This document shows, one piece after another, positions 1 through 64,000 of a stretch of DNA of 64,000 bases. Origin of the DNA: Methanocaldococcus fervens AG86 (GTDB taxonomy: Archaea > AGJL01 > Methanococci > Methanococcales > Methanocaldococcaceae); NCBI RefSeq assembly GCF_000023985.1, contig NC_013156.1, positions 1,166,363 to 1,230,362 of the forward strand, in the 5' to 3' direction. Made by a program: the position numbers and the translations under genes. Position 1 is the first letter of the stretch; every line of letters begins with the position of its first letter. Below the pieces are notes generated by a model. The model was not told the DNA's origin, did not search any database, and saw only the letters and a program-made list of their open reading frames with translations.

Positions 1-287
1 TTTTCACAACCGTATTCTCTAACTGCACTTTTTAATACTGAGATGTTTGGACAGACAGTATATTTTGTTCCTGCAGCTTCTAAAACTTCTTCTGGTGTTG
101 TAGCAACTTTAGGAACTGCCTGGAATTCTCCAGCGTTATCTGCAACTACAACTCCATCCAATAGATTGTTCTCTAACCCATAAATAAATGCTGTTGAAAC
201 AATTCCACCATCTTGTGATTTCTTTAAGACTTCTTTCAATGTACTTCTTGCTGAAACTACTTTTTTATAAGCTCCGAAAGGGTTCAT
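1..287 (-). CDS. frhB: Coenzyme F420-reducing hydrogenase, beta subunit (N-terminal part, cut by window edge)
   Basis: Only the first 95 or so codons are in the window; the gene runs off the left edge. The ATG at 287 follows a GAGGTGG ribosome binding site. The protein begins [15 protein letters not shown] and contains [14 protein letters not shown], the N-terminal pattern of the FrhB/FdhB family. Known family members bind FAD, F420 and an iron-sulfur cluster and pass electrons from the hydrogenase core to F420 in the cytoplasm. It is the last gene of frhADGB and starts 35 bases after frhG ends. Identity is firm from sequence and operon position; the catalytic regions lie outside the window. 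Confidence 0.93.
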
Positions 288-321
288 CCTATTCCACCTC
301 AAAAAATTATAATTTTATTTT

Positions 322-1005
322 TTATTCAATCTTTTCAATTAACCCTGGGAACCTAATTCTTGGACATTGGACAGAGCAGGCTCCACACTTGATGCAGAGT
401 TCTTTTAAGATATTTGGTCTTCCATCTAACATCTCTATAGCTCTTGTTGGACATGCTGAAGCACAGGTTCCACAACCCATACAGAGGGATTTGTTAACAA
501 CTTTGGAAATGACATCACATCCACATGCTTCGCTTCCCAACTCTGCAAACTCTGCAAATGGTTGTAAGTATTCCATATCCCCGTTTAAAGCCGCTGTTAT
601 AACTGAAACAATTGCTTCAGGTGAAGGAGGGCAACCAGGGATTGCTAAATCCACTTTAATAACTTCAGTTAATGGAGAGAATGAGCTGTGAACAGGTTTT
701 GACATTTGGTTTCCTTTACAGTATCTTGTAACCCCACCTGTTGCTGCACAAGCTCCTAAAGCTACAACGATCTTTGCCTTCTTTCTAACTTCTTCAGCTA
801 CCTCTAAAGAGTGGTGGTCATCTAAGCAGACAGAACCTTCAACTAATGCTATATCACATTCAGGAATCTCTCTTGCGTCAGCTAAGGTTTGGCAGTAAAC
901 TAACTCAATTGAATTTAAAACATCTAAAAGCTTTTCATACGTATCTGCTAAAGAAACTAAACATCCACAACAACTACATAACTGAACGTGGGCAACTTTA
1001 ACCAC
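322..1005 (-). CDS. frhG: Coenzyme F420-reducing hydrogenase, gamma (small) subunit
   Basis: This is the electron-transfer small subunit of the cytoplasmic F420-reducing [NiFe] hydrogenase. The N-terminus carries CSCCGC (residues 10-15), which supplies proximal-cluster cysteines. The C-terminal third has two ferredoxin-type motifs, [12 protein letters not shown] and [13 protein letters not shown] chose the GTG at 1005 because a GAGGTGAT site sits 6 bases upstream and the start is 1 base after the frhD stop; a GTG at 1014 is in frame but overlaps that binding site. It is cotranscribed with frhA, frhD and frhB. Length (227 aa) fits the family. Confidence 0.95.
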
Positions 1006-1006
1006 T

Positions 1007-1546
1007 TTAATCACCTCTTAGTTCTCTAAGAATCATCTCAACTGCTTTATCAACGGCCTTTTCAACTTCTTCACTAAGCCCAATGTAAACGTCTGGCTCT
1101 GAGATATACTTAGCTTGACAGCCAACGACCTTAACTTCTATGTTGTATTTTTCAGCAACTTCCCTTAGTAAAGGAGCTAAAGGCCAGTCGTGGGAATCTA
1201 ATCTATTATATTTTGGGTTTGGTAGTTCATTTTTTTCAATTATTTTTATTTCTCCAGGTTTTAGCCCCCAATCAATCACATCAACAACAATTATCTTTTT
1301 AGTTTTGGAGTTTTCGTCTATTAATGTTAAAACTTGTTGGGGAGCTCCAGCTCCAGCATCAACTAAAGCAATTTTTTCTTTTTCTTCATCTGTCAATATT
1401 TTGTTTAGTTTTTCAATAACATGAACGCTAAATCCGTCATCAGCAAATAATATATTCCCACAAGCCAATACCATAACTTCTTTTTTTAAATATGAAGGAG
1501 TTAAGTCAAATAATTCATCGTCTTGAATTTCTGTTCCAGCTTTCAT
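1007..1546 (-). CDS. frhD: F420-reducing hydrogenase maturation endopeptidase
   Basis: This is a member of the HycI/HyaD (M52) peptidase family, which removes the C-terminal extension of the hydrogenase large subunit after nickel insertion. The signature [18 protein letters not shown] lies near residues 30-47, followed by a VDAGAG strand, VDVIDWG and an HDWP segment, which would provide the acidic and His metal ligands. The expected substrate is the FrhA tail after the UxxCxxH motif. The gene lies between frhA and frhG, its usual place in frhADGB. The ATG at 1546 has no strong binding site, and an in-frame ATG at 1471 (MVLACGN) is a possible shorter start. Confidence 0.9.
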
Positions 1547-1623
1547 GGTTTCATTCGTCTTATTTTTTAAGGTTTAATTTTAAGTTTAGGGAAGCAATAT
1601 TTTCCTCACGAAAGGCTTTTTAT

Positions 1624-1657
1624 GCCTCTCGGGTCCCTTTCGGGTTCCCCTTGAGGC
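1624..1657 (-). promoter_or_regulatory. Archaeal SECIS element in the frhA 3' UTR
   Basis: Read on the minus strand this is a perfect-looking stem-loop. A GCCTC/GAGGC outer stem encloses GGGGAACCC, a GAAA loop and GGGACCC. The purine-rich GGGGAA/GGGACC internal loop and the short GAAA cap match the archaeal SECIS consensus known from Methanococcales. It starts two bases after the frhA stop codon, the archaeal 3' UTR position, and directs selenocysteine at the in-frame TGA at 1734-1736. It is far more GC-rich than its surroundings. Confidence 0.93.
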
Positions 1658-1658
1658 T

Positions 1659-2891
1659 TTATAACATTTTTCTTACTTCGATAACTTCTTTTGTCTCTTC
1701 ATCTTTAACTATAACGTGTGTTGCACATGAAGCTCATATGTCATAAGCTCTCATTATGACTTCAGCATACTGCTGAGGATAGCCTTCAATTGCCTTCTCA
1801 ACAATTGGGAAGTTCCATGTTGATGCCGCTATAATTCTATAGCTCTTAATTCTTCCATCTTTTCCAACTTCTGCCATGTGGGTGTTTGTAGCTCTTGGAG
1901 CTTCGTGAACTCCTATACCAAAGCCATCTTTGTATTCTACTTCAGCTCTTGTTTTTCCATTTAAGTTGAGCTCATCCAATATTTCTAAAGCTCTATAAAC
2001 AGCTCCAAGGTTTTCTTGAGCTCTTGCAATGTTGATATCTAAAGCACTTCCTCCCTCTCTAAAGTTACCGAATTTAACCATTCTTGCCCTTGGACCTCCT
2101 TCAGCTGGAACTCCACAATATAATGGAATTTGAACTGTTGATGTCTGTCGTGCTTCTTCATCTTTGTAGTATCTTTGAGCTGGGATTTCTGTTACGTCAT
2201 CCCAGTTTATAGCGTATCTATCTCCATAGGTTGTATGTGTAGCTATGTATGGGTATTCGTGAGCACCTAAGTCAGGAATTCCAACCTCTTCTAAATATCT
2301 TTCAATTAATTCAGTATATACCTCATAAATTTCATAAGCATCTTTTTCATACTGTCTTAAAGCATAGTATAGCTTTGATTTAGCTCTTTCTGTTATGTTT
2401 GTTCTCATTCCACCAATTACAATATTTGGTGGGTGAATACCTTCTCCTCCTACAACATCTACAACCAACTGTCCAACTTTTCTCATTCTCTGAATTAATT
2501 TTATTAATTCAATTTTTTTCTCAGCTTCTTCTGGCTTTAAGAAGTCATCAATTGTTAATAAGTGGTGTAGTGGGTGTGAATGTAATCTATTTCCAATTCC
2601 AACCAATTCTCTTAACAACAATCCATCGTCTGGAACTTCGCAGTCGATAGCGTTTTCTATAGCTTCACATGAAGCAATTCCGTGAGTTGTTTGACAGATT
2701 CCACAGATTCTCATAACAGCTATTGGAGCAAACTCTGCTGGTTTGCCTTTCAACATTGTTTCGAATCCTCTAACTGGGGTTGTATTTAGATAGTATGCTT
2801 TATTTACAATTCCTTCTTCATCAACTTCTAAAATTAATTTTGCATGCCCTTCATGCCTTGTTGTAGGGGCAATTTCTATTCTATTACTCAC
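1659..2891 (-). CDS. frhA: Coenzyme F420-reducing hydrogenase, alpha (large) subunit, selenocysteine-containing
   Basis: This is the [NiFeSe] catalytic subunit that oxidises H2. The N-terminal nickel motif RICGICQTTH is present. The C-terminal motif reads AYDI-U-ASCATH, with U encoded by TGA at 1734-1736 (residue 386 of 410). Reading continues in frame to TAA at 1659-1661, adding 18 residues after the His that FrhD should cleave off. Without readthrough the second nickel-binding pair would be lost. The start is GTG at 2891, 6 bases after GGAGGTG; the longer reading from TTG at 2906 would begin inside that site. A SECIS element follows the stop. It is the first gene of frhADGB. Confidence 0.96.
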
Positions 2892-2947
2892 AAAATTCAC
2901 CTCCAAAATAATAAAACATTAAAAGAGATTATTGACACATTAGTTTG

Positions 2948-2969
2948 TTTTATATATGCTTATATAAGC
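2948..2969 (-). promoter_or_regulatory. Probable TATA promoter of frhADGB
   Basis: Two overlapping TATA-like boxes lie on the minus strand (CTTATATAA and CATATATAAAA), about 60-75 bases upstream of the frhA start. An archaeal transcription start is expected about 25 bases downstream. No gene occupies 2,892-3,118. The exact box is not decided by sequence alone. Confidence 0.55.
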
Positions 2970-3118
2970 TAATATCTCTTTAAAAATATCAATATAGGGA
3001 TTTAATTTTCCAGATATGCCAAAAAATAGTTTTTTGTATTATTTTTGAATAAATTATTTTAATGAAGTATTAGCATACCTTAAAAAGATTTAAATAAATG
3101 TTGGGCTAAGATATTTGT

Positions 3119-3179
3119 TGGCAGATGATGACGTTTATCCCCGTCTGAGTTGTGATGAGTAGCAAGCCGGCTGATGCCA
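3119..3179 (+). ncRNA. Box C/D guide RNA (1 of 3)
   Basis: The order of boxes is complete: C box ATGATGA at 3125-3131, D' box CTGA at 3145-3148, C' box GTGATGA at 3152-3158 and D box CTGA at 3171-3174. A terminal stem GGCA (3120-3123) pairs with TGCC (3175-3178). The two guides are 13 and 12 nt, the usual archaeal length. The D' guide (3132-3144) is complementary over 9 nt to CGGGGAUAA, the conserved 23S rRNA peptidyl-transferase segment. Such RNAs assemble with L7Ae, Nop5 and fibrillarin and direct 2'-O-methylation. The target is an inference; the RNA class is clear. Confidence 0.92.
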
Positions 3180-3211
3180 CTTTTTTATTTATTGCTGTTG
3201 AGGGGAATGCT

Positions 3212-4546
3212 ATGAAAAAGCTTATTTTGTTAATAATTTTGATTATTTTAACGATGTTTTCCGGATGTATCGATTATCAAAATGATTTTATGGAGGAGGA
3301 CATATCTTCGATACTTTTGGAGTTAAATGAAACTAAAGATAATTATATTTTGAAAATTTATCTTATTGGAGAAAATTCAAACCTTGTTAAAAGAGAGGGA
3401 ATTTTAAAGATTAGTGTTTATGATGATAAAAACAATCAGCTATACTACAAAGAGATATTCATAGATTTAGGAAGTTTTGAACATTTAGACTATGGTGATG
3501 GAGTTTTAGTAGCGATTAACAAAGATGAGATAAATAAAAGCTCTTCAAGAATGGGAAGGGTATCAATAGATTTTGTTTATAATGGAAATGAAGTATGGAT
3601 TGATAAACCAATAACTCTCCCTTATGAAAAAGAAAATACAAATTTAAAATCTTCTGATGCTTATCATGTAACCTATTCATGGGAATATAAAGGAAGAATA
3701 CATTATTTAGATTTATATATTCCAAAAAATCTTTATGATTACTACAAATCTAAAAAAAGAGAATATGTTGAAGATTATTCATATTATGTTTTAGACCCTT
3801 ACGATGATTGGTATTTAAACAGGATTATTCAAAAAATAGATGAAATATGTAAGGAAAATGGCTATGATGAGCGTGATAGGATAAATTTAGTAATTTCCTT
3901 TGTTCAACAACTTCCTTACACCTACGATAATATCTCTACAGGCTATGATGAGTATCCAAGGTATCCGATAGAAACTTTGGTTGATGGAGGGGATTGTGAA
4001 GACACCTCTATATTAACAGCTGCCTTGTTAAATCAGATGGGATACGATGTTGCATTAATGCGATTTTCACAACACATGGGGGTTGGAATAAATTTAGATA
4101 ACAATTACGGATACTACTATGAATACAATGGAAAAAGATACTTCTATTTAGAAACTACAGAGACTGGATGGGAAATTGGAGATCTTCCAGATGAATTAAA
4201 AGATGAAGGGGCTATGATATTTCCAATAACTGAAAAACCCATTTATATATGGAGTTGGGAAGGTTATTTGTATAGCAATGGATACGCTGAAGTAACCGTT
4301 AATATAAAAAATGCAGGAAATTTGGAAGGAAGGATTAAAGTTTACTGTGCATTTGATGCAGGTGAGGGGTATGTTTACAACCCAACAGAATCTCCGATAT
4401 TGGTTATAGAACCAGGGGAAGAGAAAGTTGTAAAGCTAAAGCTTAAAGTTCCTGATGATGAAAATACAAGGCTAATTGTTGGACTTTTAGACCCAGAAAC
4501 AAATAAATTGATAGATGTTAAATATTCAACAGAATTAACAACTTAA
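3212..4546 (+). CDS. Transglutaminase-like domain lipoprotein
   Basis: This is a 444-residue predicted exported lipoprotein. It opens with two Lys, a hydrophobic stretch and the lipobox FSGC (Cys19). A transglutaminase-type core follows around residues 215-310, with GGDCEDTS (Cys262 as nucleophile) and a downstream His in SQHMGVGI. The C-terminus, from about residue 350, resembles a beta-sandwich domain (VTVNIKNAGNLEG). Family members can be proteases or crosslinkers; the substrate is unknown. The ATG at 3212 follows GAGGGGAA; an upstream in-frame GTG lies inside the C/D RNA and is rejected. It precedes thiL by 10 bases, so it may share its transcript. Confidence 0.82.
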   Translation: MKKLILLIILIILTMFSGCIDYQNDFMEEDISSILLELNETKDNYILKIYLIGENSNLVKREGILKISVYDDKNNQLYYKEIFIDLGSFEHLDYGDGVLVAINKDEINKSSSRMGRVSIDFVYNGNEVWIDKPITLPYEKENTNLKSSDAYHVTYSWEYKGRIHYLDLYIPKNLYDYYKSKKREYVEDYSYYVLDPYDDWYLNRIIQKIDEICKENGYDERDRINLVISFVQQLPYTYDNISTGYDEYPRYPIETLVDGGDCEDTSILTAALLNQMGYDVALMRFSQHMGVGINLDNNYGYYYEYNGKRYFYLETTETGWEIGDLPDELKDEGAMIFPITEKPIYIWSWEGYLYSNGYAEVTVNIKNAGNLEGRIKVYCAFDAGEGYVYNPTESPILVIEPGEEKVVKLKLKVPDDENTRLIVGLLDPETNKLIDVKYSTELTT

Positions 4547-4556
4547 GAGGATAAAA

Positions 4557-5487
4557 ATGGATGAGATAAAAATAATTGAGATAATTAAAAAAACATTAAA
4601 ATTTTCCAACAAAAATGTTGTAAAAGGCATTGATGATGATTGTGCAGTGATAAAAATTGATGAGAATTTTTATTTAGTTGCTACCACAGATATGATGGTT
4701 AAAAAAACTCACATTCCTTCTATTTTAACCCCTTATGAAATTGGAAGAAGAATTTTAACGGCAAATATCTCTGACATTGCCTCAATGGGAGCTAAGCCTT
4801 TGGCTTTTTTGCTCTCTATTTCATTATCTAAAGAAGAGGCTAATGAGCTGTTTATTAAAGAGCTTTATTCTGGATTAGATGAGTTTTCAAAGCTTTATAA
4901 CTGTCCAGTGGTTGGTGGAGATACAAACAAAGGAGATGAGCTTATATTATCTGGAACTGCTTTAGGAATAACTGACAATCCAATTTATAGGAGAGGGGAA
5001 GTTGGGGACGATATTTGTGTAACTAACGATTTGGGAAGAGTTTATTGTGCTTTACATTTATATTATAAGCTTAAATATAAAAAAATTAGCTACAAAGAAT
5101 TTGAAAAACTCTGCCAAAAATATCCAAAGATTTTTGAAAAATTGAAAAGGCCAGTTGCAAGAGTTAAAGAAGGTTTATTGATGAATAAGCTCATAAATGG
5201 ATGTTGCGATATTTCAGATGGTTTAGGAAAGGAAATAACCTATTTTAAAAATTTTGAAATACATACTGATAAAATTTTTAAGCTTATTCCAGAGGATGTC
5301 GTTGAGTTTTGTGAGGCATTTGATTTAAATCCAATAAAAGTAGCTTTAAATAGCGGAGAGGAGTTTGAGCTTTTATTTACAACATCTAAATTTAACAAAG
5401 TAAAGAATACATTAAAAAATTACTCAAAGGTTCATAAGATAGGAAAAATTATAGAAGAGGGGCAGTTTATTGATGGAGAGGAATTTC

Positions 5488-5516
<29 letters not shown>
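4557..5516 (+). CDS. thiL: Thiamine-monophosphate kinase
   Basis: This kinase phosphorylates thiamine monophosphate to the diphosphate cofactor. The 319-residue protein has the PurM-like ThiL layout: GIDDDCAVI near residue 24, TTDMMVKKTH near 43, an ISDIASMGAKP motif around 75-85, VGGDTNKG near 120 and CDISDGLGKE around 218-227. These acidic residues bind Mg-ATP in the family. Length is normal. It starts 10 bases after the lipoprotein gene and its end overlaps the archaeosortase-like gene, so the cluster is likely cotranscribed. Confidence 0.93.
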
Positions 5517-6778
<1,262 letters not shown>

Positions 6779-6790
6779 TTTGGTGATGAA

Positions 6791-7807
6791 ATGGATTTTA
6801 TAATTATCGATGGCAGTTATTTAGAAGGAGGAGGGCAGATTGTAAGAACTGCAGTTTCTTTATCAGCTCTAACTCAAAAGCCAATAAAAATTATCAACAT
6901 AAGGAAGAAGAGAAAAAATAGGGGATTGGCTCATCAGCACGTATCTGCAGTTAAAGCAGTTAAAAAACTTTGTAATGCTGAGGTTTATGGATTAAAAGTG
7001 GGCTCAGAGGAATTAACCTTCATACCTTCAAAATTATCTCCAAAGGATTTCACAATAGACATTGGAACTGCTGGTAGTATATCTTTGGTTATACAAGCCC
7101 TCCTCCCTTTGTCATTGGGAATTGATAAAAAATTTACCGTAAAAATAAAAGGGGGAACTGATGTCAAAAGAGCTCCACCAATTGATTACATAAAAAATGT
7201 AACTTTAAAAATACTTAGAGATTTTGGAGTTTTGACAGAGTTGAAGGTTTTAAAGAGAGGATTTTATCCAGAGGGAGGAGGAGAAGTTATTTTTGAAGTT
7301 AAGCCATCTAAAGTTAAAAAATTTGATTTGATAGAGCATTCTAAAAGTGATTTAGTTGGGGGAATTTCATATGTGCAAAATTTGGATGAAAATATAGCAA
7401 GGAGGATGAGAAAAAGGGCGGTGAATTTATTAAACAAACGTGGATTGATGCCAAATATAAAAATAGAATGTTCAAAAGGTATCTCTACAGGGGCAGGGAT
7501 AGTTTTATGGAATGATACTTTAGGAGGAAGTTGCTTAGGTGAGAAAGGTTTAAGGGCGGAAATTGTTGCTGAAAGGGCAGTTGATGAATTATTAAACGCA
7601 AGAAAAAGTGGAATGGCTTTAGATAAATACATGGGAGACCAAATAATTCCATTCTTAGCGTTTGGTAAAGGTGTAGTTGGGGTTTCAGAGATAACCAACC
7701 ATACAAAAACAAATATTTGGGTTGTTAAGCACTTTTTAGATGTGGATTTTGAGATTAGAGAATATAGGGAAAATAACTGTAATGGATTTACTATAGAGGT
7801 GGTTTAA
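6791..7807 (+). CDS. rtcA: RNA 3'-terminal phosphate cyclase
   Basis: RtcA uses ATP to turn RNA 3'-phosphate ends into 2',3'-cyclic phosphates. The 338-residue protein begins with the typical [19 protein letters not shown] and has [21 protein letters not shown] and EGGGEV, all family signatures. The ATG follows GGTGATGAA. The next gene, an archease, starts at the base after its stop. Archease activates the RNA ligase RtcB, which uses cyclic phosphate ends, so the pair fits an RNA end-repair or splicing role. Confidence 0.95.
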
Positions 7808-8227
7808 ATGTTTAATTATTTTGAAACAACTGCTGATTTGGGTGTTGAAGCTAAAGGGAAAACTTTAGAAGAGGCATTTAAGGAGGGTGCTAAGGGACTA
7901 TACAACATTATGGTTGATATTGATAAAGTTGATAAAAAGGAAAAGGTGGAGTTTGAAGTAACGGGAGAAGATTTAGAAGAACTTTTGTATAATTTTTTGA
8001 ATGAACTACTTTTTTATACTGACGTTGAAAACTTAGTTTTTAACGATTTTGATGTAAAAATTGAGAGATATGAAAATGGTTACAAGTTGAGATGTATAGC
8101 TTATGGAGAGAAGATAGATAAGGAGAAGCATAATATAAAAGAGGAGGTTAAAGCAGTAACTTATCATAAAATGGAGGTTAAGGAAGAAGAGGATGGGTGG
8201 AGGGTTAGGTATATTGTTGATCTATAA
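7808..8227 (+). CDS. Archease (RtcB activator)
   Basis: This is a small acidic 139-residue protein of the archease family. Visible signatures are [20 protein letters not shown] at the start, the central [16 protein letters not shown] and [10 protein letters not shown] near residue 115. Known archeases help RtcB tRNA ligase form its guanylate intermediate. It directly abuts rtcA, with its binding site GAGGTGG inside the rtcA end. A GC-rich repeat follows the stop codon. Confidence 0.92.
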
Positions 8228-8230
8228 ACC

Positions 8231-8361
8231 ATAGGGCTCCGCCCATTGGTATGAAACTTTTACTAAAAGTTTCATCAAAACTAGTTTTCCCCGGCTTTTT
8301 TAAAAGGTTGTTCGGGATACCGGGATGCATCGCTTCCTTACGGAAGCAATGCCTCTTAGAC
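8231..8361 (+). repeat. Dispersed GC-rich palindromic repeat, copy A
   Basis: This convergent gap between the archease and cbiD holds a non-coding element much richer in GC than the genome. It contains GGGCTCCGCCC, then a perfect 12+1+12 palindrome at 8251-8275 (arm ATGAAACTTTTA), then TTTTCCCCGGC, GTTCGGGATACC and a GCTTCC-TTAC-GGAAGC hairpin ending AATGCCTCTTAGAC. Nearly the same modules occur inverted at 49,740-50,035. I find no ORF or transposase, so it is a small palindromic or MITE-like repeat of unknown role. Confidence 0.8.
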
Positions 8362-8387
8362 ATTATTTAATTCTTACTCAATAATTC

Positions 8388-9467
8388 TTAATCAATATAT
8401 TTTCCTAAAACCTCCCCATTCATATCTATAATTATACAGCTAAATTTAATGCCTTTCCATCTTTCGCTTAACCTTTCAACAATTCTTTTAGCTATTAGGT
8501 TAAAAACTTCAGTTATAACGCCTCTTTTCTTTAAAATTTTGATAACTTCTTCTGTTGTATTTGAATACAAAATCTTTTTTATAACTTCCTTATCATCAAT
8601 AAATAGTGATGAATAGGCTGCTAATATCTCATTTCTACAATCAGCTATTTTTGAATGTGTGTTGTATATCCCCCCAGCTAACTTAACGATTTTCCCAGCA
8701 TGTCCAAAGATTAAAATCTCCTTAACTCCCTTTTCTTTAGCTTTATCAAGCATAAATCCCCAGAAGTTTGAGACTTCAACAATCTCATCATTATCTGCAT
8801 TTAAAAGTTTTTTTGCATACTTAGTTCCAATGTTTCCTGGGACGAAAATAAGCTTTTTATAGTCATTCGCTAAAGCTACATCTATCTGTGGAACTAAAGA
8901 GTTCATATATGCCTCGTTTGACATTGGTCTAACAATTCCAGTAGTTCCTAATATGGATAATCCCCCAATGATTCCAAGTTTAGGGTTTAATGTTTTTTTA
9001 GCCAACTCTTTACCTTTAGGTACTGAGATAATTACTTCGGCAACTTCATCCTCATTTAATAGCTTTAGAAGATTCTTTTTAATCATCTCTTTTGGCTTTG
9101 GATTTATTGCTTTTTCTCCTTTTTTTACCTGCAAACCGTCCTTTGTAACAGTTCCAACCCCCTCCCCACCTTTAATAATAACATCCTTTTTTCCTTTCTT
9201 TAATTCAACTTCAGTAATGATTTCAATGCCGTTTGTTATATCTATATCTTCCCCAGCATCCTTTATAATAACAGCTTTAGCTTTATTTCCAGATTTTTCA
9301 ATTTTTTCTATTGGAATAATTAATTTATCCCCATTTAAATTTTCAATCTCAACATGGCTAAGTTTTTCTCCAAATTTTAAATAGTAGAGAGCTGAATAAG
9401 CCCCTGCAGCAGCACATGAGCCAGTTGTATAGCCAAATTTTGACTTCTTCCTAAAATCGTAAATCAT
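8388..9467 (-). CDS. cbiD: Cobalt-precorrin-5B (C1)-methyltransferase
   Basis: CbiD methylates C1 of cobalt-precorrin-5B in the anaerobic route to cobamides, needed here for methyl-transfer corrinoids. The 359-residue protein begins with GYTTGSCAAAGAYSALYYL and contains GGEGVGTVTKDGLQ, GGLSILGTTGIVRPMS and FVPGNIGTKYA, all characteristic of CbiD. The ATG at 9467 lies 4 bases after the stop of the radical SAM gene, so the two are likely cotranscribed. Regulation is not evident. Confidence 0.94.
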   Translation of the reverse strand: MIYDFRKKSKFGYTTGSCAAAGAYSALYYLKFGEKLSHVEIENLNGDKLIIPIEKIEKSGNKAKAVIIKDAGEDIDITNGIEIITEVELKKGKKDVIIKGGEGVGTVTKDGLQVKKGEKAINPKPKEMIKKNLLKLLNEDEVAEVIISVPKGKELAKKTLNPKLGIIGGLSILGTTGIVRPMSNEAYMNSLVPQIDVALANDYKKLIFVPGNIGTKYAKKLLNADNDEIVEVSNFWGFMLDKAKEKGVKEILIFGHAGKIVKLAGGIYNTHSKIADCRNEILAAYSSLFIDDKEVIKKILYSNTTEEVIKILKKRGVITEVFNLIAKRIVERLSERWKGIKFSCIIIDMNGEVLGKYID

Positions 9468-9471
9468 GCTC

Positions 9472-10605
9472 TCATCTTTTCCTTCTTCTTCTAAACTTTA
9501 ATTTTTTGGTTATTAAAGGGATTCTCTCAACCTCTAAAGCATCTGCAGTTGGATAGATTTCTGAGATATAGGCTGAAAACGTTATTGGAAATCCTTGTCT
9601 CTTCATCTCATCAATAATATCCTCCAATATGAATGGATTTAGGTAGATGCTTTTATCAACAATTTCAAACTCTATCTCATTCTCCTTCAAAATTTCAGCC
9701 ATTTCTTCTAAATCTTCATAGTTATCAAAAACCATAATACCTCTCAACAATAAACCTTCTTCAGTTATAACCTCATAGGGCTTAGCTACATTTTTAGCTC
9801 TATTTATTAACCTACTTTTCATCTGTATGGCATCTTTTAAGACTGATGGGCAGTAGTGGATAAATAAATCTCCTTTAAATTCTTTTATAACTTTTAGAGC
9901 AGTTTCTTCGCTTCCAGCAATCGCACTGCTTATGTCATCCTTTGGTTCAAAACCTCTCTTCTCCAACTCATAATAATTTTCCTCAGAAAACTCGAGCTCG
10001 TTGATGTTCATAAATTTAGCTGTTCCATCAACCGCTTCAGCCAATTTTAAAATCTCTTCATCCATATTTGGAATTGCTGGAATTTCAACTCCAACATCTT
10101 CAATGTATTTATTGCATAGGCTCAATTTATCACATAAAAATCTTATATAATCTTCATCATAACCTTCATTAAATATCTTAGTTGGATGAAGCCTTATCTC
10201 ATCCAAACCAGCCTCTTTTAAAAGTTTTAACTTTTCTTCATCCACTGTTTCCGGTGTTGCATATAAATGGGAATGAAATTCATCAAACTCATTTTTTAAG
10301 GCATTTAAAAATTTTACAGTTCTATTTATTTTTAATAATGGATTTCCTCCTGTTATTCCAACCCCTTTACTACTACACAGCTTCGCCTCTTCAATGGCCT
10401 CTCCAACTGTAGTAAGTAACCTCTCATTTGCATATATTACATCTTTATTCTTTCTTTTTTCAGATAATGGGCAATAATAACAGTTATTGTTGCAAATTCC
10501 AGTGATAAATAGAACTAATTTTTCTCCTCTAACGCACTGCTTGCATCCTTCTGGTAATTTATCAAAATTTTCTTCTAAATATTTCTCAATCTCTTCAACG
10601 TTCAT
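9472..10605 (-). CDS. Radical SAM protein
   Basis: This 377-residue radical S-adenosylmethionine enzyme has the CxxxCxxC cluster motif in TGICNNNCYYCP at about residues 34-45 and a GITGGNPLLK glycine-rich motif near 90. An extra pair of Cys sits just before the cluster (GCKQC). It belongs to the broad pyruvate-formate-lyase-activating-like group; the substrate cannot be told from sequence. The ATG at 10605 follows AGGTGAAAAC. The longer open frame to 10746 would run through a C/D guide RNA and is rejected. It is followed directly by cbiD, but a shared pathway is only a guess. Confidence 0.85.
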   Translation of the reverse strand: MNVEEIEKYLEENFDKLPEGCKQCVRGEKLVLFITGICNNNCYYCPLSEKRKNKDVIYANERLLTTVGEAIEEAKLCSSKGVGITGGNPLLKINRTVKFLNALKNEFDEFHSHLYATPETVDEEKLKLLKEAGLDEIRLHPTKIFNEGYDEDYIRFLCDKLSLCNKYIEDVGVEIPAIPNMDEEILKLAEAVDGTAKFMNINELEFSEENYYELEKRGFEPKDDISSAIAGSEETALKVIKEFKGDLFIHYCPSVLKDAIQMKSRLINRAKNVAKPYEVITEEGLLLRGIMVFDNYEDLEEMAEILKENEIEFEIVDKSIYLNPFILEDIIDEMKRQGFPITFSAYISEIYPTADALEVERIPLITKKLKFRRRRKR

Positions 10606-10654
10606 GTTTTCACCTTGAGGTAAGTATATATACTTAAGTTGCTTAATATATTTA

Positions 10655-10718
10655 TGGCGGATGATGATCGGAGTAGCTGCTGATTTCTGATGATGATTGA
10701 TGGGCGAACTGACGCCAC
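10655..10718 (+). ncRNA. Box C/D guide RNA (2 of 3)
   Basis: The boxes are C ATGATGA at 10661-10667, D' CTGA at 10680-10683, C' ATGATGA at 10690-10696 and D CTGA at 10709-10712. The terminal stem GGCG (10656-10659) pairs with CGCC (10713-10716). Guides are 12 nt each. The D guide (10697-10708) can pair with UUCGCCCAUUAA, my recollection of archaeal 23S rRNA around helix 91, using a single G-U pair. The RNA lies between divergent genes and opposite the rejected N-terminal extension of the radical SAM frame. Confidence 0.93.
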
Positions 10719-10834
10719 TTTTTATTTTTATTTTGGATATTTTCATTTATTTATTTGGATATATTTAGCATTTATAAAGATTTTTATATTTTTTTGCTTA
10801 TTTTATTTTTATAAAATCACTTAAAGGTGGAATA

Positions 10835-12085
10835 ATGGATGTTGGGGATATTATAAGAGTAGAAACAGATAAAGGGATTTTTGAAGGTATCTTATTGCCA
10901 TCAACTGACGAAAATATAATAACAATAAAGATGAAAAACGGTTATAACGTTGGAATATTAAAAGAAAACGTAAAAAATATAGAGATTATATCCAAAGGAG
11001 AAAAACCAAAGTATGAATTGCCTCCATTAAACATTGAAAAGAATGAAAAGTTTAAAACAATCTCTATTTTATCCACTGGAGGAACAGTTGCTTCAAAGGT
11101 TGATTATAAAACAGGAGCTGTTCATCCTTCTTTTACGGCTGATGATTTAATTAGGGCTGTTCCAGAGCTTTTAGACATTGCCAACATAAAAGGAAGGGCA
11201 GTAATGAACATACTAAGCGAAAATATGAAACCAGAGTATTGGAAAAAGATTGCTGAGGAAATAAAAAAAGAGATAGAAGAAGGGGCTGATGGTATAGTTA
11301 TAGCTCATGGAACTGACACAATGGCTTATACTGCCTCAGCTCTCTCATTTATGGTTAAGGCTGACGTACCAATAATCTTAGTTGGAGCTCAGAGAAGTAG
11401 TGATAGGCCATCATCAGACGCAGCTTTAAATTTAATAAGTGCTGTTTTAGCTGCAAGAGAGCCAATTAAAGGAGTTTATGTTGTAATGCATGGGGAGAGT
11501 GGAGACACTTTCTGCTATCTCCATAAGGGAGTTAAGGTTAGGAAATGCCATTCTTCAAGAAGGGATGCATTTAAATCAATAAATTCAATCCCTGTAGCTA
11601 AGATAAATCCATTTACAAAGGAAGTTATCTATTTACAAGACGTTGAAAAATCTAATGGTAGAAAAGTTGAGATAGACACAAATTTGGAGGAAAAGGTAGC
11701 TTTAATAAAAGTTTATCCTGGAATGGATGGAGAAATAATTAGATTCTATGTGGATAAAGGATATAAAGGCATTGTTTTGGAGGGAACTGGATTAGGGCAT
11801 GCTCCAGAGTATATTTTTGAGGATATAAAGTATGCAATAGATAATGGAGTAGTTGTTGTTATGACAACCCAAACAATCAATGGAAGAGTAAATATGAACG
11901 TCTATTCAAATGGAAGGGAATTGCAGAAATTAGGAGTTATTGGCTGTGGAGATATGCTTCCAGAGGTAGCTTATGTCAAATTAATGTATTTGTTAGGAAA
12001 CTATGAACCAGAAGAAGTTAAAAAATTGATTAATAAGAATTTGGTTGGAGAAATTGAATACAGAAGTAGATTTGATGCCTATTAA
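10835..12085 (+). CDS. gatD: Glutamyl-tRNA(Gln) amidotransferase, subunit D
   Basis: GatD is the asparaginase-like subunit of the archaeal GatDE complex. It releases ammonia from an amide donor for conversion of Glu-tRNA(Gln) to Gln-tRNA(Gln). The 416-residue protein has an N-terminal small barrel (residues 1-75) and then the amidase core with LSTGGTVAS near 89 and [15 protein letters not shown] near 155, which carry the catalytic Thr, Asp and Lys set. The ATG follows AAAGGTGGAATA. GatE starts 19 bases after it, the usual pairing. Confidence 0.96.
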
Positions 12086-12104
12086 AAAATAATATGGTGA
12101 TAAG

Positions 12105-14000
12105 ATGGAGATTGATTATGAAAAACTTGGTTTAAAAGTAGGATTGGAGATACATCAACAACTAAATACAAAAAGAAAGTTATTTTGCCACTGTCCAACA
12201 ATTTTAAGAGATGATGAGCCAGACGGAGAAATTGTTAGGGTTTTAAGACCTTCACTAAGTGAGATGGGAGAAGTTGATAAAGCGGCTTTAATAGAGGCAA
12301 GGAAAGGAAAGAAGTTTATTTATCAATTTTACAATGACACAACATGTTTAGTTGAGTTGGATGAAGAACCTCCTCATCCACCAAGCGAAGAGGCATTAAA
12401 AATAGCGTTGGAAGTTGCTTTATTGATGAATATGGATGTTGTTGATGTTGCATACACAATGAGGAAGATAGTTATTGACGGTTCAAACACATCTGGATTT
12501 CAAAGAACTATATTTTTAGCAAGAGATGGATACATAGAGACATCCGAAGGAAAAGTAGGAATAACAAGCTTATGTTTGGAGGAAGATGCGGCAAGGAAAA
12601 TAGAAGATAGAAGGGATGCTGTAGTTTATAACTTGGATAGGTTGGGAATTCCATTAGTTGAGATTTCAACAGCTCCAGATATAAAAAGTCCTAAAATGGC
12701 TAAAGAAGCGGCAAAAAGAATTGGGGAGATATTGAGAGCTACGGGTAAGGTTAAGAGAGGTTTGGGAACAATAAGGCAGGATATAAATATATCAATTAGG
12801 GATGGGGCAAGGATAGAAGTTAAAGGTGTCCAGGACTTAGATTTAATTGAAAAGGTTGTTGAGAATGAAGTTATAAGGCAATTAAATCTTTTGAAAATTA
12901 GAGATGAGCTAAAAAATAGGAATGCAGAAGTTGTTGAGGAAATATTTGATGTTACAGAGATATTTAAGGACTGTAAATCAAAGATTATACAAAGTGCCTT
13001 AAAGAAAAAGAATGGGAAAGTTAAGGCAATTTTATTAAAGGGCTTTGCTGGATTAGTTGGAAGAGAAATTCAACCAGGAAGAAGATTGGGAACAGAATTT
13101 TCAGATAGAGCAAAGGTTATAGCCGGTGTTGGAGGGATTTTCCACACTGATGAATTGCCAAAATATGGCATTACAGAGGAAGAAGTTAAAAAACTTAGAG
13201 AGTTCATTAATGCCGATGATTTAGATGCTGTAATTATTGTTGCAGATGAAGAGAGCAAGGTAGATAAAGCATTAGAGGCAGTGATAGAGAGGGCTAAGGA
13301 AGCATTAATTGGAGTGCCAGAGGAAACAAGGAGAGCTTTGGAGGATGGAAATACTGCCTATTTAAGACCTCTACCAGGAGCCGCAAGGATGTATCCAGAG
13401 ACAGATATCCCACCAATATTTATAAAGAAAGAGCTTATTGATGAGATAAAAGCAAATCTACCAGAACTTCCGGAGGAGAAGTTTGAGAGGTTTAAAAAAG
13501 AGTATAAGTTAAATGATGAATTGGCAAAAAAGATGGTTTTAAGTTATTATGTTGATTTGTTTGAAAGATTATGTAAAAGATTCAAAAATATTAAACCAGT
13601 TTTAATTGCTACAACATTAGAAAATACGTTGAAGGAGATTAAAAGAGAAGGTTATGATATAGATAAATTGGAAGAGAGACATTTTGAAGAGATATTTATG
13701 GCGTTGTCTGATGGTAAAATAGCTAAAGAGGGAATTGTTGAGGTCTTAAAGGGCTTTTGTGAGTATCCAGATAAAAGCATAGATGAGATTTTAGATATTA
13801 AGGGATTAAAGGGATTATCAAAGGAAGAAGTTGAAAAGATTATTGAGGGGATAATCAAAGAGCATATAAATGTGGTTAAAGAGAAAGGAGAAAAAGCTTA
13901 TGGATTTTTAATGGGTAGATGTATGGCAAAGTTGAGAGGAAAGGCAGATGGAAAGTTGGTTAATGACATATTAAGAAAGAAGTTAAAGGAATTTATTTAA
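12105..14000 (+). CDS. gatE: Glutamyl-tRNA(Gln) amidotransferase, subunit E
   Basis: GatE is the archaeal-specific subunit that binds Glu-tRNA(Gln), activates the glutamyl group with ATP and accepts ammonia from GatD. The 631-residue protein starts with KLGLKVGLEIHQQLNT and shows FCHCPT, DGSNTSGFQRT, LCLEEDAAR and PLVEISTAPD, typical of the GatB/GatE core. A middle AspRS-like insert is covered by residues about 290-410, and the C-terminus has the helical tail (GKAYGFLMGRCMAKLRGKAD type). No gap or frameshift was seen. Confidence 0.96.
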   Translation: MEIDYEKLGLKVGLEIHQQLNTKRKLFCHCPTILRDDEPDGEIVRVLRPSLSEMGEVDKAALIEARKGKKFIYQFYNDTTCLVELDEEPPHPPSEEALKIALEVALLMNMDVVDVAYTMRKIVIDGSNTSGFQRTIFLARDGYIETSEGKVGITSLCLEEDAARKIEDRRDAVVYNLDRLGIPLVEISTAPDIKSPKMAKEAAKRIGEILRATGKVKRGLGTIRQDINISIRDGARIEVKGVQDLDLIEKVVENEVIRQLNLLKIRDELKNRNAEVVEEIFDVTEIFKDCKSKIIQSALKKKNGKVKAILLKGFAGLVGREIQPGRRLGTEFSDRAKVIAGVGGIFHTDELPKYGITEEEVKKLREFINADDLDAVIIVADEESKVDKALEAVIERAKEALIGVPEETRRALEDGNTAYLRPLPGAARMYPETDIPPIFIKKELIDEIKANLPELPEEKFERFKKEYKLNDELAKKMVLSYYVDLFERLCKRFKNIKPVLIATTLENTLKEIKREGYDIDKLEERHFEEIFMALSDGKIAKEGIVEVLKGFCEYPDKSIDEILDIKGLKGLSKEEVEKIIEGIIKEHINVVKEKGEKAYGFLMGRCMAKLRGKADGKLVNDILRKKLKEFI

Positions 14001-14007
14001 TTTGGGA

Positions 14008-14925
14008 TTATTCTGTTTTTAATATTAATATTGGCTTAGGTATTATTAAAAATTTTGATGTGCTGGTTTTTAAACCTTTATTATCAACAACCGTAAGCTT
14101 TACCAAGTAAGTTTTACAATCTGTGTATGTGTGATTTATTATTGGGTTTGTGGTTTCTATTCCACTTCCATCTCCGAAATCCCAAATGTATTTAATAATA
14201 TACCCATCTGGGTCATATGATGCAGAGGCATCAAATGTTACTACAACTTTGTTATCTGCTTCCATCCCATCAGTTTCTTCTATTGCAAGTTTTCCATTAC
14301 GTATGACAATTTTATATGTTGGGGTATTACTTTTCAAACTACCAAGTTTGTAATATAATGTACCATACGCTGTCAAGTTTATGAGATATTTTTTAGGTCC
14401 TTTTTTATCATCATCATTTTTCTTTTTGTTATTATTTGTCAATTCTTGAGTTGTTAAATTTTCAATAGTTCCAAAAATATATATGTAGTGATTTGCTCCA
14501 TGTCCCAACGTGATGGTTGAATCGCCTAATGTAAGTGTGAAGTCTTTGTCTAGTATTTTAAATGATATATAATCACCGCCGTTGTATAATGCCACGGGCC
14601 AACCTTCTCCAGGAACTATTGCTTGGTTAGTTATACTTATAGCGTATACTGAGTATTCAATTACATTGTAGGTGAATTCAGCAACAGGGTATCTATTGAT
14701 TATAATTATATTTGGGTTATTGGAGGTTATGTTTAGGGGGGTAAGTTCTGCTTCTTTTATAAAAATACTAAGAGTTTCTTTTTTAATTTCAGAAGATTTA
14801 TTTCCAATAGATTTTGGGCTTTCTTCAACCAATTGTAGGGTGATAACAGACCCTACAAGTATTAAGCCTAATATCAATAGGACAAACTCTAAAGACAACT
14901 GTCCTTTTCTTTTAACCAGTAACAT
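14008..14925 (-). CDS. Pilin-like exported protein with a PKD domain (class III signal peptide)
   Basis: The protein (305 aa) begins MLLVKRKGQLSLEFVLLILGLILVG. The RKGQLSLE motif followed by a hydrophobic stretch is the class III (type IV prepilin-like) signal peptide processed by FlaK/EppA-type peptidases. The middle contains many short strands and a Lys/Asp-rich spacer. The C-terminus, about residues 215-295, is a PKD domain (DASASYDPDGYI, WDFGDG, HTY). The start is ATG at 14925, after GGTGAT; the longer frame from TTG 14937 starts within that site. It converges on gatE. A surface or adhesion role is inferred. Confidence 0.82.
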   Translation of the reverse strand: MLLVKRKGQLSLEFVLLILGLILVGSVITLQLVEESPKSIGNKSSEIKKETLSIFIKEAELTPLNITSNNPNIIIINRYPVAEFTYNVIEYSVYAISITNQAIVPGEGWPVALYNGGDYISFKILDKDFTLTLGDSTITLGHGANHYIYIFGTIENLTTQELTNNNKKKNDDDKKGPKKYLINLTAYGTLYYKLGSLKSNTPTYKIVIRNGKLAIEETDGMEADNKVVVTFDASASYDPDGYIIKYIWDFGDGSGIETTNPIINHTYTDCKTYLVKLTVVDNKGLKTSTSKFLIIPKPILILKTE

Positions 14926-15052
14926 ATAAATCACCAAATATAACTTACATCGTAATTTATTTTTTTACGTATATAAATTTAGTTGTAATAAATTATAAAA
15001 CATAACAGGTCAAAAAGAAATGGTGGAAGTGTTTGTCAATTAAATTTATAGG

Positions 15053-15060
15053 TTTATATA
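15053..15060 (+). promoter_or_regulatory. TATA box upstream of the DUF373 gene
   Basis: TTTATATA matches the methanogen TATA consensus and lies 113 bases upstream of the ATG at 15173. A second weaker TATA-like run occurs around 15086. The predicted start near 15085 would give a leader of about 90 nt. The rest of 14,926-15,172 shows no gene. Confidence 0.5.
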
Positions 15061-15172
15061 TTTTTGCCTATGGTAGAGATTAAAATTATATAATCAACAG
15101 ATAAATAAATAAGTTTGTTAAATTGTTTGCTTTGTTTTGTTTGTATTTCATTTGATTGTTAGAGGGATTTAA

Positions 15173-16237
15173 ATGCATGAGGAAAAAATAAAAAATTATC
15201 TTGTTCTTGTTGTTGATATTGATGACGATGTCGGAAGAAAAGCCGGTTTAAATACTCCAATTTTAGGAAGAGAGAAAAATATAAAGGCTTTGATAAAGTT
15301 GGGTTTGACAGACCCTGGAGATAGTGATGTCAATGCAATACTTGGAGGAGTTAAGATATATGATGAATTGAAAGCTAGTGGAAAGGGTGTGGAGATAGCT
15401 ACAATCTCTGGGGATGTTAATGTTGAGTCAGAAAAATGTGCATTAAGATTGAAAGAGCAAATAGACTTTCTATTGTATTTGTATAATCCAGACTTCATTT
15501 ATTTAGTCTCTGATGGAAAAGAGGATGAAATGATTTTAAGGTATTTAGAATCAAAAAATGTATTTGTATGGAAAAAGAGGATTGTTGTTAAACAGAGTGA
15601 GACATTAGAATCTACATATTATTTAATTCAAGAATTCATAAAGAAAACTATGGAAGAATACATCCCATTAATTTTAACGTTTACTGGTTTTTCTTTAATA
15701 TTGTATGCGGTGTTTGCAGATATAGGTTGGAGAATTGTTGTGGGGCTTATTGGATTATATATATTATCAGAGGGTGTAGGGGTTAGGAGATTATTGATCG
15801 AGAGGATTAAAAATAAAGAGGAATTTGCTATAGGAAGGGTTTTTCCAATATCGGCAGTTATATCTTTATTTATATTGATTATTGGACTTACATACTCGAT
15901 AAGCTTAACTCGCCAATTAACAACGTTGAATGAATTTATTGGTAAATTTTTGTTACACTTTTCGAATCCTTTAGTTTTGGCACTGTTAATTTTAGTGGTA
16001 GGAAAGTTTGTAGATAACGTTATACACTCTGAACAAGAACTCTTAGAAATCTTTAAAAAGTATTTTTTCTATTTGATATGTATATTCATTGCAAGGGAGT
16101 TAATTATCAGTGGTGGAGATTATTTATTGGGTGAAATTGAGTTTATAACGTTTGTTATGTATGTTATAATCTACATATCCATTACAATCATACTATCTGT
16201 TATCCTATTCACCAAAAATTCAGATAAGGAAAAATAA
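15173..16237 (+). CDS. DUF373 family membrane protein
   Basis: The N-terminal half (residues 1-160) is a soluble alpha/beta domain starting NYLVLVVDIDDDVGRKAGL and containing LTDPGDSDVNAILGG, the pattern I associate with DUF373 proteins of archaea. The C-terminal half has about six hydrophobic segments between residues 165 and 350. The function is unknown; the acidic N-terminal motifs suggest a metal or nucleotide site, but that is inference. The ATG follows GAGGGATTTAA. corA starts 9 bases after its stop, so the two are probably cotranscribed. Confidence 0.82.
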   Translation: MHEEKIKNYLVLVVDIDDDVGRKAGLNTPILGREKNIKALIKLGLTDPGDSDVNAILGGVKIYDELKASGKGVEIATISGDVNVESEKCALRLKEQIDFLLYLYNPDFIYLVSDGKEDEMILRYLESKNVFVWKKRIVVKQSETLESTYYLIQEFIKKTMEEYIPLILTFTGFSLILYAVFADIGWRIVVGLIGLYILSEGVGVRRLLIERIKNKEEFAIGRVFPISAVISLFILIIGLTYSISLTRQLTTLNEFIGKFLLHFSNPLVLALLILVVGKFVDNVIHSEQELLEIFKKYFFYLICIFIARELIISGGDYLLGEIEFITFVMYVIIYISITIILSVILFTKNSDKEK

Positions 16238-16246
16238 AGGGCTAAT

Positions 16247-17200
16247 ATGATTACAGTAATTGCTATATCTAAGGAAGGTAGTATTGTTGAGCCAAAATTT
16301 GATGAAATTAAATTTGAAGATTATAAACTTATTTGGATCGATTGTTACGACCCAAAAGATGAGGAACTTTATAAACTCTCCAAAAAAATTAATATTTCTG
16401 TCTCTGAGCTACAGATTGGTTTAGACGAGCAAGAAATTCCAAGAGTAGAAGAAGAGGAAGATTTTTACTTAATTATTTACAAAGCCCCATTATTTGAAGA
16501 GGATATTACAACAACTTCTCTTGGAATTTATATTAGAGATAATATACTTTTAACAATACACTCAGATAAAATAAAAGCTATTGGAAGATTGCATAAGTTG
16601 ATATTAACAAAAAAGCCAAGGATTGTATTTGAAAGAGGGATTGGATTCTTGTTATACCATATACTAAATGAGATTACAAGGAGCTATTCAAGGATTTTAA
16701 TTGGCTTAGAGGATGAGTTAGAGGAATTGGAAGACAAGTTGTTGATAGGATATGATAGGGAGATTATGGAAGGGATATTGAGCTTAAGAAAGACTTTAGT
16801 TTATTTTCACAAATCTTTAATAGCTAATAGGGATGTTTTAGTTTTATTAAAGAGGAAGTATCTCCCAATAACTACAAGGGAAGATAGAGAGAACTTTGAA
16901 GACTTATACTATGACACTTTACAGCTCATCGATATGTCAGCAACTTATAGAGAGGTTTTAACATCAATGATGGATATGACCCTCTCATTAGAGAATATAA
17001 AAATGAACCAAATTATGAAGATATTAACGATGGTTACCACAATTTTCGCTGTTCCCATGTGGATTACTGGAATATATGGGATGAATTTTACCTACTTACC
17101 ATTAGCAAATAATCCCCAGGGTTTTTGGATTATAATGGCTTTGATGATTATTACTATAATAACATTTGTGTATATATTTAAAAGGTCTGGGTGGATTTGA
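16247..17200 (+). CDS. corA: CorA-type magnesium/cobalt channel
   Basis: This 317-residue protein has the CorA layout: a cytoplasmic alpha/beta plus long-helix domain, then two C-terminal transmembrane segments. The universal YGMNF signature follows the first of them (near residue 280), and the chain ends with basic residues (FKRSGWI). CorA pentamers carry Mg2+ down its gradient. It sits between the DUF373 gene and srp19, 11 bases before the latter. Length and motifs are normal. Confidence 0.95.
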   Translation: MITVIAISKEGSIVEPKFDEIKFEDYKLIWIDCYDPKDEELYKLSKKINISVSELQIGLDEQEIPRVEEEEDFYLIIYKAPLFEEDITTTSLGIYIRDNILLTIHSDKIKAIGRLHKLILTKKPRIVFERGIGFLLYHILNEITRSYSRILIGLEDELEELEDKLLIGYDREIMEGILSLRKTLVYFHKSLIANRDVLVLLKRKYLPITTREDRENFEDLYYDTLQLIDMSATYREVLTSMMDMTLSLENIKMNQIMKILTMVTTIFAVPMWITGIYGMNFTYLPLANNPQGFWIIMALMIITIITFVYIFKRSGWI

Positions 17201-17211
17201 GGTGATGATTT

Positions 17212-17475
17212 ATGATTATTTGGCCAGCTTATATAGATAAAAGGAAAAGTAGGAGGGAGGGAAGAAGAGTTCCAGAAAATTTAGCTATAGAAAAACCATC
17301 TTTAAAGGATATTGAGAAAGCATTAAAAAAGCTTGGATTAAAACCAAAGATTCATAGAGAAAAGAGGTATCCAAGACAGCACTGGGAGATTTGTGGATGT
17401 GTAGAGGTTGACTATAAAGGAAATAAACTGAAATTATTAAAAGAGATATGTAAGATTATAAAAAGAAAGGAATAA
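17212..17475 (+). CDS. srp19: Signal recognition particle 19 kDa protein
   Basis: SRP19 binds the tips of helices 6 and 8 of SRP RNA and prepares it for SRP54. The 87-residue protein begins MIIWPAYIDKRKSRREGRRVP, the conserved opening, and has RQHWEICGCVEVDY in the C-terminal half. The length is typical for archaea. It is basic, as expected for an RNA binder, and follows corA closely. Its 3' end converges with mtd. Confidence 0.95.
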   Translation: MIIWPAYIDKRKSRREGRRVPENLAIEKPSLKDIEKALKKLGLKPKIHREKRYPRQHWEICGCVEVDYKGNKLKLLKEICKIIKRKE

Positions 17476-17509
17476 AATAAAAAATTAAAAAAGTTAATTT
17501 ATTGGTAAT

Positions 17510-18343
17510 TTATTGTGGTTTTTCCATTAATGCCTTTTTACTTAATCTCTTACCTTCTGGATGGTGTGGTTTTCTACTAACTGCGTCCATTGCTTTCTCT
17601 AATTCTCTTGCTTCATCTACCAATTTAGCAGCGTATCTAATCATTTCATGAGCTGATGCAACTATTGGAATATACTTCTCTGCCTCTTTTGTCATAAAGC
17701 AACCTTTAACATCAACATCTGCAACTTTTTCAGCAATAACAAATGCAGCCATTGCTTTTGCCTTTGCATAAGGATTTGTAAATTCCATTGCTTCAACTGC
17801 TTTTTGCTCATTAATTACAATTCTTGGAAGTTCTGGCTCTTTACCTTCTTTAATCGCATCAATCATTTTGTCAATTGCTTCTTGAACTACTCTTAAAGTC
17901 CCAGTTCCAGCTAAGACCCTTAAAACATCTGAGTTAAATAATGCCATCTCAACTGGGTCTAAAAATTCTCTTCTTGCACCAATCATTGGGTCGCATTTTA
18001 TAATTATGTATCCTAAACCTTGCTGTTCCATCTCATCCTTAACTCTTAAACCTGGGGCATCCCCAATAATTATTGAAGGAATTCCACTCTGGCTTAATAT
18101 CTCTCTCGCTTTCTTTGGACCAGGAGCGGCTGGGTTTGGTCCAATATAGATGATAAAGTCAGGTTTAACTTCTTCGACCATCTTTTTTGTAACTTCTTCA
18201 ACAGATTCTGGATCCATCTTTGCCCCACTACCTAAAACTCTAACTGCGATATCTTTTCTATCTGCTCTCTCATCTAATGCCAAATCAACTACTGGGGACA
18301 TTCCAATGTTACCACATTTTATTATTCCTATCTTTACTACCAA
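17510..18343 (-). CDS. mtd: F420-dependent methylenetetrahydromethanopterin dehydrogenase
   Basis: Mtd interconverts methenyl- and methylene-tetrahydromethanopterin with F420 in the CO2-reduction pathway. The 277-residue protein begins VVKIGIIKCGNIGMSPVVDL and contains GSGAKMDPE, YIGPNPAAPGPKKARE and GDAPGLRVKDEM, which I recognise as Mtd. It starts with TTG at 18343, 6 bases after AAAGGTGAT. It is monocistronic and depends electronically on the F420 pool fed by FrhADGB. A palindrome near its predicted transcription start may be an operator. Confidence 0.95.
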   Translation of the reverse strand: MVVKIGIIKCGNIGMSPVVDLALDERADRKDIAVRVLGSGAKMDPESVEEVTKKMVEEVKPDFIIYIGPNPAAPGPKKAREILSQSGIPSIIIGDAPGLRVKDEMEQQGLGYIIIKCDPMIGARREFLDPVEMALFNSDVLRVLAGTGTLRVVQEAIDKMIDAIKEGKEPELPRIVINEQKAVEAMEFTNPYAKAKAMAAFVIAEKVADVDVKGCFMTKEAEKYIPIVASAHEMIRYAAKLVDEARELEKAMDAVSRKPHHPEGKRLSKKALMEKPQ

Positions 18344-18408
18344 ATTATCACCTTTTAAATTATTTTATACAGTATATTAGTATTATTGAACTCTTTTAAT
18401 AAATATCT

Positions 18409-18443
18409 TACTCCTTGTTTGGAGTATTCATTTGATATATAGT
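18409..18443 (-). promoter_or_regulatory. Predicted mtd promoter with an operator-like palindrome
   Basis: On the minus strand a TATA-like CTATATATC (18435-18443) is followed by TACTCC-N6-GGAGTA (18409-18426). The palindrome covers the place where transcription should start, about 25 bases below the TATA box. That position suits a repressor site. The sequence is seen directly; regulation is inferred. The rest of 18,344-18,607 is AT-rich without a gene. Confidence 0.45.
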
Positions 18444-18607
18444 ATATTTAGGATTTGTTATTAAAAAATAATAACTATTAATTTAGCCAATATATGATAT
18501 TATAAATATTAATAAAATAAACGAGAGGAATAAGTATAAAACGCAAAACAAAATAGAAATTAAATATAAATAAAATATACACTAATTAAGAAACATCGGT
18601 GTTTTTT

Positions 18608-19306
18608 ATGGATGAAATTCCAATATTCATCGCAATTTTGAGTTTTATTGTTATGTGTATTGGTGAGATTTTAGCATATTACTCTATATCTCTAAAATAC
18701 AGATATGAATTTGAGGCAATTTCATTTGGGTTTATATTTGGGGTAGCAACCCTAATATTGATTCCAAAGTCTTTCTTTGAAGGATTTGAAATATTTGTAG
18801 TTTTTGGGATGATAGTAGTTTATCTTATTGAAAAATATTTAGCATACTGCCCTTTATCAAGGAAATACTGTATAGAATGTGATAACTTAGAGGAAGTAAT
18901 TAAAATTAAATTTATCTATCCAATATCGTTCTTTATACATACATTTATAGATGGATTGATTATTGCTGTTTCGTATATTAGTAATATAGGTCTTCCATTG
19001 TATTTTGCCATACTTTTACATAAACTGCCAGCAGGATTTGTTTTAATGTCTCCATTAAAAGGGGTTTATAAAAATCCTCTATATCCAGGAGTTATTGTAT
19101 CATTTGGAACTGTTTTAGGAACTGTTATTGGATTGATAACTTTAAAAAATATCTCTCCAAAAATACTGTTAGCATTTTCAGGAGGTATTTTTTTAGGAGC
19201 ATTTCTCATGCTTGTTCCTCACATTTATGAGCATAAAAAAGAAAAATCCTTTTTATACTTATTGATCGGCTATATTTTGGTGATGGTTATAACTTTGATT
19301 CAATAA
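18608..19306 (+). CDS. ZIP-family metal transporter
   Basis: This 232-residue membrane protein has about seven to eight hydrophobic segments. Two conserved metal-site helices are visible: HTFIDGLIIAVSY around residue 117 and LLHKLPAGFVLMSP around 140, matching the ZIP His/Asp and HKxPxG patterns. A Cys-rich loop (CPLSRKYCIECD) near residues 82-93 could bind metal. ZIP proteins move zinc, iron or related ions into the cytoplasm. The ATG at 18608 follows GGTG by 6 bases; the in-frame GTG at 18599 is part of that site. Confidence 0.85.
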   Translation: MDEIPIFIAILSFIVMCIGEILAYYSISLKYRYEFEAISFGFIFGVATLILIPKSFFEGFEIFVVFGMIVVYLIEKYLAYCPLSRKYCIECDNLEEVIKIKFIYPISFFIHTFIDGLIIAVSYISNIGLPLYFAILLHKLPAGFVLMSPLKGVYKNPLYPGVIVSFGTVLGTVIGLITLKNISPKILLAFSGGIFLGAFLMLVPHIYEHKKEKSFLYLLIGYILVMVITLIQ

Positions 19307-19380
19307 TTTTGCAAAAAACTATATATCGTTCCTATCCTATATTTTAAAAAACATCATATTTACTTCTTGAGGTGTCTATC

Positions 19381-20586
19381 TTGAAGAGATACAAAGATAA
19401 ATATCCGGATGAAAATGGAAAGTTTGGAATATACGGAGGTAAATTTGTTCCAGAAACGTTAATGCCTGCAATAACTGAGTTGGAGGAAGCTTTTAAGAGA
19501 TTTTGGATAAACAATGAAGGGAATTTTAGAGAGGAATATTTTGCCTTGTTAAGAGATTATGTAGGGAGACCAACGCCATTGTATTACGCTGAAAGGTTGA
19601 GTGAAGAACTTGGCTGTAAAGTTTATTTAAAGAGGGAGGATTTAGCTCACTTAGGAGCTCATAAAATAAATAACGCTTTGGGACAGGCTTTATTAGCTAA
19701 AAAAATGGGTAAAACGAGAGTTATAGCAGAGACAGGAGCTGGACAGCATGGAGTAGCCACTGCTGCAGCATGTGCTAAACTTGGGTTAGAATGTGTTATA
19801 TACATGGGAGCTAAGGATGTTGAGAGGCAGAAGTTGAATGTCTTTAGGATGGAGTTAATGGGAGCTAAAGTAATTCCCGTATTTGGAGGATCACAAACAC
19901 TAAAAGATGCTGTAAACGAAGCTTTGAGGGATTGGACAACTAACGTTAGAAACACTCATTATCTACTTGGTTCCGCTTTAGGGCCTCACCCATATCCAAT
20001 GATGGTTAGAGAATTCCAAAGAGTTATTGGTAAAGAAATTAAAGAACAAATACTGGAGAAGGAAGGAAGGTTGCCAGATGTTATTGTTGCATGTGTTGGT
20101 GGAGGTAGCAATGCCATAGGGGCATTTTATGAATTCTTAGATGATGATGTTGAATTATATGCCGTTGAAGCTGGAGGAAAGGGAATTGAAACAGGAATGC
20201 ATGGAGCTTCGTTGTGTGCTGGAGAGATAGGGGTTTTACATGGAGCTAAGATTTATGTTAAAGAGGATGAGTTTGGGCAGATAGAGGAGAGTTATAGTAT
20301 TTCAGCAGGTTTAGATTATCCAGGAGTAGGTCCTGAGCTTTCATTTTTAAAGGATGAGGGAAGGATTAAAGCAGTTTATGTAACTGATGATGAAGCTTTA
20401 GAGGCTTTCCAACTACTATGTAGATTAGAGGGTATATTACCAGCATTGGAAAGCTCTCATGCTTTAGCTTATGCCGTTAAGTTAGCTGATAAGTTAGATA
20501 AAGATGATATAATGGTTATTAACCTATCTGGAAGAGGAGATAAAGACGTTCAAACGGTTGCTAAAGCATTAGGTAGGGAGATTTAA
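19381..20586 (+). CDS. trpB: Tryptophan synthase, beta subunit
   Basis: TrpB makes tryptophan from indole and serine with pyridoxal phosphate. The 401-residue protein has the PLP lysine in [22 protein letters not shown], the phosphate loop [10 protein letters not shown] and a C-terminal LSGRGDKD. I place the start at TTG 19381 ([11 protein letters not shown]), 6 bases after GAGGTG; the GTG at 19372 lies within that binding site. trpA follows after 15 bases. The other trp genes are not in the window. Confidence 0.96.
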
Positions 20587-20601
20587 TTATCTGGTGAAAT
20601 T

Positions 20602-21441
20602 ATGAAGATAGAAGAAAAATTTGAAGAATTAAAAAATAAAGGGGAAAAAGCATTTGTTGCATTTTATGTGGGAGGAGATCCAAACTTAGAAATTTCAGAG
20701 AAAGCTTTAGAGGTTATTTGTAAGTATGCAGATATTGTTGAGATAGGTATCCCATTTTCCGACCCTGTTGCAGATGGGATTACAATACAAAAGGCAGATG
20801 TTAGGGCTTTGAGTAGTGGGATGAATCCTTTAAAAGCGTTTGAATTGGCTAAAAAGTTGAGTGAGAAGTTTCCAAACACTCCAAAGGTGTTTTTAACCTA
20901 TTATAATATAATATTCAAAATGGGTGAGGAGGAGTTTGTTAAAAAATGCAAAGAATCAGGGGTTTCAGGAATTATAGTTCCTGATTTACCAATTGAGGAA
21001 GCAGATAGCTTATACAACTACTGCAAAAAATATGGTGTTGATTTAATATTTTTGGTAGCTCCAACAACGCCTGATGAGAGATTAAAGAGAATTTTAGAAA
21101 AGTGTAGTGGATTTGTCTATGTTGTGTCTGTAACTGGGACTACTGGAGCGAGAGAAAAAATTGCTGAAGAAACGAAGGAACTTGTTAGGAGAGTTAAAAA
21201 GTATTCAAAAATTCCTGCATGCGTAGGGTTTGGAATATCAAAGAAAGAGCACGTTGAGGAAATAACTGAGATAGCTGATGGGGCTATTGTAGGAAGTGCA
21301 ATTGTTAAGATCGTTGAGAAACATTTGGATGAAAATGGACAGATAAAGGATGAGGAAAAATTCTTGAAAGATTTGGAAGAGTTTGTTAAAAATTTGAAAG
21401 AAGGGACTAAAAAGAAAGTTAAAGCAACTGCAAAGAACTAA
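20602..21441 (+). CDS. trpA: Tryptophan synthase, alpha subunit
   Basis: TrpA cleaves indole-3-glycerol phosphate and channels indole to TrpB. The 279-residue protein is a TIM barrel with catalytic Glu in VEIGIPFSDPVADG, Asp in GIIVPDLPIEEA and phosphate-binding VTGTTGARE and VGFGISKKEH. A basic C-terminal tail rich in Lys extends a little past the usual end. The ATG follows GGTGAAATT. It forms a two-gene unit with trpB. Confidence 0.96.
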   Translation: MKIEEKFEELKNKGEKAFVAFYVGGDPNLEISEKALEVICKYADIVEIGIPFSDPVADGITIQKADVRALSSGMNPLKAFELAKKLSEKFPNTPKVFLTYYNIIFKMGEEEFVKKCKESGVSGIIVPDLPIEEADSLYNYCKKYGVDLIFLVAPTTPDERLKRILEKCSGFVYVVSVTGTTGAREKIAEETKELVRRVKKYSKIPACVGFGISKKEHVEEITEIADGAIVGSAIVKIVEKHLDENGQIKDEEKFLKDLEEFVKNLKEGTKKKVKATAKN

Positions 21442-21611
21442 CAAAATATTCGAATAAAAAAATATAATTATAAAAGAATAAAAGTAAAAAATAAATATGA
21501 GAAAAAAATATTTCTAAGGATGCATCACAGTTACCTTATCTTACTAAGTTGTTTCTTTTTTTAATTTTTATTTTTTTAATATTTAAATAAAACTGTAAGG
21601 GAGGAGTAACC

Positions 21612-21848
21612 TTGAAGGTCACAGACCACATACTGGTTCCAAAGCATGAAATAGTCCCAAAAGAAGAAGTTGAGGAGATTTTGAAGAGATACAATATTAA
21701 GATTCAGCAATTACCTAAAATTTATGAAGATGATCCTGTTATTCAAGAGATTGGGGCTAAAGAAGGAGATGTTGTTAGAATAATTAGAAAAAGTCCAACA
21801 GCTGGTGTTAGTGTAGCTTATAGATTAGTTATTAAAAGAATTGTTTAA
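21612..21848 (+). CDS. rpoH: DNA-directed RNA polymerase subunit H
   Basis: RpoH (Rpb5 C-terminal homologue) is a 78-residue archaeal polymerase subunit. The opening KVTDHILVPKHEIVPKEEVEEIL and the ending VAYRLVIKRIV are characteristic. It starts with TTG after GGGAGGAG. It opens the rpoH-B2-B1-A1-A2 cluster; an AT-rich TATA-like run lies near 21,578-21,590. The gap 21,442-21,611 shows T-rich stretches that could end trpBA transcription and no other gene. Confidence 0.96.
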   Translation: MKVTDHILVPKHEIVPKEEVEEILKRYNIKIQQLPKIYEDDPVIQEIGAKEGDVVRIIRKSPTAGVSVAYRLVIKRIV

Positions 21849-21864
21849 AAAATAGGTGGCAATT

Positions 21865-23358
21865 ATGAGAGAATTAGTAGATGCTTATTTTAAAGAACAT
21901 GGCTTAATAGACCACCAGATAGAGTCATATAACGATTTTGTAGAAAATAGATTGCAAAAAATTATTGATGAAGTTGGTTATATTGAGACAGAGATTTCTG
22001 GTGGGTTTAAAGTTAAATTAGGAAAAGTTAAAATAGGAAAACCGGTTATTAAAGAAGCTGATGGTTCAATAAGACCAATAACTCCAATGGAAGCAAGAAT
22101 TAGAGATTTAACATATTCAGTTCCATTGTATTTAGAGATGACTCCTATTATCGGTGAAGGAGAGGAAGAGGTTGTAGGGGAAACAGTGGAAGTTTATATT
22201 GGAGAGCTTCCAGTAATGCTTGGTTCAAAGATCTGCCACTTGTATGGAAAATCAAAAGAGGAGCTTATAGAACTTGGGGAAGATCCTGAAGATCCATTTG
22301 GTTATTTCATAATCAATGGAACTGAGAAGGTTTTAATTACTCAGGAAGATTTAATCCCAAATAGAATTTTATGTGAAAAGGCTGAAAGAAGCGGAAAGAT
22401 TGTAGATGTTGCAAAGGTATTTTCAACAAGACATGGATTTAGGGCTTTATGTACAGTTGAAAGACACCCCGATGGTTTGTTATATGCTACATTCCCTGGA
22501 ATGCCTGGGCAGATTCCATTGGTTATATTGATGAAGGCATTAGGGGCTGAGACAGATAAAGATATTATTGAGGCAATAGATGATGAAAGATTCTTTATGG
22601 AAATTGTATTGAACATTCAAGAGATTAGGGAAGAGCATAACATAAACACTCCCGAAGATGCTTTAGAATTTATTGGAAGAAGGGTAGCTCCAGGGCAGAT
22701 AAAAGATTATAGATTAAAAAGAGCAGAAACAGTTCTATGCAATTATCTGTTACCTCACTTAGGAGTTGAAAAAGAAGATTTCCCGAAGAAAATTAGATTC
22801 TTAGGAATAATGGCAAGAAACGCTTTAGAACTTTACTATGGATACAGAGGAGAAGATGATAAAGACCACTACGCATATAAGAGAGCTAAATTAGCTGGAG
22901 ATTTAATGGAGGATTTGTTTAGATATGCATTTAACCAACTTGTCAAGGATATAAAATACCAATTAGAAAGGCAGACGTTGAGAAATAAAACCCCATCAAT
23001 TCAAGCTGCTGTGAGAAGTGATATATTAACTGAGAGGATTAAACACGCTATGGCAACAGGAACATGGGTTGGAGGAAAAACTGGGGTAAGCCAGCTTTTA
23101 GATAGAACAAGTTATTTAGCAACAAACTCCCAGCTAAGAAGGATTGTCTCACCATTGGCAAGATCACAGCCACACTTTGAAGCAAGGGAGTTGCATGGAA
23201 CACATTGGGGAAAAATCTGTCCTTCAGAAACTCCAGAAGGTCCAAACTGTGGTCTTGTTAAAAACTTTGCTATAATGTGTAAGGTTACAAGGGAAGAAGA
23301 CGATAGCAAAGTTATTGAGTTGTTAAAATCTTTTGGAATTAATGAATACAGGTCATAA
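21865..23358 (+). CDS. rpoB2: DNA-directed RNA polymerase subunit B'' (N-terminal half of B)
   Basis: In methanogens the beta-like subunit is split in two, and this 497-residue chain is the N-terminal half. Signatures include GSKICHLYGKSKEEL, GYFIINGTEKVLITQEDLIPNR and, near the end, ETPEGPNCGLVKN. I use ATG 21865, after AGGTGGCAATT; the longer reading from GTG 21856 starts in the binding site. rpoB1 follows after a 74-base AT-rich spacer. The split is natural, not a frameshift. Confidence 0.96.
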   Translation: MRELVDAYFKEHGLIDHQIESYNDFVENRLQKIIDEVGYIETEISGGFKVKLGKVKIGKPVIKEADGSIRPITPMEARIRDLTYSVPLYLEMTPIIGEGEEEVVGETVEVYIGELPVMLGSKICHLYGKSKEELIELGEDPEDPFGYFIINGTEKVLITQEDLIPNRILCEKAERSGKIVDVAKVFSTRHGFRALCTVERHPDGLLYATFPGMPGQIPLVILMKALGAETDKDIIEAIDDERFFMEIVLNIQEIREEHNINTPEDALEFIGRRVAPGQIKDYRLKRAETVLCNYLLPHLGVEKEDFPKKIRFLGIMARNALELYYGYRGEDDKDHYAYKRAKLAGDLMEDLFRYAFNQLVKDIKYQLERQTLRNKTPSIQAAVRSDILTERIKHAMATGTWVGGKTGVSQLLDRTSYLATNSQLRRIVSPLARSQPHFEARELHGTHWGKICPSETPEGPNCGLVKNFAIMCKVTREEDDSKVIELLKSFGINEYRS

Positions 23359-23432
23359 TAAACTTTTAAAACAAATTTTTTGATTTTTTAGATTTTTAAT
23401 GATAAAAATAAAATCTTTCTTAGGTGAAAAAC

Positions 23433-25334
23433 TTGGCATCAAGGGAAGTAAATATTTACGTTAATGGAAAGTTAATTGGAACCACAGATAAACCAGAAGA
23501 ACTTATTAATTATATCAAAGAAGCAAGAAGAAAAGGAGAAATCTCCAAATATACAACAGTTGCCTATAACGAAGAGAACAACGATATACACATAAATACC
23601 GATGCTGGAAGGATTGTTAGGCCATTAATAGTTGTTGAGAATGGTAAGCCAAAATTAACTAAAGAGCATATTGAAAAATTAAGGAATGGGGAAATTACAT
23701 TTTCAGATTTAGTTAAAGAGGGGGTTATTGAATATTTGGATGCTGAAGAGGAAGAAAATGCTTATATAGCGTTATCTGAAGAGGAGTTGACAGAAAAACA
23801 TACACACTTGGAGATAGATCCATTAACCATATTGGGTATTGGGGCTGGAGTCGCTCCTTATCCAGAGCACAACTCTGCACCAAGAATTACAATGGCTGCG
23901 GCAATGGGTAAACAGTCATTAGGAATTCCAATGAGTAATATAAAATGGAGATTAGATACAAGGGGGCATTATCTCCACTATCCACAAGTACCTATTGTTA
24001 GAACAAAACACCAGGAGATTTTAGGATTCGATAAAAGACCAGCAGGGCAGAACTTCGTTGTAGCTATTATGAGCTATGAAGGATACAACATGGAGGATGC
24101 TATCGTCTTTAACAAATCAGCAATTGATAGAGGTTTGGGGAGAAGTACTTTCTTCAGAACTTACGATGCCTGTGAGAGGAGGTATCCAGGAGGACAGATG
24201 GATAGATTTGAAGTTCCTGACAAAGGAGTTAGAGGTTATAGATCAGAAGAAGCTTATAAACATTTAGAAGAGGATGGTATTGCTTCTGTAGAAGCTCATG
24301 TAAAAGGAGGAGATGTGATTGTTGGTAAAACATCCCCTCCAAGGTTTTTAGAAGAGCATGAAATAACTATCCAAGTTAAGCCACAGAGAAGAGATTCATC
24401 AGTTGTTGTAAGACACGGAGAAGAGGGTTATATTGACAAGGTTATATTAACCGAAACAAAAGAAGGAAACAGACTGGTTAAGGTTAAAGTTAGAGATTTA
24501 AGAGTTCCAGAGCTTGGAGATAAGTTCGCTTCAAGACACGGGCAGAAAGGGGTTATTGGGCTTACAGTTCCACAGGAAGATTTACCATTTACAGAGAGTG
24601 GAATAGTTCCTGATATTATAATCAACCCACACGCAATTCCATCAAGAATGACCGTTGGGCAATTGTTAGAGATGCTTGGAGGTAAAGTAGGAGCTTTAGA
24701 AGGGAGAAGAATAGATGGAACTATATTTAGTGGGGAAAAAGAATGGGATTTAAGAAAGGCTTTAGAAGCTTTAGGATTCAAGAATCACGGTAAAGAAGTT
24801 ATGTATGATGGTAAGACTGGAAAGAAATTTGAGGTAGAAATTTACATTGGAATCGCATACTACCAGAAATTGCACCACTTAGTAGCTGGAAAGATACATG
24901 CAAGAAGTAGAGGACCTGTTCAAGTGTTAACAAGACAGCCAACAGAAGGTAGAGCAAGAGAGGGAGGTTTAAGATTTGGGGAGATGGAGAGGGATGTTTT
25001 AATAGGACATGGAGCTGCTATGCTATTGAAAGAGAGGCTTATGGATGAATCCGACCCTTACGATATCTGCATATGTTCAAAATGTGGAGACTTTGCTATA
25101 TTAGATTACAAGAGGAATTTAAAATACTGTCCAATTTGTGGTGAGATTGAAAACCTTTACAACTCTAAGAAGATTCCATTTGTTAGATTGCCTTATGCAT
25201 TTAAGCTCCTGTTAGATGAGTTGAAGAGTATGTGCATATTACCAAAGATTAAAGTTAAAGATAAAGTTGAGTTAGAGGATTTTGAGGATTTTGTTGAAAA
25301 ATTGGAAAAGGAAAAAGCTGAAGAGAAACAATAA
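23433..25334 (+). CDS. rpoB1: DNA-directed RNA polymerase subunit B' (C-terminal half of B)
   Basis: This 633-residue chain carries the catalytic hybrid-binding region and C-terminal clamp of the archaeal beta-like subunit. It shows [42 protein letters not shown] and a zinc site CICSKCG...CPICG near residues 545-570. The start is TTG at 23433 after AGGTGAAAAAC; the GTG at 23424 is inside the binding site. It is followed by rpoA1 after 72 bases. The sequence is complete. Confidence 0.96.
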
Positions 25335-25406
25335 AATCTTTTCCTTTTATAAACTTTTTAATGAAACAATTTAACAAATAAATAACCTTAACATTTGGTG
25401 ATGTTA

Positions 25407-28076
25407 ATGGAAAAATATGAAATCCCTAAGGAGATTGGAGAAATAATGTTTGGTTTATTATCTCCAGATTACATAAGGCAAATGTCAGTGGCTAAGATAG
25501 TCACACCTGACACCTACGATGAGGATGGTTATCCAATAGATGGAGGTTTAATGGATACAAGATTGGGAGTTATAGACCCTGGTTTAGTTTGTAAAACATG
25601 TGGTGGAAGAATTGGAGAATGTCCAGGGCATTTTGGGCATATAGAGTTAGCTAAGCCAGTAATTCATATAGGATTTGCTAAAACAATTTATAAGATATTA
25701 AAAGCTGTCTGTCCACACTGTGGAAGGGTTGCAATAAGTGAAACTAAAAGAAAAGAGATTTTAGAAAAAATGGAAAAATTGGAAAGAGATGGAGGAAACA
25801 AATGGGAAGTTTGTGAGGAAGTTTATAAAGAGGCTTCAAAAGTAACAATTTGCCCACACTGTGGAGAGATTAAATATGATATAAAATTTGAAAAGCCAAC
25901 AACATACTATAGAATTGATGGAAATGAAGAAAAGACATTAACTCCATCAGATGTTAGGGAGATATTGGAAAAAATCCCGGATGAGGATTGTATTTTATTG
26001 GGATTAAATCCAGAAGTTGCAAGACCTGAATGGATGGTTCTTACAGTTCTACCAGTTCCTCCAGTAACTGTAAGGCCATCAATTACCTTAGAGACAGGAG
26101 AAAGAAGTGAGGATGATTTGACTCACAAATTAGTTGATATCATTAGAATTAACAACAGATTGGAAGAGAATATAGAAGGAGGAGCTCCAAACTTAATTAT
26201 TGAGGATTTATGGAATCTCTTACAATATCACGTCAATACATACTTTGATAACGAGGCTCCAGGAATTCCTCCTGCAAAGCATAGAAGTGGAAGGCCATTA
26301 AAAACATTAGCTCAGAGATTGAAAGGTAAAGAAGGAAGATTTAGGTACAACTTGGCTGGTAAGAGGGTTAACTTCTCATCAAGAACTGTAATCTCTCCAG
26401 ACCCATGTTTAAGTATTAATGAAGTTGGGGTTCCTGAAATTGTAGCTAAAGAATTAACAGTTCCAGAAAAAGTAACAAAATATAACATTGAGAGGATTAG
26501 GCAACTATTGAGGAATGGTTCAGAGAAACATCCTGGAGTTAATTACGTTATAAGAAAGATGATTGGCAGGGATGGAGTAGAGCAAGAATATAAGGTCAAA
26601 ATAACTGAAAGTAACAAAGATTTCTGGGCAGAAAATATAAAAGAAGGAGATATTGTTGAAAGACATTTAATGGATGGAGACATTGTTTTATACAACAGAC
26701 AACCTTCATTACACAGAATGTCTATCATGGCTCACAGGGTTAGAGTTTTACCATACAGAACATTTAGACATAACTTGTGTGTCTGTCCACCATATAACGC
26801 TGACTTCGATGGGGACGAGATGAACTTACACGTTCCACAGTCAGAGGAGGCAAGAGCAGAGGCAGAAGCTTTAATGCTCGTTGAAAAGCACATCCTCTCT
26901 CCAAGATTCGGAGGACCTATTATTGGGGCTATACACGACTTCATCTCAGGAGCTTATCTCTTAACCTCAAGCTACTTTACAAAGGATGAAGCAACTTTAA
27001 TCTTAAGAAGTGGGGGAATAAAGGATGAGTTGTGGGAGCCAGATAAGGTAGAGAATGGAGTTCCATTATACTCTGGTAAAAAGATATTCAGTAAAGCATT
27101 ACCAAAAGGATTGAATTTGAGATACAAGGCGAAGATTTGTAGAAAGTGTGATGAATGTAAGAAAGAGGAATGTCCATATGATGCATACGTTGTTATAAAG
27201 GATGGAGAGTTAATTAAAGGAGTTATTGATAAAAACGGTTATGGGGCAGAGGCAGGTTTAATCTTACACACAATAGTTAAAGAGTTCGGTCCAGAAGCTG
27301 GAAGAAAATTCCTTGATTCAGCTACTAAGATGGCAATAAGGGCAGTGATGTTAAGAGGATTCACTACTGGAATTGACGATGAGGATTTACCAGAAGAAGC
27401 GTTAAAAGAAATTGAAAAAGTCTTAAATGAAGCAGAAGAAAAAGTTAAAGAAATTATTGAGAAATACGAAAGAGGAGAACTTGAATTGCTCCCAGGTTTA
27501 GACTTGGAGGAATCAAGAGAGGCATATATAAACAACGTTTTGAGGGAAGCGAGAGATAAGGCTGGGGAAATTGCTGAGAAATACTTAGGTTTAGATAACC
27601 ATGCGGTTATCATGGCTGTTACTGGGGCAAGAGGTAATATATTAAACTTAACACAGATGGCGGCATGTTTGGGGCAGCAGTCTGTTAGAGGTAGAAGGAT
27701 CTTTAGAGGTTATAGGGGTAGAGTATTGCCTCACTTTGAGAAAGGAAGCTTAGATGCAAAATCCCACGGGTTTGTTAGAAGTAGTTATAAGAAAGGGTTG
27801 AGTCCAACAGAGTTCTTCTTCCACGCTATGGGAGGTAGAGAGGGATTGGTTGACCAGGCAGTTAGAACTGCTCAGTCTGGTTACATGCAGAGAAGATTAA
27901 TTAACGCTCTACAAGATTTAAAAACAGAGTTTGATGGAACTGTTAGGGATTCAAGAGGAGTTATGATTCAGTTTATGTATGGAGAGGATGGAGTCGATCC
28001 AATGCTCGCTGATAGAGGAAAATCTGTAAATATTGACAGAATAATCGATAAGGTTAAGATGAAATATAACAAATAA
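25407..28076 (+). CDS. rpoA1: DNA-directed RNA polymerase subunit A' (no intein)
   Basis: This 889-residue largest subunit carries the catalytic Mg site NADFDGDEM, with the three Asp at residues 466, 468 and 470. Zinc-binding motifs are CKTCGG...CPGHFGH near the N-terminus, two CPHCG pairs, and CRKCDECKKEECP near residue 580. The start is ATG 25407 after GGTGATGTTA. No intein is present, although I recall one in M. jannaschii A'. rpoA2 follows after 52 bases. Confidence 0.97.
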   Translation: MEKYEIPKEIGEIMFGLLSPDYIRQMSVAKIVTPDTYDEDGYPIDGGLMDTRLGVIDPGLVCKTCGGRIGECPGHFGHIELAKPVIHIGFAKTIYKILKAVCPHCGRVAISETKRKEILEKMEKLERDGGNKWEVCEEVYKEASKVTICPHCGEIKYDIKFEKPTTYYRIDGNEEKTLTPSDVREILEKIPDEDCILLGLNPEVARPEWMVLTVLPVPPVTVRPSITLETGERSEDDLTHKLVDIIRINNRLEENIEGGAPNLIIEDLWNLLQYHVNTYFDNEAPGIPPAKHRSGRPLKTLAQRLKGKEGRFRYNLAGKRVNFSSRTVISPDPCLSINEVGVPEIVAKELTVPEKVTKYNIERIRQLLRNGSEKHPGVNYVIRKMIGRDGVEQEYKVKITESNKDFWAENIKEGDIVERHLMDGDIVLYNRQPSLHRMSIMAHRVRVLPYRTFRHNLCVCPPYNADFDGDEMNLHVPQSEEARAEAEALMLVEKHILSPRFGGPIIGAIHDFISGAYLLTSSYFTKDEATLILRSGGIKDELWEPDKVENGVPLYSGKKIFSKALPKGLNLRYKAKICRKCDECKKEECPYDAYVVIKDGELIKGVIDKNGYGAEAGLILHTIVKEFGPEAGRKFLDSATKMAIRAVMLRGFTTGIDDEDLPEEALKEIEKVLNEAEEKVKEIIEKYERGELELLPGLDLEESREAYINNVLREARDKAGEIAEKYLGLDNHAVIMAVTGARGNILNLTQMAACLGQQSVRGRRIFRGYRGRVLPHFEKGSLDAKSHGFVRSSYKKGLSPTEFFFHAMGGREGLVDQAVRTAQSGYMQRRLINALQDLKTEFDGTVRDSRGVMIQFMYGEDGVDPMLADRGKSVNIDRIIDKVKMKYNK

Positions 28077-28122
28077 ATCCCTTTTAACTGATTTTTAATA
28101 AATTTTTAATTTTTTAAGGTGA

Positions 28123-29292
<1,170 letters not shown>

Positions 29293-29342
29293 AGTTTTTA
29301 TATTAAAATCTTTAACATTTTAACATAATCTATTTTTTATAT

Positions 29343-29406
29343 AGAGGGATGATGATACATCGATGTGCTGAAATAATGATGATGAACGCGCCCTTCTCTG
29401 ACCTTA
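29343..29406 (+). ncRNA. Box C/D guide RNA (3 of 3)
   Basis: The boxes are C ATGATGA at 29349-29355, D' CTGA at 29368-29371, C' ATGATGA at 29379-29385 and D CTGA at 29398-29401. A short terminal stem pairs AGGG (29345-29348) with CCTT (29402-29405), including one G-U pair. Both guides are 12 nt. The D' guide matches UCGAUGU of a conserved 23S rRNA region for 7 nt only, so I do not assign a target. A TATA-like TTTTTATATA lies just before it, too close for a normal start, so processing from the rpo transcript is possible. Confidence 0.88.
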
Positions 29407-29497
29407 ATAAATAAAATTGATATGATTTTTTGACATTTTTATCATCCAAAAAGTATATAAATATAGAGGAACTATTATCAAAAACCAAATGTTCTTA

Positions 29498-29587
29498 CCG
29501 GTAGGGAGTTAGGACTTTCGTAGGAATGAATATTTTTAGAAGTTAAAGATATATCTACCTACGAAAGTCCTAAAAAAATCCCTCCGG
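29498..29587 (+). other. Long stem-loop before the L30e-nusA-S12-S7-EF2 cluster
   Basis: A perfect 16-bp stem is formed by TTAGGACTTTCGTAGG (29509-29524) and its complement at 29558-29573, with a 33-nt loop. Outside a 1x5 internal loop the helix resumes, with CCGG and AGGGA (29498-29507) pairing to TCCCTCCGG (29579-29587) apart from one bulged T. It ends 27 bases before the L30e ATG. I do not recognise it as a known riboswitch or leader. It could be an mRNA leader, an RNA processing signal or an independent RNA. Confidence 0.75.
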
Positions 29588-29613
29588 AGTAAAAAATGAG
29601 AAGGAGGGAGAAT

Positions 29614-29928
29614 ATGGACGTAAATAGGGCAATTAGAACTGCAGTAGATACAGGTAAAGTAATATTAGGTTCAAAAAGAACAATGAAGTTTATCAAACAC
29701 GGAGAAGGTAAGTTAGTAGTTATAGCTGGAAACATTCCAAAAGATATTGAAGAAGATGTTAAATACTACGCTAAATTATCAAACATCCCAGTTTATCAAC
29801 ACAAAATCACATCATTAGAACTCGGTGCAGTTTGTGGAAAACCTTTCCCAGTTGCTGCTCTTTTGGTTTTAGATGAAGGGCTTTCAAACATCATGGAGCT
29901 GGTAGAGAATAAAGAAGGTGGTGAATAA
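29614..29928 (+). CDS. rpl30e: Ribosomal protein L30e
   Basis: L30e is a 104-residue member of the L7Ae/L30e family that binds kinked RNA in the large subunit. It begins [23 protein letters not shown] and contains [16 protein letters not shown], typical of archaeal L30e. The ATG at 29614 follows AGGAGGGAG; an upstream in-frame ATG at 29596 precedes that site and is rejected. Its stop overlaps the nusA start by one base. Eukaryotic L30 controls its own RNA, so the stem-loop just upstream deserves attention. Confidence 0.96.
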
Positions 29929-30452
29929 TGGCTAAGGTAAGATTATCAACAGAAGAAATTATGAAAATTGGTTTTTTTGAAAAAATTGCTAACGTTCCTA
30001 TAATTGACTGTATATTAAATGATGAAAGGGTTGCTTTTATTGTAAAGGAGGGTGATGTTGGAGCGGCAATTGGGAAAGGGGGCGAAAACGTTAAAAAAGC
30101 TGAAGAAAAGTTTGGAAAAAAAGTTGATATCATTGAATACTCAGACGATTGGAGAAAGTTTATAAGAAATATATTTGCTCCAATACAATTAGAGGATGTT
30201 TGGGTTAAGAGAGTTGGAAAGGATGTAGTTGCTTTTATTAGAATAAATCCAAGAGTTAGAAGAGCGGTTTTTGGAGAAAAAGGTAAAAACTTAGAAAGAG
30301 CTTTACAAATTTTGAAAAGACATACAAAAATTACAAAAATAAAAGTTATTATTGACAATCAAAAATTTAAAAGAAAAAAAGCAAGAAAACCTGTAAATGA
30401 AGAGCAACAGCAAGAGCAGGCTGAAGCTAAGCAGGAGGTAAAGAACGAGTAA
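29928..30452 (+). CDS. nusA: Archaeal NusA-like KH-domain protein
   Basis: This 174-residue protein consists mainly of two KH domains, as is usual for archaeal NusA. The KH loops are visible in GAAIGKGGENVKKAEE near residue 45 and VFGEKGKNLERALQI near 110. The C-terminal tail is rich in Lys, Gln and Glu and likely disordered. It is thought to act in transcription termination or antitermination, but the archaeal role is less defined. It overlaps the L30e stop by one base and precedes S12 by 94 bases. Confidence 0.93.
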   Translation: MAKVRLSTEEIMKIGFFEKIANVPIIDCILNDERVAFIVKEGDVGAAIGKGGENVKKAEEKFGKKVDIIEYSDDWRKFIRNIFAPIQLEDVWVKRVGKDVVAFIRINPRVRRAVFGEKGKNLERALQILKRHTKITKIKVIIDNQKFKRKKARKPVNEEQQQEQAEAKQEVKNE

Positions 30453-30546
30453 AAATATTTATATGTATATGTGATTTGAATTATCATGAATAATATTATT
30501 AATACTATTACGATGCTAAACCAATTAAAAATAAAAGGTGAAGATT

Positions 30547-30993
30547 ATGAGTGGAAGTAAATCACCAAGAGGAGAATTTGCTGGAAGAAAGTTGAGATTA
30601 AAAAGAAAATGGTGCAGATGGCACGATTACAACTACGTTAGGAGAGTTTTGAAATTAAAGCAAAAGTATGACCCATTAGAAGGAGCTCCAATGGCAAGGG
30701 GAATAGTTATTGAAAAAGTTGGTTTAGAGGCAAAGCAGCCAAACTCAGCTATCAGAAAGTGTGTTAGAGTTCAGTTAATTAAAAACGGTAGAGTTGTAAC
30801 AGCATTCTGTCCAGGAAACCATGCTATAAACTTCATTGATGAACACGATGAGGTTATTATTGAAGGTATTGGAGGTCCTAAAGGGCCAAGAGCTAAAGGG
30901 GACATTCCAGGAGTTAAGTATAAAGTTATAATGGTCGGTAGAAACTCATTGAGAGAATTAGTTAGAGGAAGACAGGAGAAAATCAAAAGATAA
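30547..30993 (+). CDS. rps12: Ribosomal protein S12 (uS12)
   Basis: This 148-residue S12 is part of the decoding centre. The conserved loops [29 protein letters not shown] and [12 protein letters not shown] are present, including the KQPNSA loop. The ATG at 30547 follows AGGTGAAGATT; the GTG at 30538 is within the binding site. It is followed by S7 after 48 bases, the classic str order. Confidence 0.97.
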
Positions 30994-31041
30994 ATCCATT
31001 ATATTTAATTTATTAAAAATTTGGAAGGATGAGGTGGTAAT

Positions 31042-31617
31042 TTGGAGCTTGACGAAATTAAGATATTTGGAAGATGGAGTACAAAGGATGTTGTTGTTAA
31101 AGACCCTGGTTTGAGAAACTACATAAACTTAACTCCAATCTACGTTCCACACACTGCAGGAAGATACACAAAGAGACAATTTGAAAAGGCAAAGATGAAC
31201 ATTGTTGAGAGATTAGTAAATAAAGTTATGAGAAGAGAAGAAAACACAGGTAAAAAATTAAAAGCATTGAAAATAGTCGAAAATGCTTTTGAAATAATCG
31301 AAAAAAGAACAAAACAAAACCCAATTCAAGTTTTAGTAGACGCAATTGAAAACGCTGGTCCAAGAGAAGATACAACAAGAATCTCTTATGGGGGAATTGT
31401 CTACTTACAATCAGTTGATTGTTCATCATTAAGAAGAATTGATGTAGCTTTAAGAAACATTGCCCTTGGAGCATACATGGCTGCTCATAAAAGCAAAAAA
31501 CCAATTGAAGAAGCATTAGCTGAGGAAATTATTGCTGCTGCAAGAGGAGATATGCAGAAAAGCTATGCAGTTAGAAAGAAAGAAGAAACAGAAAGAGTTG
31601 CTCAATCAGCAAGATAA
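31042..31617 (+). CDS. rps7: Ribosomal protein S7 (uS7)
   Basis: S7 nucleates the head of the small subunit. The 191-residue protein has [15 protein letters not shown] at the start, [22 protein letters not shown] in the middle and the long C-terminal helix that ends basic. It starts with TTG at 31042 after GAGGTGGTAAT. It lies between S12 and EF-2 in the conserved str arrangement. No anomaly was seen. Confidence 0.97.
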
Positions 31618-31705
31618 ATTATATATTTTTCAATCTCTGCCGAAATTTTCTGCCTATAAACTTAATTTTATAAAATTTTTAACAAACTAAAATAAGGTGA
31701 AGGTT

Positions 31706-33886
31706 ATGGGAAAGAGAGCAAAGATGATTGCTAAAATTAAAGAATTGATGGAAAAGTATGATAGGATAAGAAACATTGGAATCTGTGCACACATTGACCA
31801 CGGAAAAACAACATTATCAGATAACCTATTAGCTGGAGCAGGAATGATTTCAAAAGAATTGGCTGGAGAGCAGTTAGCTCTTGACTTCGATGAAGAGGAG
31901 GCTCAAAGAGGTATCACAATCTTCGCTGCAAACGTTTCAATGGTTCACACCTACGAAGGAAAAGAGTACTTAATTAACTTAATCGACACACCAGGACACG
32001 TTGACTTCGGAGGGGACGTTACAAGAGCTATGAGAGCTATTGACGGGGCCATAGTTGTTGTCTGTGCAGTTGAAGGGGTTATGCCACAGACAGAGACCGT
32101 TTTAAGACAAGCATTAAAAGAGAGAGTTAAGCCAGTTCTCTTCATCAACAAAGTTGATAGATTAATTAACGAGTTAAAATTAACACCTGAAGAGTTGCAG
32201 AGCAGATTCATTAAGATTATCAATGATATCAACAACTTAATTAGAAAGATGGCTCCAGAAGAATTTAAAGACAAATGGCTCGTTAGAGTTGAAGATGGAA
32301 GTGTCGCATTTGGTTCAGCTTACAACAACTGGGCAATTTCAGTTCCATTTATGAAGAAGAGTGGAATTACATTTAAAGACATCATCCAATACTGTGAAGA
32401 AGACAGACAAGAAGAGTTAGCTGAAAAAGCTCCATTACATGAAGTTGTTTTAGACATGGTTATTAAACATTTACCAAGCCCACCAGAAGCTCAAAAATAC
32501 AGAATTCCACACTTATGGAAAGGAGATTTAAACTCAGAAGCTGGAAAAGCTATGCTCAATTGCGACCCTAATGGGCCATTAGCAGGGGTTATTACAAAGA
32601 TTATCATGGACAAACACGCTGGAGCTGTTTCCGTCTGTAGATTGTTCAGTGGTAGAATTAGACAGGGAGACGAAGTTTACATGGTAAATAGCCAGCAAAA
32701 GGCAAAGATTCAACAAGTTTCTGTCTTCATGGGTCCAGAGAGAATTCCTGTAGAGAGTATTTCAGCAGGAAACATCTGTGCATTGGTTGGTTTAAAAGAG
32801 GCATCAGCAGGGGAAACAATCTGTTCTCCAGATCACATAATTGAACCATTCGAGGCTATAACACACATCAGTGAGCCAGTTATTACAGTAGCTATTGAAG
32901 CTAAAAACACAAAAGATTTACCAAAATTAATTGAAATATTAAGACAGATTGCAAGAGAGGACCCAACAGTTAAAGTAGAGATTAATGAAGAGACTGGAGA
33001 GCACTTATTAAGCGGTATGGGAGAGTTGCACATTGAAATTATCACAAAATTGAAGATTGAAAGAGATGCAGGAATTCCAGTTGAAGTAGGTCAGCCAATC
33101 GTTGTTTACAGAGAGACAGTAACAGGACAATCACCAATGATTGAGAGTAAGTCTCCAAACAAACACAACAAGCTCTACTTCATAGTAGAACCATTAGAAG
33201 AAGGAGTTTTACAAGCATACAAAGAAGGTAAAATCCCAGACATTGATACAAAGAGAAAATTAGATGATAAAATTGTTCAAGAATTAATCAAAGCAGGAAT
33301 GGATCCAGAAGAAGCTAAGAGAGTAATGTGTGTCTACGAAGGAAACGTTCTCGTCAACATGACAAGAGGTATTGTCCACTTAGATGAAGTTAAAGAATTG
33401 ATTATACAAGGATTTAAGGAAGCTATGAGAAACGGTCCATTGGCAGCAGAGAAGTGTCAGGGAGTTAAAGTTAAATTAATGGATGCTGTCTTACACGAAG
33501 ATGCAATCCACAGAGGGCCTGCTCAAATGATTCCAGCTGCAAGATTTGGTATTAGAGATGCAATGATGCAGGCAAAACCAGTATTGTTAGAGCCAATGCA
33601 ATTCGTCTACATCAACACTCCTCAAGACTTCATGGGAGCAGCGATGAGAGAAATCAGCAACAGAAGAGGACAAATCTTAGATATGGAGCAAGAAGGAGAT
33701 ATGGCAATTATTAAGGCTAAGTGTCCAGTTGCAGAGATGTTCGGATTCGCTGGAGCTATTAGAGGAGCTACCCAGGGTAGATGTCTCTGGAGTATAGAGT
33801 TCGCAGGTTATGAAAAAGTTCCAAGAGAAATGCAAGATCAGTTAATTAAGCAGATTAGAGAAAGAAAGGGACTTAAATTGGAGTAA
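31706..33886 (+). CDS. fusA: Translation elongation factor 2
   Basis: EF-2 is the GTPase that drives translocation. The 726-residue protein has G1 AHIDHGKTT near residue 27, [16 protein letters not shown] and the C-terminal loop DAIHRGP in which His602 should be converted to diphthamide. The ATG at 31706 follows AGGTGAAGGTT; the GTG at 31697 is inside that site. It ends the S12-S7-EF2 run; EF-1A downstream has its own TATA box. Confidence 0.97.
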
Positions 33887-33944
33887 TTATTTTCCAATCC
33901 CTTTAAATTTTAATTTAACATCTTTTTGTCTTATGACCAAAAGA

Positions 33945-33952
33945 TTTATATA
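33945..33952 (+). promoter_or_regulatory. TATA box of the EF-1A gene
   Basis: TTTATATA preceded by a purine-rich CCAAAAGA (BRE-like) lies 125 bases upstream of the EF-1A ATG. The predicted start is near 33,975, giving a leader of about 100 nt. It is one of the strongest promoter matches in the window and implies that EF-1A and S10 can be transcribed apart from EF-2. Confidence 0.7.
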
Positions 33953-34076
33953 CCCCCTAATTAATAGTTATATCACCACAAACCACAAATTGTGTATTCT
34001 TATTCCAACTTTGTTAAGTTAAAACTTAACACCATTTTACAAAAAAATAAAAATAAAATAAAATTGGTGATGAAAT

Positions 34077-35363
34077 ATGGCAAAGCAAAAACCAGTATTA
34101 AACGTAGCATTCATTGGACACGTCGATGCAGGTAAGTCAACAACAGTTGGAAGATTATTATACGACAGTGGAGCTATTGACCCACAGGTATTAGAAAGAT
34201 TAAGAAGAGAAGCTCAAGAAAAAGGTAAAGCAGGATTCGAGTTTGCTTACGTTATGGATAACTTAAAAGAAGAGAGAGAAAGAGGGGTTACAATTGACGT
34301 AGCTCACAAGAAATTCGAAACCCCAAAATATGAAATTACAATTGTTGACTGTCCAGGACACAGAGACTTCATTAAAAACATGATTACAGGAGCTTCACAG
34401 GCAGACGCTGCTGTCTTAGTTGTCGACGTTAACGACGCTAAGACAGGAATTCAGCCACAAACAAGAGAGCACTTATTCTTAGCAAGAACATTAGGTATTA
34501 AGCAATTAGCTGTTGCAATCAACAAGATGGATACAGTTAACTACAGCCAAGAAGAATACGAAAAAATGAAAAAGATGTTATCAGAGCAGTTATTAAAAGT
34601 CTTAGGTTACAACCCAGACCAAATTGACTTCATTCCAACAGCTTCATTAAAAGGAGACAACGTTGTTAAGAGATCAGAAAACATGCCATGGTACAAAGGA
34701 CCAACATTAGTTGAAGCTTTAGACAAGTTCGTACCACCAGAAAAACCAGTAGACTTACCATTAAGAATTCCAATTCAAGATGTCTACTCAATTACAGGGG
34801 TTGGAACCGTTCCAGTTGGAAGAGTCGAAACAGGTATCTTAAAACCAGGAGACAAAGTTGTCTTTGAACCAGCTGGTGTCCAAGGAGAAGTTAAGTCAAT
34901 TGAAATGCACCACGAACAAATCCCACAAGCAGAACCTGGAGACAACATTGGATTCAACGTTAGAGGGGTTAGTAAGAAAGACATTAAGAGAGGAGACGTT
35001 TGTGGACACCCAGACAACCCACCAACAGTTGCTGATGAATTCGTAGCTCAAATCGTTGTCTTACAACACCCAACAGCAATTACAGTTGGTTACACACCAG
35101 TCTTCCACGCACACACAGCACAAGTTGCATGTACATTCATTGAGTTAATGAAGAAATTAGATCCAAGAACAGGGCAAGTCATTGAAGAGAACCCACAGTT
35201 CTTAAGAACTGGTGATGCAGCAATTGTTAGAATCAAACCAACAAAACCAATGGTCATCGAAAACGTTAGGGAAATTCCACAGTTAGGAAGATTCGCTATT
35301 AGAGATATGGGTATGACAGTTGCTGCTGGTATGGCAATCGAAGTTAAACCTAAAAACAAATAA
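34077..35363 (+). CDS. tuf: Translation elongation factor 1-alpha
   Basis: EF-1A delivers aminoacyl-tRNA to the ribosome. The 428-residue protein has [11 protein letters not shown] near residue 13, a [11 protein letters not shown] switch, [15 protein letters not shown] and NKMDTV, then the two beta-barrel domains. The ATG follows GGTGATGAAAT. Codon choice leans strongly to favoured codons such as AAC and TTC compared with neighbours, as expected for a highly expressed gene. S10 follows after 71 bases. Confidence 0.98.
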
Positions 35364-35434
35364 ATTCTTTTAATTAACCTTTTTAACCCCATTTTTATTT
35401 TTTTATAATTTAAAAGAGGTTAAGAGGAGGGAGT

Positions 35435-35740
35435 ATGCAAAGGGCAAGAATTAAGTTATCAAGTACAGATCACAAAGTTTTAGATGAAATTTGCAGACAG
35501 ATAAAAGAGATTGCTGAAAAGACTGGTGTTGATATTTCAGGGCCAATACCATTGCCAACAAAGGTCTTAAAAGTTGTTACAAGAAAAAGTCCAGATGGAG
35601 AAGGTTCATCAACATTTGATAGATGGACAATGAAGATTCATAAGAGATTAATTGACATAGATGCAGATGAAAGAGCTTTAAGACACATCATGAAAATAAG
35701 AATCCCAGATAACGTTCAAATAGAGATACAGTTTAAATAA
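35435..35740 (+). CDS. rps10: Ribosomal protein S10 (uS10)
   Basis: S10 is a 101-residue head protein of the small subunit. It begins [20 protein letters not shown] and contains [18 protein letters not shown] and [11 protein letters not shown], all conserved. The ATG follows GAGGAGGGAGT. It closes the str-type block. An AT-rich gap with a 10-bp hairpin separates it from the convergent engB. Confidence 0.97.
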
Positions 35741-35778
35741 GAGCTCTATTTTATAGGATAAACTTTCATAGGCAAAAG

Positions 35779-35809
35779 CGTTGCAATCTGAACAGTGAGG
35801 ATTGCAACG
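35779..35809. repeat. Inverted repeat in the S10/engB convergent gap
   Basis: CGTTGCAATC (35779-35788) and GATTGCAACG (35800-35809) form a perfect 10-bp stem with an 11-nt loop. A T-rich run follows on the plus strand. It sits between the 3' ends of two convergent genes. It may be a terminator-associated hairpin or a relic of a palindromic repeat; the function is not evident. Confidence 0.6.
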
Positions 35810-35829
35810 AATCTTTTCTTTTTTATTGT

Positions 35830-36477
35830 TTATTCAATATTTCTCAATTTTTTGAATAACCTAACTCTTTCAATAATTTTTTTCTTTATTTCTTCAATCC
35901 CTTTACCTTCTTTCAATATTGCAGGAACAATAAACTTCCACTGATGCCATGGTGGCTGGCATTTTAGATATTCACAGATTCCATCTAAAACCTCATCCCA
36001 TTCTTCTTTCTTTATTTTGTCCATCTTATTAGCCACAAGAATTGGGCTTATTTTTAGATCAGTTATAAAGTCAAACATCTCTAAATCAATTGGAATCTCT
36101 CCTCTCTCTTCCCATCTTTCAACTATTTCAAAAAATGCCTTTGCATCTATAATTTGAACTGCTGCAGCTATCTCATCTGCATGATTTTCTATATAATGGA
36201 CAATCTCATCCTTAATCTTTTCCTGTATTTTTTTTGGCAATCCGGCCATATAACCAAAACCTGGCATATCTACCAAAATATACTCTCCCATATCATATTC
36301 ATTAATCTTTAAAGTAACACCAGGCTTTTTTCCAACTTTAACATCTTTTCTACCAGTTATCAATCTAACAAAAGTAGATTTACCAACATTACTCCTTCCA
36401 ACCACTACAACTTTTGGTTTTATCTTTTTTTCTTCATACTTTTCCTTTAAATTTTTGTATTTCTCAAAAAAGTCCAT
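35830..36477 (-). CDS. engB: Probable GTP-binding protein EngB
   Basis: This is a 215-residue TrmE-Era-EngB-like GTPase. G1 is GRSNVGKST near residue 28, G3 is DMPGFGYM around 74-81, and G4 is ANKMDKI near 148. Bacterial EngB (YihA) acts in large-subunit assembly; the archaeal role is inferred. The ATG at 36477 follows GTGTGATAAC; TTG at 36489 is in frame but lies at the binding site. It is downstream of the DUF211 gene on the same strand after a 64-base gap. Confidence 0.88.
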
Positions 36478-36541
36478 GTTATCACACAACTATTTAATTT
36501 TTAAAATAGTAAAAAAGATGGGATGTTTGTTATTTTTATTT

Positions 36542-36835
36542 TTAATATCTGTCCTGTGGAGTTCTGACTTCCTCAATAATCTTCTTACCAGCAACAACCT
36601 CATCTATACTGTGAATGGTCCCTCCCAAACTTTCAATAATTTCCTGAATTTCATCAAAATCTAAGTTATTCCCTTCAATAGTTACCTTAACATTCTCAGT
36701 TTCTTTATCAATCTCATAAACGGTAATATTAACCCCATCGATATTTGGTAATGATGTTAATTTTAACGCCATATCTGTTATTTTTGGTTCATGTGGCTTT
36801 AATATATCTAAAACAATTCTCCTAATGCCATTCAA
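36542..36835 (-). CDS. DUF211 family protein
   Basis: This small 97-residue protein resembles the archaeal DUF211 family, with a ferredoxin-like alpha/beta pattern: [15 protein letters not shown] at the start, a central [21 protein letters not shown] pair of strands and [14 protein letters not shown] near the end. Structures in the family are known, but the function is not settled. It starts with TTG at 36835 after AGAGGGATAAAA. The ATG at 36831 is out of frame. Confidence 0.82.
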
Positions 36836-37026
36836 TTTTATCCCTCTAAGATTTTAATTTTTTAGTTCATGTTACCTATTATCAATATTGGATTATTTAA
36901 GATTATTGTTGATATATTTTTATTTATGGATTTATAAAATATTAAAAATCAAATGATAAGATATTAATAACACCTAAGATAAATTAGTAATGTTATTAGC
37001 TATTAAGACCTTAATGGAGGGAAACG

Positions 37027-37932
37027 ATGGAGATAAATGGAGTATATATTGAGGACACATTTGCAGAAGCATTTCCAATATATGTATCAAGAGTTTTAAT
37101 AACAGCTGCTACAAAGAAGTGGGCTAAGATTGCAGCTACAGAGGCAACCGGTTTTGGATGCTCTGTCATAATGTGTCCAGCAGAGGCGGGAATTGAGAAG
37201 TATGTCCCACCATCAGAAACCCCAGATGGAAGACCAGGATTTATAATTCAAATTTGCCACCCTAAAAAGTCAGAATTAGAGCATCAAATGTTAGAGAGAT
37301 TAGGACAGTGTGTCTTAACATGCCCAACAACAGCTATTTTTGACGCTATGGGAGATAAAGCTGAAGAGCAACTAAAAGTTGGATTTAAGTTGAAGTTTTT
37401 CGGAGACGGATATGAGAAGAAAGATGAGATGTACGGAAGAAAAGTTTATAGAATTCCAATCATGGGAGGAGAATTTATAACTGAAGCTAAATTTGGAATT
37501 AAAAAAGGAGTTGCTGGAGGAAACTTCTTCATAATGGCAGATACAAATGCTTCTGCTTTAATTGCTGCTGAAGCAGCAGTTAATGCCATTGCAAGTGTTG
37601 AAGGTGTTATAACTCCATTCCCAGGAGGAGTTGTTGCTTCAGGTAGTAAAGTTGGAGCAAGCAATCCAAAATACAAGTTCATGGTTGCTACAACAAACCA
37701 CAAGATGTGTCCAACATTGAAAGGAGTCGTTGAAGATTCAGAAGTTCCTGAAGATGTAAATGGAGTTTACGAGATAGTTATTGATGGAGTTGATGAAGAG
37801 GCTGTTAAAGAGGCAATGAAACAAGGTATTTTAGCAGCTACAAAAGTTCCAGGAGTTAAGAAAATCACTGCTGGAAACTACGGAGGTAAATTAGGTAAAT
37901 ACCAATTCAATTTAAGAGAATTGTTTGAATAA
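37027..37932 (+). CDS. ftr: Formylmethanofuran:tetrahydromethanopterin formyltransferase
   Basis: Ftr moves the formyl group from formylmethanofuran to tetrahydromethanopterin, the second step of CO2 reduction. The 301-residue protein begins [19 protein letters not shown] and shows [31 protein letters not shown] and [13 protein letters not shown], all typical of Ftr. The ATG follows GGAGGGAAACG. Its upstream region 36,836-37,026 is AT-rich with no gene. Methanofuran for this step depends on MfnA, encoded later in the window. Confidence 0.97.
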
Positions 37933-38047
37933 ATCTTAAATTGTTTTAATTTACTTTTTTAGTAAATATTACAAATAAAATTTAAATAGTTGATAATTTA
38001 AAATTATATTAAAATAATTTAAATAAAACCAATAGGAGGTTTTTGGT

Positions 38048-38722
38048 TTGAAACCAAAATATGCATTAAGAAAGGATATGATTGGAGAATTTACACTAAA
38101 TAAATCTTTTAACACCTATAGAGGGAGAGTTTTAAAAGCTGATTTTAATGGCCCTATTGAAGGTATAGTGATGAAAAACAAGAAAGAGCATATATATTTC
38201 TACCCTCTTTTAGCTCTGCATATGGTTAAACCTATAAACTGCATCCCTATAAACGTTATTCCAAAAACTTCCCTCCCAACAAACCCAAAGAATGTACATA
38301 TTAAGGAAGCTCTGTCAAGGATTGTAGGCAGAACTTTGAAAGTTTATTATGAAACGCCAAAAACATCTTATTTGGGTAGATTGTTGGGTTTTACAAGAGG
38401 AGTTTTTTCATGGACTTTGGTTTTAGAGATACATGGAGAGGTTGTTTTATTATTCAATCCTGATTATATTGTTTATTATGGGACAAAGTGGAAGTTTTTG
38501 AAGAATAATCCACCATACAAACCGCCAAAATTGATGAATATTACAAAGACAGCCAACTACTTAAAAAGATGTTTGTTGGAGGATGTAATTATAGAGCCAG
38601 AGTATCCGAGAATAAACATTGAAAATAAAGTTTATGTTTACCCTTACGGAGTTGTATCTAAGGATGATTATTTAGGAAAGACTGTGGAAGAGATATTAAA
38701 AGAAAAAGAGTTCTTAATTTAA
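38048..38722 (+). CDS. Conserved-looking protein of unknown function
   Basis: I do not recognise this 224-residue protein. It is soluble, basic, rich in Lys, Tyr and Pro and without a signal peptide. The N-terminal part has a small-barrel feel (GEFTLNKSFNTYRGRVLKADFNGPIEGIVM) and the middle has strand-like LGFTRGVFSWTLVLEIHGEVVLLFNPDYIVYYG. Such patterns can occur in RNA- or DNA-binding folds, but no motif settles it. It starts with TTG at 38048 after AGGAGG, and lies between ftr and pdaD with its own AT-rich upstream region. Codon usage matches its neighbours. Confidence 0.75.
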   Translation: MKPKYALRKDMIGEFTLNKSFNTYRGRVLKADFNGPIEGIVMKNKKEHIYFYPLLALHMVKPINCIPINVIPKTSLPTNPKNVHIKEALSRIVGRTLKVYYETPKTSYLGRLLGFTRGVFSWTLVLEIHGEVVLLFNPDYIVYYGTKWKFLKNNPPYKPPKLMNITKTANYLKRCLLEDVIIEPEYPRINIENKVYVYPYGVVSKDDYLGKTVEEILKEKEFLI

Positions 38723-38893
38723 AGATTATCAAAAAATAATAGATAAAATCTATTTTTATACGTTAATGGTTTTAAAAATTTTAAAATTTTCTTTTTTGTT
38801 AGTATCTTCCTGATTTAATTAAAAATAGTTTGTAATATTCTGTTTTTTTACATAAAAGCTTAAAAAATTTTGATTTATTTTAGCACCGAAGAG

Positions 38894-38901
38894 TTTATAT
38901 A
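38894..38901 (+). promoter_or_regulatory. TATA box upstream of pdaD
   Basis: TTTATATA preceded by ACCGAAGAG matches a BRE/TATA pair 94 bases before the pdaD ATG. A second TATA-like run, TATATATAAT at 38941-38950, could drive a shorter leader. The remainder of 38,723-38,994 is AT-rich with no gene. Confidence 0.55.
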
Positions 38902-38994
38902 TGAGTAATCATTATTTACACTAAAAAATCTTATAGCAATTATATATAATCGCCTATAAATTGAGAAAAATTTAAATTTTTGGAGGTGCGTTGA

Positions 38995-39492
38995 ATGAAC
39001 GCTGAGATAAACCCTCTAAATGCTTATTTTAAGTTACCAAACACAGTTTCTTTGGTAGCTGGAAGTAGTGAAGGTGAAACACCGTTGAATGCGTTTGATG
39101 GAGCTTTATTGAATGCAGGTATAGGTAATGTTAATTTAATTAGGATAAGTAGTATAATGCCTCCAGGAGCTGAAATTGTTCCTTTACCAAAATTGCCAAT
39201 GGGTGCTTTAGTTCCAACAGCTTACGGTTATATGATTAGCGACGTTCCAGGAGAAACAATAGCAGCTGCAATAAGTGTTGCTATTCCAAAAGATAAAAGC
39301 CTATGCGGATTAATTATGGAGTATGAAGGAAAATGCTCAAAAAAAGAGGCAGAGAAAACAGTTAGAGAAATGGCAAAGATGGGTTTTGAAATGAGAGGTT
39401 GGGAATTGGATAGGATTGAATCAATTGCTGTTGAGCATACAGTAGAAAAATTAGGATGTGCATTTGCTGCAGCTGCATTGTGGTATAAATAA
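38995..39492 (+). CDS. pdaD: Pyruvoyl-dependent arginine decarboxylase
   Basis: PdaD decarboxylates arginine to agmatine, the first step to polyamines in methanogens. The 165-residue proenzyme cleaves itself at Ser52-Ser53 in [11 protein letters not shown]; Ser53 becomes the pyruvoyl group. The C-terminal [12 protein letters not shown] is typical. The ATG follows GGAGGTGCGTTGA. It is followed by speD and speE, which complete most of a spermidine route; the agmatinase is not here. Confidence 0.96.
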
Positions 39493-39647
39493 ACAACAAA
39501 AAATAAGAATAAAAATTTAAAAATAACACCAAACAGTTAAATATGATTAGGATAAATAATTATTAGAGGAAAATAATTTAAAGATAATCTGAGATTTTTG
39601 GTTTTTTCAAAAATTTATTTTATATTTTTACCTTTGGAGGTGAAAAC

Positions 39648-40019
39648 ATGTTAAAATACTTAGGAAAACACTTAATATTGGAGTTATGGGGGTGTGATCC
39701 AAAGGCTTTAGATGATGTAGAAGGTATAGAGAAGATGTTGGTAGATAGTGTAGAGGCTTGCGGAGCTACGTTAATCTGTGTAAGAACACATAAATTTTCA
39801 CCTCAAGGAGCTACAGGAGTTGCTGTTTTGGCAGAAAGCCACATATCAATTCACACCTGGCCTGAACTTGGATATGCTGCTATGGATATTTTCACCTGTG
39901 GAACTCACGTTGAACCAGCAAAAGCACTACCAATTATTAGGGACTTTTTAAAACCAAAACACGTTGAGATTTTGGATTTGAAGAGGGGTATAAGGCTAAA
40001 TGAAGGTGATGAAGAGTGA
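39648..40019 (+). CDS. speD: S-adenosylmethionine decarboxylase proenzyme
   Basis: This short (123 aa) pyruvoyl enzyme provides the aminopropyl donor for spermidine. The processing site is [11 protein letters not shown], with Ser64 expected to become the pyruvoyl group. Family members of this size are the archaeal/bacterial SpeH type. It begins after GGAGGTGAAAAC. Its stop overlaps the speE start by four bases (GTGA), so translation is coupled. Confidence 0.96.
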
Positions 40020-40897
40020 ATCAAAATAACAATTTTAAATGCCACATATGGTTTACCGAATATCACAACAACAATGTAGCTTTATCAGTTAGAGTTAAGG
40101 ATATTTTATATATGGACAAATCAGAATTTCAGGAGATAGAAATTATTGATACATACGATTTTGGAAAGGTTTTAATTTTAGATAACACTTTTCAAACAAC
40201 AGAGAGAGATGAATTTATATATCATGAGTTAATCTCCCACGTTCCTCTTTTCACCCACCCAAATCCAAAAGAGGTTTTAGTTATTGGAGGAGGAGATGGA
40301 GGAACTGTTAGGGAGGTAGTTAAGCACAAATCAGTTGAAACAGTAGATTTCGTTGAATTGGATGGAAAGGTTATTGAGGCTTGTAAAAAGTATATGCCAA
40401 AATTGAGCTGTGAAATAGACAATGAGAAGGTAAATTTGATAATAACAGATGGAATTAGGTATGTTGCTGAAACAGACAAGAAGTATGATGTAATTATTGT
40501 TGACTGTCCAGACCCCGTGGGACCTGCTAAAGGATTATTTGAAAAAGAATTTTACAAAAATGTGTTTAAATGCTTAAAAGATGACGGAATTATGGTTCAA
40601 CAATCAGAGAGTCCATTGTATAATTTAGATTTGATACAAAATATTTGTAGATATTTAAAAGATGCTGGATTCAAAATTATCATGCCATACACATATCCAA
40701 TGCCAACATATCCAAGCGGATTTTGGAGCTTCACATTGGCATCTAAAAAATACAACCCATTAGAAACTGATGAAGAAAGGATAAAAGAGGCTTTAAAAGA
40801 TATGGAAACAAAATACTACGATGAAGAAGTCCATAAAGGAGTGTTTTTAGCTTCACCTAAATTTTTAAAAGAAGCTGTTAAAAAAGCTCTTGAATAA
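40016..40897 (+). CDS. speE: Spermidine synthase-family aminopropyltransferase
   Basis: SpeE transfers the aminopropyl group from decarboxylated AdoMet to a polyamine. The 293-residue protein has [16 protein letters not shown] around residues 90-105, [19 protein letters not shown], and the catalytic [13 protein letters not shown] loop. The start is GTG at 40016, overlapping the speD stop, with AAGGTGATGAAGA upstream. The exact acceptor (putrescine or another amine) cannot be told here. Confidence 0.94.
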
Positions 40898-40982
40898 ATT
40901 TTTATTTTTTATCTCTAAAATAATTTTAAATAAGGGCTCTTTTTTATATTTGTTTATTATTAAATTTAAATTTGGTGAAAAA

Positions 40983-42332
40983 ATGGACTTAGAAGGATAT
41001 GTTAGAAGATGTCTAAGAAAAAAAATTCCTGAAAATAAAATTATAGAGGATGGATTTAAAAGAATTTTAGAGATTAAAGAAGATGTTGATGAAGAGTTTG
41101 CAAGAAAGTTTATAAAGGCCATATTGGAGGAGGTAAAGACAACTGAAAAATTTAAAGAAATAGAGGATGAAAATTTAAAAAATATATTAAAATATCCTGA
41201 ATCTGAAGTTACAATGGGTAAAATGGGAGTTGGTAGTAGAGGAGAAGGCGATTTCTTTGTGCATAGGGAGATAGCAAGGATTGTTAAAAGCACTAAAGTT
41301 AAAGCCTATGTCTCAGCTGAAGAGCAGGACGATGCAGGAATTGTTAGAGCAGATGCAAAATACATAGTTGCAGCAATAGATGGAACACATTCAAGATTAA
41401 GTGATTTCCCATTTTTAGGGGGGTTTCACGTAGCAAGAGCTGCTTTAAGAGACATTTATGTTATGGGAGCTGAGGCAGTAGCTTTAATTAGCGATGTGCA
41501 TTTAGCTGATGATGGAGATGTTGGAAAGATATTTGACTTCACAGCTGGAATATGCGCTGTTTCTGAGGCAGTTAATGTTCCTTTAATAGGAGGAAGTACT
41601 TTAAGAGTTGGAGGGGACATGGTAATTGGAGATAGATTGGTTAGTGCTGTTGGAGCTATTGGGGTTATTAAAGAAGGAGAACCAACTGCGAGGAGAAATG
41701 CTGAGGTTGGGGATGTTATTTTAATGACTGAAGGTAGTGGGGGAGGAACTATAACAACAACCGCCCTATACTATGGATGGTTTGATGTGATCTATGAAAC
41801 CTTAAATGTAGATTTTATAAAAGCATGCCAAAATTTAATTAAAAGTGGTTTGGTTAAAAATATTCACGCTATGACTGATGTTACAAATGGTGGTTTAAGG
41901 GGAGATGCTTATGAAATTTCAAAAACAGCCAAAGTTTCATTAGTATTTGATAAAGAGAAGGTCTATAAAACAATCAATCCAAAGGTTTTGGAGATGCTTG
42001 AAGCATTAAATATAGATCCTCTCGGAGTTTCCACTGATTCTTTAATGATAATCTGCCCTGAAGAGTATGCTGAAGATATAAAAAAGGCTACTGGAGCTAT
42101 GGAAGTTGGATACGTTGAAGAAGGAAAAGAAAGCTACTTAGTTGATGGAGATAAAAGAATTCCATTAAAACCAATGTTTAGAGAATCTGCCTATACACCA
42201 GTTAAGAAGGTTGTTGGTGAGAAAAAACCAGAAAACTTTGAAGAGATGAAAGAAAAAGTTAGAAGGGCTTGTGATGAAGCTATTAAAAAGAAAGATTTTG
42301 TTGTAAACTTGTTAAATAGTAGGAAGAAATAA
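40983..42332 (+). CDS. AIR synthase-related (PurM/HypE/SelD-like) protein
   Basis: This 449-residue protein has an extra N-terminal helical region (residues 1-85) followed by a PurM-like ATP-binding fold. Signatures include EEQDDAGIVRADAKYIVAAIDGTHS, VMGAEAVALISDVHLADDGD and MTDVTNGGLRGDAYEI. The family covers selenophosphate synthetase, HypE and AIR synthetase, and this is a distinct methanogen branch whose reaction I cannot name. The ATG at 40983 follows GGTGAAAAA; the open frame extends back to 40890 without support. It is 85 bases downstream of speE. Confidence 0.82.
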   Translation: MDLEGYVRRCLRKKIPENKIIEDGFKRILEIKEDVDEEFARKFIKAILEEVKTTEKFKEIEDENLKNILKYPESEVTMGKMGVGSRGEGDFFVHREIARIVKSTKVKAYVSAEEQDDAGIVRADAKYIVAAIDGTHSRLSDFPFLGGFHVARAALRDIYVMGAEAVALISDVHLADDGDVGKIFDFTAGICAVSEAVNVPLIGGSTLRVGGDMVIGDRLVSAVGAIGVIKEGEPTARRNAEVGDVILMTEGSGGGTITTTALYYGWFDVIYETLNVDFIKACQNLIKSGLVKNIHAMTDVTNGGLRGDAYEISKTAKVSLVFDKEKVYKTINPKVLEMLEALNIDPLGVSTDSLMIICPEEYAEDIKKATGAMEVGYVEEGKESYLVDGDKRIPLKPMFRESAYTPVKKVVGEKKPENFEEMKEKVRRACDEAIKKKDFVVNLLNSRKK

Positions 42333-42349
42333 TTTATTTTTTTTTAATA

Positions 42350-43531
42350 TTAATCTTTTTTAACTTCTTTTAATATCTCAATAAAGTTATCAATGTGCTC
42401 TCTTTTAATGTGTGGCATAACAACAACTCTCAAAGCTTTAACGCAGTTGCAAACTGAAACATAAATCCCCTTATCTCTAAGCTTCATGCAAACATCTTTG
42501 TAATCTTCATCCTCAATTGCTACAATATTCAATACTGGTTCGATAACAGGATTAAAACCATTTTCTTTTAATTTTTTGTAGAGGTAGAGTGTGTTTTCCA
42601 TGCACTCACTAACTATCTTCCTCTGCCCCTCTCTACCCAAGTATTTTAAAACAGCATAGGTGCAAGCTCCTCCAAACCCTACCCTTGTTCCTAATATCGT
42701 TGCCTGCTTCGTTTCTGTTAAATATGGAGTATAAACGTCTAAATACTTCCTATAGCTTATATCTTTAAATAAAATTCCTCCACTTGGAATTGGACAGTGT
42801 CCCATTTTATGTGGGTCAATAGTTATAGAATCAACACCTAAGGAGAAATCAAAATTATAGTTGATATTTTTCTTCTTATACTTTTCCTCTAAAAAAGGAA
42901 TTACTAAGCCTCCAAAAGCTGCATCTACATGAATGTATATGTTGTTTTCTTTTGCTATCTTGCTTAGCTCTTCTATGTTATCAATAGTCCCAAGTTCCGT
43001 AGTTCCAGCTATTCCAACAATGCCATCTATTTCATAATCTTCAACGGCATCTTTAACAAACTTCTCATCTACAGTATAATCTTTCTTCAATGGAGCATAT
43101 ATGTAGCTTAAATCCATCATGTCTCTTCCTTTTTCAAATGAGAAATGGGCAGTTATTGGTATAATAATTTTAGGATGTTCATTTTTTGATAGTCCTTTTC
43201 TTCTCTTCTCCCTCCAAATATTTTTTATACACCTTAAAGCCATTAAATTTGCCTCAGTTCCTCCGCTAACTATGTGTCCATAGGCTTTTTTGTTGTTTAA
43301 TAATGAGCCTAACAATTCTACAGCTTTTTCTTCCAACAATTTAGTTCCTTTGAATAACCCTGGGTCTCCTAAGTTTGTTTCTAAAAACATATCTACAATT
43401 TTTCTTGTTATTGGTAATACATTTGAACACATTGAGCCAAAGATTTTTCCATCTTCATACTTTAAATCCAATTTTCTGTAATTCATTAGTTCTTCCAAAA
43501 TTTCTCTCTCACTAACACCTTTTTCATCCAT
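42350..43531 (-). CDS. mfnA: L-tyrosine decarboxylase, methanofuran biosynthesis
   Basis: MfnA decarboxylates tyrosine to tyramine for methanofuran (and may act on aspartate). The 393-residue PLP enzyme has [13 protein letters not shown], the PLP lysine in [14 protein letters not shown] and HVDAAFGG. From memory it is about nine-tenths identical to M. jannaschii MJ0050. I prefer ATG at 43531, with GTGAGAATT upstream; GTG at 43540 (MRIM...) corresponds to the published M. jannaschii start and is possible. It converges with the AIR-synthase-like gene. Confidence 0.94.
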
Positions 43532-43663
43532 AATTCTCACGTTATACTCAGCTGTATTTTAAGATAGGTAATAAGATTTTTTCAAATAAAAATCTATCTT
43601 TTGAAATTTTGATGTTTTTTAAATAACTACTCCTGGTCATTGAGTATGGTTACAAAAGTAAAG

Positions 43664-43672
43664 TTATATAAA
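43664..43672 (+). promoter_or_regulatory. TATA box upstream of the CBS gene
   Basis: TTATATAAA preceded by GTAAAG lies about 100 bases upstream of the CBS-protein ATG. A start near 43,692 is expected. An imperfect AT-rich inverted repeat occupies 43,561-43,600, on the mfnA side of the gap. Confidence 0.5.
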
Positions 43673-43764
43673 CTAGTGTAACAAAAAATTTAATGATTAA
43701 TAGTATTAACAATTATGGACAATTATAATAGTTGTCATTGTTATTAGTAAATTTGGTGGCGTTT

Positions 43765-44262
43765 ATGGTAACTGATATCCCAGTAGTTGTTGCTATGTCT
43801 GAACCTTTATTTATTAAAAGTTCACTTTCTGCATACGATGCTATGAAAATGATGATTGACAAAGGGAGGAGATATTGTATACTTCTCGATGAAAATAATG
43901 GCCCTGTTGGAATAGTTACAATAACAGATATTATAAAACATATTCTTTTAGAAAGAGTACCTCCAGAAAATGTTAAGATTTATGAAATTGCTACAAAAAA
44001 ACTTGTAACTATCTCACCGGATACATCAATAGAGGAGGCATTAAAAATTATGAAAAAATATGGTGTATCAAAATTACCAATAGTGGATAACGGGAAAATA
44101 GTGGGTATAGTAACTGAAAATGAATTAATAGATATTTTGCCATATATAATAGATCCTTTAAAAGAGCTTGTAAATCATTTAATTGATATAATTAATAATG
44201 AATTAAAAGAAGAGCAAAAAAAGAAGGAAAAAGTAAAAGTGTTGGTAAAAACTGGTAAGTGA
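43765..44262 (+). CDS. CBS-domain pair protein
   Basis: This 165-residue protein is essentially two CBS domains. The repeats read YCILLDENNGPVGIVTITDI and KLPIVDNGKIVGIVTENELI. The C-terminus is a Lys/Glu-rich helix. Such pairs usually bind adenosyl ligands and regulate a partner. The ATG at 43765 follows GGTGGCGTTT; upstream in-frame codons from 43732 have no binding site. It precedes the flavoprotein gene by 33 bases, which is a candidate partner by position only. Confidence 0.85.
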   Translation: MVTDIPVVVAMSEPLFIKSSLSAYDAMKMMIDKGRRYCILLDENNGPVGIVTITDIIKHILLERVPPENVKIYEIATKKLVTISPDTSIEEALKIMKKYGVSKLPIVDNGKIVGIVTENELIDILPYIIDPLKELVNHLIDIINNELKEEQKKKEKVKVLVKTGK

Positions 44263-44295
44263 TTTAGTCAATTATTAATTTATTTTGGTGAGGGT

Positions 44296-45732
44296 ATGGA
44301 TTACGATGTAGTTATTGTAGGAGCAGGACCAGCTGGATTATTTGCAGCTTATGAGCTGGTAGAGAAATCTAAGCTAAAAGTTTTGGTTGTTGAGAGAGGA
44401 AATGATATAGATGATAGAAAATGCCCTATGTTAGTTACCGGAAAGTGTCTAAAATGTGATACTTGCAATATTATGTATGGTGTTGGAGGAGCTGGAGGGC
44501 TAAGTGATGGAACACTCAACCTAAGGCCTGACATCGGAGGGGATTTAACTGAACTCGTTAATGATGAAAATTATGCTTGGCAGTTAGTTTATGAAGTGGA
44601 TGAAATATTTTTAAAGTTTGGTGCTCCGAGAGATATTTACAAAGGGGATGAGGAAGAGGTTAAAAAGCTTGAGAAAAAAGCTACTCAGGCTGGGATAAAA
44701 TTCATCCCTATAATTCAAAGGCATATAGGTTCTGACAACACTCCAAAGGTTATTAAAAATATAAAACAATATTTGGAAAGTAGAGGAGTTAAATTTATGA
44801 TAAATTCTGAAGTAATAGAATTTAAGAGGGGAGAGGTTAAAGTAAAAACTAAAGATGGAATAAAAACGATAAAAACAAAATACATAATTTTAGCTCCAGG
44901 AAGAGGAGGGGCAGAGTGGCTTCACAGCATTATGGATAAAGTTAATTTGAAAGCTACCCATGCACCTATAGATGTTGGTGTTAGGGTAGAGGTTCCAGCC
45001 CTAATTATGGAGCACATAACCAAAATAAATCACGACCCAAAATTTCATATCTATACAGACACCTACGACGATTTTGTTAGAACTTTTTGCACAAATCCAA
45101 ATGGATTTGTAGTTAAAGAAGTCTATGATAATTTAATTGGTGTTAATGGACATTCAATGAGGGGAATAAAAAGCAAAAACACAAACTTTGCATTTTTGGT
45201 TAGAGTAGAGCTAACTGAACCTGTTGAAGATACAACGAGCTACGGAAGAAATATTGCTCAAATAGCTACAACTATTGGCGGTAATAAGCCAATACTTCAG
45301 AGATTGGGAGATTTATTAAAAGGAAGGAGAAGCACTTGGAGTAGAATAAAGAGAAGTATTGTAGAGCCTACATTAAAGGATGTAACCCCTGGAGATATTG
45401 CCATGGTTCTTCCACATAGAATTACTACAGATATAATTGAAGGACTAGAAAAGCTTGATAAAATCATTCCAGGAGTTTTTAGCCCTAATACTCTAATTTA
45501 TGCTCCAGAAATTAAATACTATGCTATGAAGTTGGAAGTAAATGAACATTTAGAAACAAACATAGAGGATGTGTTTGCAGCTGGAGATGGTGCTGGATTA
45601 ACAAGAGACATAGTTAATGCTGCAGCTACTGGTTTAATAGCTGCAAGGGGAATTTTAATAAAAGAAGGATTATATACTGATGAGGATTTCAAAAAACCAA
45701 ATAATTGGAAAGAGATTGTAGAAAATCTGTAG
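44296..45732 (+). CDS. FAD-dependent oxidoreductase
   Basis: This is a 478-residue flavoprotein of the FAD-dependent dehydrogenase group. The dinucleotide motif [16 protein letters not shown] is at residues 6-21, [14 protein letters not shown] near 62-75 and the C-terminal FAD motif [21 protein letters not shown] near 433-453. A Cys-rich stretch [15 protein letters not shown] around residue 38-52 may form a redox or metal site. The substrate is unknown. The ATG follows GGTGAGGGT. pth2 starts 7 bases after the stop. Confidence 0.85.
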
Positions 45733-45739
45733 TGAGATT

Positions 45740-46087
45740 ATGAAAATGGTTATAGTGATAAGAACTGATTTAGGTATGGGAAAGGGGAAAATGGTTGCTC
45801 AAGGTGGACATGCAATAATAGAGGCTTTTTTGGATGCAAAAAGGAAGAATCCAAAAGTTGTTGAGGAATGGTTGAGGGAAGGGCAAAAAAAGGTTGTTGT
45901 TAAGGTTAGTTCTGAAAAAGAGCTGATAGATATATACAATAAAGCAAGAAGTGAAGGCTTACCATGTTCAATAATTAGGGATGCTGGGCACACACAGTTA
46001 GAGCCAGGAACATTAACTGCCGTTGCCATAGGTCCAGAGAAGGATGAAAAAATAGATAAAATTACAGGGCATTTAAAACTCTTATAA
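45740..46087 (+). CDS. pth2: Peptidyl-tRNA hydrolase, archaeal/eukaryotic type
   Basis: Pth2 releases tRNA from peptidyl-tRNA that drops off the ribosome. The 115-residue protein has [22 protein letters not shown] at the start, [19 protein letters not shown] and the C-terminal TGHLKLL, the complete family signature. It follows the flavoprotein gene after 7 bases. It converges on selU-N with a 6-base overlap. Confidence 0.96.
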
Positions 46088-46753
46088 ATTTTGCTTAGCA
46101 TGTTTAAATGCTTTAAAACCACCTATTAATCTTTTGACTTTAAAACCTAATAGCTGTAAGATTAAAGCCATCGTTTGACTCCTCATCCCTCCTCTTGCAC
46201 AGAAAACAACAATCAATTTATCCCTATCAAGTTTTTTTGCTTCATTTAAAATTCTTTTCAATCCTTTTTCAATAATGTCTATAGCTACATCAATAGCCTT
46301 TTCTCTACCCTCCTGTTTGTATATTTTCCCAATCAATGCATGCTCTTCATCTAAAAACAATGGGATGTTTATAGCTCCTGGGATTGTATCTTCTTTAAAC
46401 TCTCTCGGACTTCTTGTATCCACAATAATAACATCTTCTTTATCCATTAATTTTAAGAGATCGCTTACAGTAATGGTGTTTTTAACGAGCTCTCCTCCAA
46501 TAGTCTTTAAAAATTTGTTTATATCTATTCTTTCAAAATATACATCGTAATCTTTAAATTTCATTACACCAACTTTTTTGTCTTTTAAGAATTCTTTGGA
46601 TGTATTTAATATAAAAGAGGCTAATTCACCTTCAATTTTTCCAGCTAATATTTTTTTACCGTTTGTTATCATTTTCCGCCCATCATTTAAAACAATGCAT
46701 AAAACAACATCCTCGGTAAATGTTACCAGCCGAGCTAAAATTTCTTCATCCAT
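46082..46753 (-). CDS. tRNA 2-selenouridine synthase, rhodanese subunit (SelU-N)
   Basis: The 223-residue protein ends in a rhodanese domain (about residues 90-220) with [21 protein letters not shown] and the catalytic-cysteine loop [11 protein letters not shown], which match the N-terminal half of bacterial MnmH/SelU. In Methanococcales SelU is known to be split in two genes; the P-loop half is the gene just upstream. It replaces sulfur by selenium in wobble 2-thiouridine of tRNA. The first 85 residues are an extra domain I do not recognise. The start is ATG 46753 after GAGGGAGAAA, overlapping the SelU-C stop. Confidence 0.87.
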
Positions 46754-47417
46754 TTTCTCCCTCAATTAATTTATGTTCCTTTAATTTTTCTTTAATAAAT
46801 TCATCTATTATTTTAGCTGATTTTTTGACATCTTCGTTATAAACTATCAAATCAGGTTTTATTTTTTTCACATTTCTCATATAATGCTCTCTATAAAGCT
46901 TCTCCTCAATCAATTTTGCCGCTTCATAGTAGTTATCTTGCTTTATCAGTTCTATTATATTATCAACAGCTTCAATCATCTCTGGTTTTTTAAAACTATT
47001 CCTTAATATTAAAAACTTGTTTATTAAAATTTCTTTCTCCCTTTCATTTTTTGGTTTGTAAATTGTGACTAATCTGTTTATTTGGCACTCATAAGGGCAA
47101 TCAATTAAAATTTTATAGGTGTAGTTTTTAATATCTGCCAACAATTCTGGGATTTTTAACTTCTTTTCTCCTCCAATCTTTCTTCCCTCATATTCTACAA
47201 CTGCATAACCAATTTTTTTAGCCTCCTCAATCTCTTTATTAATTAGCTCATCAAACTCTTCTTGAGTTCTCATGCTTAAGTGGTAGAGGTCGCCTAATAT
47301 GCTCCCTCTCGTCCTTGCGATTTCCTCAATATCAATTACAGGATGACATTTTTTTAACTCCTGAAGTATTTCAGTCTTTCCACAGCCTGTTTTTCCAAAC
47401 AATCCAAAGATAATCAT
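46746..47417 (-). CDS. tRNA 2-selenouridine synthase, P-loop subunit (SelU-C)
   Basis: This 223-residue protein has the Walker [14 protein letters not shown] at residues 5-17, followed by [16 protein letters not shown], the counterpart of the HRGSxFG segment in the C-terminal half of bacterial MnmH. With SelU-N it would form the bipartite selenouridine synthase. The ATG at 47417 follows GGTGAAATT; the open frame to 47483 lacks support. The two genes overlap by 8 bases, so their translation is coupled. Confidence 0.85.
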
Positions 47418-47552
47418 AATTTCACCAAAAATTTGTTTTATGTTTTGGTATAAATATGTTGGGCTAATTAATTTATATATCATTATCTATGTTGGCAAAA
47501 GTTTTAAATATAATTAAAAAATTTAACTAAGATTAAAAAGTATGGTGAACCT

Positions 47553-47684
47553 ATGAAAGATACAAAAAAGAACAAAAATAAAAAAGAAACTATCGTTGAT
47601 AAAATATTAAATAAATTGAAGTTTCTTGCATGTTCAACATGTTCGTGTAAAAATAATTGTATTAAAAAGAAATTAAATAAATAA
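47553..47684 (+). CDS. Small Lys- and Cys-rich protein (43 aa)
   Basis: This short reading frame encodes 43 residues with a very basic N-terminus (MKDTKKNKNKKE), a short amphipathic helix (VDKILNKLKFL) and a C-terminal cluster CSTCSCKNNC followed by KKK. The ATG follows GGTGAAC, and a TATA-like TTTTAAATA lies at 47502-47510. The four Cys could bind zinc or an iron-sulfur cluster. I know no function. It converges with rqcH, whose stop is one base away. It is too short for most gene finders, so confidence rests on the signals around it. Confidence 0.6.
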   Translation: MKDTKKNKNKKETIVDKILNKLKFLACSTCSCKNNCIKKKLNK

Positions 47685-47685
47685 A

Positions 47686-49701
47686 TTATTTTTTAACGAT
47701 TTCACATCCTCCAGGTGGTAAAACCCTCAAAATGTCTTCATCATCCACGCCATAATCTTTAAAAATCTCTTTCAACTCTTTAACGACCTTTCCTTTCTCT
47801 TTATTTGAAGGTTTTAATAAAACCCATTTAATAAAGCTTTTTTGCAATGTTTTTGGTGGAGCTGTGGTTATTTTTATATCTCCATCATATTCAATAACTC
47901 CTATACCCAACTCTAACGGTGTATTCCTATAATAATGCCTCTCTCCTCTAATTACAAATGCTCCTCTTTTTAAATACTCTCCACTTTCAGCAGTTTTTGA
48001 TATTTGCTCTGGTTTAACCCAATAAGTGTCTATAGCTCCATATCCAAGTTTCCAAGCTCTTGAGTGGGAGACGGAGAATTTAGCAACCTCTTCAAGTGTT
48101 TCTTCATCAACCTCTCTTCCTTCAGTTTTTATGACTGTGAATGGAGCTCCCTGAATATCCGCGTGAAATACAATGTCATCTTTATCGGTATATTTTTTAA
48201 TGATAATCTCATTTGTTATTGCATCCTTTCCAGCAATAACCAAAAATCCATTAATAACAGTCCATTTAAACTTTTCGTACCACTTTCTTTCTTTCCTTAC
48301 TTTTTTCTTCATCTTTAACTTCTCTTTTTCTTTCAGCTCCTCCTCTCCTTTCTTTTTAAGCTCCTCTATTTTCTTTTTAGTTAGTTCGATAGCGTTTTCA
48401 ATACCTTCAATTTTATTTTTAAGCTTTTTAGCTTTTTCATAATAGTTTTCAGCGTTTTCAAAGGCGTTTTTTCTTATATCTAATGAAACCCTTTCCTCTA
48501 TAACCTTATCGTCAACCTCTGATTTTAACCTAATAACAATCTCTCCAACATTTTCATTTATATTTTCAATCAAACCTAAAATTGGATGTTCTTTATTTTC
48601 TCTAACTATCTTTTTTATTCTCGCCCAATCCATTTTTTCTCTTGCCTGTCTTATGGCACTTAAAAGCTCTTCAACAATTTGATAGTTTGCATAGATTAAA
48701 TCCCCTTTAATTTGATTTTTCTCTGCATCCTCTTTATATTTTTTTAATGTATCCATTTGCCTTTTCAATATATTTTCCTGTTTCTCAATCTCCCTTTCAA
48801 TCTTTGATTTTTCTTTTTTAACCACAATGTTCGTTAAGAATTTGGCAAAGTAATCATCAACTGCCTCTAAAAAGCTGTTATAATACTTTTTCTCCAAGCC
48901 ATCATATTTTTTTAAATCTATAGGAACTACATCAAAATAACGGTCATCTTTTAAAACAATTTGTGGCTTTTTGTTGTTAAATATCTCATTAAATAGGTTT
49001 TTAGAAGCTTCAAAGAGATTTTTAATCTCATCTTCATTTAAATCCTTCTTTTTCTTATCTATTCCAGCCCTTTCACAAATCTCCTCAGCGTAAAGCCCAC
49101 CAATACCAAAGATCCTTGATATTAATCTAACACATTCAACATCTTTATTATTTAAAAAGTAATCTTTAAAAACTTCATAGGCGATTGAGAAATCTAAATT
49201 ATAGGGATTTAATGGCTTTTGAGGAGGGAACTTATATTCTTCCTTTGGAACGATTTTTCTTGTGCTCCATCTCTCAACTCTAAGTGGGGCTATAATTACA
49301 TTCTCATTATTCAAAAATATAGCATTACCTTCTCCAAACAACTCAACAACTAACTTATAAATCCCCTCCTTTGTTTCAAAGTGGAAAATAACAATTCTAT
49401 CAAAATTTACCTGCTCAATTTTCACTAATTTGGCATTTTTTAAATATTTTCTCAATAACATGGCAAATGATGGCGGAAGTTTTGGCTTTTCTCTTTCATA
49501 ATTTGTTAGAGTTATATACTTATATTTACCAATGCTTATAACAAGTTCTCTACTTCCGCCTTCAGGAACGTGAATTTTTAAAATCAACTCTCTGTTGTTT
49601 TCGTTATCAATTAAAAATGCTTTATCTAATCTACCATTAATTAAGCTTTGTAATTCATCAACAACACAGCAAACATCAACATTAGTCATTTCAGTTTTCA
49701 T
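47686..49701 (-). CDS. rqcH: RqcH/NFACT-family ribosome quality control protein
   Basis: This 671-residue protein is the archaeal NEMF/RqcH homologue that works on stalled large subunits. The NFACT-N region starts MTNVDVCCVVDELQSLINGRLDKAFLI. A helix-hairpin-helix-like GIGGLYAEEICERAGI follows near residue 195, then a long coiled coil (about 300-460) and the NFACT-R domain with FHADIQGAPFTVIK and SHSRAWKLGYGAIDTYWV. The start is ATG 49701 after GGTGATATT. Family function is known best from eukaryotes and bacteria; here it is inferred. Confidence 0.92.
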   Translation of the reverse strand: MKTEMTNVDVCCVVDELQSLINGRLDKAFLIDNENNRELILKIHVPEGGSRELVISIGKYKYITLTNYEREKPKLPPSFAMLLRKYLKNAKLVKIEQVNFDRIVIFHFETKEGIYKLVVELFGEGNAIFLNNENVIIAPLRVERWSTRKIVPKEEYKFPPQKPLNPYNLDFSIAYEVFKDYFLNNKDVECVRLISRIFGIGGLYAEEICERAGIDKKKKDLNEDEIKNLFEASKNLFNEIFNNKKPQIVLKDDRYFDVVPIDLKKYDGLEKKYYNSFLEAVDDYFAKFLTNIVVKKEKSKIEREIEKQENILKRQMDTLKKYKEDAEKNQIKGDLIYANYQIVEELLSAIRQAREKMDWARIKKIVRENKEHPILGLIENINENVGEIVIRLKSEVDDKVIEERVSLDIRKNAFENAENYYEKAKKLKNKIEGIENAIELTKKKIEELKKKGEEELKEKEKLKMKKKVRKERKWYEKFKWTVINGFLVIAGKDAITNEIIIKKYTDKDDIVFHADIQGAPFTVIKTEGREVDEETLEEVAKFSVSHSRAWKLGYGAIDTYWVKPEQISKTAESGEYLKRGAFVIRGERHYYRNTPLELGIGVIEYDGDIKITTAPPKTLQKSFIKWVLLKPSNKEKGKVVKELKEIFKDYGVDDEDILRVLPPGGCEIVKK

Positions 49702-49739
49702 AATATCACCAGAAAAGTTTATCTATCAATCTTTTAGTA

Positions 49740-50035
49740 AAAGGTTGATCAAAACGGATGCATTGACTCGCTCCACTCGGCAATGCCTCTTAGACTAAAG
49801 TGGGGCTGAACGTAGTGAAGCCCCCGCTCTGGGTATCCCAATAGGGCGGAGCCCTATGGTAAGGAAGGGCTTTTAGCCCCTCATAATACCTCTTAAATAA
49901 AATAAGGCTGAATGTAGCGAAGTCGCTCTGGGGTATCCCGAACAGCCTTTTAGAAAAAGCCTGGGGAAACCTAATTTTGATGAAACTTTTCATAAAAGTT
50001 TCATACCAATAAGGGCTTAGTTCCGAAGGTTATTT
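49740..50035 (-). repeat. Dispersed mosaic GC-rich repeat, copy B
   Basis: This 368-base gap between divergent genes is filled by a modular non-coding element. Read on the minus strand it repeats the copy A modules: ATTGGT, a 25-base palindrome with 11-bp arms (49980-50004), TTTCCCC-GGC, CTGTTCGGGATACC, ACCATAGGGCTCCGCCC and the GGCATTGC end. Two extra modules, GGCTGAACGTAGTGAAGCCCCC and GGCTGAATGTAGCGAAGTCGCT in related form, occur at about 49,803-49,838 and 49,906-49,939 on the plus strand. I find no ORF. Confidence 0.8.
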
Positions 50036-50069
50036 ATTTCAATTATGATATTTTATTATTTGTGATAAT

Positions 50070-52136
50070 ATGGAGAGAGAAGAGTTTTTGAGATATTTGA
50101 GGCAAGGTAAGTATGATAAATTATCTAAGTTAATTAATAGCAATCCAGATATTTTAAAGTTTTTAGACGAGCTATTTATATCAAACAAAAAAGATGACAT
50201 TAGGAGGGCATTGTTGGTTTTAAAGAGGTTGGACAAAAAAATAATTGGGAGATATTTATTTTATGTTTTATTGGCTTTAAATGAAAGAAGAATTATAGCT
50301 AAAGAGGCAGAAGATGTTTTAAAAAAGTTAAGTAATAAAGAGAAGGTTGACGATGCAATAATTGAAATTTCAAAGAGAGATTTAGATGAGAAAGTTGTTT
50401 ATTTATTTTTAAAGAATATGAAATACGAGAATGTATTTTTTAAAGCTATTCTTGAGTATACAAAGACCAAAAATATATACGATGGGATAAAAGTTTTATT
50501 AAAAAAATACAACTCAGATATTTTAAAAATTTTAGCTAATAAGCTTTATTCAAAAGAAAAGGATGAAAGAGAGTTAGTAGTTGATATACTATTAAATATA
50601 GTTGATTCGTTAGATGAAAATCAAAAAGATATTTTAAAAAGTTTTTTGAATTTAACGTTGCTGGGCGATGAAGATAAAAGGTTATACAAAAAATTTAAAC
50701 AGTTATTTGGAAAATTAAATATTAAAGTTGAGCTTTCAGATGAAGAGCTAAAATATTTACTAAAATCACATGGAAAAAATATTTTAAATGTAATTTTAAG
50801 AGAAGAAGTTAAAATTCCGTCAGATTTTTACGATAAGGAATTTTTAAAAGAGTTTTTATATAAAGGGAATGAGGAAAAACAGTTTGTTGGAGTCAAATTA
50901 ATATCATTAAAAAAGGATTCGAAAACTAAGGTTGATTTGTTATTTAAATTTTTAAATTATGGTTATGGTAAGGCAAAAACTTCGGCAATAAGGGAGCTTA
51001 AAAAGATAGCAAAAAACAATAAAGATTTAAGGGAGTATATTGAAAATAAAGCGTTTATTTATGCAAGAAAGATGAATTTAGGATTAAAAATATCATCGTT
51101 GAGGATATTAAAAGAATTTGCAAAAAAAGAGTATTTGGAGTTTTTAATTAACGAGCATAAAAGGTTAAAAAACTTAATTTATAAATTGGAAGAAGAGAAG
51201 TTTATGGGCGGATTTAGGCATATGTTGATGATGGAGGAGGAGATAAGGAAATGTAATGTTGCCATGGGAATTATAGAGGAGATTATAGCGGAGATTTGTT
51301 TAAAGTATAATATACACTACAACGATTTAAAGATAGCTGAAAAAATTGGATATGAGTTTTATAAAACAATTGAATTGATAGGGGCTAAAAATCTAAATTT
51401 AATAGATATTTATGAGCTTTTAGATGATATTGAAAGAAATGGAGAGCTTATAGTTCATTTAACTGAAATTGTAATTAATAATAAAATAAGTGATGATTTG
51501 GCTGAAAAAATTTTAGAAATAACTGAAAAGGCAGATATGGAAGATAAAGATTTGCTAAATGCGAACAAAATTATGATTTACGCATCATTGAACAGAGTTG
51601 ATAAAATTGGAGAGATTATAAATTTGGCGGTTGGCTATTATTCAAAATTAGCTTTTATTAATGCTATCAAAAAATTTATAGATGAAAAATTGTTGGATAA
51701 AGAAAAAATAAATCTATTAATTCCAAAAATTGCTGAAATGATATTTGCAACAAAAAAATTAAGGCTGATGGCATTAGAATTCTTTAAAGAGCATCCCAAT
51801 GAGCTTGTCATTCCAATATTAATAAATGAGATTGGAAGTTATAAAGGAGAGGAGAAGTTGATGGTGGATGTTATATCAAACGTTATATTTAAATATCCGA
51901 ATAGCATACATAGTATTGGGAATTTGTTGAATACTGATAAAAGAAAGCTATGCCTAAAAATATTTTATAAGGTTAGTCAAAAGATGCCTGAACTTTTGGA
52001 AGATTATATTTACTTACTTGCTGGAATCTATAACTCTGCAGATAATGAAGATAAAAAGTTAATAAAAAAGATTTTGAAAAATATTGTTAATGAAGAGCAA
52101 AAGGCAATATTAAAGCCGATAGTTGGTGAGTTATAA
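50070..52136 (+). CDS. Large helical-repeat (HEAT-like) protein
   Basis: This 688-residue protein is predicted to be almost wholly alpha-helical, rich in Lys, Glu, Leu and Ile, with no signal peptide or membrane segment. Repeats of about 35-40 residues with HEAT-like character are visible at both ends, for example DDIRRALLVLKRLDKK near residue 42 and LRLMALEFFKEHPNELVIPIL near 565. Such proteins are usually scaffolds. The ATG follows GTGATAAT. It is followed by a TOPRIM gene whose start lies 31 bases after its stop. Function unknown. Confidence 0.75.
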   Translation: MEREEFLRYLRQGKYDKLSKLINSNPDILKFLDELFISNKKDDIRRALLVLKRLDKKIIGRYLFYVLLALNERRIIAKEAEDVLKKLSNKEKVDDAIIEISKRDLDEKVVYLFLKNMKYENVFFKAILEYTKTKNIYDGIKVLLKKYNSDILKILANKLYSKEKDERELVVDILLNIVDSLDENQKDILKSFLNLTLLGDEDKRLYKKFKQLFGKLNIKVELSDEELKYLLKSHGKNILNVILREEVKIPSDFYDKEFLKEFLYKGNEEKQFVGVKLISLKKDSKTKVDLLFKFLNYGYGKAKTSAIRELKKIAKNNKDLREYIENKAFIYARKMNLGLKISSLRILKEFAKKEYLEFLINEHKRLKNLIYKLEEEKFMGGFRHMLMMEEEIRKCNVAMGIIEEIIAEICLKYNIHYNDLKIAEKIGYEFYKTIELIGAKNLNLIDIYELLDDIERNGELIVHLTEIVINNKISDDLAEKILEITEKADMEDKDLLNANKIMIYASLNRVDKIGEIINLAVGYYSKLAFINAIKKFIDEKLLDKEKINLLIPKIAEMIFATKKLRLMALEFFKEHPNELVIPILINEIGSYKGEEKLMVDVISNVIFKYPNSIHSIGNLLNTDKRKLCLKIFYKVSQKMPELLEDYIYLLAGIYNSADNEDKKLIKKILKNIVNEEQKAILKPIVGEL

Positions 52137-52167
52137 TAAAAATAATAAAAATTTTTGGAAGATGACT

Positions 52168-52554
52168 ATGAGAAGGGATGAATACTTTGAAAAATTATTG
52201 GAAGTTATTGAAGAGTTAAAAATTGAAGCAGAGGAAAAGCCAATCATTGTTGAAGGAAAAAGGGATGTGGAAAGCTTAGAGAAATTAGGTATTGAAGGAA
52301 CTTTTATTGTAATATCTAAAACTCCTGTTTATTTAATAGCTGATGAACTTGTAAGAAAGGGAATTAAAGAAGTTATCTTGTTGACTGACTTTGATAGAAG
52401 GGGTAGGCTATTAGCTAAAGCCATAGTAGAAGAGTTTAGACATAGAGGGATTAAAGTGAATACAAAGCTAAGACACGAGATATTTATTTACACAAATAGT
52501 GGAATTAAGGATATAGAGAGCTTGTTTTCATACGTCAATAAGAGGTCGTTCTAA
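52168..52554 (+). CDS. TOPRIM-domain protein (UPF0292 type)
   Basis: This 128-residue protein is a stand-alone TOPRIM domain. The glutamate motif is IIVEGKRDVESLEKLG and the acidic motif is LLTDFDRRGRLLAKAI; these bind Mg in topoisomerases, primases and nucleases. It probably acts on nucleic acid, but its target is unknown. The ATG at 52168 follows GGAAGATGACT; ATG 52162 is also possible. It lies 31 bases after the helical-repeat gene, so the two may act together. Confidence 0.85.
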   Translation: MRRDEYFEKLLEVIEELKIEAEEKPIIVEGKRDVESLEKLGIEGTFIVISKTPVYLIADELVRKGIKEVILLTDFDRRGRLLAKAIVEEFRHRGIKVNTKLRHEIFIYTNSGIKDIESLFSYVNKRSF

Positions 52555-52642
52555 TAAAAAACAGAGAATTAGAAATTAATATATATGATGTCCTAAATAA
52601 TTAAAATGTGGAATAATAATATCCAATATGGAGTTGTCCAAT

Positions 52643-52876
52643 ATGAAAATAATAAAAAAAGTGCTATCCAATAGGGGGCAGGTGTCGATGGAAATTATCA
52701 TCTTAGCGTCTGCAGCCGTTTTAACTTCAATAATTGCTGCATATTTTTTTGTAAAATCCGTAAAAAATTCGGGGGAAGGGGAAAATAAAGTTGGGGAAAA
52801 GGCACAAAAATTTTTAAACGTTACTGAAAATAAATCCTCACATTTCGTGAGATTGTTAAATAATTCTAGTATATAA
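52643..52876 (+). CDS. Type IV pilin-like protein with class III signal (1)
   Basis: This 77-residue protein starts MKIIKKVLSNRGQVSMEIIILAS. The basic leader, GQVSME and hydrophobic helix are the class III (DUF361-like) prepilin signal cut before Gln, leaving a mature pilin of about 65 residues. The short tail is polar with NVTENKSS. The ATG at 52643 has GGAG about 10 bases upstream; ATG 52628 is in frame but has none. A second pilin gene follows on the same strand, so they are probably paralogues. Confidence 0.83.
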   Translation: MKIIKKVLSNRGQVSMEIIILASAAVLTSIIAAYFFVKSVKNSGEGENKVGEKAQKFLNVTENKSSHFVRLLNNSSI

Positions 52877-52997
52877 TTTAGGATCATGTTAATTAAATGT
52901 TTTATAAATCATGAAATTCAAAAATTATATATACTTTTACATTACAAATATTAACTGTACATAGTTAGATTTTAATTATGGTGTTGAGGTGGGTAAG

Positions 52998-53222
52998 ATG
53001 AAATTATTGAAAAAATTATTATCAAAGAAAGGGCAGTTATCAATGGAAGTTGGAGTTTTAGTCGCAGCTGCTGTATTAGTTGCAATTGTTGCAGGTTATT
53101 ACTATGTAAAAAATGCTAGTTCAGCAGCTCAAAAAGCAGGAACACAAGCTGAAAACTTCACAAATATTACTGAAGAAAAAACTACATCATACATTAATAA
53201 ATTAGATACCGAGGTACAATAA
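52998..53222 (+). CDS. Type IV pilin-like protein with class III signal (2)
   Basis: This 74-residue protein starts MKLLKKLLSKKGQLSMEVGVLVAAAVLVAIVAG, a textbook class III prepilin leader and hydrophobic stem. The tail ends NITEEKTTSYINKLDTEVQ, similar in layout to the preceding pilin (NVTENKSS). The ATG at 52998 follows GAGGTGGGTAAG. A TATA-like TTATATATA at 52925-52933 suggests its own promoter. A structural or surface-filament role is inferred. Confidence 0.88.
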   Translation: MKLLKKLLSKKGQLSMEVGVLVAAAVLVAIVAGYYYVKNASSAAQKAGTQAENFTNITEEKTTSYINKLDTEVQ

Positions 53223-53305
53223 ATTTGTTTAGCATATTATTTCTAATTATACTCTTACTACTTTTTTATTTATATTTTAATATTTTATTTTTTAAGAATC
53301 CAAAA

Positions 53306-53313
53306 TTTATATA
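53306..53313 (+). promoter_or_regulatory. TATA box upstream of dcd
   Basis: TTTATATA preceded by CCAAAA lies 43 bases before the dcd ATG. The predicted start near 53,338 gives a leader of about 18 nt that still holds the GGTGAT binding site. Confidence 0.6.
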
Positions 53314-53355
53314 AATATTTTATATTTAATATCAAATATTTTTGGTGATAGGTTT

Positions 53356-53967
53356 ATGATTCTTAGCGACAAAGATATTATTGACTATGTTACATCAAAA
53401 AGAATCATCATAAATCCATTTAATAGAAATTTCGTAGGACCTTGCTCATACGACGTAACCTTAGGAGATGAGTTTATAATTTATGATGATGAGGTCTATG
53501 ATTTATCAAAAGAGCTAAATTACAAAAGAATAAAGATAAAAAACTCTATTTTGGTTTGCCCATTAAATTACAATTTAACTGAAGAAAAAATCAACTATTT
53601 TAAAGAAAAATATAATGTTGATTACGTCGTTGAAGGAGGAATTTTAGGTACAACAAATGAGTATATAGAGCTACCTAATGATATATGTGCTCAATATCAG
53701 GGTAGAAGTAGTTTAGGTAGAGTTTTTTTAACATCTCACCAAACCGCTGGATGGATCGATGCTGGTTTTAAGGGAAAGATTACCTTGGAAATTGTTGCAT
53801 TTGATAAGCCAGTTATTTTATACAAAAATCAGAGAATTGGGCAGTTGATATTTAGCAAACTGCTCTCTCCAGCAGATGTTGGATATTCAGAGAGAAAAGG
53901 TTCTAAATACAGTTATCAGAAAACAGTGATGCCATCTTTAATACATTTGGATAATCATAAAAAATAA
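53356..53967 (+). CDS. dcd: dCTP deaminase / dUTP diphosphatase (bifunctional type)
   Basis: This 203-residue enzyme turns dCTP into dUMP, as shown for the M. jannaschii homologue MJ0430. Signatures are GPCSYDVTLGDEF near residue 28, YQGRSSLGRVFLTSHQTAGWIDAGFKG around 115-140, KITLEI with the catalytic Glu, and QRIGQLIF. The ATG follows GGTGATAGGTTT. It converges with argG. Assignment as bifunctional rests on the close family match. Confidence 0.93.
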   Translation: MILSDKDIIDYVTSKRIIINPFNRNFVGPCSYDVTLGDEFIIYDDEVYDLSKELNYKRIKIKNSILVCPLNYNLTEEKINYFKEKYNVDYVVEGGILGTTNEYIELPNDICAQYQGRSSLGRVFLTSHQTAGWIDAGFKGKITLEIVAFDKPVILYKNQRIGQLIFSKLLSPADVGYSERKGSKYSYQKTVMPSLIHLDNHKK

Positions 53968-53994
53968 ACAAAAAATAAAATTTAATTTAAAAAG

Positions 53995-55182
53995 TTACTT
54001 TCTCTTTTTTACCATTTCATACAACATTGCCTGCAGTCCATGATATTTAACCATTCCAGCTAACTCTCTCTGGTCAACATCTTTTTCATCAAATGAAACC
54101 ATCTCCTTACTATACAAAGCGTAAGGGCTTTCCCTACCAACAACCCTTGCAGTTCCACCAAATAACTTAACTTTAACCGTTCCAGTAACTCTTTCCTGAG
54201 TTTTATCAATAAATGCATCTAAATCCTCTCTTAATGGGTCAAACCACAATCCTTTATAGATTAACTCTCCATATATGCTATCAACAATTTCTTTAAATCT
54301 GAGTTCATCCCTTGTTAAAACTAACTGTTCTAAAGCTTTGTGGGCAGTTAATAATAAAACAGCTCCTGGACATTCATAGTTTTCTCTTGATTTTAAGCCA
54401 ATAATTCTATCTTCCATGATGTCTATTCTTCCAATACCATGCCTTCCAGCGATTTCATTAGCTTTCTTTATAAGATCAACTGGATTCAACTTCTCTCCAT
54501 TGATAGCTACTGGAACCCCTTTTTCAAATTTAATTTCAACAATTTCCTCCTCTTTATCTTCAACTGGGTTTTTAGTCCATGCGTATATCTCTTCTGGAGG
54601 AACAAAATCAGGATTTTCCAACTCACTACCTTCAATACTTCTTCCCCATAAGTTTTCGTCTATGCTGTATTTCTTACTTTCAGTAGGGATTGGAATGCCT
54701 TTTTCTTTTGCATATTCAATTTCTTCAACTCTTGTTAAGTTTAAATCCCTAATTGGTGCAATAATCTTTAAATCTGGGGCTTTAATTCTTATTGTTGTTT
54801 CAAATCTAAACTGGTCATTTCCTTTTCCAGTGCATCCATGAGCTACAGCTTCAGCTCCAACTTCTTTAGCGACTTCAATAACTTTATAGGCGATTAAAGG
54901 TCTTGCCAAAGCGGTTGATAATGGGTAGCCTTCATACATTGCATTTGCCTTTATAGCCTTGAATATATAATCTTTAACAAACTCCTCCTTTGCATCTATT
55001 GTGTAGTGTTTTAAAACTCCCAACTTTTTAGCTTTCTCTTCAACTTCTTTTATTTCTTCTTCTGGCTGTCCAACATCTACACAGACGGAAACTACTTTAT
55101 ATCCATACTTGTCTTCCAATAATTTTAAGCAACAGCTTGTATCTAGCCCTCCAGAATATGCTAAAACAGCTATTCTCTCCAT
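53995..55182 (-). CDS. argG: Argininosuccinate synthase
   Basis: ArgG joins citrulline and aspartate with ATP in arginine synthesis. The 395-residue protein starts [22 protein letters not shown] with the PP-loop, and has [31 protein letters not shown] and [19 protein letters not shown]. The ATG follows GAGGGATTGCC. It is monocistronic and divergent from wecC; an AT-rich 133-base gap lies between the two starts. Arginine also feeds PdaD in this genome. Confidence 0.96.
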
Positions 55183-55315
55183 GGCAATCCCTCATAAATA
55201 TTTTATACTTTGTGAAGGTTAACTATAAACCTTAGGGTTTTTGTATTTTATGCTTAACTACTTTATGGATATATAATTATCCTTGAATGAAACAAATCTA
55301 TAAATTGGGGATAGA

Positions 55316-56593
55316 ATGGTAAAAGTGGAAAAAAACGGAAAAAAAGTATGTGTAATTGGTTTAGGATATATTGGCTTACCAACCGCTTCAATGTTGGCCA
55401 TACATGGGTTTGAGGTTATTGGTGTGGATATAAATGAGAAAAGGGTAGAGGAGATTAAAGAGTTAAGTTTTAAAACTACAGAAAAAGATTTAGTGACTTT
55501 AGTTAGAGGAGCTATAAACTCTGGAAATTTAAAAGTGCAGGCAACTCCAGATAAGGCAGATGTTTTTATTATCTGTGTTCCAACGCCATGTATTGAGAAT
55601 AATGGGGAAAAGAGATGTGATTTAAGCTATTTAGATAAAGCCATCGAAAATATAAAACCATATCTTGAAGATGGGAACTTAATAATAATTGAAAGCACAA
55701 TACCTCCAGGAACTACAGATGAGATTTATGAATCATTATCAAAAGATAAAAAAGTTTATGTTGCCCACTGCCCAGAAAGAGTTTTGCCTGGAAATATATT
55801 AAAGGAATTGGTTGAGAATGATAGAGTTATTGGAGGAGTTGATAAAAAATCTGCTGAAATGGCGAAGGAAATTTATGAAAGCTTTGTTACTGGAGAGATT
55901 TATTTAACTGACGCTAAAACAGCAGAGATGGTTAAGTTAATGGAAAACACATATAGAGATGTTAATATCGCTTTAGCTAACGAGTTTGCAAAAATTTCAG
56001 AAGAGATTGGTATTAATGTCTGGGAAGCAATAGAGTTGGCAAATAAACATCCGAGGGTCAATATTTTAAAGCCAGGACCTGGTGTAGGGGGGCATTGCAT
56101 AAGTATAGATCCATGGTTTATCGTTGAAAAATCAAAAAATGCCAAATTAATAAGAACTGCGAGAGAGTTGAACGATTCCATGCCGCTATTTGTTGTTGAA
56201 AAAATAAAAAAGATAATAAAAAAGGATAATGGAAAAGTTGCAATATTTGGAGTAACATACAAAGGTAATGTAGATGACACACGAGAAAGCCCAGCTGAGA
56301 AAGTTGTTGGTAAATTGATGGATGAAGGTTTTGATGTTAAATGCTATGATAAGTATGCAAGAGATTTTGTATATCCATTATTTAATTTAGATGAGGCTGT
56401 TGATGGGGCAGATATCATCATTGTGTTGGCTGAGCATGATGAGTATAAAAACTTCAGTGAGGACGAGATGAAACATATTGCCTCAAAGGTAAAAAATAAA
56501 ATAATCCTTGACACCAAAAATATAATAAATAGAGATTTATGGGAGAAGGCAGGGTTTAAAGTCTATGTATTGGGTGATGGAAAGAATGCATAA
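55316..56593 (+). CDS. wecC: UDP-N-acetyl-D-mannosamine dehydrogenase-type protein
   Basis: This 425-residue NAD-dependent sugar-nucleotide dehydrogenase oxidises the C6 hydroxyl of UDP-N-acetylhexosamine. The dinucleotide motif [16 protein letters not shown] is near the N-terminus, CVPTPC near residue 85, and the catalytic cysteine is in [12 protein letters not shown] near 259. The C-terminal domain has [17 protein letters not shown]. Products supply surface glycans. The exact substrate is judged from memory of M. jannaschii MJ0428. The ATG follows TTGGGGATAGA. The next gene overlaps its end by 8 bases. Confidence 0.88.
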
Positions 56594-57056
56594 TCTAAAT
56601 AACGTATATTTAAAAGAGTGTATTCATTTCTTGGATAGTTGTATTAACGCGTTAAAAGAATTTGATTTAAGAACTTTTGTGTCGAGGTTTTATTATGCAA
56701 TGCTCTATCTACTAAATGCATTTGAATTCTATATTAAGGAGAATATAGATGATTGGCACAATAAAGATAGGTACGCAAATTTTAGCAAAAAGATTAGAAA
56801 CTTTTTAATGGACTTAAAGCTGTATAGGCACGCATCTGACTATATTTTATCTCCAAGACTGGAGCATGGAAAGCACTATGAAGAGCACTGGGAAGAGTTT
56901 AAAGAGAGCTACCTGAAATTAAAATTTTTTCATTATTTGCATATATTGAGGCAAGAACTTTATAGCTATAGATACAACCAACTCATCGCAATCATCATTG
57001 AAAAGCTTGAAATCATTGAAAAACTCTTAAAATTATATATAATGTTAGAGGAATGA
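56586..57056 (+). CDS. HEPN-like helical protein
   Basis: This 156-residue all-helical protein resembles the HEPN fold: [28 protein letters not shown] near residue 20-50 matches the helix with RFYYAM, and [11 protein letters not shown] near 95-105 offers an R-x5-H motif like HEPN ribonucleases. The ATG at 56586 follows GGTGATGGAAAGA; in-frame ATGs 56565 and 56577 lie upstream without good sites. It overlaps wecC by 8 bases and is followed by an unknown gene after 3 bases. It could be an RNase or a helper; this is inference from pattern. Confidence 0.65.
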
Positions 57057-57059
57057 CCC

Positions 57060-57599
57060 ATGGAAAAATTAATAAAAATATTAAAACAATTTGGCATTTA
57101 CAATGAATATTTGAAAATTTTAGACGTAAATATCGACGGAGATAGGTATCTAACTATTTTAACGCCTACTACGTTAGATTGGATAGAAGAAGAGGAGATT
57201 GAGGAAATTTTAGAGGATGTTTTTAAAAATGTGAGGGTTAAGATTTCAAGACTTCCCTTAAATAAATTTATTAAGGTTTATTTGGAAAAAAACGTTAAAA
57301 ATAAAGCTTATGGGGAAAATATTGAAAATATTGAAATAGAAGGGGAAAATTATGCATTGTATATTGATTGGAAGAATAAAAAAATAATTATTCATAAATT
57401 CAATGGAAAGAAACCTATAAAAGAGAGTTGTAAGCTCTCATCAAATTGGGAAACAATGTGGGGGATTTGGGTTTTGGGGTTTGAAAGTAAAGAAAAGGCT
57501 AAGGAATTCGCTGAAAACCTTGCAGATGAAATCTATAAATATTATGTCATAGATTTTGATATAGAAGAGCATAGGAGATGTTTAAGTGAAGATAAATAA
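57060..57599 (+). CDS. Unknown protein next to the HEPN-like gene
   Basis: I do not recognise this 179-residue acidic protein. It has alternating strands and helices, two GEN-type turns ([19 protein letters not shown]) and a Trp-rich segment [14 protein letters not shown] near 140-153. There is no signal peptide, membrane segment or nucleotidyltransferase (MNT) motif. It starts 3 bases after the HEPN-like gene, with GAGGAATG as binding site, and the dapB start follows after 10 bases. The tight pair looks like a functional unit. Confidence 0.7.
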
Positions 57600-57609
57600 A
57601 GGTGGTAGA

Positions 57610-58434
57610 ATGATTAAAGTAGCAGTTACTGGAGCTTTGGGAAGGATGGGGAGCAATATAATCAAAACCATAACTCAACAAGATGATATGGAAGTTGTTG
57701 CTGCCTTTGAAGTTCCAAATCATCCAAAAAAAGGAGAAGATGTAGGGGAGTTAATAGGTATTGGGAAGATTGGAGTTCCATTGTCAACTGCAGATGAGTT
57801 AGATAAAGTTTTAAAAGAAACAAAGCCAGACGTTTTGGTTGATTTTACCATAGCTCATGCATGTGTTGAAAATGTAAAAATAGCCGCTAAAAATGGAGTT
57901 AATTTAGTTATAGGAACTACTGGGTTTACTGAAGAGCAGAAGGAAGAGATTGAGAAGGCAATAAAAGAAAATAACGTTGCTGCAGTAATATCTCAAAACT
58001 TTGCAATAGGAGTTAATATATTCTTTAAAACCTTGGAGTTTTTGGCTAAGAAACTTGGAGATTATGACATTGAGATTGTGGAAATGCACCACAGGTTTAA
58101 AAAAGACGCTCCTTCAGGAACTGCTTTGAGAGCAGCTGAGATTATAAAAGCAAATAGAGGAATTGATAGTGTTTTTGTATTCGGAAGAGAAGGGATGACT
58201 GGGGAGAGGAAGAAAGAGGAGATAGGAATTCATGCATTAAGAGGAGGAGATGTTGTAGGAGATCATACAGTTATATTTGCTGGAGATGGTGAGAGGATTG
58301 AGCTAACTCACAGGGCAAGTAGTAGGCAGGCATTTGTTAATGGCGTTATATTGGCTATAAGATACATCGCCAACAAAAAAGAAGGTATTTACAACACATT
58401 TGACGTTTTGGGATTGAATGAGATTAAATTTTAA
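57610..58434 (+). CDS. dapB: 4-Hydroxy-tetrahydrodipicolinate reductase
   Basis: DapB reduces the cyclised dihydrodipicolinate precursor in lysine synthesis. The 274-residue protein has VTGALGRMGSNI at the N-terminus, VLVDFTIAHACVE, GTTGFTEEQKEEI, and the catalytic EMHHRFKKDAPSGTALRAAE. I use ATG 57610 after GGTGGTAGA; the frame open from 57586 lacks a site. It ends the wecC-to-dapB run. Lysine synthesis and the preceding genes have no obvious link. Confidence 0.95.
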   Translation: MIKVAVTGALGRMGSNIIKTITQQDDMEVVAAFEVPNHPKKGEDVGELIGIGKIGVPLSTADELDKVLKETKPDVLVDFTIAHACVENVKIAAKNGVNLVIGTTGFTEEQKEEIEKAIKENNVAAVISQNFAIGVNIFFKTLEFLAKKLGDYDIEIVEMHHRFKKDAPSGTALRAAEIIKANRGIDSVFVFGREGMTGERKKEEIGIHALRGGDVVGDHTVIFAGDGERIELTHRASSRQAFVNGVILAIRYIANKKEGIYNTFDVLGLNEIKF

Positions 58435-58514
58435 ATTCTGAATATCAATTATTCAATCAATAGCCAAAAATTTTAAATAAGATAAGAGTTATTAAATAAA
58501 ATAGTCATTTTCTA

Positions 58515-58577
58515 ACCCTACCTCAAAGTAGGTAGGGTGCATATTTTTTACCGCACCCCATAGTGGGTGCGGTGCAT
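58515..58577. repeat. Tandem covarying hairpins
   Basis: Hairpin 1 (58515-58538) pairs ACCCTACCT with AGGTAGGGT; hairpin 2 (58550-58573) pairs ACCGCACCC with GGGTGCGGT. Both have 9-bp perfect stems and 6-nt loops (CAAAGT and CATAGT), and both are followed by GCAT. The period is 35 bases. Stem positions 4, 5 and 9 change as complementary pairs, so structure is conserved while sequence is not. The unit lies between the 3' ends of dapB and the THUMP gene. Role unknown. Confidence 0.78.
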
Positions 58578-58602
58578 CTATTAACAAAATTTAAAGATTA
58601 AG

Positions 58603-59700
58603 TTATTCACCGTTTAAGTTAGATTCTGTTTCTTCTTCTTCAGAGCTATTTTCCAAACTATCATCTAAATCTTCTCCACTATAAACTCCCCATAAAGCTA
58701 TTAAAGCGGCAGGAATGGCATGTTCAGTGGCAAAGGTCATGTGTGGGGCTAAATCTACTATATAGTCAGCAAATCTAAACAACCCTCTTGGAATTCCCTC
58801 CCTTGAACCACAAAATACAATAATTTCCCTCTTTTTTCTTAAATCATAAGATAATTTATCTTTAATTTTTGATAACTCGTCTCCTTTTGGGTCAGTAATT
58901 ATCAACAGCCTGTTATTCCTCCTCTTATCCCTAACAACCTGATATAAATCCTGAACAGTTACTGGAACTAACTTAATCTCAAATGGATAAGCTCTTTTTT
59001 GTATTTCATATCTTGAATGTTGCCCAATCTTAACTCCCTTAATAAACTCCATCAACTCATAGGCATTAACTTTTTCTTTTGGTGCTATAATTAACTCCTT
59101 AACTTCAAATCCTTGAGCTGCTCTTCCAATTGCCTCACCAAACCTCTTACATACAATTTTCTCCCCTAAATAAGGCATCTGCACAATGACAACTTTTTTA
59201 AATAATTCCCTTGCATTTCTCTTCTCTTTGGTGTATTTTTTGAACTTTTCTCCGGGAGTTATTGATATGTAAGTTTTATTTTTAAAAACCTCAACATGAA
59301 CAACCTTATCTGGATTGTTTAAATCAACTGAAGCGTTTGTTAAGTCCTTAATCTTAGCCCCCAAAACAATATTTACATCTGTTGAGCTAAAATCTTGTTT
59401 TCCTCTTTTTTTAGTTTCAACGGCAAAGGTCTCATCCTCTTTTATGTAATCTTTAATCTTCTCAGCTAAATTAACTATCTTATCAAAATCTGTCTCTGTT
59501 TCAAAATAAACTTTTAAAACCCTCTCAACCTCTGGAATCTCTAAGATTTTATCCTCAATATCTTCATCACTCTCAACTATAACAATCCCCTGATACCCAT
59601 CAGGAGAAATGATGTAATTAAAGTTATTAATAATTTCTTTTAAATTATTCACAACAATATTTTCAAAGCCCTTTTGTGTTTTTATAATGTATTTCTCCAT
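58603..59700 (-). CDS. THUMP-domain RNA-binding/SPOUT-like methyltransferase-type protein
   Basis: This 365-residue protein has an N-terminal THUMP-like region (to about residue 150, with ETDFDKIVNLAEKIKDYI, FAVETKKRG and KVVHVEVFKN) and a C-terminal alpha/beta domain with LIITDPKGDE, VFCGSREGIPRGLF and ADYIVDLAPHMTFATEHAIPAALIALWGV, similar to SPOUT enzymes. It likely modifies tRNA; the target base is not known to me. The tail is acidic (SSEEEETESNLNGE). The ATG at 59700 follows GAGGGATAATG. It lies 9 bases after the polymerase-like membrane gene. Confidence 0.8.
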   Translation of the reverse strand: MEKYIIKTQKGFENIVVNNLKEIINNFNYIISPDGYQGIVIVESDEDIEDKILEIPEVERVLKVYFETETDFDKIVNLAEKIKDYIKEDETFAVETKKRGKQDFSSTDVNIVLGAKIKDLTNASVDLNNPDKVVHVEVFKNKTYISITPGEKFKKYTKEKRNARELFKKVVIVQMPYLGEKIVCKRFGEAIGRAAQGFEVKELIIAPKEKVNAYELMEFIKGVKIGQHSRYEIQKRAYPFEIKLVPVTVQDLYQVVRDKRRNNRLLIITDPKGDELSKIKDKLSYDLRKKREIIVFCGSREGIPRGLFRFADYIVDLAPHMTFATEHAIPAALIALWGVYSGEDLDDSLENSSEEEETESNLNGE

Positions 59701-59712
59701 CATTATCCCTCT

Positions 59713-60837
59713 TTAAGAGTTTTTAATTCTCATATTTATATATAATAATAATGACAAAACTACTAAAAGCCCATAATTAATGCCTATTTCACAATAAGCT
59801 AATAATAAAGAGGCGTATATTGCATAGAGCTTTTTATCTCCCTCATATATAAATTTTGATACAGCCCCTAACAATATGGCAAATAAAATTCCAAAAATCC
59901 CAAAGTCGAGATATATTGTTCCAAATAAGGTTGTTGTAATATTATGAGGATATCCAAAGAGTAACTCTCCAATAAGTTGCTCTCCATTTGGAGTTAAAGT
60001 AATTTTCCCAAGAGTTAATATATTGCTTTCAACAATCTTACTAAGAACATACAAATCAAAATAAGCTCTATAACATAAAAGTTCTATTGGATTTAAATTC
60101 CAGTTTTGATTGGAAGATAATAATATAATTTTTCCCATAACTCCTAAAAAGATTAATAAAGCAAATGCCGATAAAACTATATATTTAAATGGAATGTTTC
60201 CATATCTATATACAATATAAGCAATAAAAAGTATTAAAACTCCAGCTTTATATCCTAATAGAACCAAAATCACAAACGCAATTATGAAATAAACTTTATT
60301 CTCAATACCTGCATAAATTAAAGCCCCCATGGATATTAATCTTAACGGTTCTGAATTAATAGCCATCCTTACCTCATAATTAAATAGAGGAATAGCCCCA
60401 TAAATAAAAACTATTAAAATAAAAGCAAGAACTCCAATCACAAAAAGTATGTCATTGAAAACTCTTTTTTTGTGGAATCTTATAAAGAATTCAACAATTA
60501 TAAGGATAAATAGCAAATAAATTATGGACAATAATAGCGAATGTGTAATTTTAAAAACTCCATATAAGGATAAAAATGATAAAAACAAAAAAGACAAATA
60601 TGCAGTATATTCATTAAATTTAATCTTTAAATTAAAAATAAATGGAAGAGAAAATCCAAGAATGAAAATTGATGCTATCCCTGCAACTTTAAATAAATTA
60701 TATAATCCAATTTTCCCCAAATATGGTAAAGCCAATATAAATATTGCCAAATGCCCAATTATAACAATAATAACGGGATGGAATAAATCTACCTCTTTAA
60801 TTTTTTTAGCTTTTTTGATAATATCGCATATATACAT
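59713..60837 (-). CDS. Polytopic membrane protein, oligosaccharide repeat-unit polymerase-like (2)
   Basis: This 374-residue protein has about ten to twelve hydrophobic segments and few charged residues outside a loop near residues 150-170 (RMAINSEPLRLISMG) and a longer one near 240-300 (NPIELLCYRAYFDLYVLSKIVES). This layout resembles Wzy/O-antigen polymerase-like proteins, but such families share little sequence and the call is tentative. It overlaps the previous, similar gene by 49 bases. A role in surface glycan assembly is inferred. Confidence 0.6.
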   Translation of the reverse strand: MYICDIIKKAKKIKEVDLFHPVIIVIIGHLAIFILALPYLGKIGLYNLFKVAGIASIFILGFSLPFIFNLKIKFNEYTAYLSFLFLSFLSLYGVFKITHSLLLSIIYLLFILIIVEFFIRFHKKRVFNDILFVIGVLAFILIVFIYGAIPLFNYEVRMAINSEPLRLISMGALIYAGIENKVYFIIAFVILVLLGYKAGVLILFIAYIVYRYGNIPFKYIVLSAFALLIFLGVMGKIILLSSNQNWNLNPIELLCYRAYFDLYVLSKIVESNILTLGKITLTPNGEQLIGELLFGYPHNITTTLFGTIYLDFGIFGILFAILLGAVSKFIYEGDKKLYAIYASLLLAYCEIGINYGLLVVLSLLLYINMRIKNS

Positions 60838-61838
60838 AATATCAACCCAAATAAATAGTAGGCAATTACATCAATATCTAAAATTCCACTTTCTATTGCT
60901 ATAAGTGTATAGGCAAATAATATCCCAAAAATTCCCAAATAAATCCCTTTTAACTCCTCTGCTAATTTGTAGAAAAATCCTAAAAATATCCCCAACATCC
61001 CAAAATATGGAATTATAGCCAAAGTTCCATAATCTCCTATAACTGCCCCAACTATTGTTGGTGTTATACTCACATTATAAATCCCTAATGTTTTAGCTAT
61101 AATGGTTCTCGCTCCATTACACAGTCCAAGATACGAAAACACTGCCGCATAATGAATATGTCCATTAAAAACACCATTAAAGTTGTTGAATATTATGTCA
61201 TAGATGCTCATAGTTAAGGCTATTCTTGATGTGATTGGATTTCCTTCCACTCCCAAAGCATACAACCTTAATATTGACAATCCCAACAAAATAACAAAGA
61301 CAAGAATTCCATATTTCAAAATCTCTCTGTTAGATATTTTATTTTTATAATACAAGACTACACCAACAGAAATTAACAAAACTAATACATTTGTCCTATA
61401 TCCAAGAAGCATAATTAGTATTGAAAATATAATCGTATATAACAAGATTTTTTTCTTATCAATATTAGAAGAAGCTACTACAATTGCCCAACCTACTAAA
61501 AAGAGATGTGATAATGTTGTAAAATATACATTTAAAAATTTTCTTGATAATGGATTAAATAAAGGGACATCCTTTACCCAAATTAAGTCAGATATTACTG
61601 CTATCAACCCAACTATCATTAAAAAAATTCCAAAATTATAATGCTTCTTTAAGTTTATTTTTAAATTCTCTTTATCTGTGCCAATTAAATAATATAACCT
61701 TTTACCAGCAATAAATGATAAATAAAAAAATATTGCCGAAAATAAAAAAACCATTGCTGAATTTATTGAAATGTCTGAAAATATTAAATAAATGCAAGAT
61801 AATATAACAAATACATGATGAAGCTCAATCTTCCTCAT
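60789..61838 (-). CDS. Polytopic membrane protein, oligosaccharide repeat-unit polymerase-like (1)
   Basis: This 349-residue protein has about ten hydrophobic segments and a periplasm-like loop with RLYALGVEGNPITSRIALTMSIYDIIFN near residue 205-232, echoing the RMAINSEPLRLISMG loop of the next gene, so the two are probably distant paralogues. The ATG at 61838 follows GGGATAAC, one base after the stop of the upstream gene; the longer frame to 61862 is rejected. Polymerase of repeat units is the best guess, with O-antigen-like families known to be highly divergent. Confidence 0.62.
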   Translation of the reverse strand: MRKIELHHVFVILSCIYLIFSDISINSAMVFLFSAIFFYLSFIAGKRLYYLIGTDKENLKINLKKHYNFGIFLMIVGLIAVISDLIWVKDVPLFNPLSRKFLNVYFTTLSHLFLVGWAIVVASSNIDKKKILLYTIIFSILIMLLGYRTNVLVLLISVGVVLYYKNKISNREILKYGILVFVILLGLSILRLYALGVEGNPITSRIALTMSIYDIIFNNFNGVFNGHIHYAAVFSYLGLCNGARTIIAKTLGIYNVSITPTIVGAVIGDYGTLAIIPYFGMLGIFLGFFYKLAEELKGIYLGIFGILFAYTLIAIESGILDIDVIAYYLFGLILCIYAILSKKLKKLKR

Positions 61839-61839
61839 G

Positions 61840-62595
61840 TTATCCCAATGTAACAATGGCATATTTTTCCTTTATTTTGGTAGGTATTTCATCTATTGAA
61901 TTATTTACCACAACATAGACAGTTAGTTTTGATGTTGATATATTTGAAGCTCCTATACATTTATCAAGATTTTTTAATGTATTCAAATGGATTTTTCCAT
62001 TAATTATAATTCCATACTCAACAAAATATAGTTCTAAACCTTTTTTAATATCAACATCAAGATTGTTTATAATCCTCTGTCTCTCAGCTGGCGTATATGT
62101 TTTTGAATCAACTCCCATACTACCCTCAACTATAACATCAACAATATTAAAGTTTTTTGTTGTGTTTTCTATTTTATTTGCAATATCTCTGAATGACTTT
62201 CCTTCTATTGGATCTAATTCATAAAATATTATTGACTTTCCAATTGGATGCAATATTATCTTTTTTGCAGCTATGTCTTCCTGATAAGCCAATTCTCCAC
62301 CAATAGTTATTGGTGTTCCATTATATATTGCATATAACGTCCCACCTTTTGCATCGTATATCTCAACCTCTCCATTGAAAGGTTTTTTAGATAGCGTCCA
62401 TTTTCCAATGATAGTGGCATTTAAAGGAAAATTTTTATCCAAAATTTTCTCACACACCCATGCACATTTATACATCTGGTTTCCATCAAACTCATAATCA
62501 TTTCCATTATTACTATAAAATTTATATGCCAAAGATATAGAAGTTATTAATATAGACAACATGACAACTACCTCGAGTATGCCAATTTTTTTCAT
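61840..62595 (-). CDS. Membrane-anchored extracytoplasmic protein of unknown function
   Basis: This 251-residue protein begins MKKIGILEVVVMLSILITSISLAYKFY, a single N-terminal hydrophobic anchor, then a mostly beta domain with polar segments such as KKPFNGEVEIYDAKGG and AKKIILHPIGKSIIFYELDPIEGKSF. A pair of Cys (CAWVC) follows at about residues 43-47. It is encoded just before the two polymerase-like genes, with its stop adjoining the next start, so it may act with them at the cell surface. The ATG at 62595 follows GGTGATAATT; the frame to 62613 is rejected. Confidence 0.7.
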   Translation of the reverse strand: MKKIGILEVVVMLSILITSISLAYKFYSNNGNDYEFDGNQMYKCAWVCEKILDKNFPLNATIIGKWTLSKKPFNGEVEIYDAKGGTLYAIYNGTPITIGGELAYQEDIAAKKIILHPIGKSIIFYELDPIEGKSFRDIANKIENTTKNFNIVDVIVEGSMGVDSKTYTPAERQRIINNLDVDIKKGLELYFVEYGIIINGKIHLNTLKNLDKCIGASNISTSKLTVYVVVNNSIDEIPTKIKEKYAIVTLG

Positions 62596-62710
62596 AATTA
62601 TCACCAATATCATAAAACTGTTAATAATTTATGTTAGTAAAACTTAAATTAATAGATTATCTTAATGAATCTTAAAATAAAAATTCTTATAAATAGTATC
62701 GGGGACATCA

Positions 62711-63424
62711 ATGAAAGTAGATTTACATGTTCATTCTATAGTAAGTAAATGTTCTTTAAATCCAAGGAGCTTCTTGGAAAAATTTTGTATAAAGAGAAAT
62801 ATTATTCCAGCAATTTGTGACCATAATAAACTAACTAAATTAAATTTTGCAATACCTGGGGAAGAAATAGCAACAAATAGAGGAGAATTTATTGGTTTAT
62901 TTTTAAATGAAGAAATTCCTCCAAACTTAGATTTGTATGAAGCATTAGATAGAGTTAGAGAGCAAGGGGCTTTGATTTATCTTCCACACCCTTTTGATAT
63001 GAGTAGAAGAAGAAGTTTAGCAAAATTCAATGTATTAGAAGAGAAAGAGTTTTTAAAATATGTTCATATTGTTGAGGTTTTTAATAGTAGATGCCGTAGT
63101 ATAGAACTAAATTTAAAAGCTTTAGAGTATGCTGAAAAATACGATTTTGCAATGGCTTTTGGAAGTGATGCACATTTTATATGGGAGGTTGGAAATGCAT
63201 ATACAAGATTTAGTGAGCTAAATATAGAAAAACCAGATGATTTATCTCCAAAGGAGTTTTTAAATCTATTAGAAATAAAAACAAAAGAGTTAATAAAAAC
63301 AAGATCTAATCTATTAAAAAATCCATGGAAAACAAAATGGCATTTTGGAAAATTGGGGAGTAAATATAATATTGCATTGTATAGCAAAGCTGTTAAAAAA
63401 GTTAGAAGAAAATTGAACATCTAA
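62711..63424 (+). CDS. PHP-domain phosphoesterase-like protein
   Basis: This 237-residue protein has the metal-binding PHP motifs: KVDLHVHSIVSKCS at the start, ICDHNK near residue 37, YLPHPFDM near 93 and a late GSDAHF near 152. PHP proteins hydrolyse phosphoesters with two or three metal ions; here the substrate is unknown. The C-terminal 60 residues are basic (KNPWKTKWHFGKLG, KKVRRKLNI). The ATG follows GGGGACATCA. It is divergent from the surface-protein run. Confidence 0.84.
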   Translation: MKVDLHVHSIVSKCSLNPRSFLEKFCIKRNIIPAICDHNKLTKLNFAIPGEEIATNRGEFIGLFLNEEIPPNLDLYEALDRVREQGALIYLPHPFDMSRRRSLAKFNVLEEKEFLKYVHIVEVFNSRCRSIELNLKALEYAEKYDFAMAFGSDAHFIWEVGNAYTRFSELNIEKPDDLSPKEFLNLLEIKTKELIKTRSNLLKNPWKTKWHFGKLGSKYNIALYSKAVKKVRRKLNI

Positions 63425-63431
63425 ATGAAGT

Positions 63432-64000
63432 TTATGGTTTTCTTTTAAGCCTGTAACCGCAGTATGGGCATATAATCCATTCTGGCTGTATCGGTCTTTT
63501 ACAATTTGGACATCTTAATACTCCTTCCTCTTCTTCTTCTTTCAACTTTGTACCACAATGAGCACAGAATTTCCAAGAATCTGAAATATAGTTGTTACAA
63601 TTTTTACATCTTTCAATTTCCTCCTCAAACGTCATATTTTTAATTTCAGCTCCACAGTTGGTACAGTAATCCCAACCTAAGTCAATAGGGGATTTACAGG
63701 AATTACAAAGTGGGACGAATGTTGAAAATTTAGTACCTAAAGCTTTTTTTACCTTTTCAAGAGTTATAGTTGCTTCTCTTCTTAGGATATCATCAGAATC
63801 GTATTCAATTATTTGATTTAACAATGTAATTATCTCGTTTAATGTTACTTTATCGTAGACATCCAAATATAAAATTGCTTCTGGTCTAACTTCAGCAATC
63901 TCCTGTAACTTTCTTAATGTAACTAATTTTGTAGCAGGTACTGAACTTCTTAGACCTGAGACAATACTCATCTTTTCTTCATCAGTTAAAGGAATTACAC
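63432..64000 (-). CDS. Zinc-ribbon protein (5' end beyond the window)
   Basis: The C-terminal half carries several CxxC pairs: CNSCK and CTNCG, CKNCN and CAHCG, CPNCK and CPYCG, forming three zinc-ribbon-like units around residues 88-175 of the part seen. The N-terminal part is helical (ATKLVTLRKLQEIAE). The reading frame stays open past the ATG at 63971 to the window edge (IPLTDEEKMSIVSGL), so the true start may be outside. It may be a regulatory or scaffold protein; function unknown. It converges with the PHP gene. Confidence 0.78.
   Translation of the reverse strand, partial: VIPLTDEEKMSIVSGLRSSVPATKLVTLRKLQEIAEVRPEAILYLDVYDKVTLNEIITLLNQIIEYDSDDILRREATITLEKVKKALGTKFSTFVPLCNSCKSPIDLGWDYCTNCGAEIKNMTFEEEIERCKNCNNYISDSWKFCAHCGTKLKEEEEEGVLRCPNCKRPIQPEWIICPYCGYRLKRKP

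Follow-up and report, generated by a model that had tools for sequence, protein, structure and literature searches.

What does a large hairpin immediately before the ribosome binding site of an archaeal L30e gene do, and to which transcript does it belong? To our knowledge, few cis-regulatory RNAs have been recognized in archaea. Autoregulation by L30 in yeast and by L7Ae in archaea is already known, and the locus described here makes a strong candidate for a leader through which archaeal L30e controls its own synthesis. It lies within the window (the whole 64,000-nt stretch of Methanocaldococcus fervens AG86 DNA that was analyzed; Table 1), in which an earlier note had marked a two-part stem-loop at 29498-29587 and offered two explanations, L30 autoregulation and RNA processing. 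From comparison with relatives and with the organism's own rRNA sequence, we consider it likely that 29478-29613 is an L30e-binding autoregulatory leader of the L30e/str mRNA. Autoregulation by L30e has gained strong indirect support, although the probable binding site is the adjacent element at 29579-29609 and not the marked hairpin itself. Such a case, only 31 nt long and involving one protein, bears on whether archaea already had the L30e autoregulation that is known in yeast.

The hairpin and the transcript that carries it

Read directly from the sequence, the 90-nt hairpin is present as it had been described. A perfect 16-bp helix (UUAGGACUUUCGUAGG at 29509-29524 with CCUACGAAAGUCCUAA at 29558-29573) is separated from a 9-bp outer helix by a 1x5 internal loop, with G29508 facing AAAAA at 29574-29578. 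The predicted energy is -48.2 kcal/mol over 131 nt (z = -6.97; none of 200 shuffles reached it) and -41.2 over the 90 nt of the hairpin (z = -7.7). On inspection the internal loop lacks tandem G.A pairs, and it was discarded as a kink-turn. The whole element occurs once in its own genome. It is a composite, consisting of a MITE-derived upper helix, the outer helix, which is older than the inserted upper helix, and a conserved element just 3′ of both. The outer helix and the conserved element share one strand: UCCCUCC (29579-29585), within UCCCUCCGG, doubles as the anti-Shine-Dalgarno strand of the hairpin next to L30e, and the CCCUCC of the outer helix is also complementary to the Shine-Dalgarno (SD) sequence.

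A BRE/TATA promoter (CCAAAAAG and TATATAAATA) is found at the same place in the leaders of most relatives. Judging by TATA spacing, transcription is predicted to start near 29478-29485, giving a leader of about 130 nt. Its place between the C/D RNA and the hairpin assigns the hairpin to the leader of the str transcript itself and argues against an intrinsic terminator. It also bears on the second explanation of the earlier note, that the hairpin is where processing divides the rpo from the str transcripts. Location between the two clusters is what recommends that idea, and a conserved promoter at 29446-29463, together with the lack of an upper helix in G002, G008 and outside the genus, leaves it unsupported and, in our estimation, scarcely credible. 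The C/D box sRNA, conserved in the genus, is located between rpoA2 and the L30e promoter. In Rfam searches of the region and of the whole window, C/D RNAs alone came at or near significance, and no family was returned for the conserved leader element; matches to miRNA families were set aside as palindrome noise.

Table 1. Features of the L30e leader and its surroundings (window coordinates)
Feature	Position	Strand	Remarks
C/D box sRNA	29345..29404	+	Upstream of the promoter; RF00095, 40.2 bits, E = 5e-7 (gathering score 45)
Promoter of the L30e/str transcript, BRE CCAAAAAG and TATA TATATAAATA	29446..29463	+	Position and sequence conserved across Methanococcales leaders
Outer helix, 5′ strand, CCGG-U-AGGGA	29498..29507	+	U29502 bulged; upstream competitor able to capture the anti-SD strand
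Remnant of MITE-like palindromic repeat, terminal repeat TAGGACTTTCG[CT]AG	29510..29572	+	Forms the upper helix 29509-29524 / 29558-29573
Outer helix, 3′ strand, UCCCUCCGG	29579..29587	+	Pairs with 29498-29507, 9 bp
GGAGU, 5′ (n) strand of the Kt-58-like internal loop	29586..29590	+	Identical to own 23S helix 58
Terminal loop, AAAAAAU	29591..29597	+	Could close with a single A-U pair; sequence differs among genera
GAGAA, 3′ (b) strand of the Kt-58-like loop	29598..29602	+	Identical to helix 58; invariant in the 27 element-bearing leaders
GGAGGGA, Shine-Dalgarno	29603..29609	+	Partner of 29579-29585 when the hairpin is closed
rpl30e (eL30), first gene of the str-type cluster	29614..29928	+	Start AUG 29614
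Rest of cluster: NusA-like KH protein, S12, S7, EF-2, EF-1 alpha, S10	29928..35740	+	ORFs identified by inspection

The upper helix as a mobile repeat

Judged by its sequence, the upper 16-bp helix is an old MITE-like insertion. Its arms recur as one further inverted pair in the same genome, at the leader of the uL3 gene, and in relatives they are the ends of a dispersed palindromic element of ~91 bp, with 37 matches in G001, 34 in G003, and 33 in G006. Many of these copies terminate in TAGGACTTTCGCAG...CTGCGAAAGTCCTA. Copies of the family are bracketed by 6-bp duplications (TTAGAA, TTCCAA, TTAAAA, TTCTAA) that appear to be TTNNAA target duplications; the uL3 site is occupied in G000, G001 and G006 and empty in G003 and the other species, and a further copy of the repeat sits between unrelated genes. 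Dispersal with terminal inverted repeats, and, for family copies, target duplication and occupied/empty polymorphism, are the marks of a MITE. The L30e leader copies of G001, G003 and G006 show a 75-77% match to the full-length repeat, and no target-site duplication is recognizable around the leader copy. Copy number is very unequal among Methanocaldococcus genomes, about 35 versus 0-4 (loci L246-L276 in G001, G003, G006).

Dispersal of the arms as a repeat had been named in advance as a sign against a functional hairpin. It is found for the upper helix (the uL3 pair, and some 35 copies in relatives) and not for the outer one. Similarly, the view that no archaeal element of this kind had been described holds for an L30e leader, none having been found in the literature searched (a study of termination in M. 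maripaludis, PMC10450193, contains nothing on one), and fails for the repeat: palindromic repeats of M. jannaschii were described by Suyama, Lathe and Bork in 2005, as cited in PMC2229807. Those repeats and archaeal MITEs are likewise short palindromes dispersed in Methanocaldococcus.

Comparison of the stem across relatives, which the earlier note had called for, shows full pairing over the inner 10-14 bp in all ten Methanocaldococcus that carry the insertion, around loops of 12 nt to about 90 nt. The ten differ by G-U changes and, in the window species, by one replacement of C-G with U-A. Pairing kept in this way would fit selection on the stem, the sample being small. The insertion probably survived by entering the loop of the outer helix, where it would merely have lengthened that helix, and the leader illustrates how a mobile repeat can be tolerated, perhaps even exapted, within the leader of a ribosomal protein gene.

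Four other leaders (L111, L112, L114, L116, from G030, G031, G023 and G026, respectively) carry an independent hairpin, GAGG/GGGG-A-CUUC-ACUGA...UCAG-GAAG-CCUC, which fills the place of the Methanocaldococcus hairpin and pairs the same CCUC strand.

A conserved element over the ribosome binding site

Conservation is concentrated mostly beyond the reported hairpin. The element CCUCY-GGAGW-loop-GAGAA-RGAGG (29579-29609) begins in the 3′ arm of the hairpin and runs past its end, and the 3′ strand of its helix is the SD sequence. A helix of at least 4 bp enclosing GGAGW, 4-14 nt and GAGAA precedes L30e in 27 of 34 Methanococcales leaders, drawn from all five genera; it is absent from the remaining seven (G012 and six of genus g3), so some lineages can do without it. 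Columns of the core are on average 93% identical, against 48% just upstream. A 26-nt core pattern, CTCYGGAGWAWAWAATGAGAARGAGG, is single-copy in 22 of 36 genomes and always stands before L30e; no other copy of the core was found in the window's own genome, a search with the reversed pattern as a control gave no match, and shuffled leaders contained the pattern in 6 of 20,000 cases. Changes in the SD-hiding helix preserve pairing, with C-G, U-G or U-A at the innermost pair and C-G, A-U, G-U, U-A or U-G at one outer pair; because the helix hardly varies, the column-shuffle test falls short of significance, with 75 of 500 shuffles reaching the observed covariation value.

Several features of a kink-turn (k-turn) are present. 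Tandem G.A and A.G pairs, drawn from GGA and GAA, can form beside the CCUCY/RGAGG helix in the 27 leaders; UGA can serve as the L1-L3 bulge, and 3b.3n is A.G, as in Kt-58. A canonical C-helix is missing, the window leader having one possible A-U pair and an A-rich loop, and for this reason the element is classed from its sequence as Kt-58-like or k-loop-like, not as a complete standard k-turn. A register that makes CCU/AGG the C-helix and CYG the bulge was rejected: it is broken in G022 (AAAGAGG), where CCUCY/RGAGG pairing is kept.

An upstream AUG at 29596 lies 18, 19 or 20 nt from the L30e AUG, depending on the species; among others, G007, G008, G013, G023 and G034 have it out of frame, and in G018-G020 it is replaced by CUG. 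Variable spacing and the CUG replacements speak against a conserved start or uORF. The M. jannaschii L30e was deposited with the upstream start, and the solved L30e chain in PDB 3cpq (110 aa) begins six residues before MDVN, which corresponds to that AUG (window 29596-29613). The comparison suggests that the true start is the next AUG, at 29614, and that 3cpq starts one AUG too far upstream.

Another account can be built from the same material, in which an ordinary leader has merely received a repeat, and the core is no more than a strong double SD sequence with a conserved upstream start codon. It draws on the dispersed palindrome in the upper helix and on the deposited M. jannaschii start. 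We judge it very improbable, since the upstream AUG drifts out of frame or becomes CUG in relatives while the flanking RNA stays fixed, and an SD sequence alone leaves the CCUCY strand and GGAGW unexplained.

Likeness to the Kt-58 site of 23S rRNA

What might recognize the element is suggested by the rRNA of the same organism. A k-turn scan and reading of domain III located GCCCGG-GGAGU-GCC[GUAAU]GGC-GAGAA-CCGGGC about 1,615 nt into its own 23S gene, which by position and A.G at 3b.3n we infer to be Kt-58 in helix 58. This 3b.3n pair has been published for Kt-7, Kt-46, Kt-58 and Kt-78 (PMC4382518), and is found at the present site and at three other strong k-turn sites of the same 23S rRNA. 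The leader loop GGAGU/GAGAA is identical to the Kt-58 loop at all 10 nucleotides. The two differ beyond the loop, where the rRNA has a GCC/GGC C-helix and the leader only a short A-rich loop. In the rRNA of relatives the loop is GGAGU or GGAGA with invariant GAGAA, and the same two forms occur in leaders; leader and rRNA agree in form in Methanocaldococcus, G034, G035, the Methanococcus-type genomes G014-G017 and G020, and G022, and differ in G033, G030 and G023.

L30 is reported to bind the helix 58 k-turn, a site described for eukaryotic ribosomes, as well as a k-turn in its own mRNA (PMC3706390). Besides overlapping the ribosome binding site, the window leader thus resembles the place on rRNA where the encoded protein is expected to sit, as do the rRNA-mimicking leaders of ribosomal proteins treated by Eckert and Weinberg (2020), whose archaeal list comprises S15, eL15 and L4, without L30e (PMC7247131). 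With leader and rRNA loop comparable inside one genome, the present locus is a clear case of such mimicry. The window protein is clearly L30e, with 34% identity to human L30; its KPFP supplies an aromatic residue at the place of the required one in human KYYR.

Archaeal L7Ae, a homologue, was shown experimentally to hide its own SD sequence by binding a k-turn in its leader (PMC5539422, PMC6298567). The l7ae leader (Daume et al. 2017; Huang et al. 2019) likewise combines a leader k-turn, a ribosomal protein of the L7Ae family, and a hidden SD; it differs in having a GAU bulge, whereas the window leader precedes rpl30e, has a would-be UGA bulge, copies Kt-58, and has a competing upstream strand. 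Could L7Ae, or another protein of its family, be the ligand here, so that the str operon would respond to free L7Ae? L7Ae binds nearly all k-turns, has folded each one on which it was tried and has leader k-turns on its own mRNA, and the nearly missing C-helix resembles a k-loop. The gene directly 3′, however, is that of L30e, and what the loop reproduces is the reported L30 site on rRNA rather than the GAU-bulge form of the l7ae leader, so that we regard L7Ae as an unlikely ligand.

A model for L30e autoregulation

With L30e as the preferred ligand, regulation would run as follows. L30e in excess over rRNA would bind the Kt-58 mimic in the loop 29586-29590 / 29598-29602, and binding would stabilize pairing of UCCCUCC (29579-29585) with GGAGGGA (29603-29609), hiding the SD sequence and blocking L30e initiation. 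When L30e is scarce, UCCCUCC may instead pair upstream with CCGGUAGGGA (29498-29507), which would leave the SD free. The 90-nt hairpin would then be the open-state helix, lengthened in Methanocaldococcus by a MITE that entered its loop and persists there as a perfect stem.

Partition functions for the window leader put the open fold at 0.37 and the closed fold at 0.63 at 37 C; at 75 C the corresponding values are 0.79 and 0.18. They come from nearest-neighbor energies that leave out stacked G.A pairs and hyperthermophile conditions. SD-like upstream partners of CCUCY (GGAGG, GGGG, AGGG) are present in most genera. When upstream sequence was shuffled, the observed value was reached in 0-5 of 100 cases in seven of ten Methanocaldococcus; for the other three (the window species, G007 and G013) the figure is 10-11 of 100, and for G034 and G035 it is 0 of 100; partners in G033, G022 and G018-G020 are not unusual by this comparison. 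Because the partner stands out from shuffles in some genera only, the upstream competitor is less certain than the L30e site.

Near-balanced folds that shift with temperature also invite the idea of a protein-free conformational or thermal switch, in which L30e translation depends solely on how CCUCY divides its pairing between the SD and the SD-like strand upstream. Such a switch would need neither a conserved GGAGW/GAGAA purine loop nor identity with Kt-58, and we think it quite improbable.

Relation to yeast RPL30 and other archaeal loci

Closest to the proposed L30e leader is yeast RPL30, where a protein of the L30e family likewise acts on its own mRNA through a k-turn overlapping the initiation region. 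The yeast strands, which we take to be GACCGGAGUGUC and GACGCAGAGAUGGUC, have CCGGAGU and GAGAxGG in common with the window leader. At 3b,3n the yeast k-turn is U.G (PMC5061560), consistent with these strands. RPL30 differs in that splicing as well as translation is affected, in its full C-helix, and in lacking a Shine-Dalgarno sequence. Sulfolobus L30e binds and regulates yeast L30 mRNA, according to work cited in PMC5539422, and the authors of the L7Ae study supposed that archaea already possessed L30e autoregulation.

Among 73 other archaeal L30e loci, two leaders of the unrelated Micrarchaeota (L038, L040) have GGAGU/GAGAA hairpins with real C-helices within ~20 nt of L30e, and three identical Micrarchaeota loci (L071-L073) have a GGGAA form, GGAGU/GGGAA, near the L30e start. 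A broader scan found that 5 of 72 archaeal L30e loci fit, against 0.8 expected from shuffles; on inspection, many others run on from the upstream gene without a leader. These matches suggest that a Kt-58-like element is either wider than Methanococcales or arose repeatedly.

A larger idea would connect these cases: an ancient L30e feedback common to archaea and eukaryotes, acting through a Kt-58 copy over the ribosome binding site that is essentially the yeast RPL30 site, with the Methanocaldococcus MITE retained as a switch stem and the Micrarchaeota as further cases by descent or convergence. We put this forward tentatively, leaning slightly against it.

The uL3 gene may offer another ribosomal protein leader of interest, a candidate recognized from a hairpin separate from the L30e element. 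It has no Rfam match, and a search for a corresponding 23S site, as for a copy of rRNA, found none. The hairpin, AACCUGAAAAGSC...GSCANUGACAGGUU, is present in most Methanococcales examined (e.g., L144:1460-1500, minus strand, and C1:689553-689700 in the window genome).
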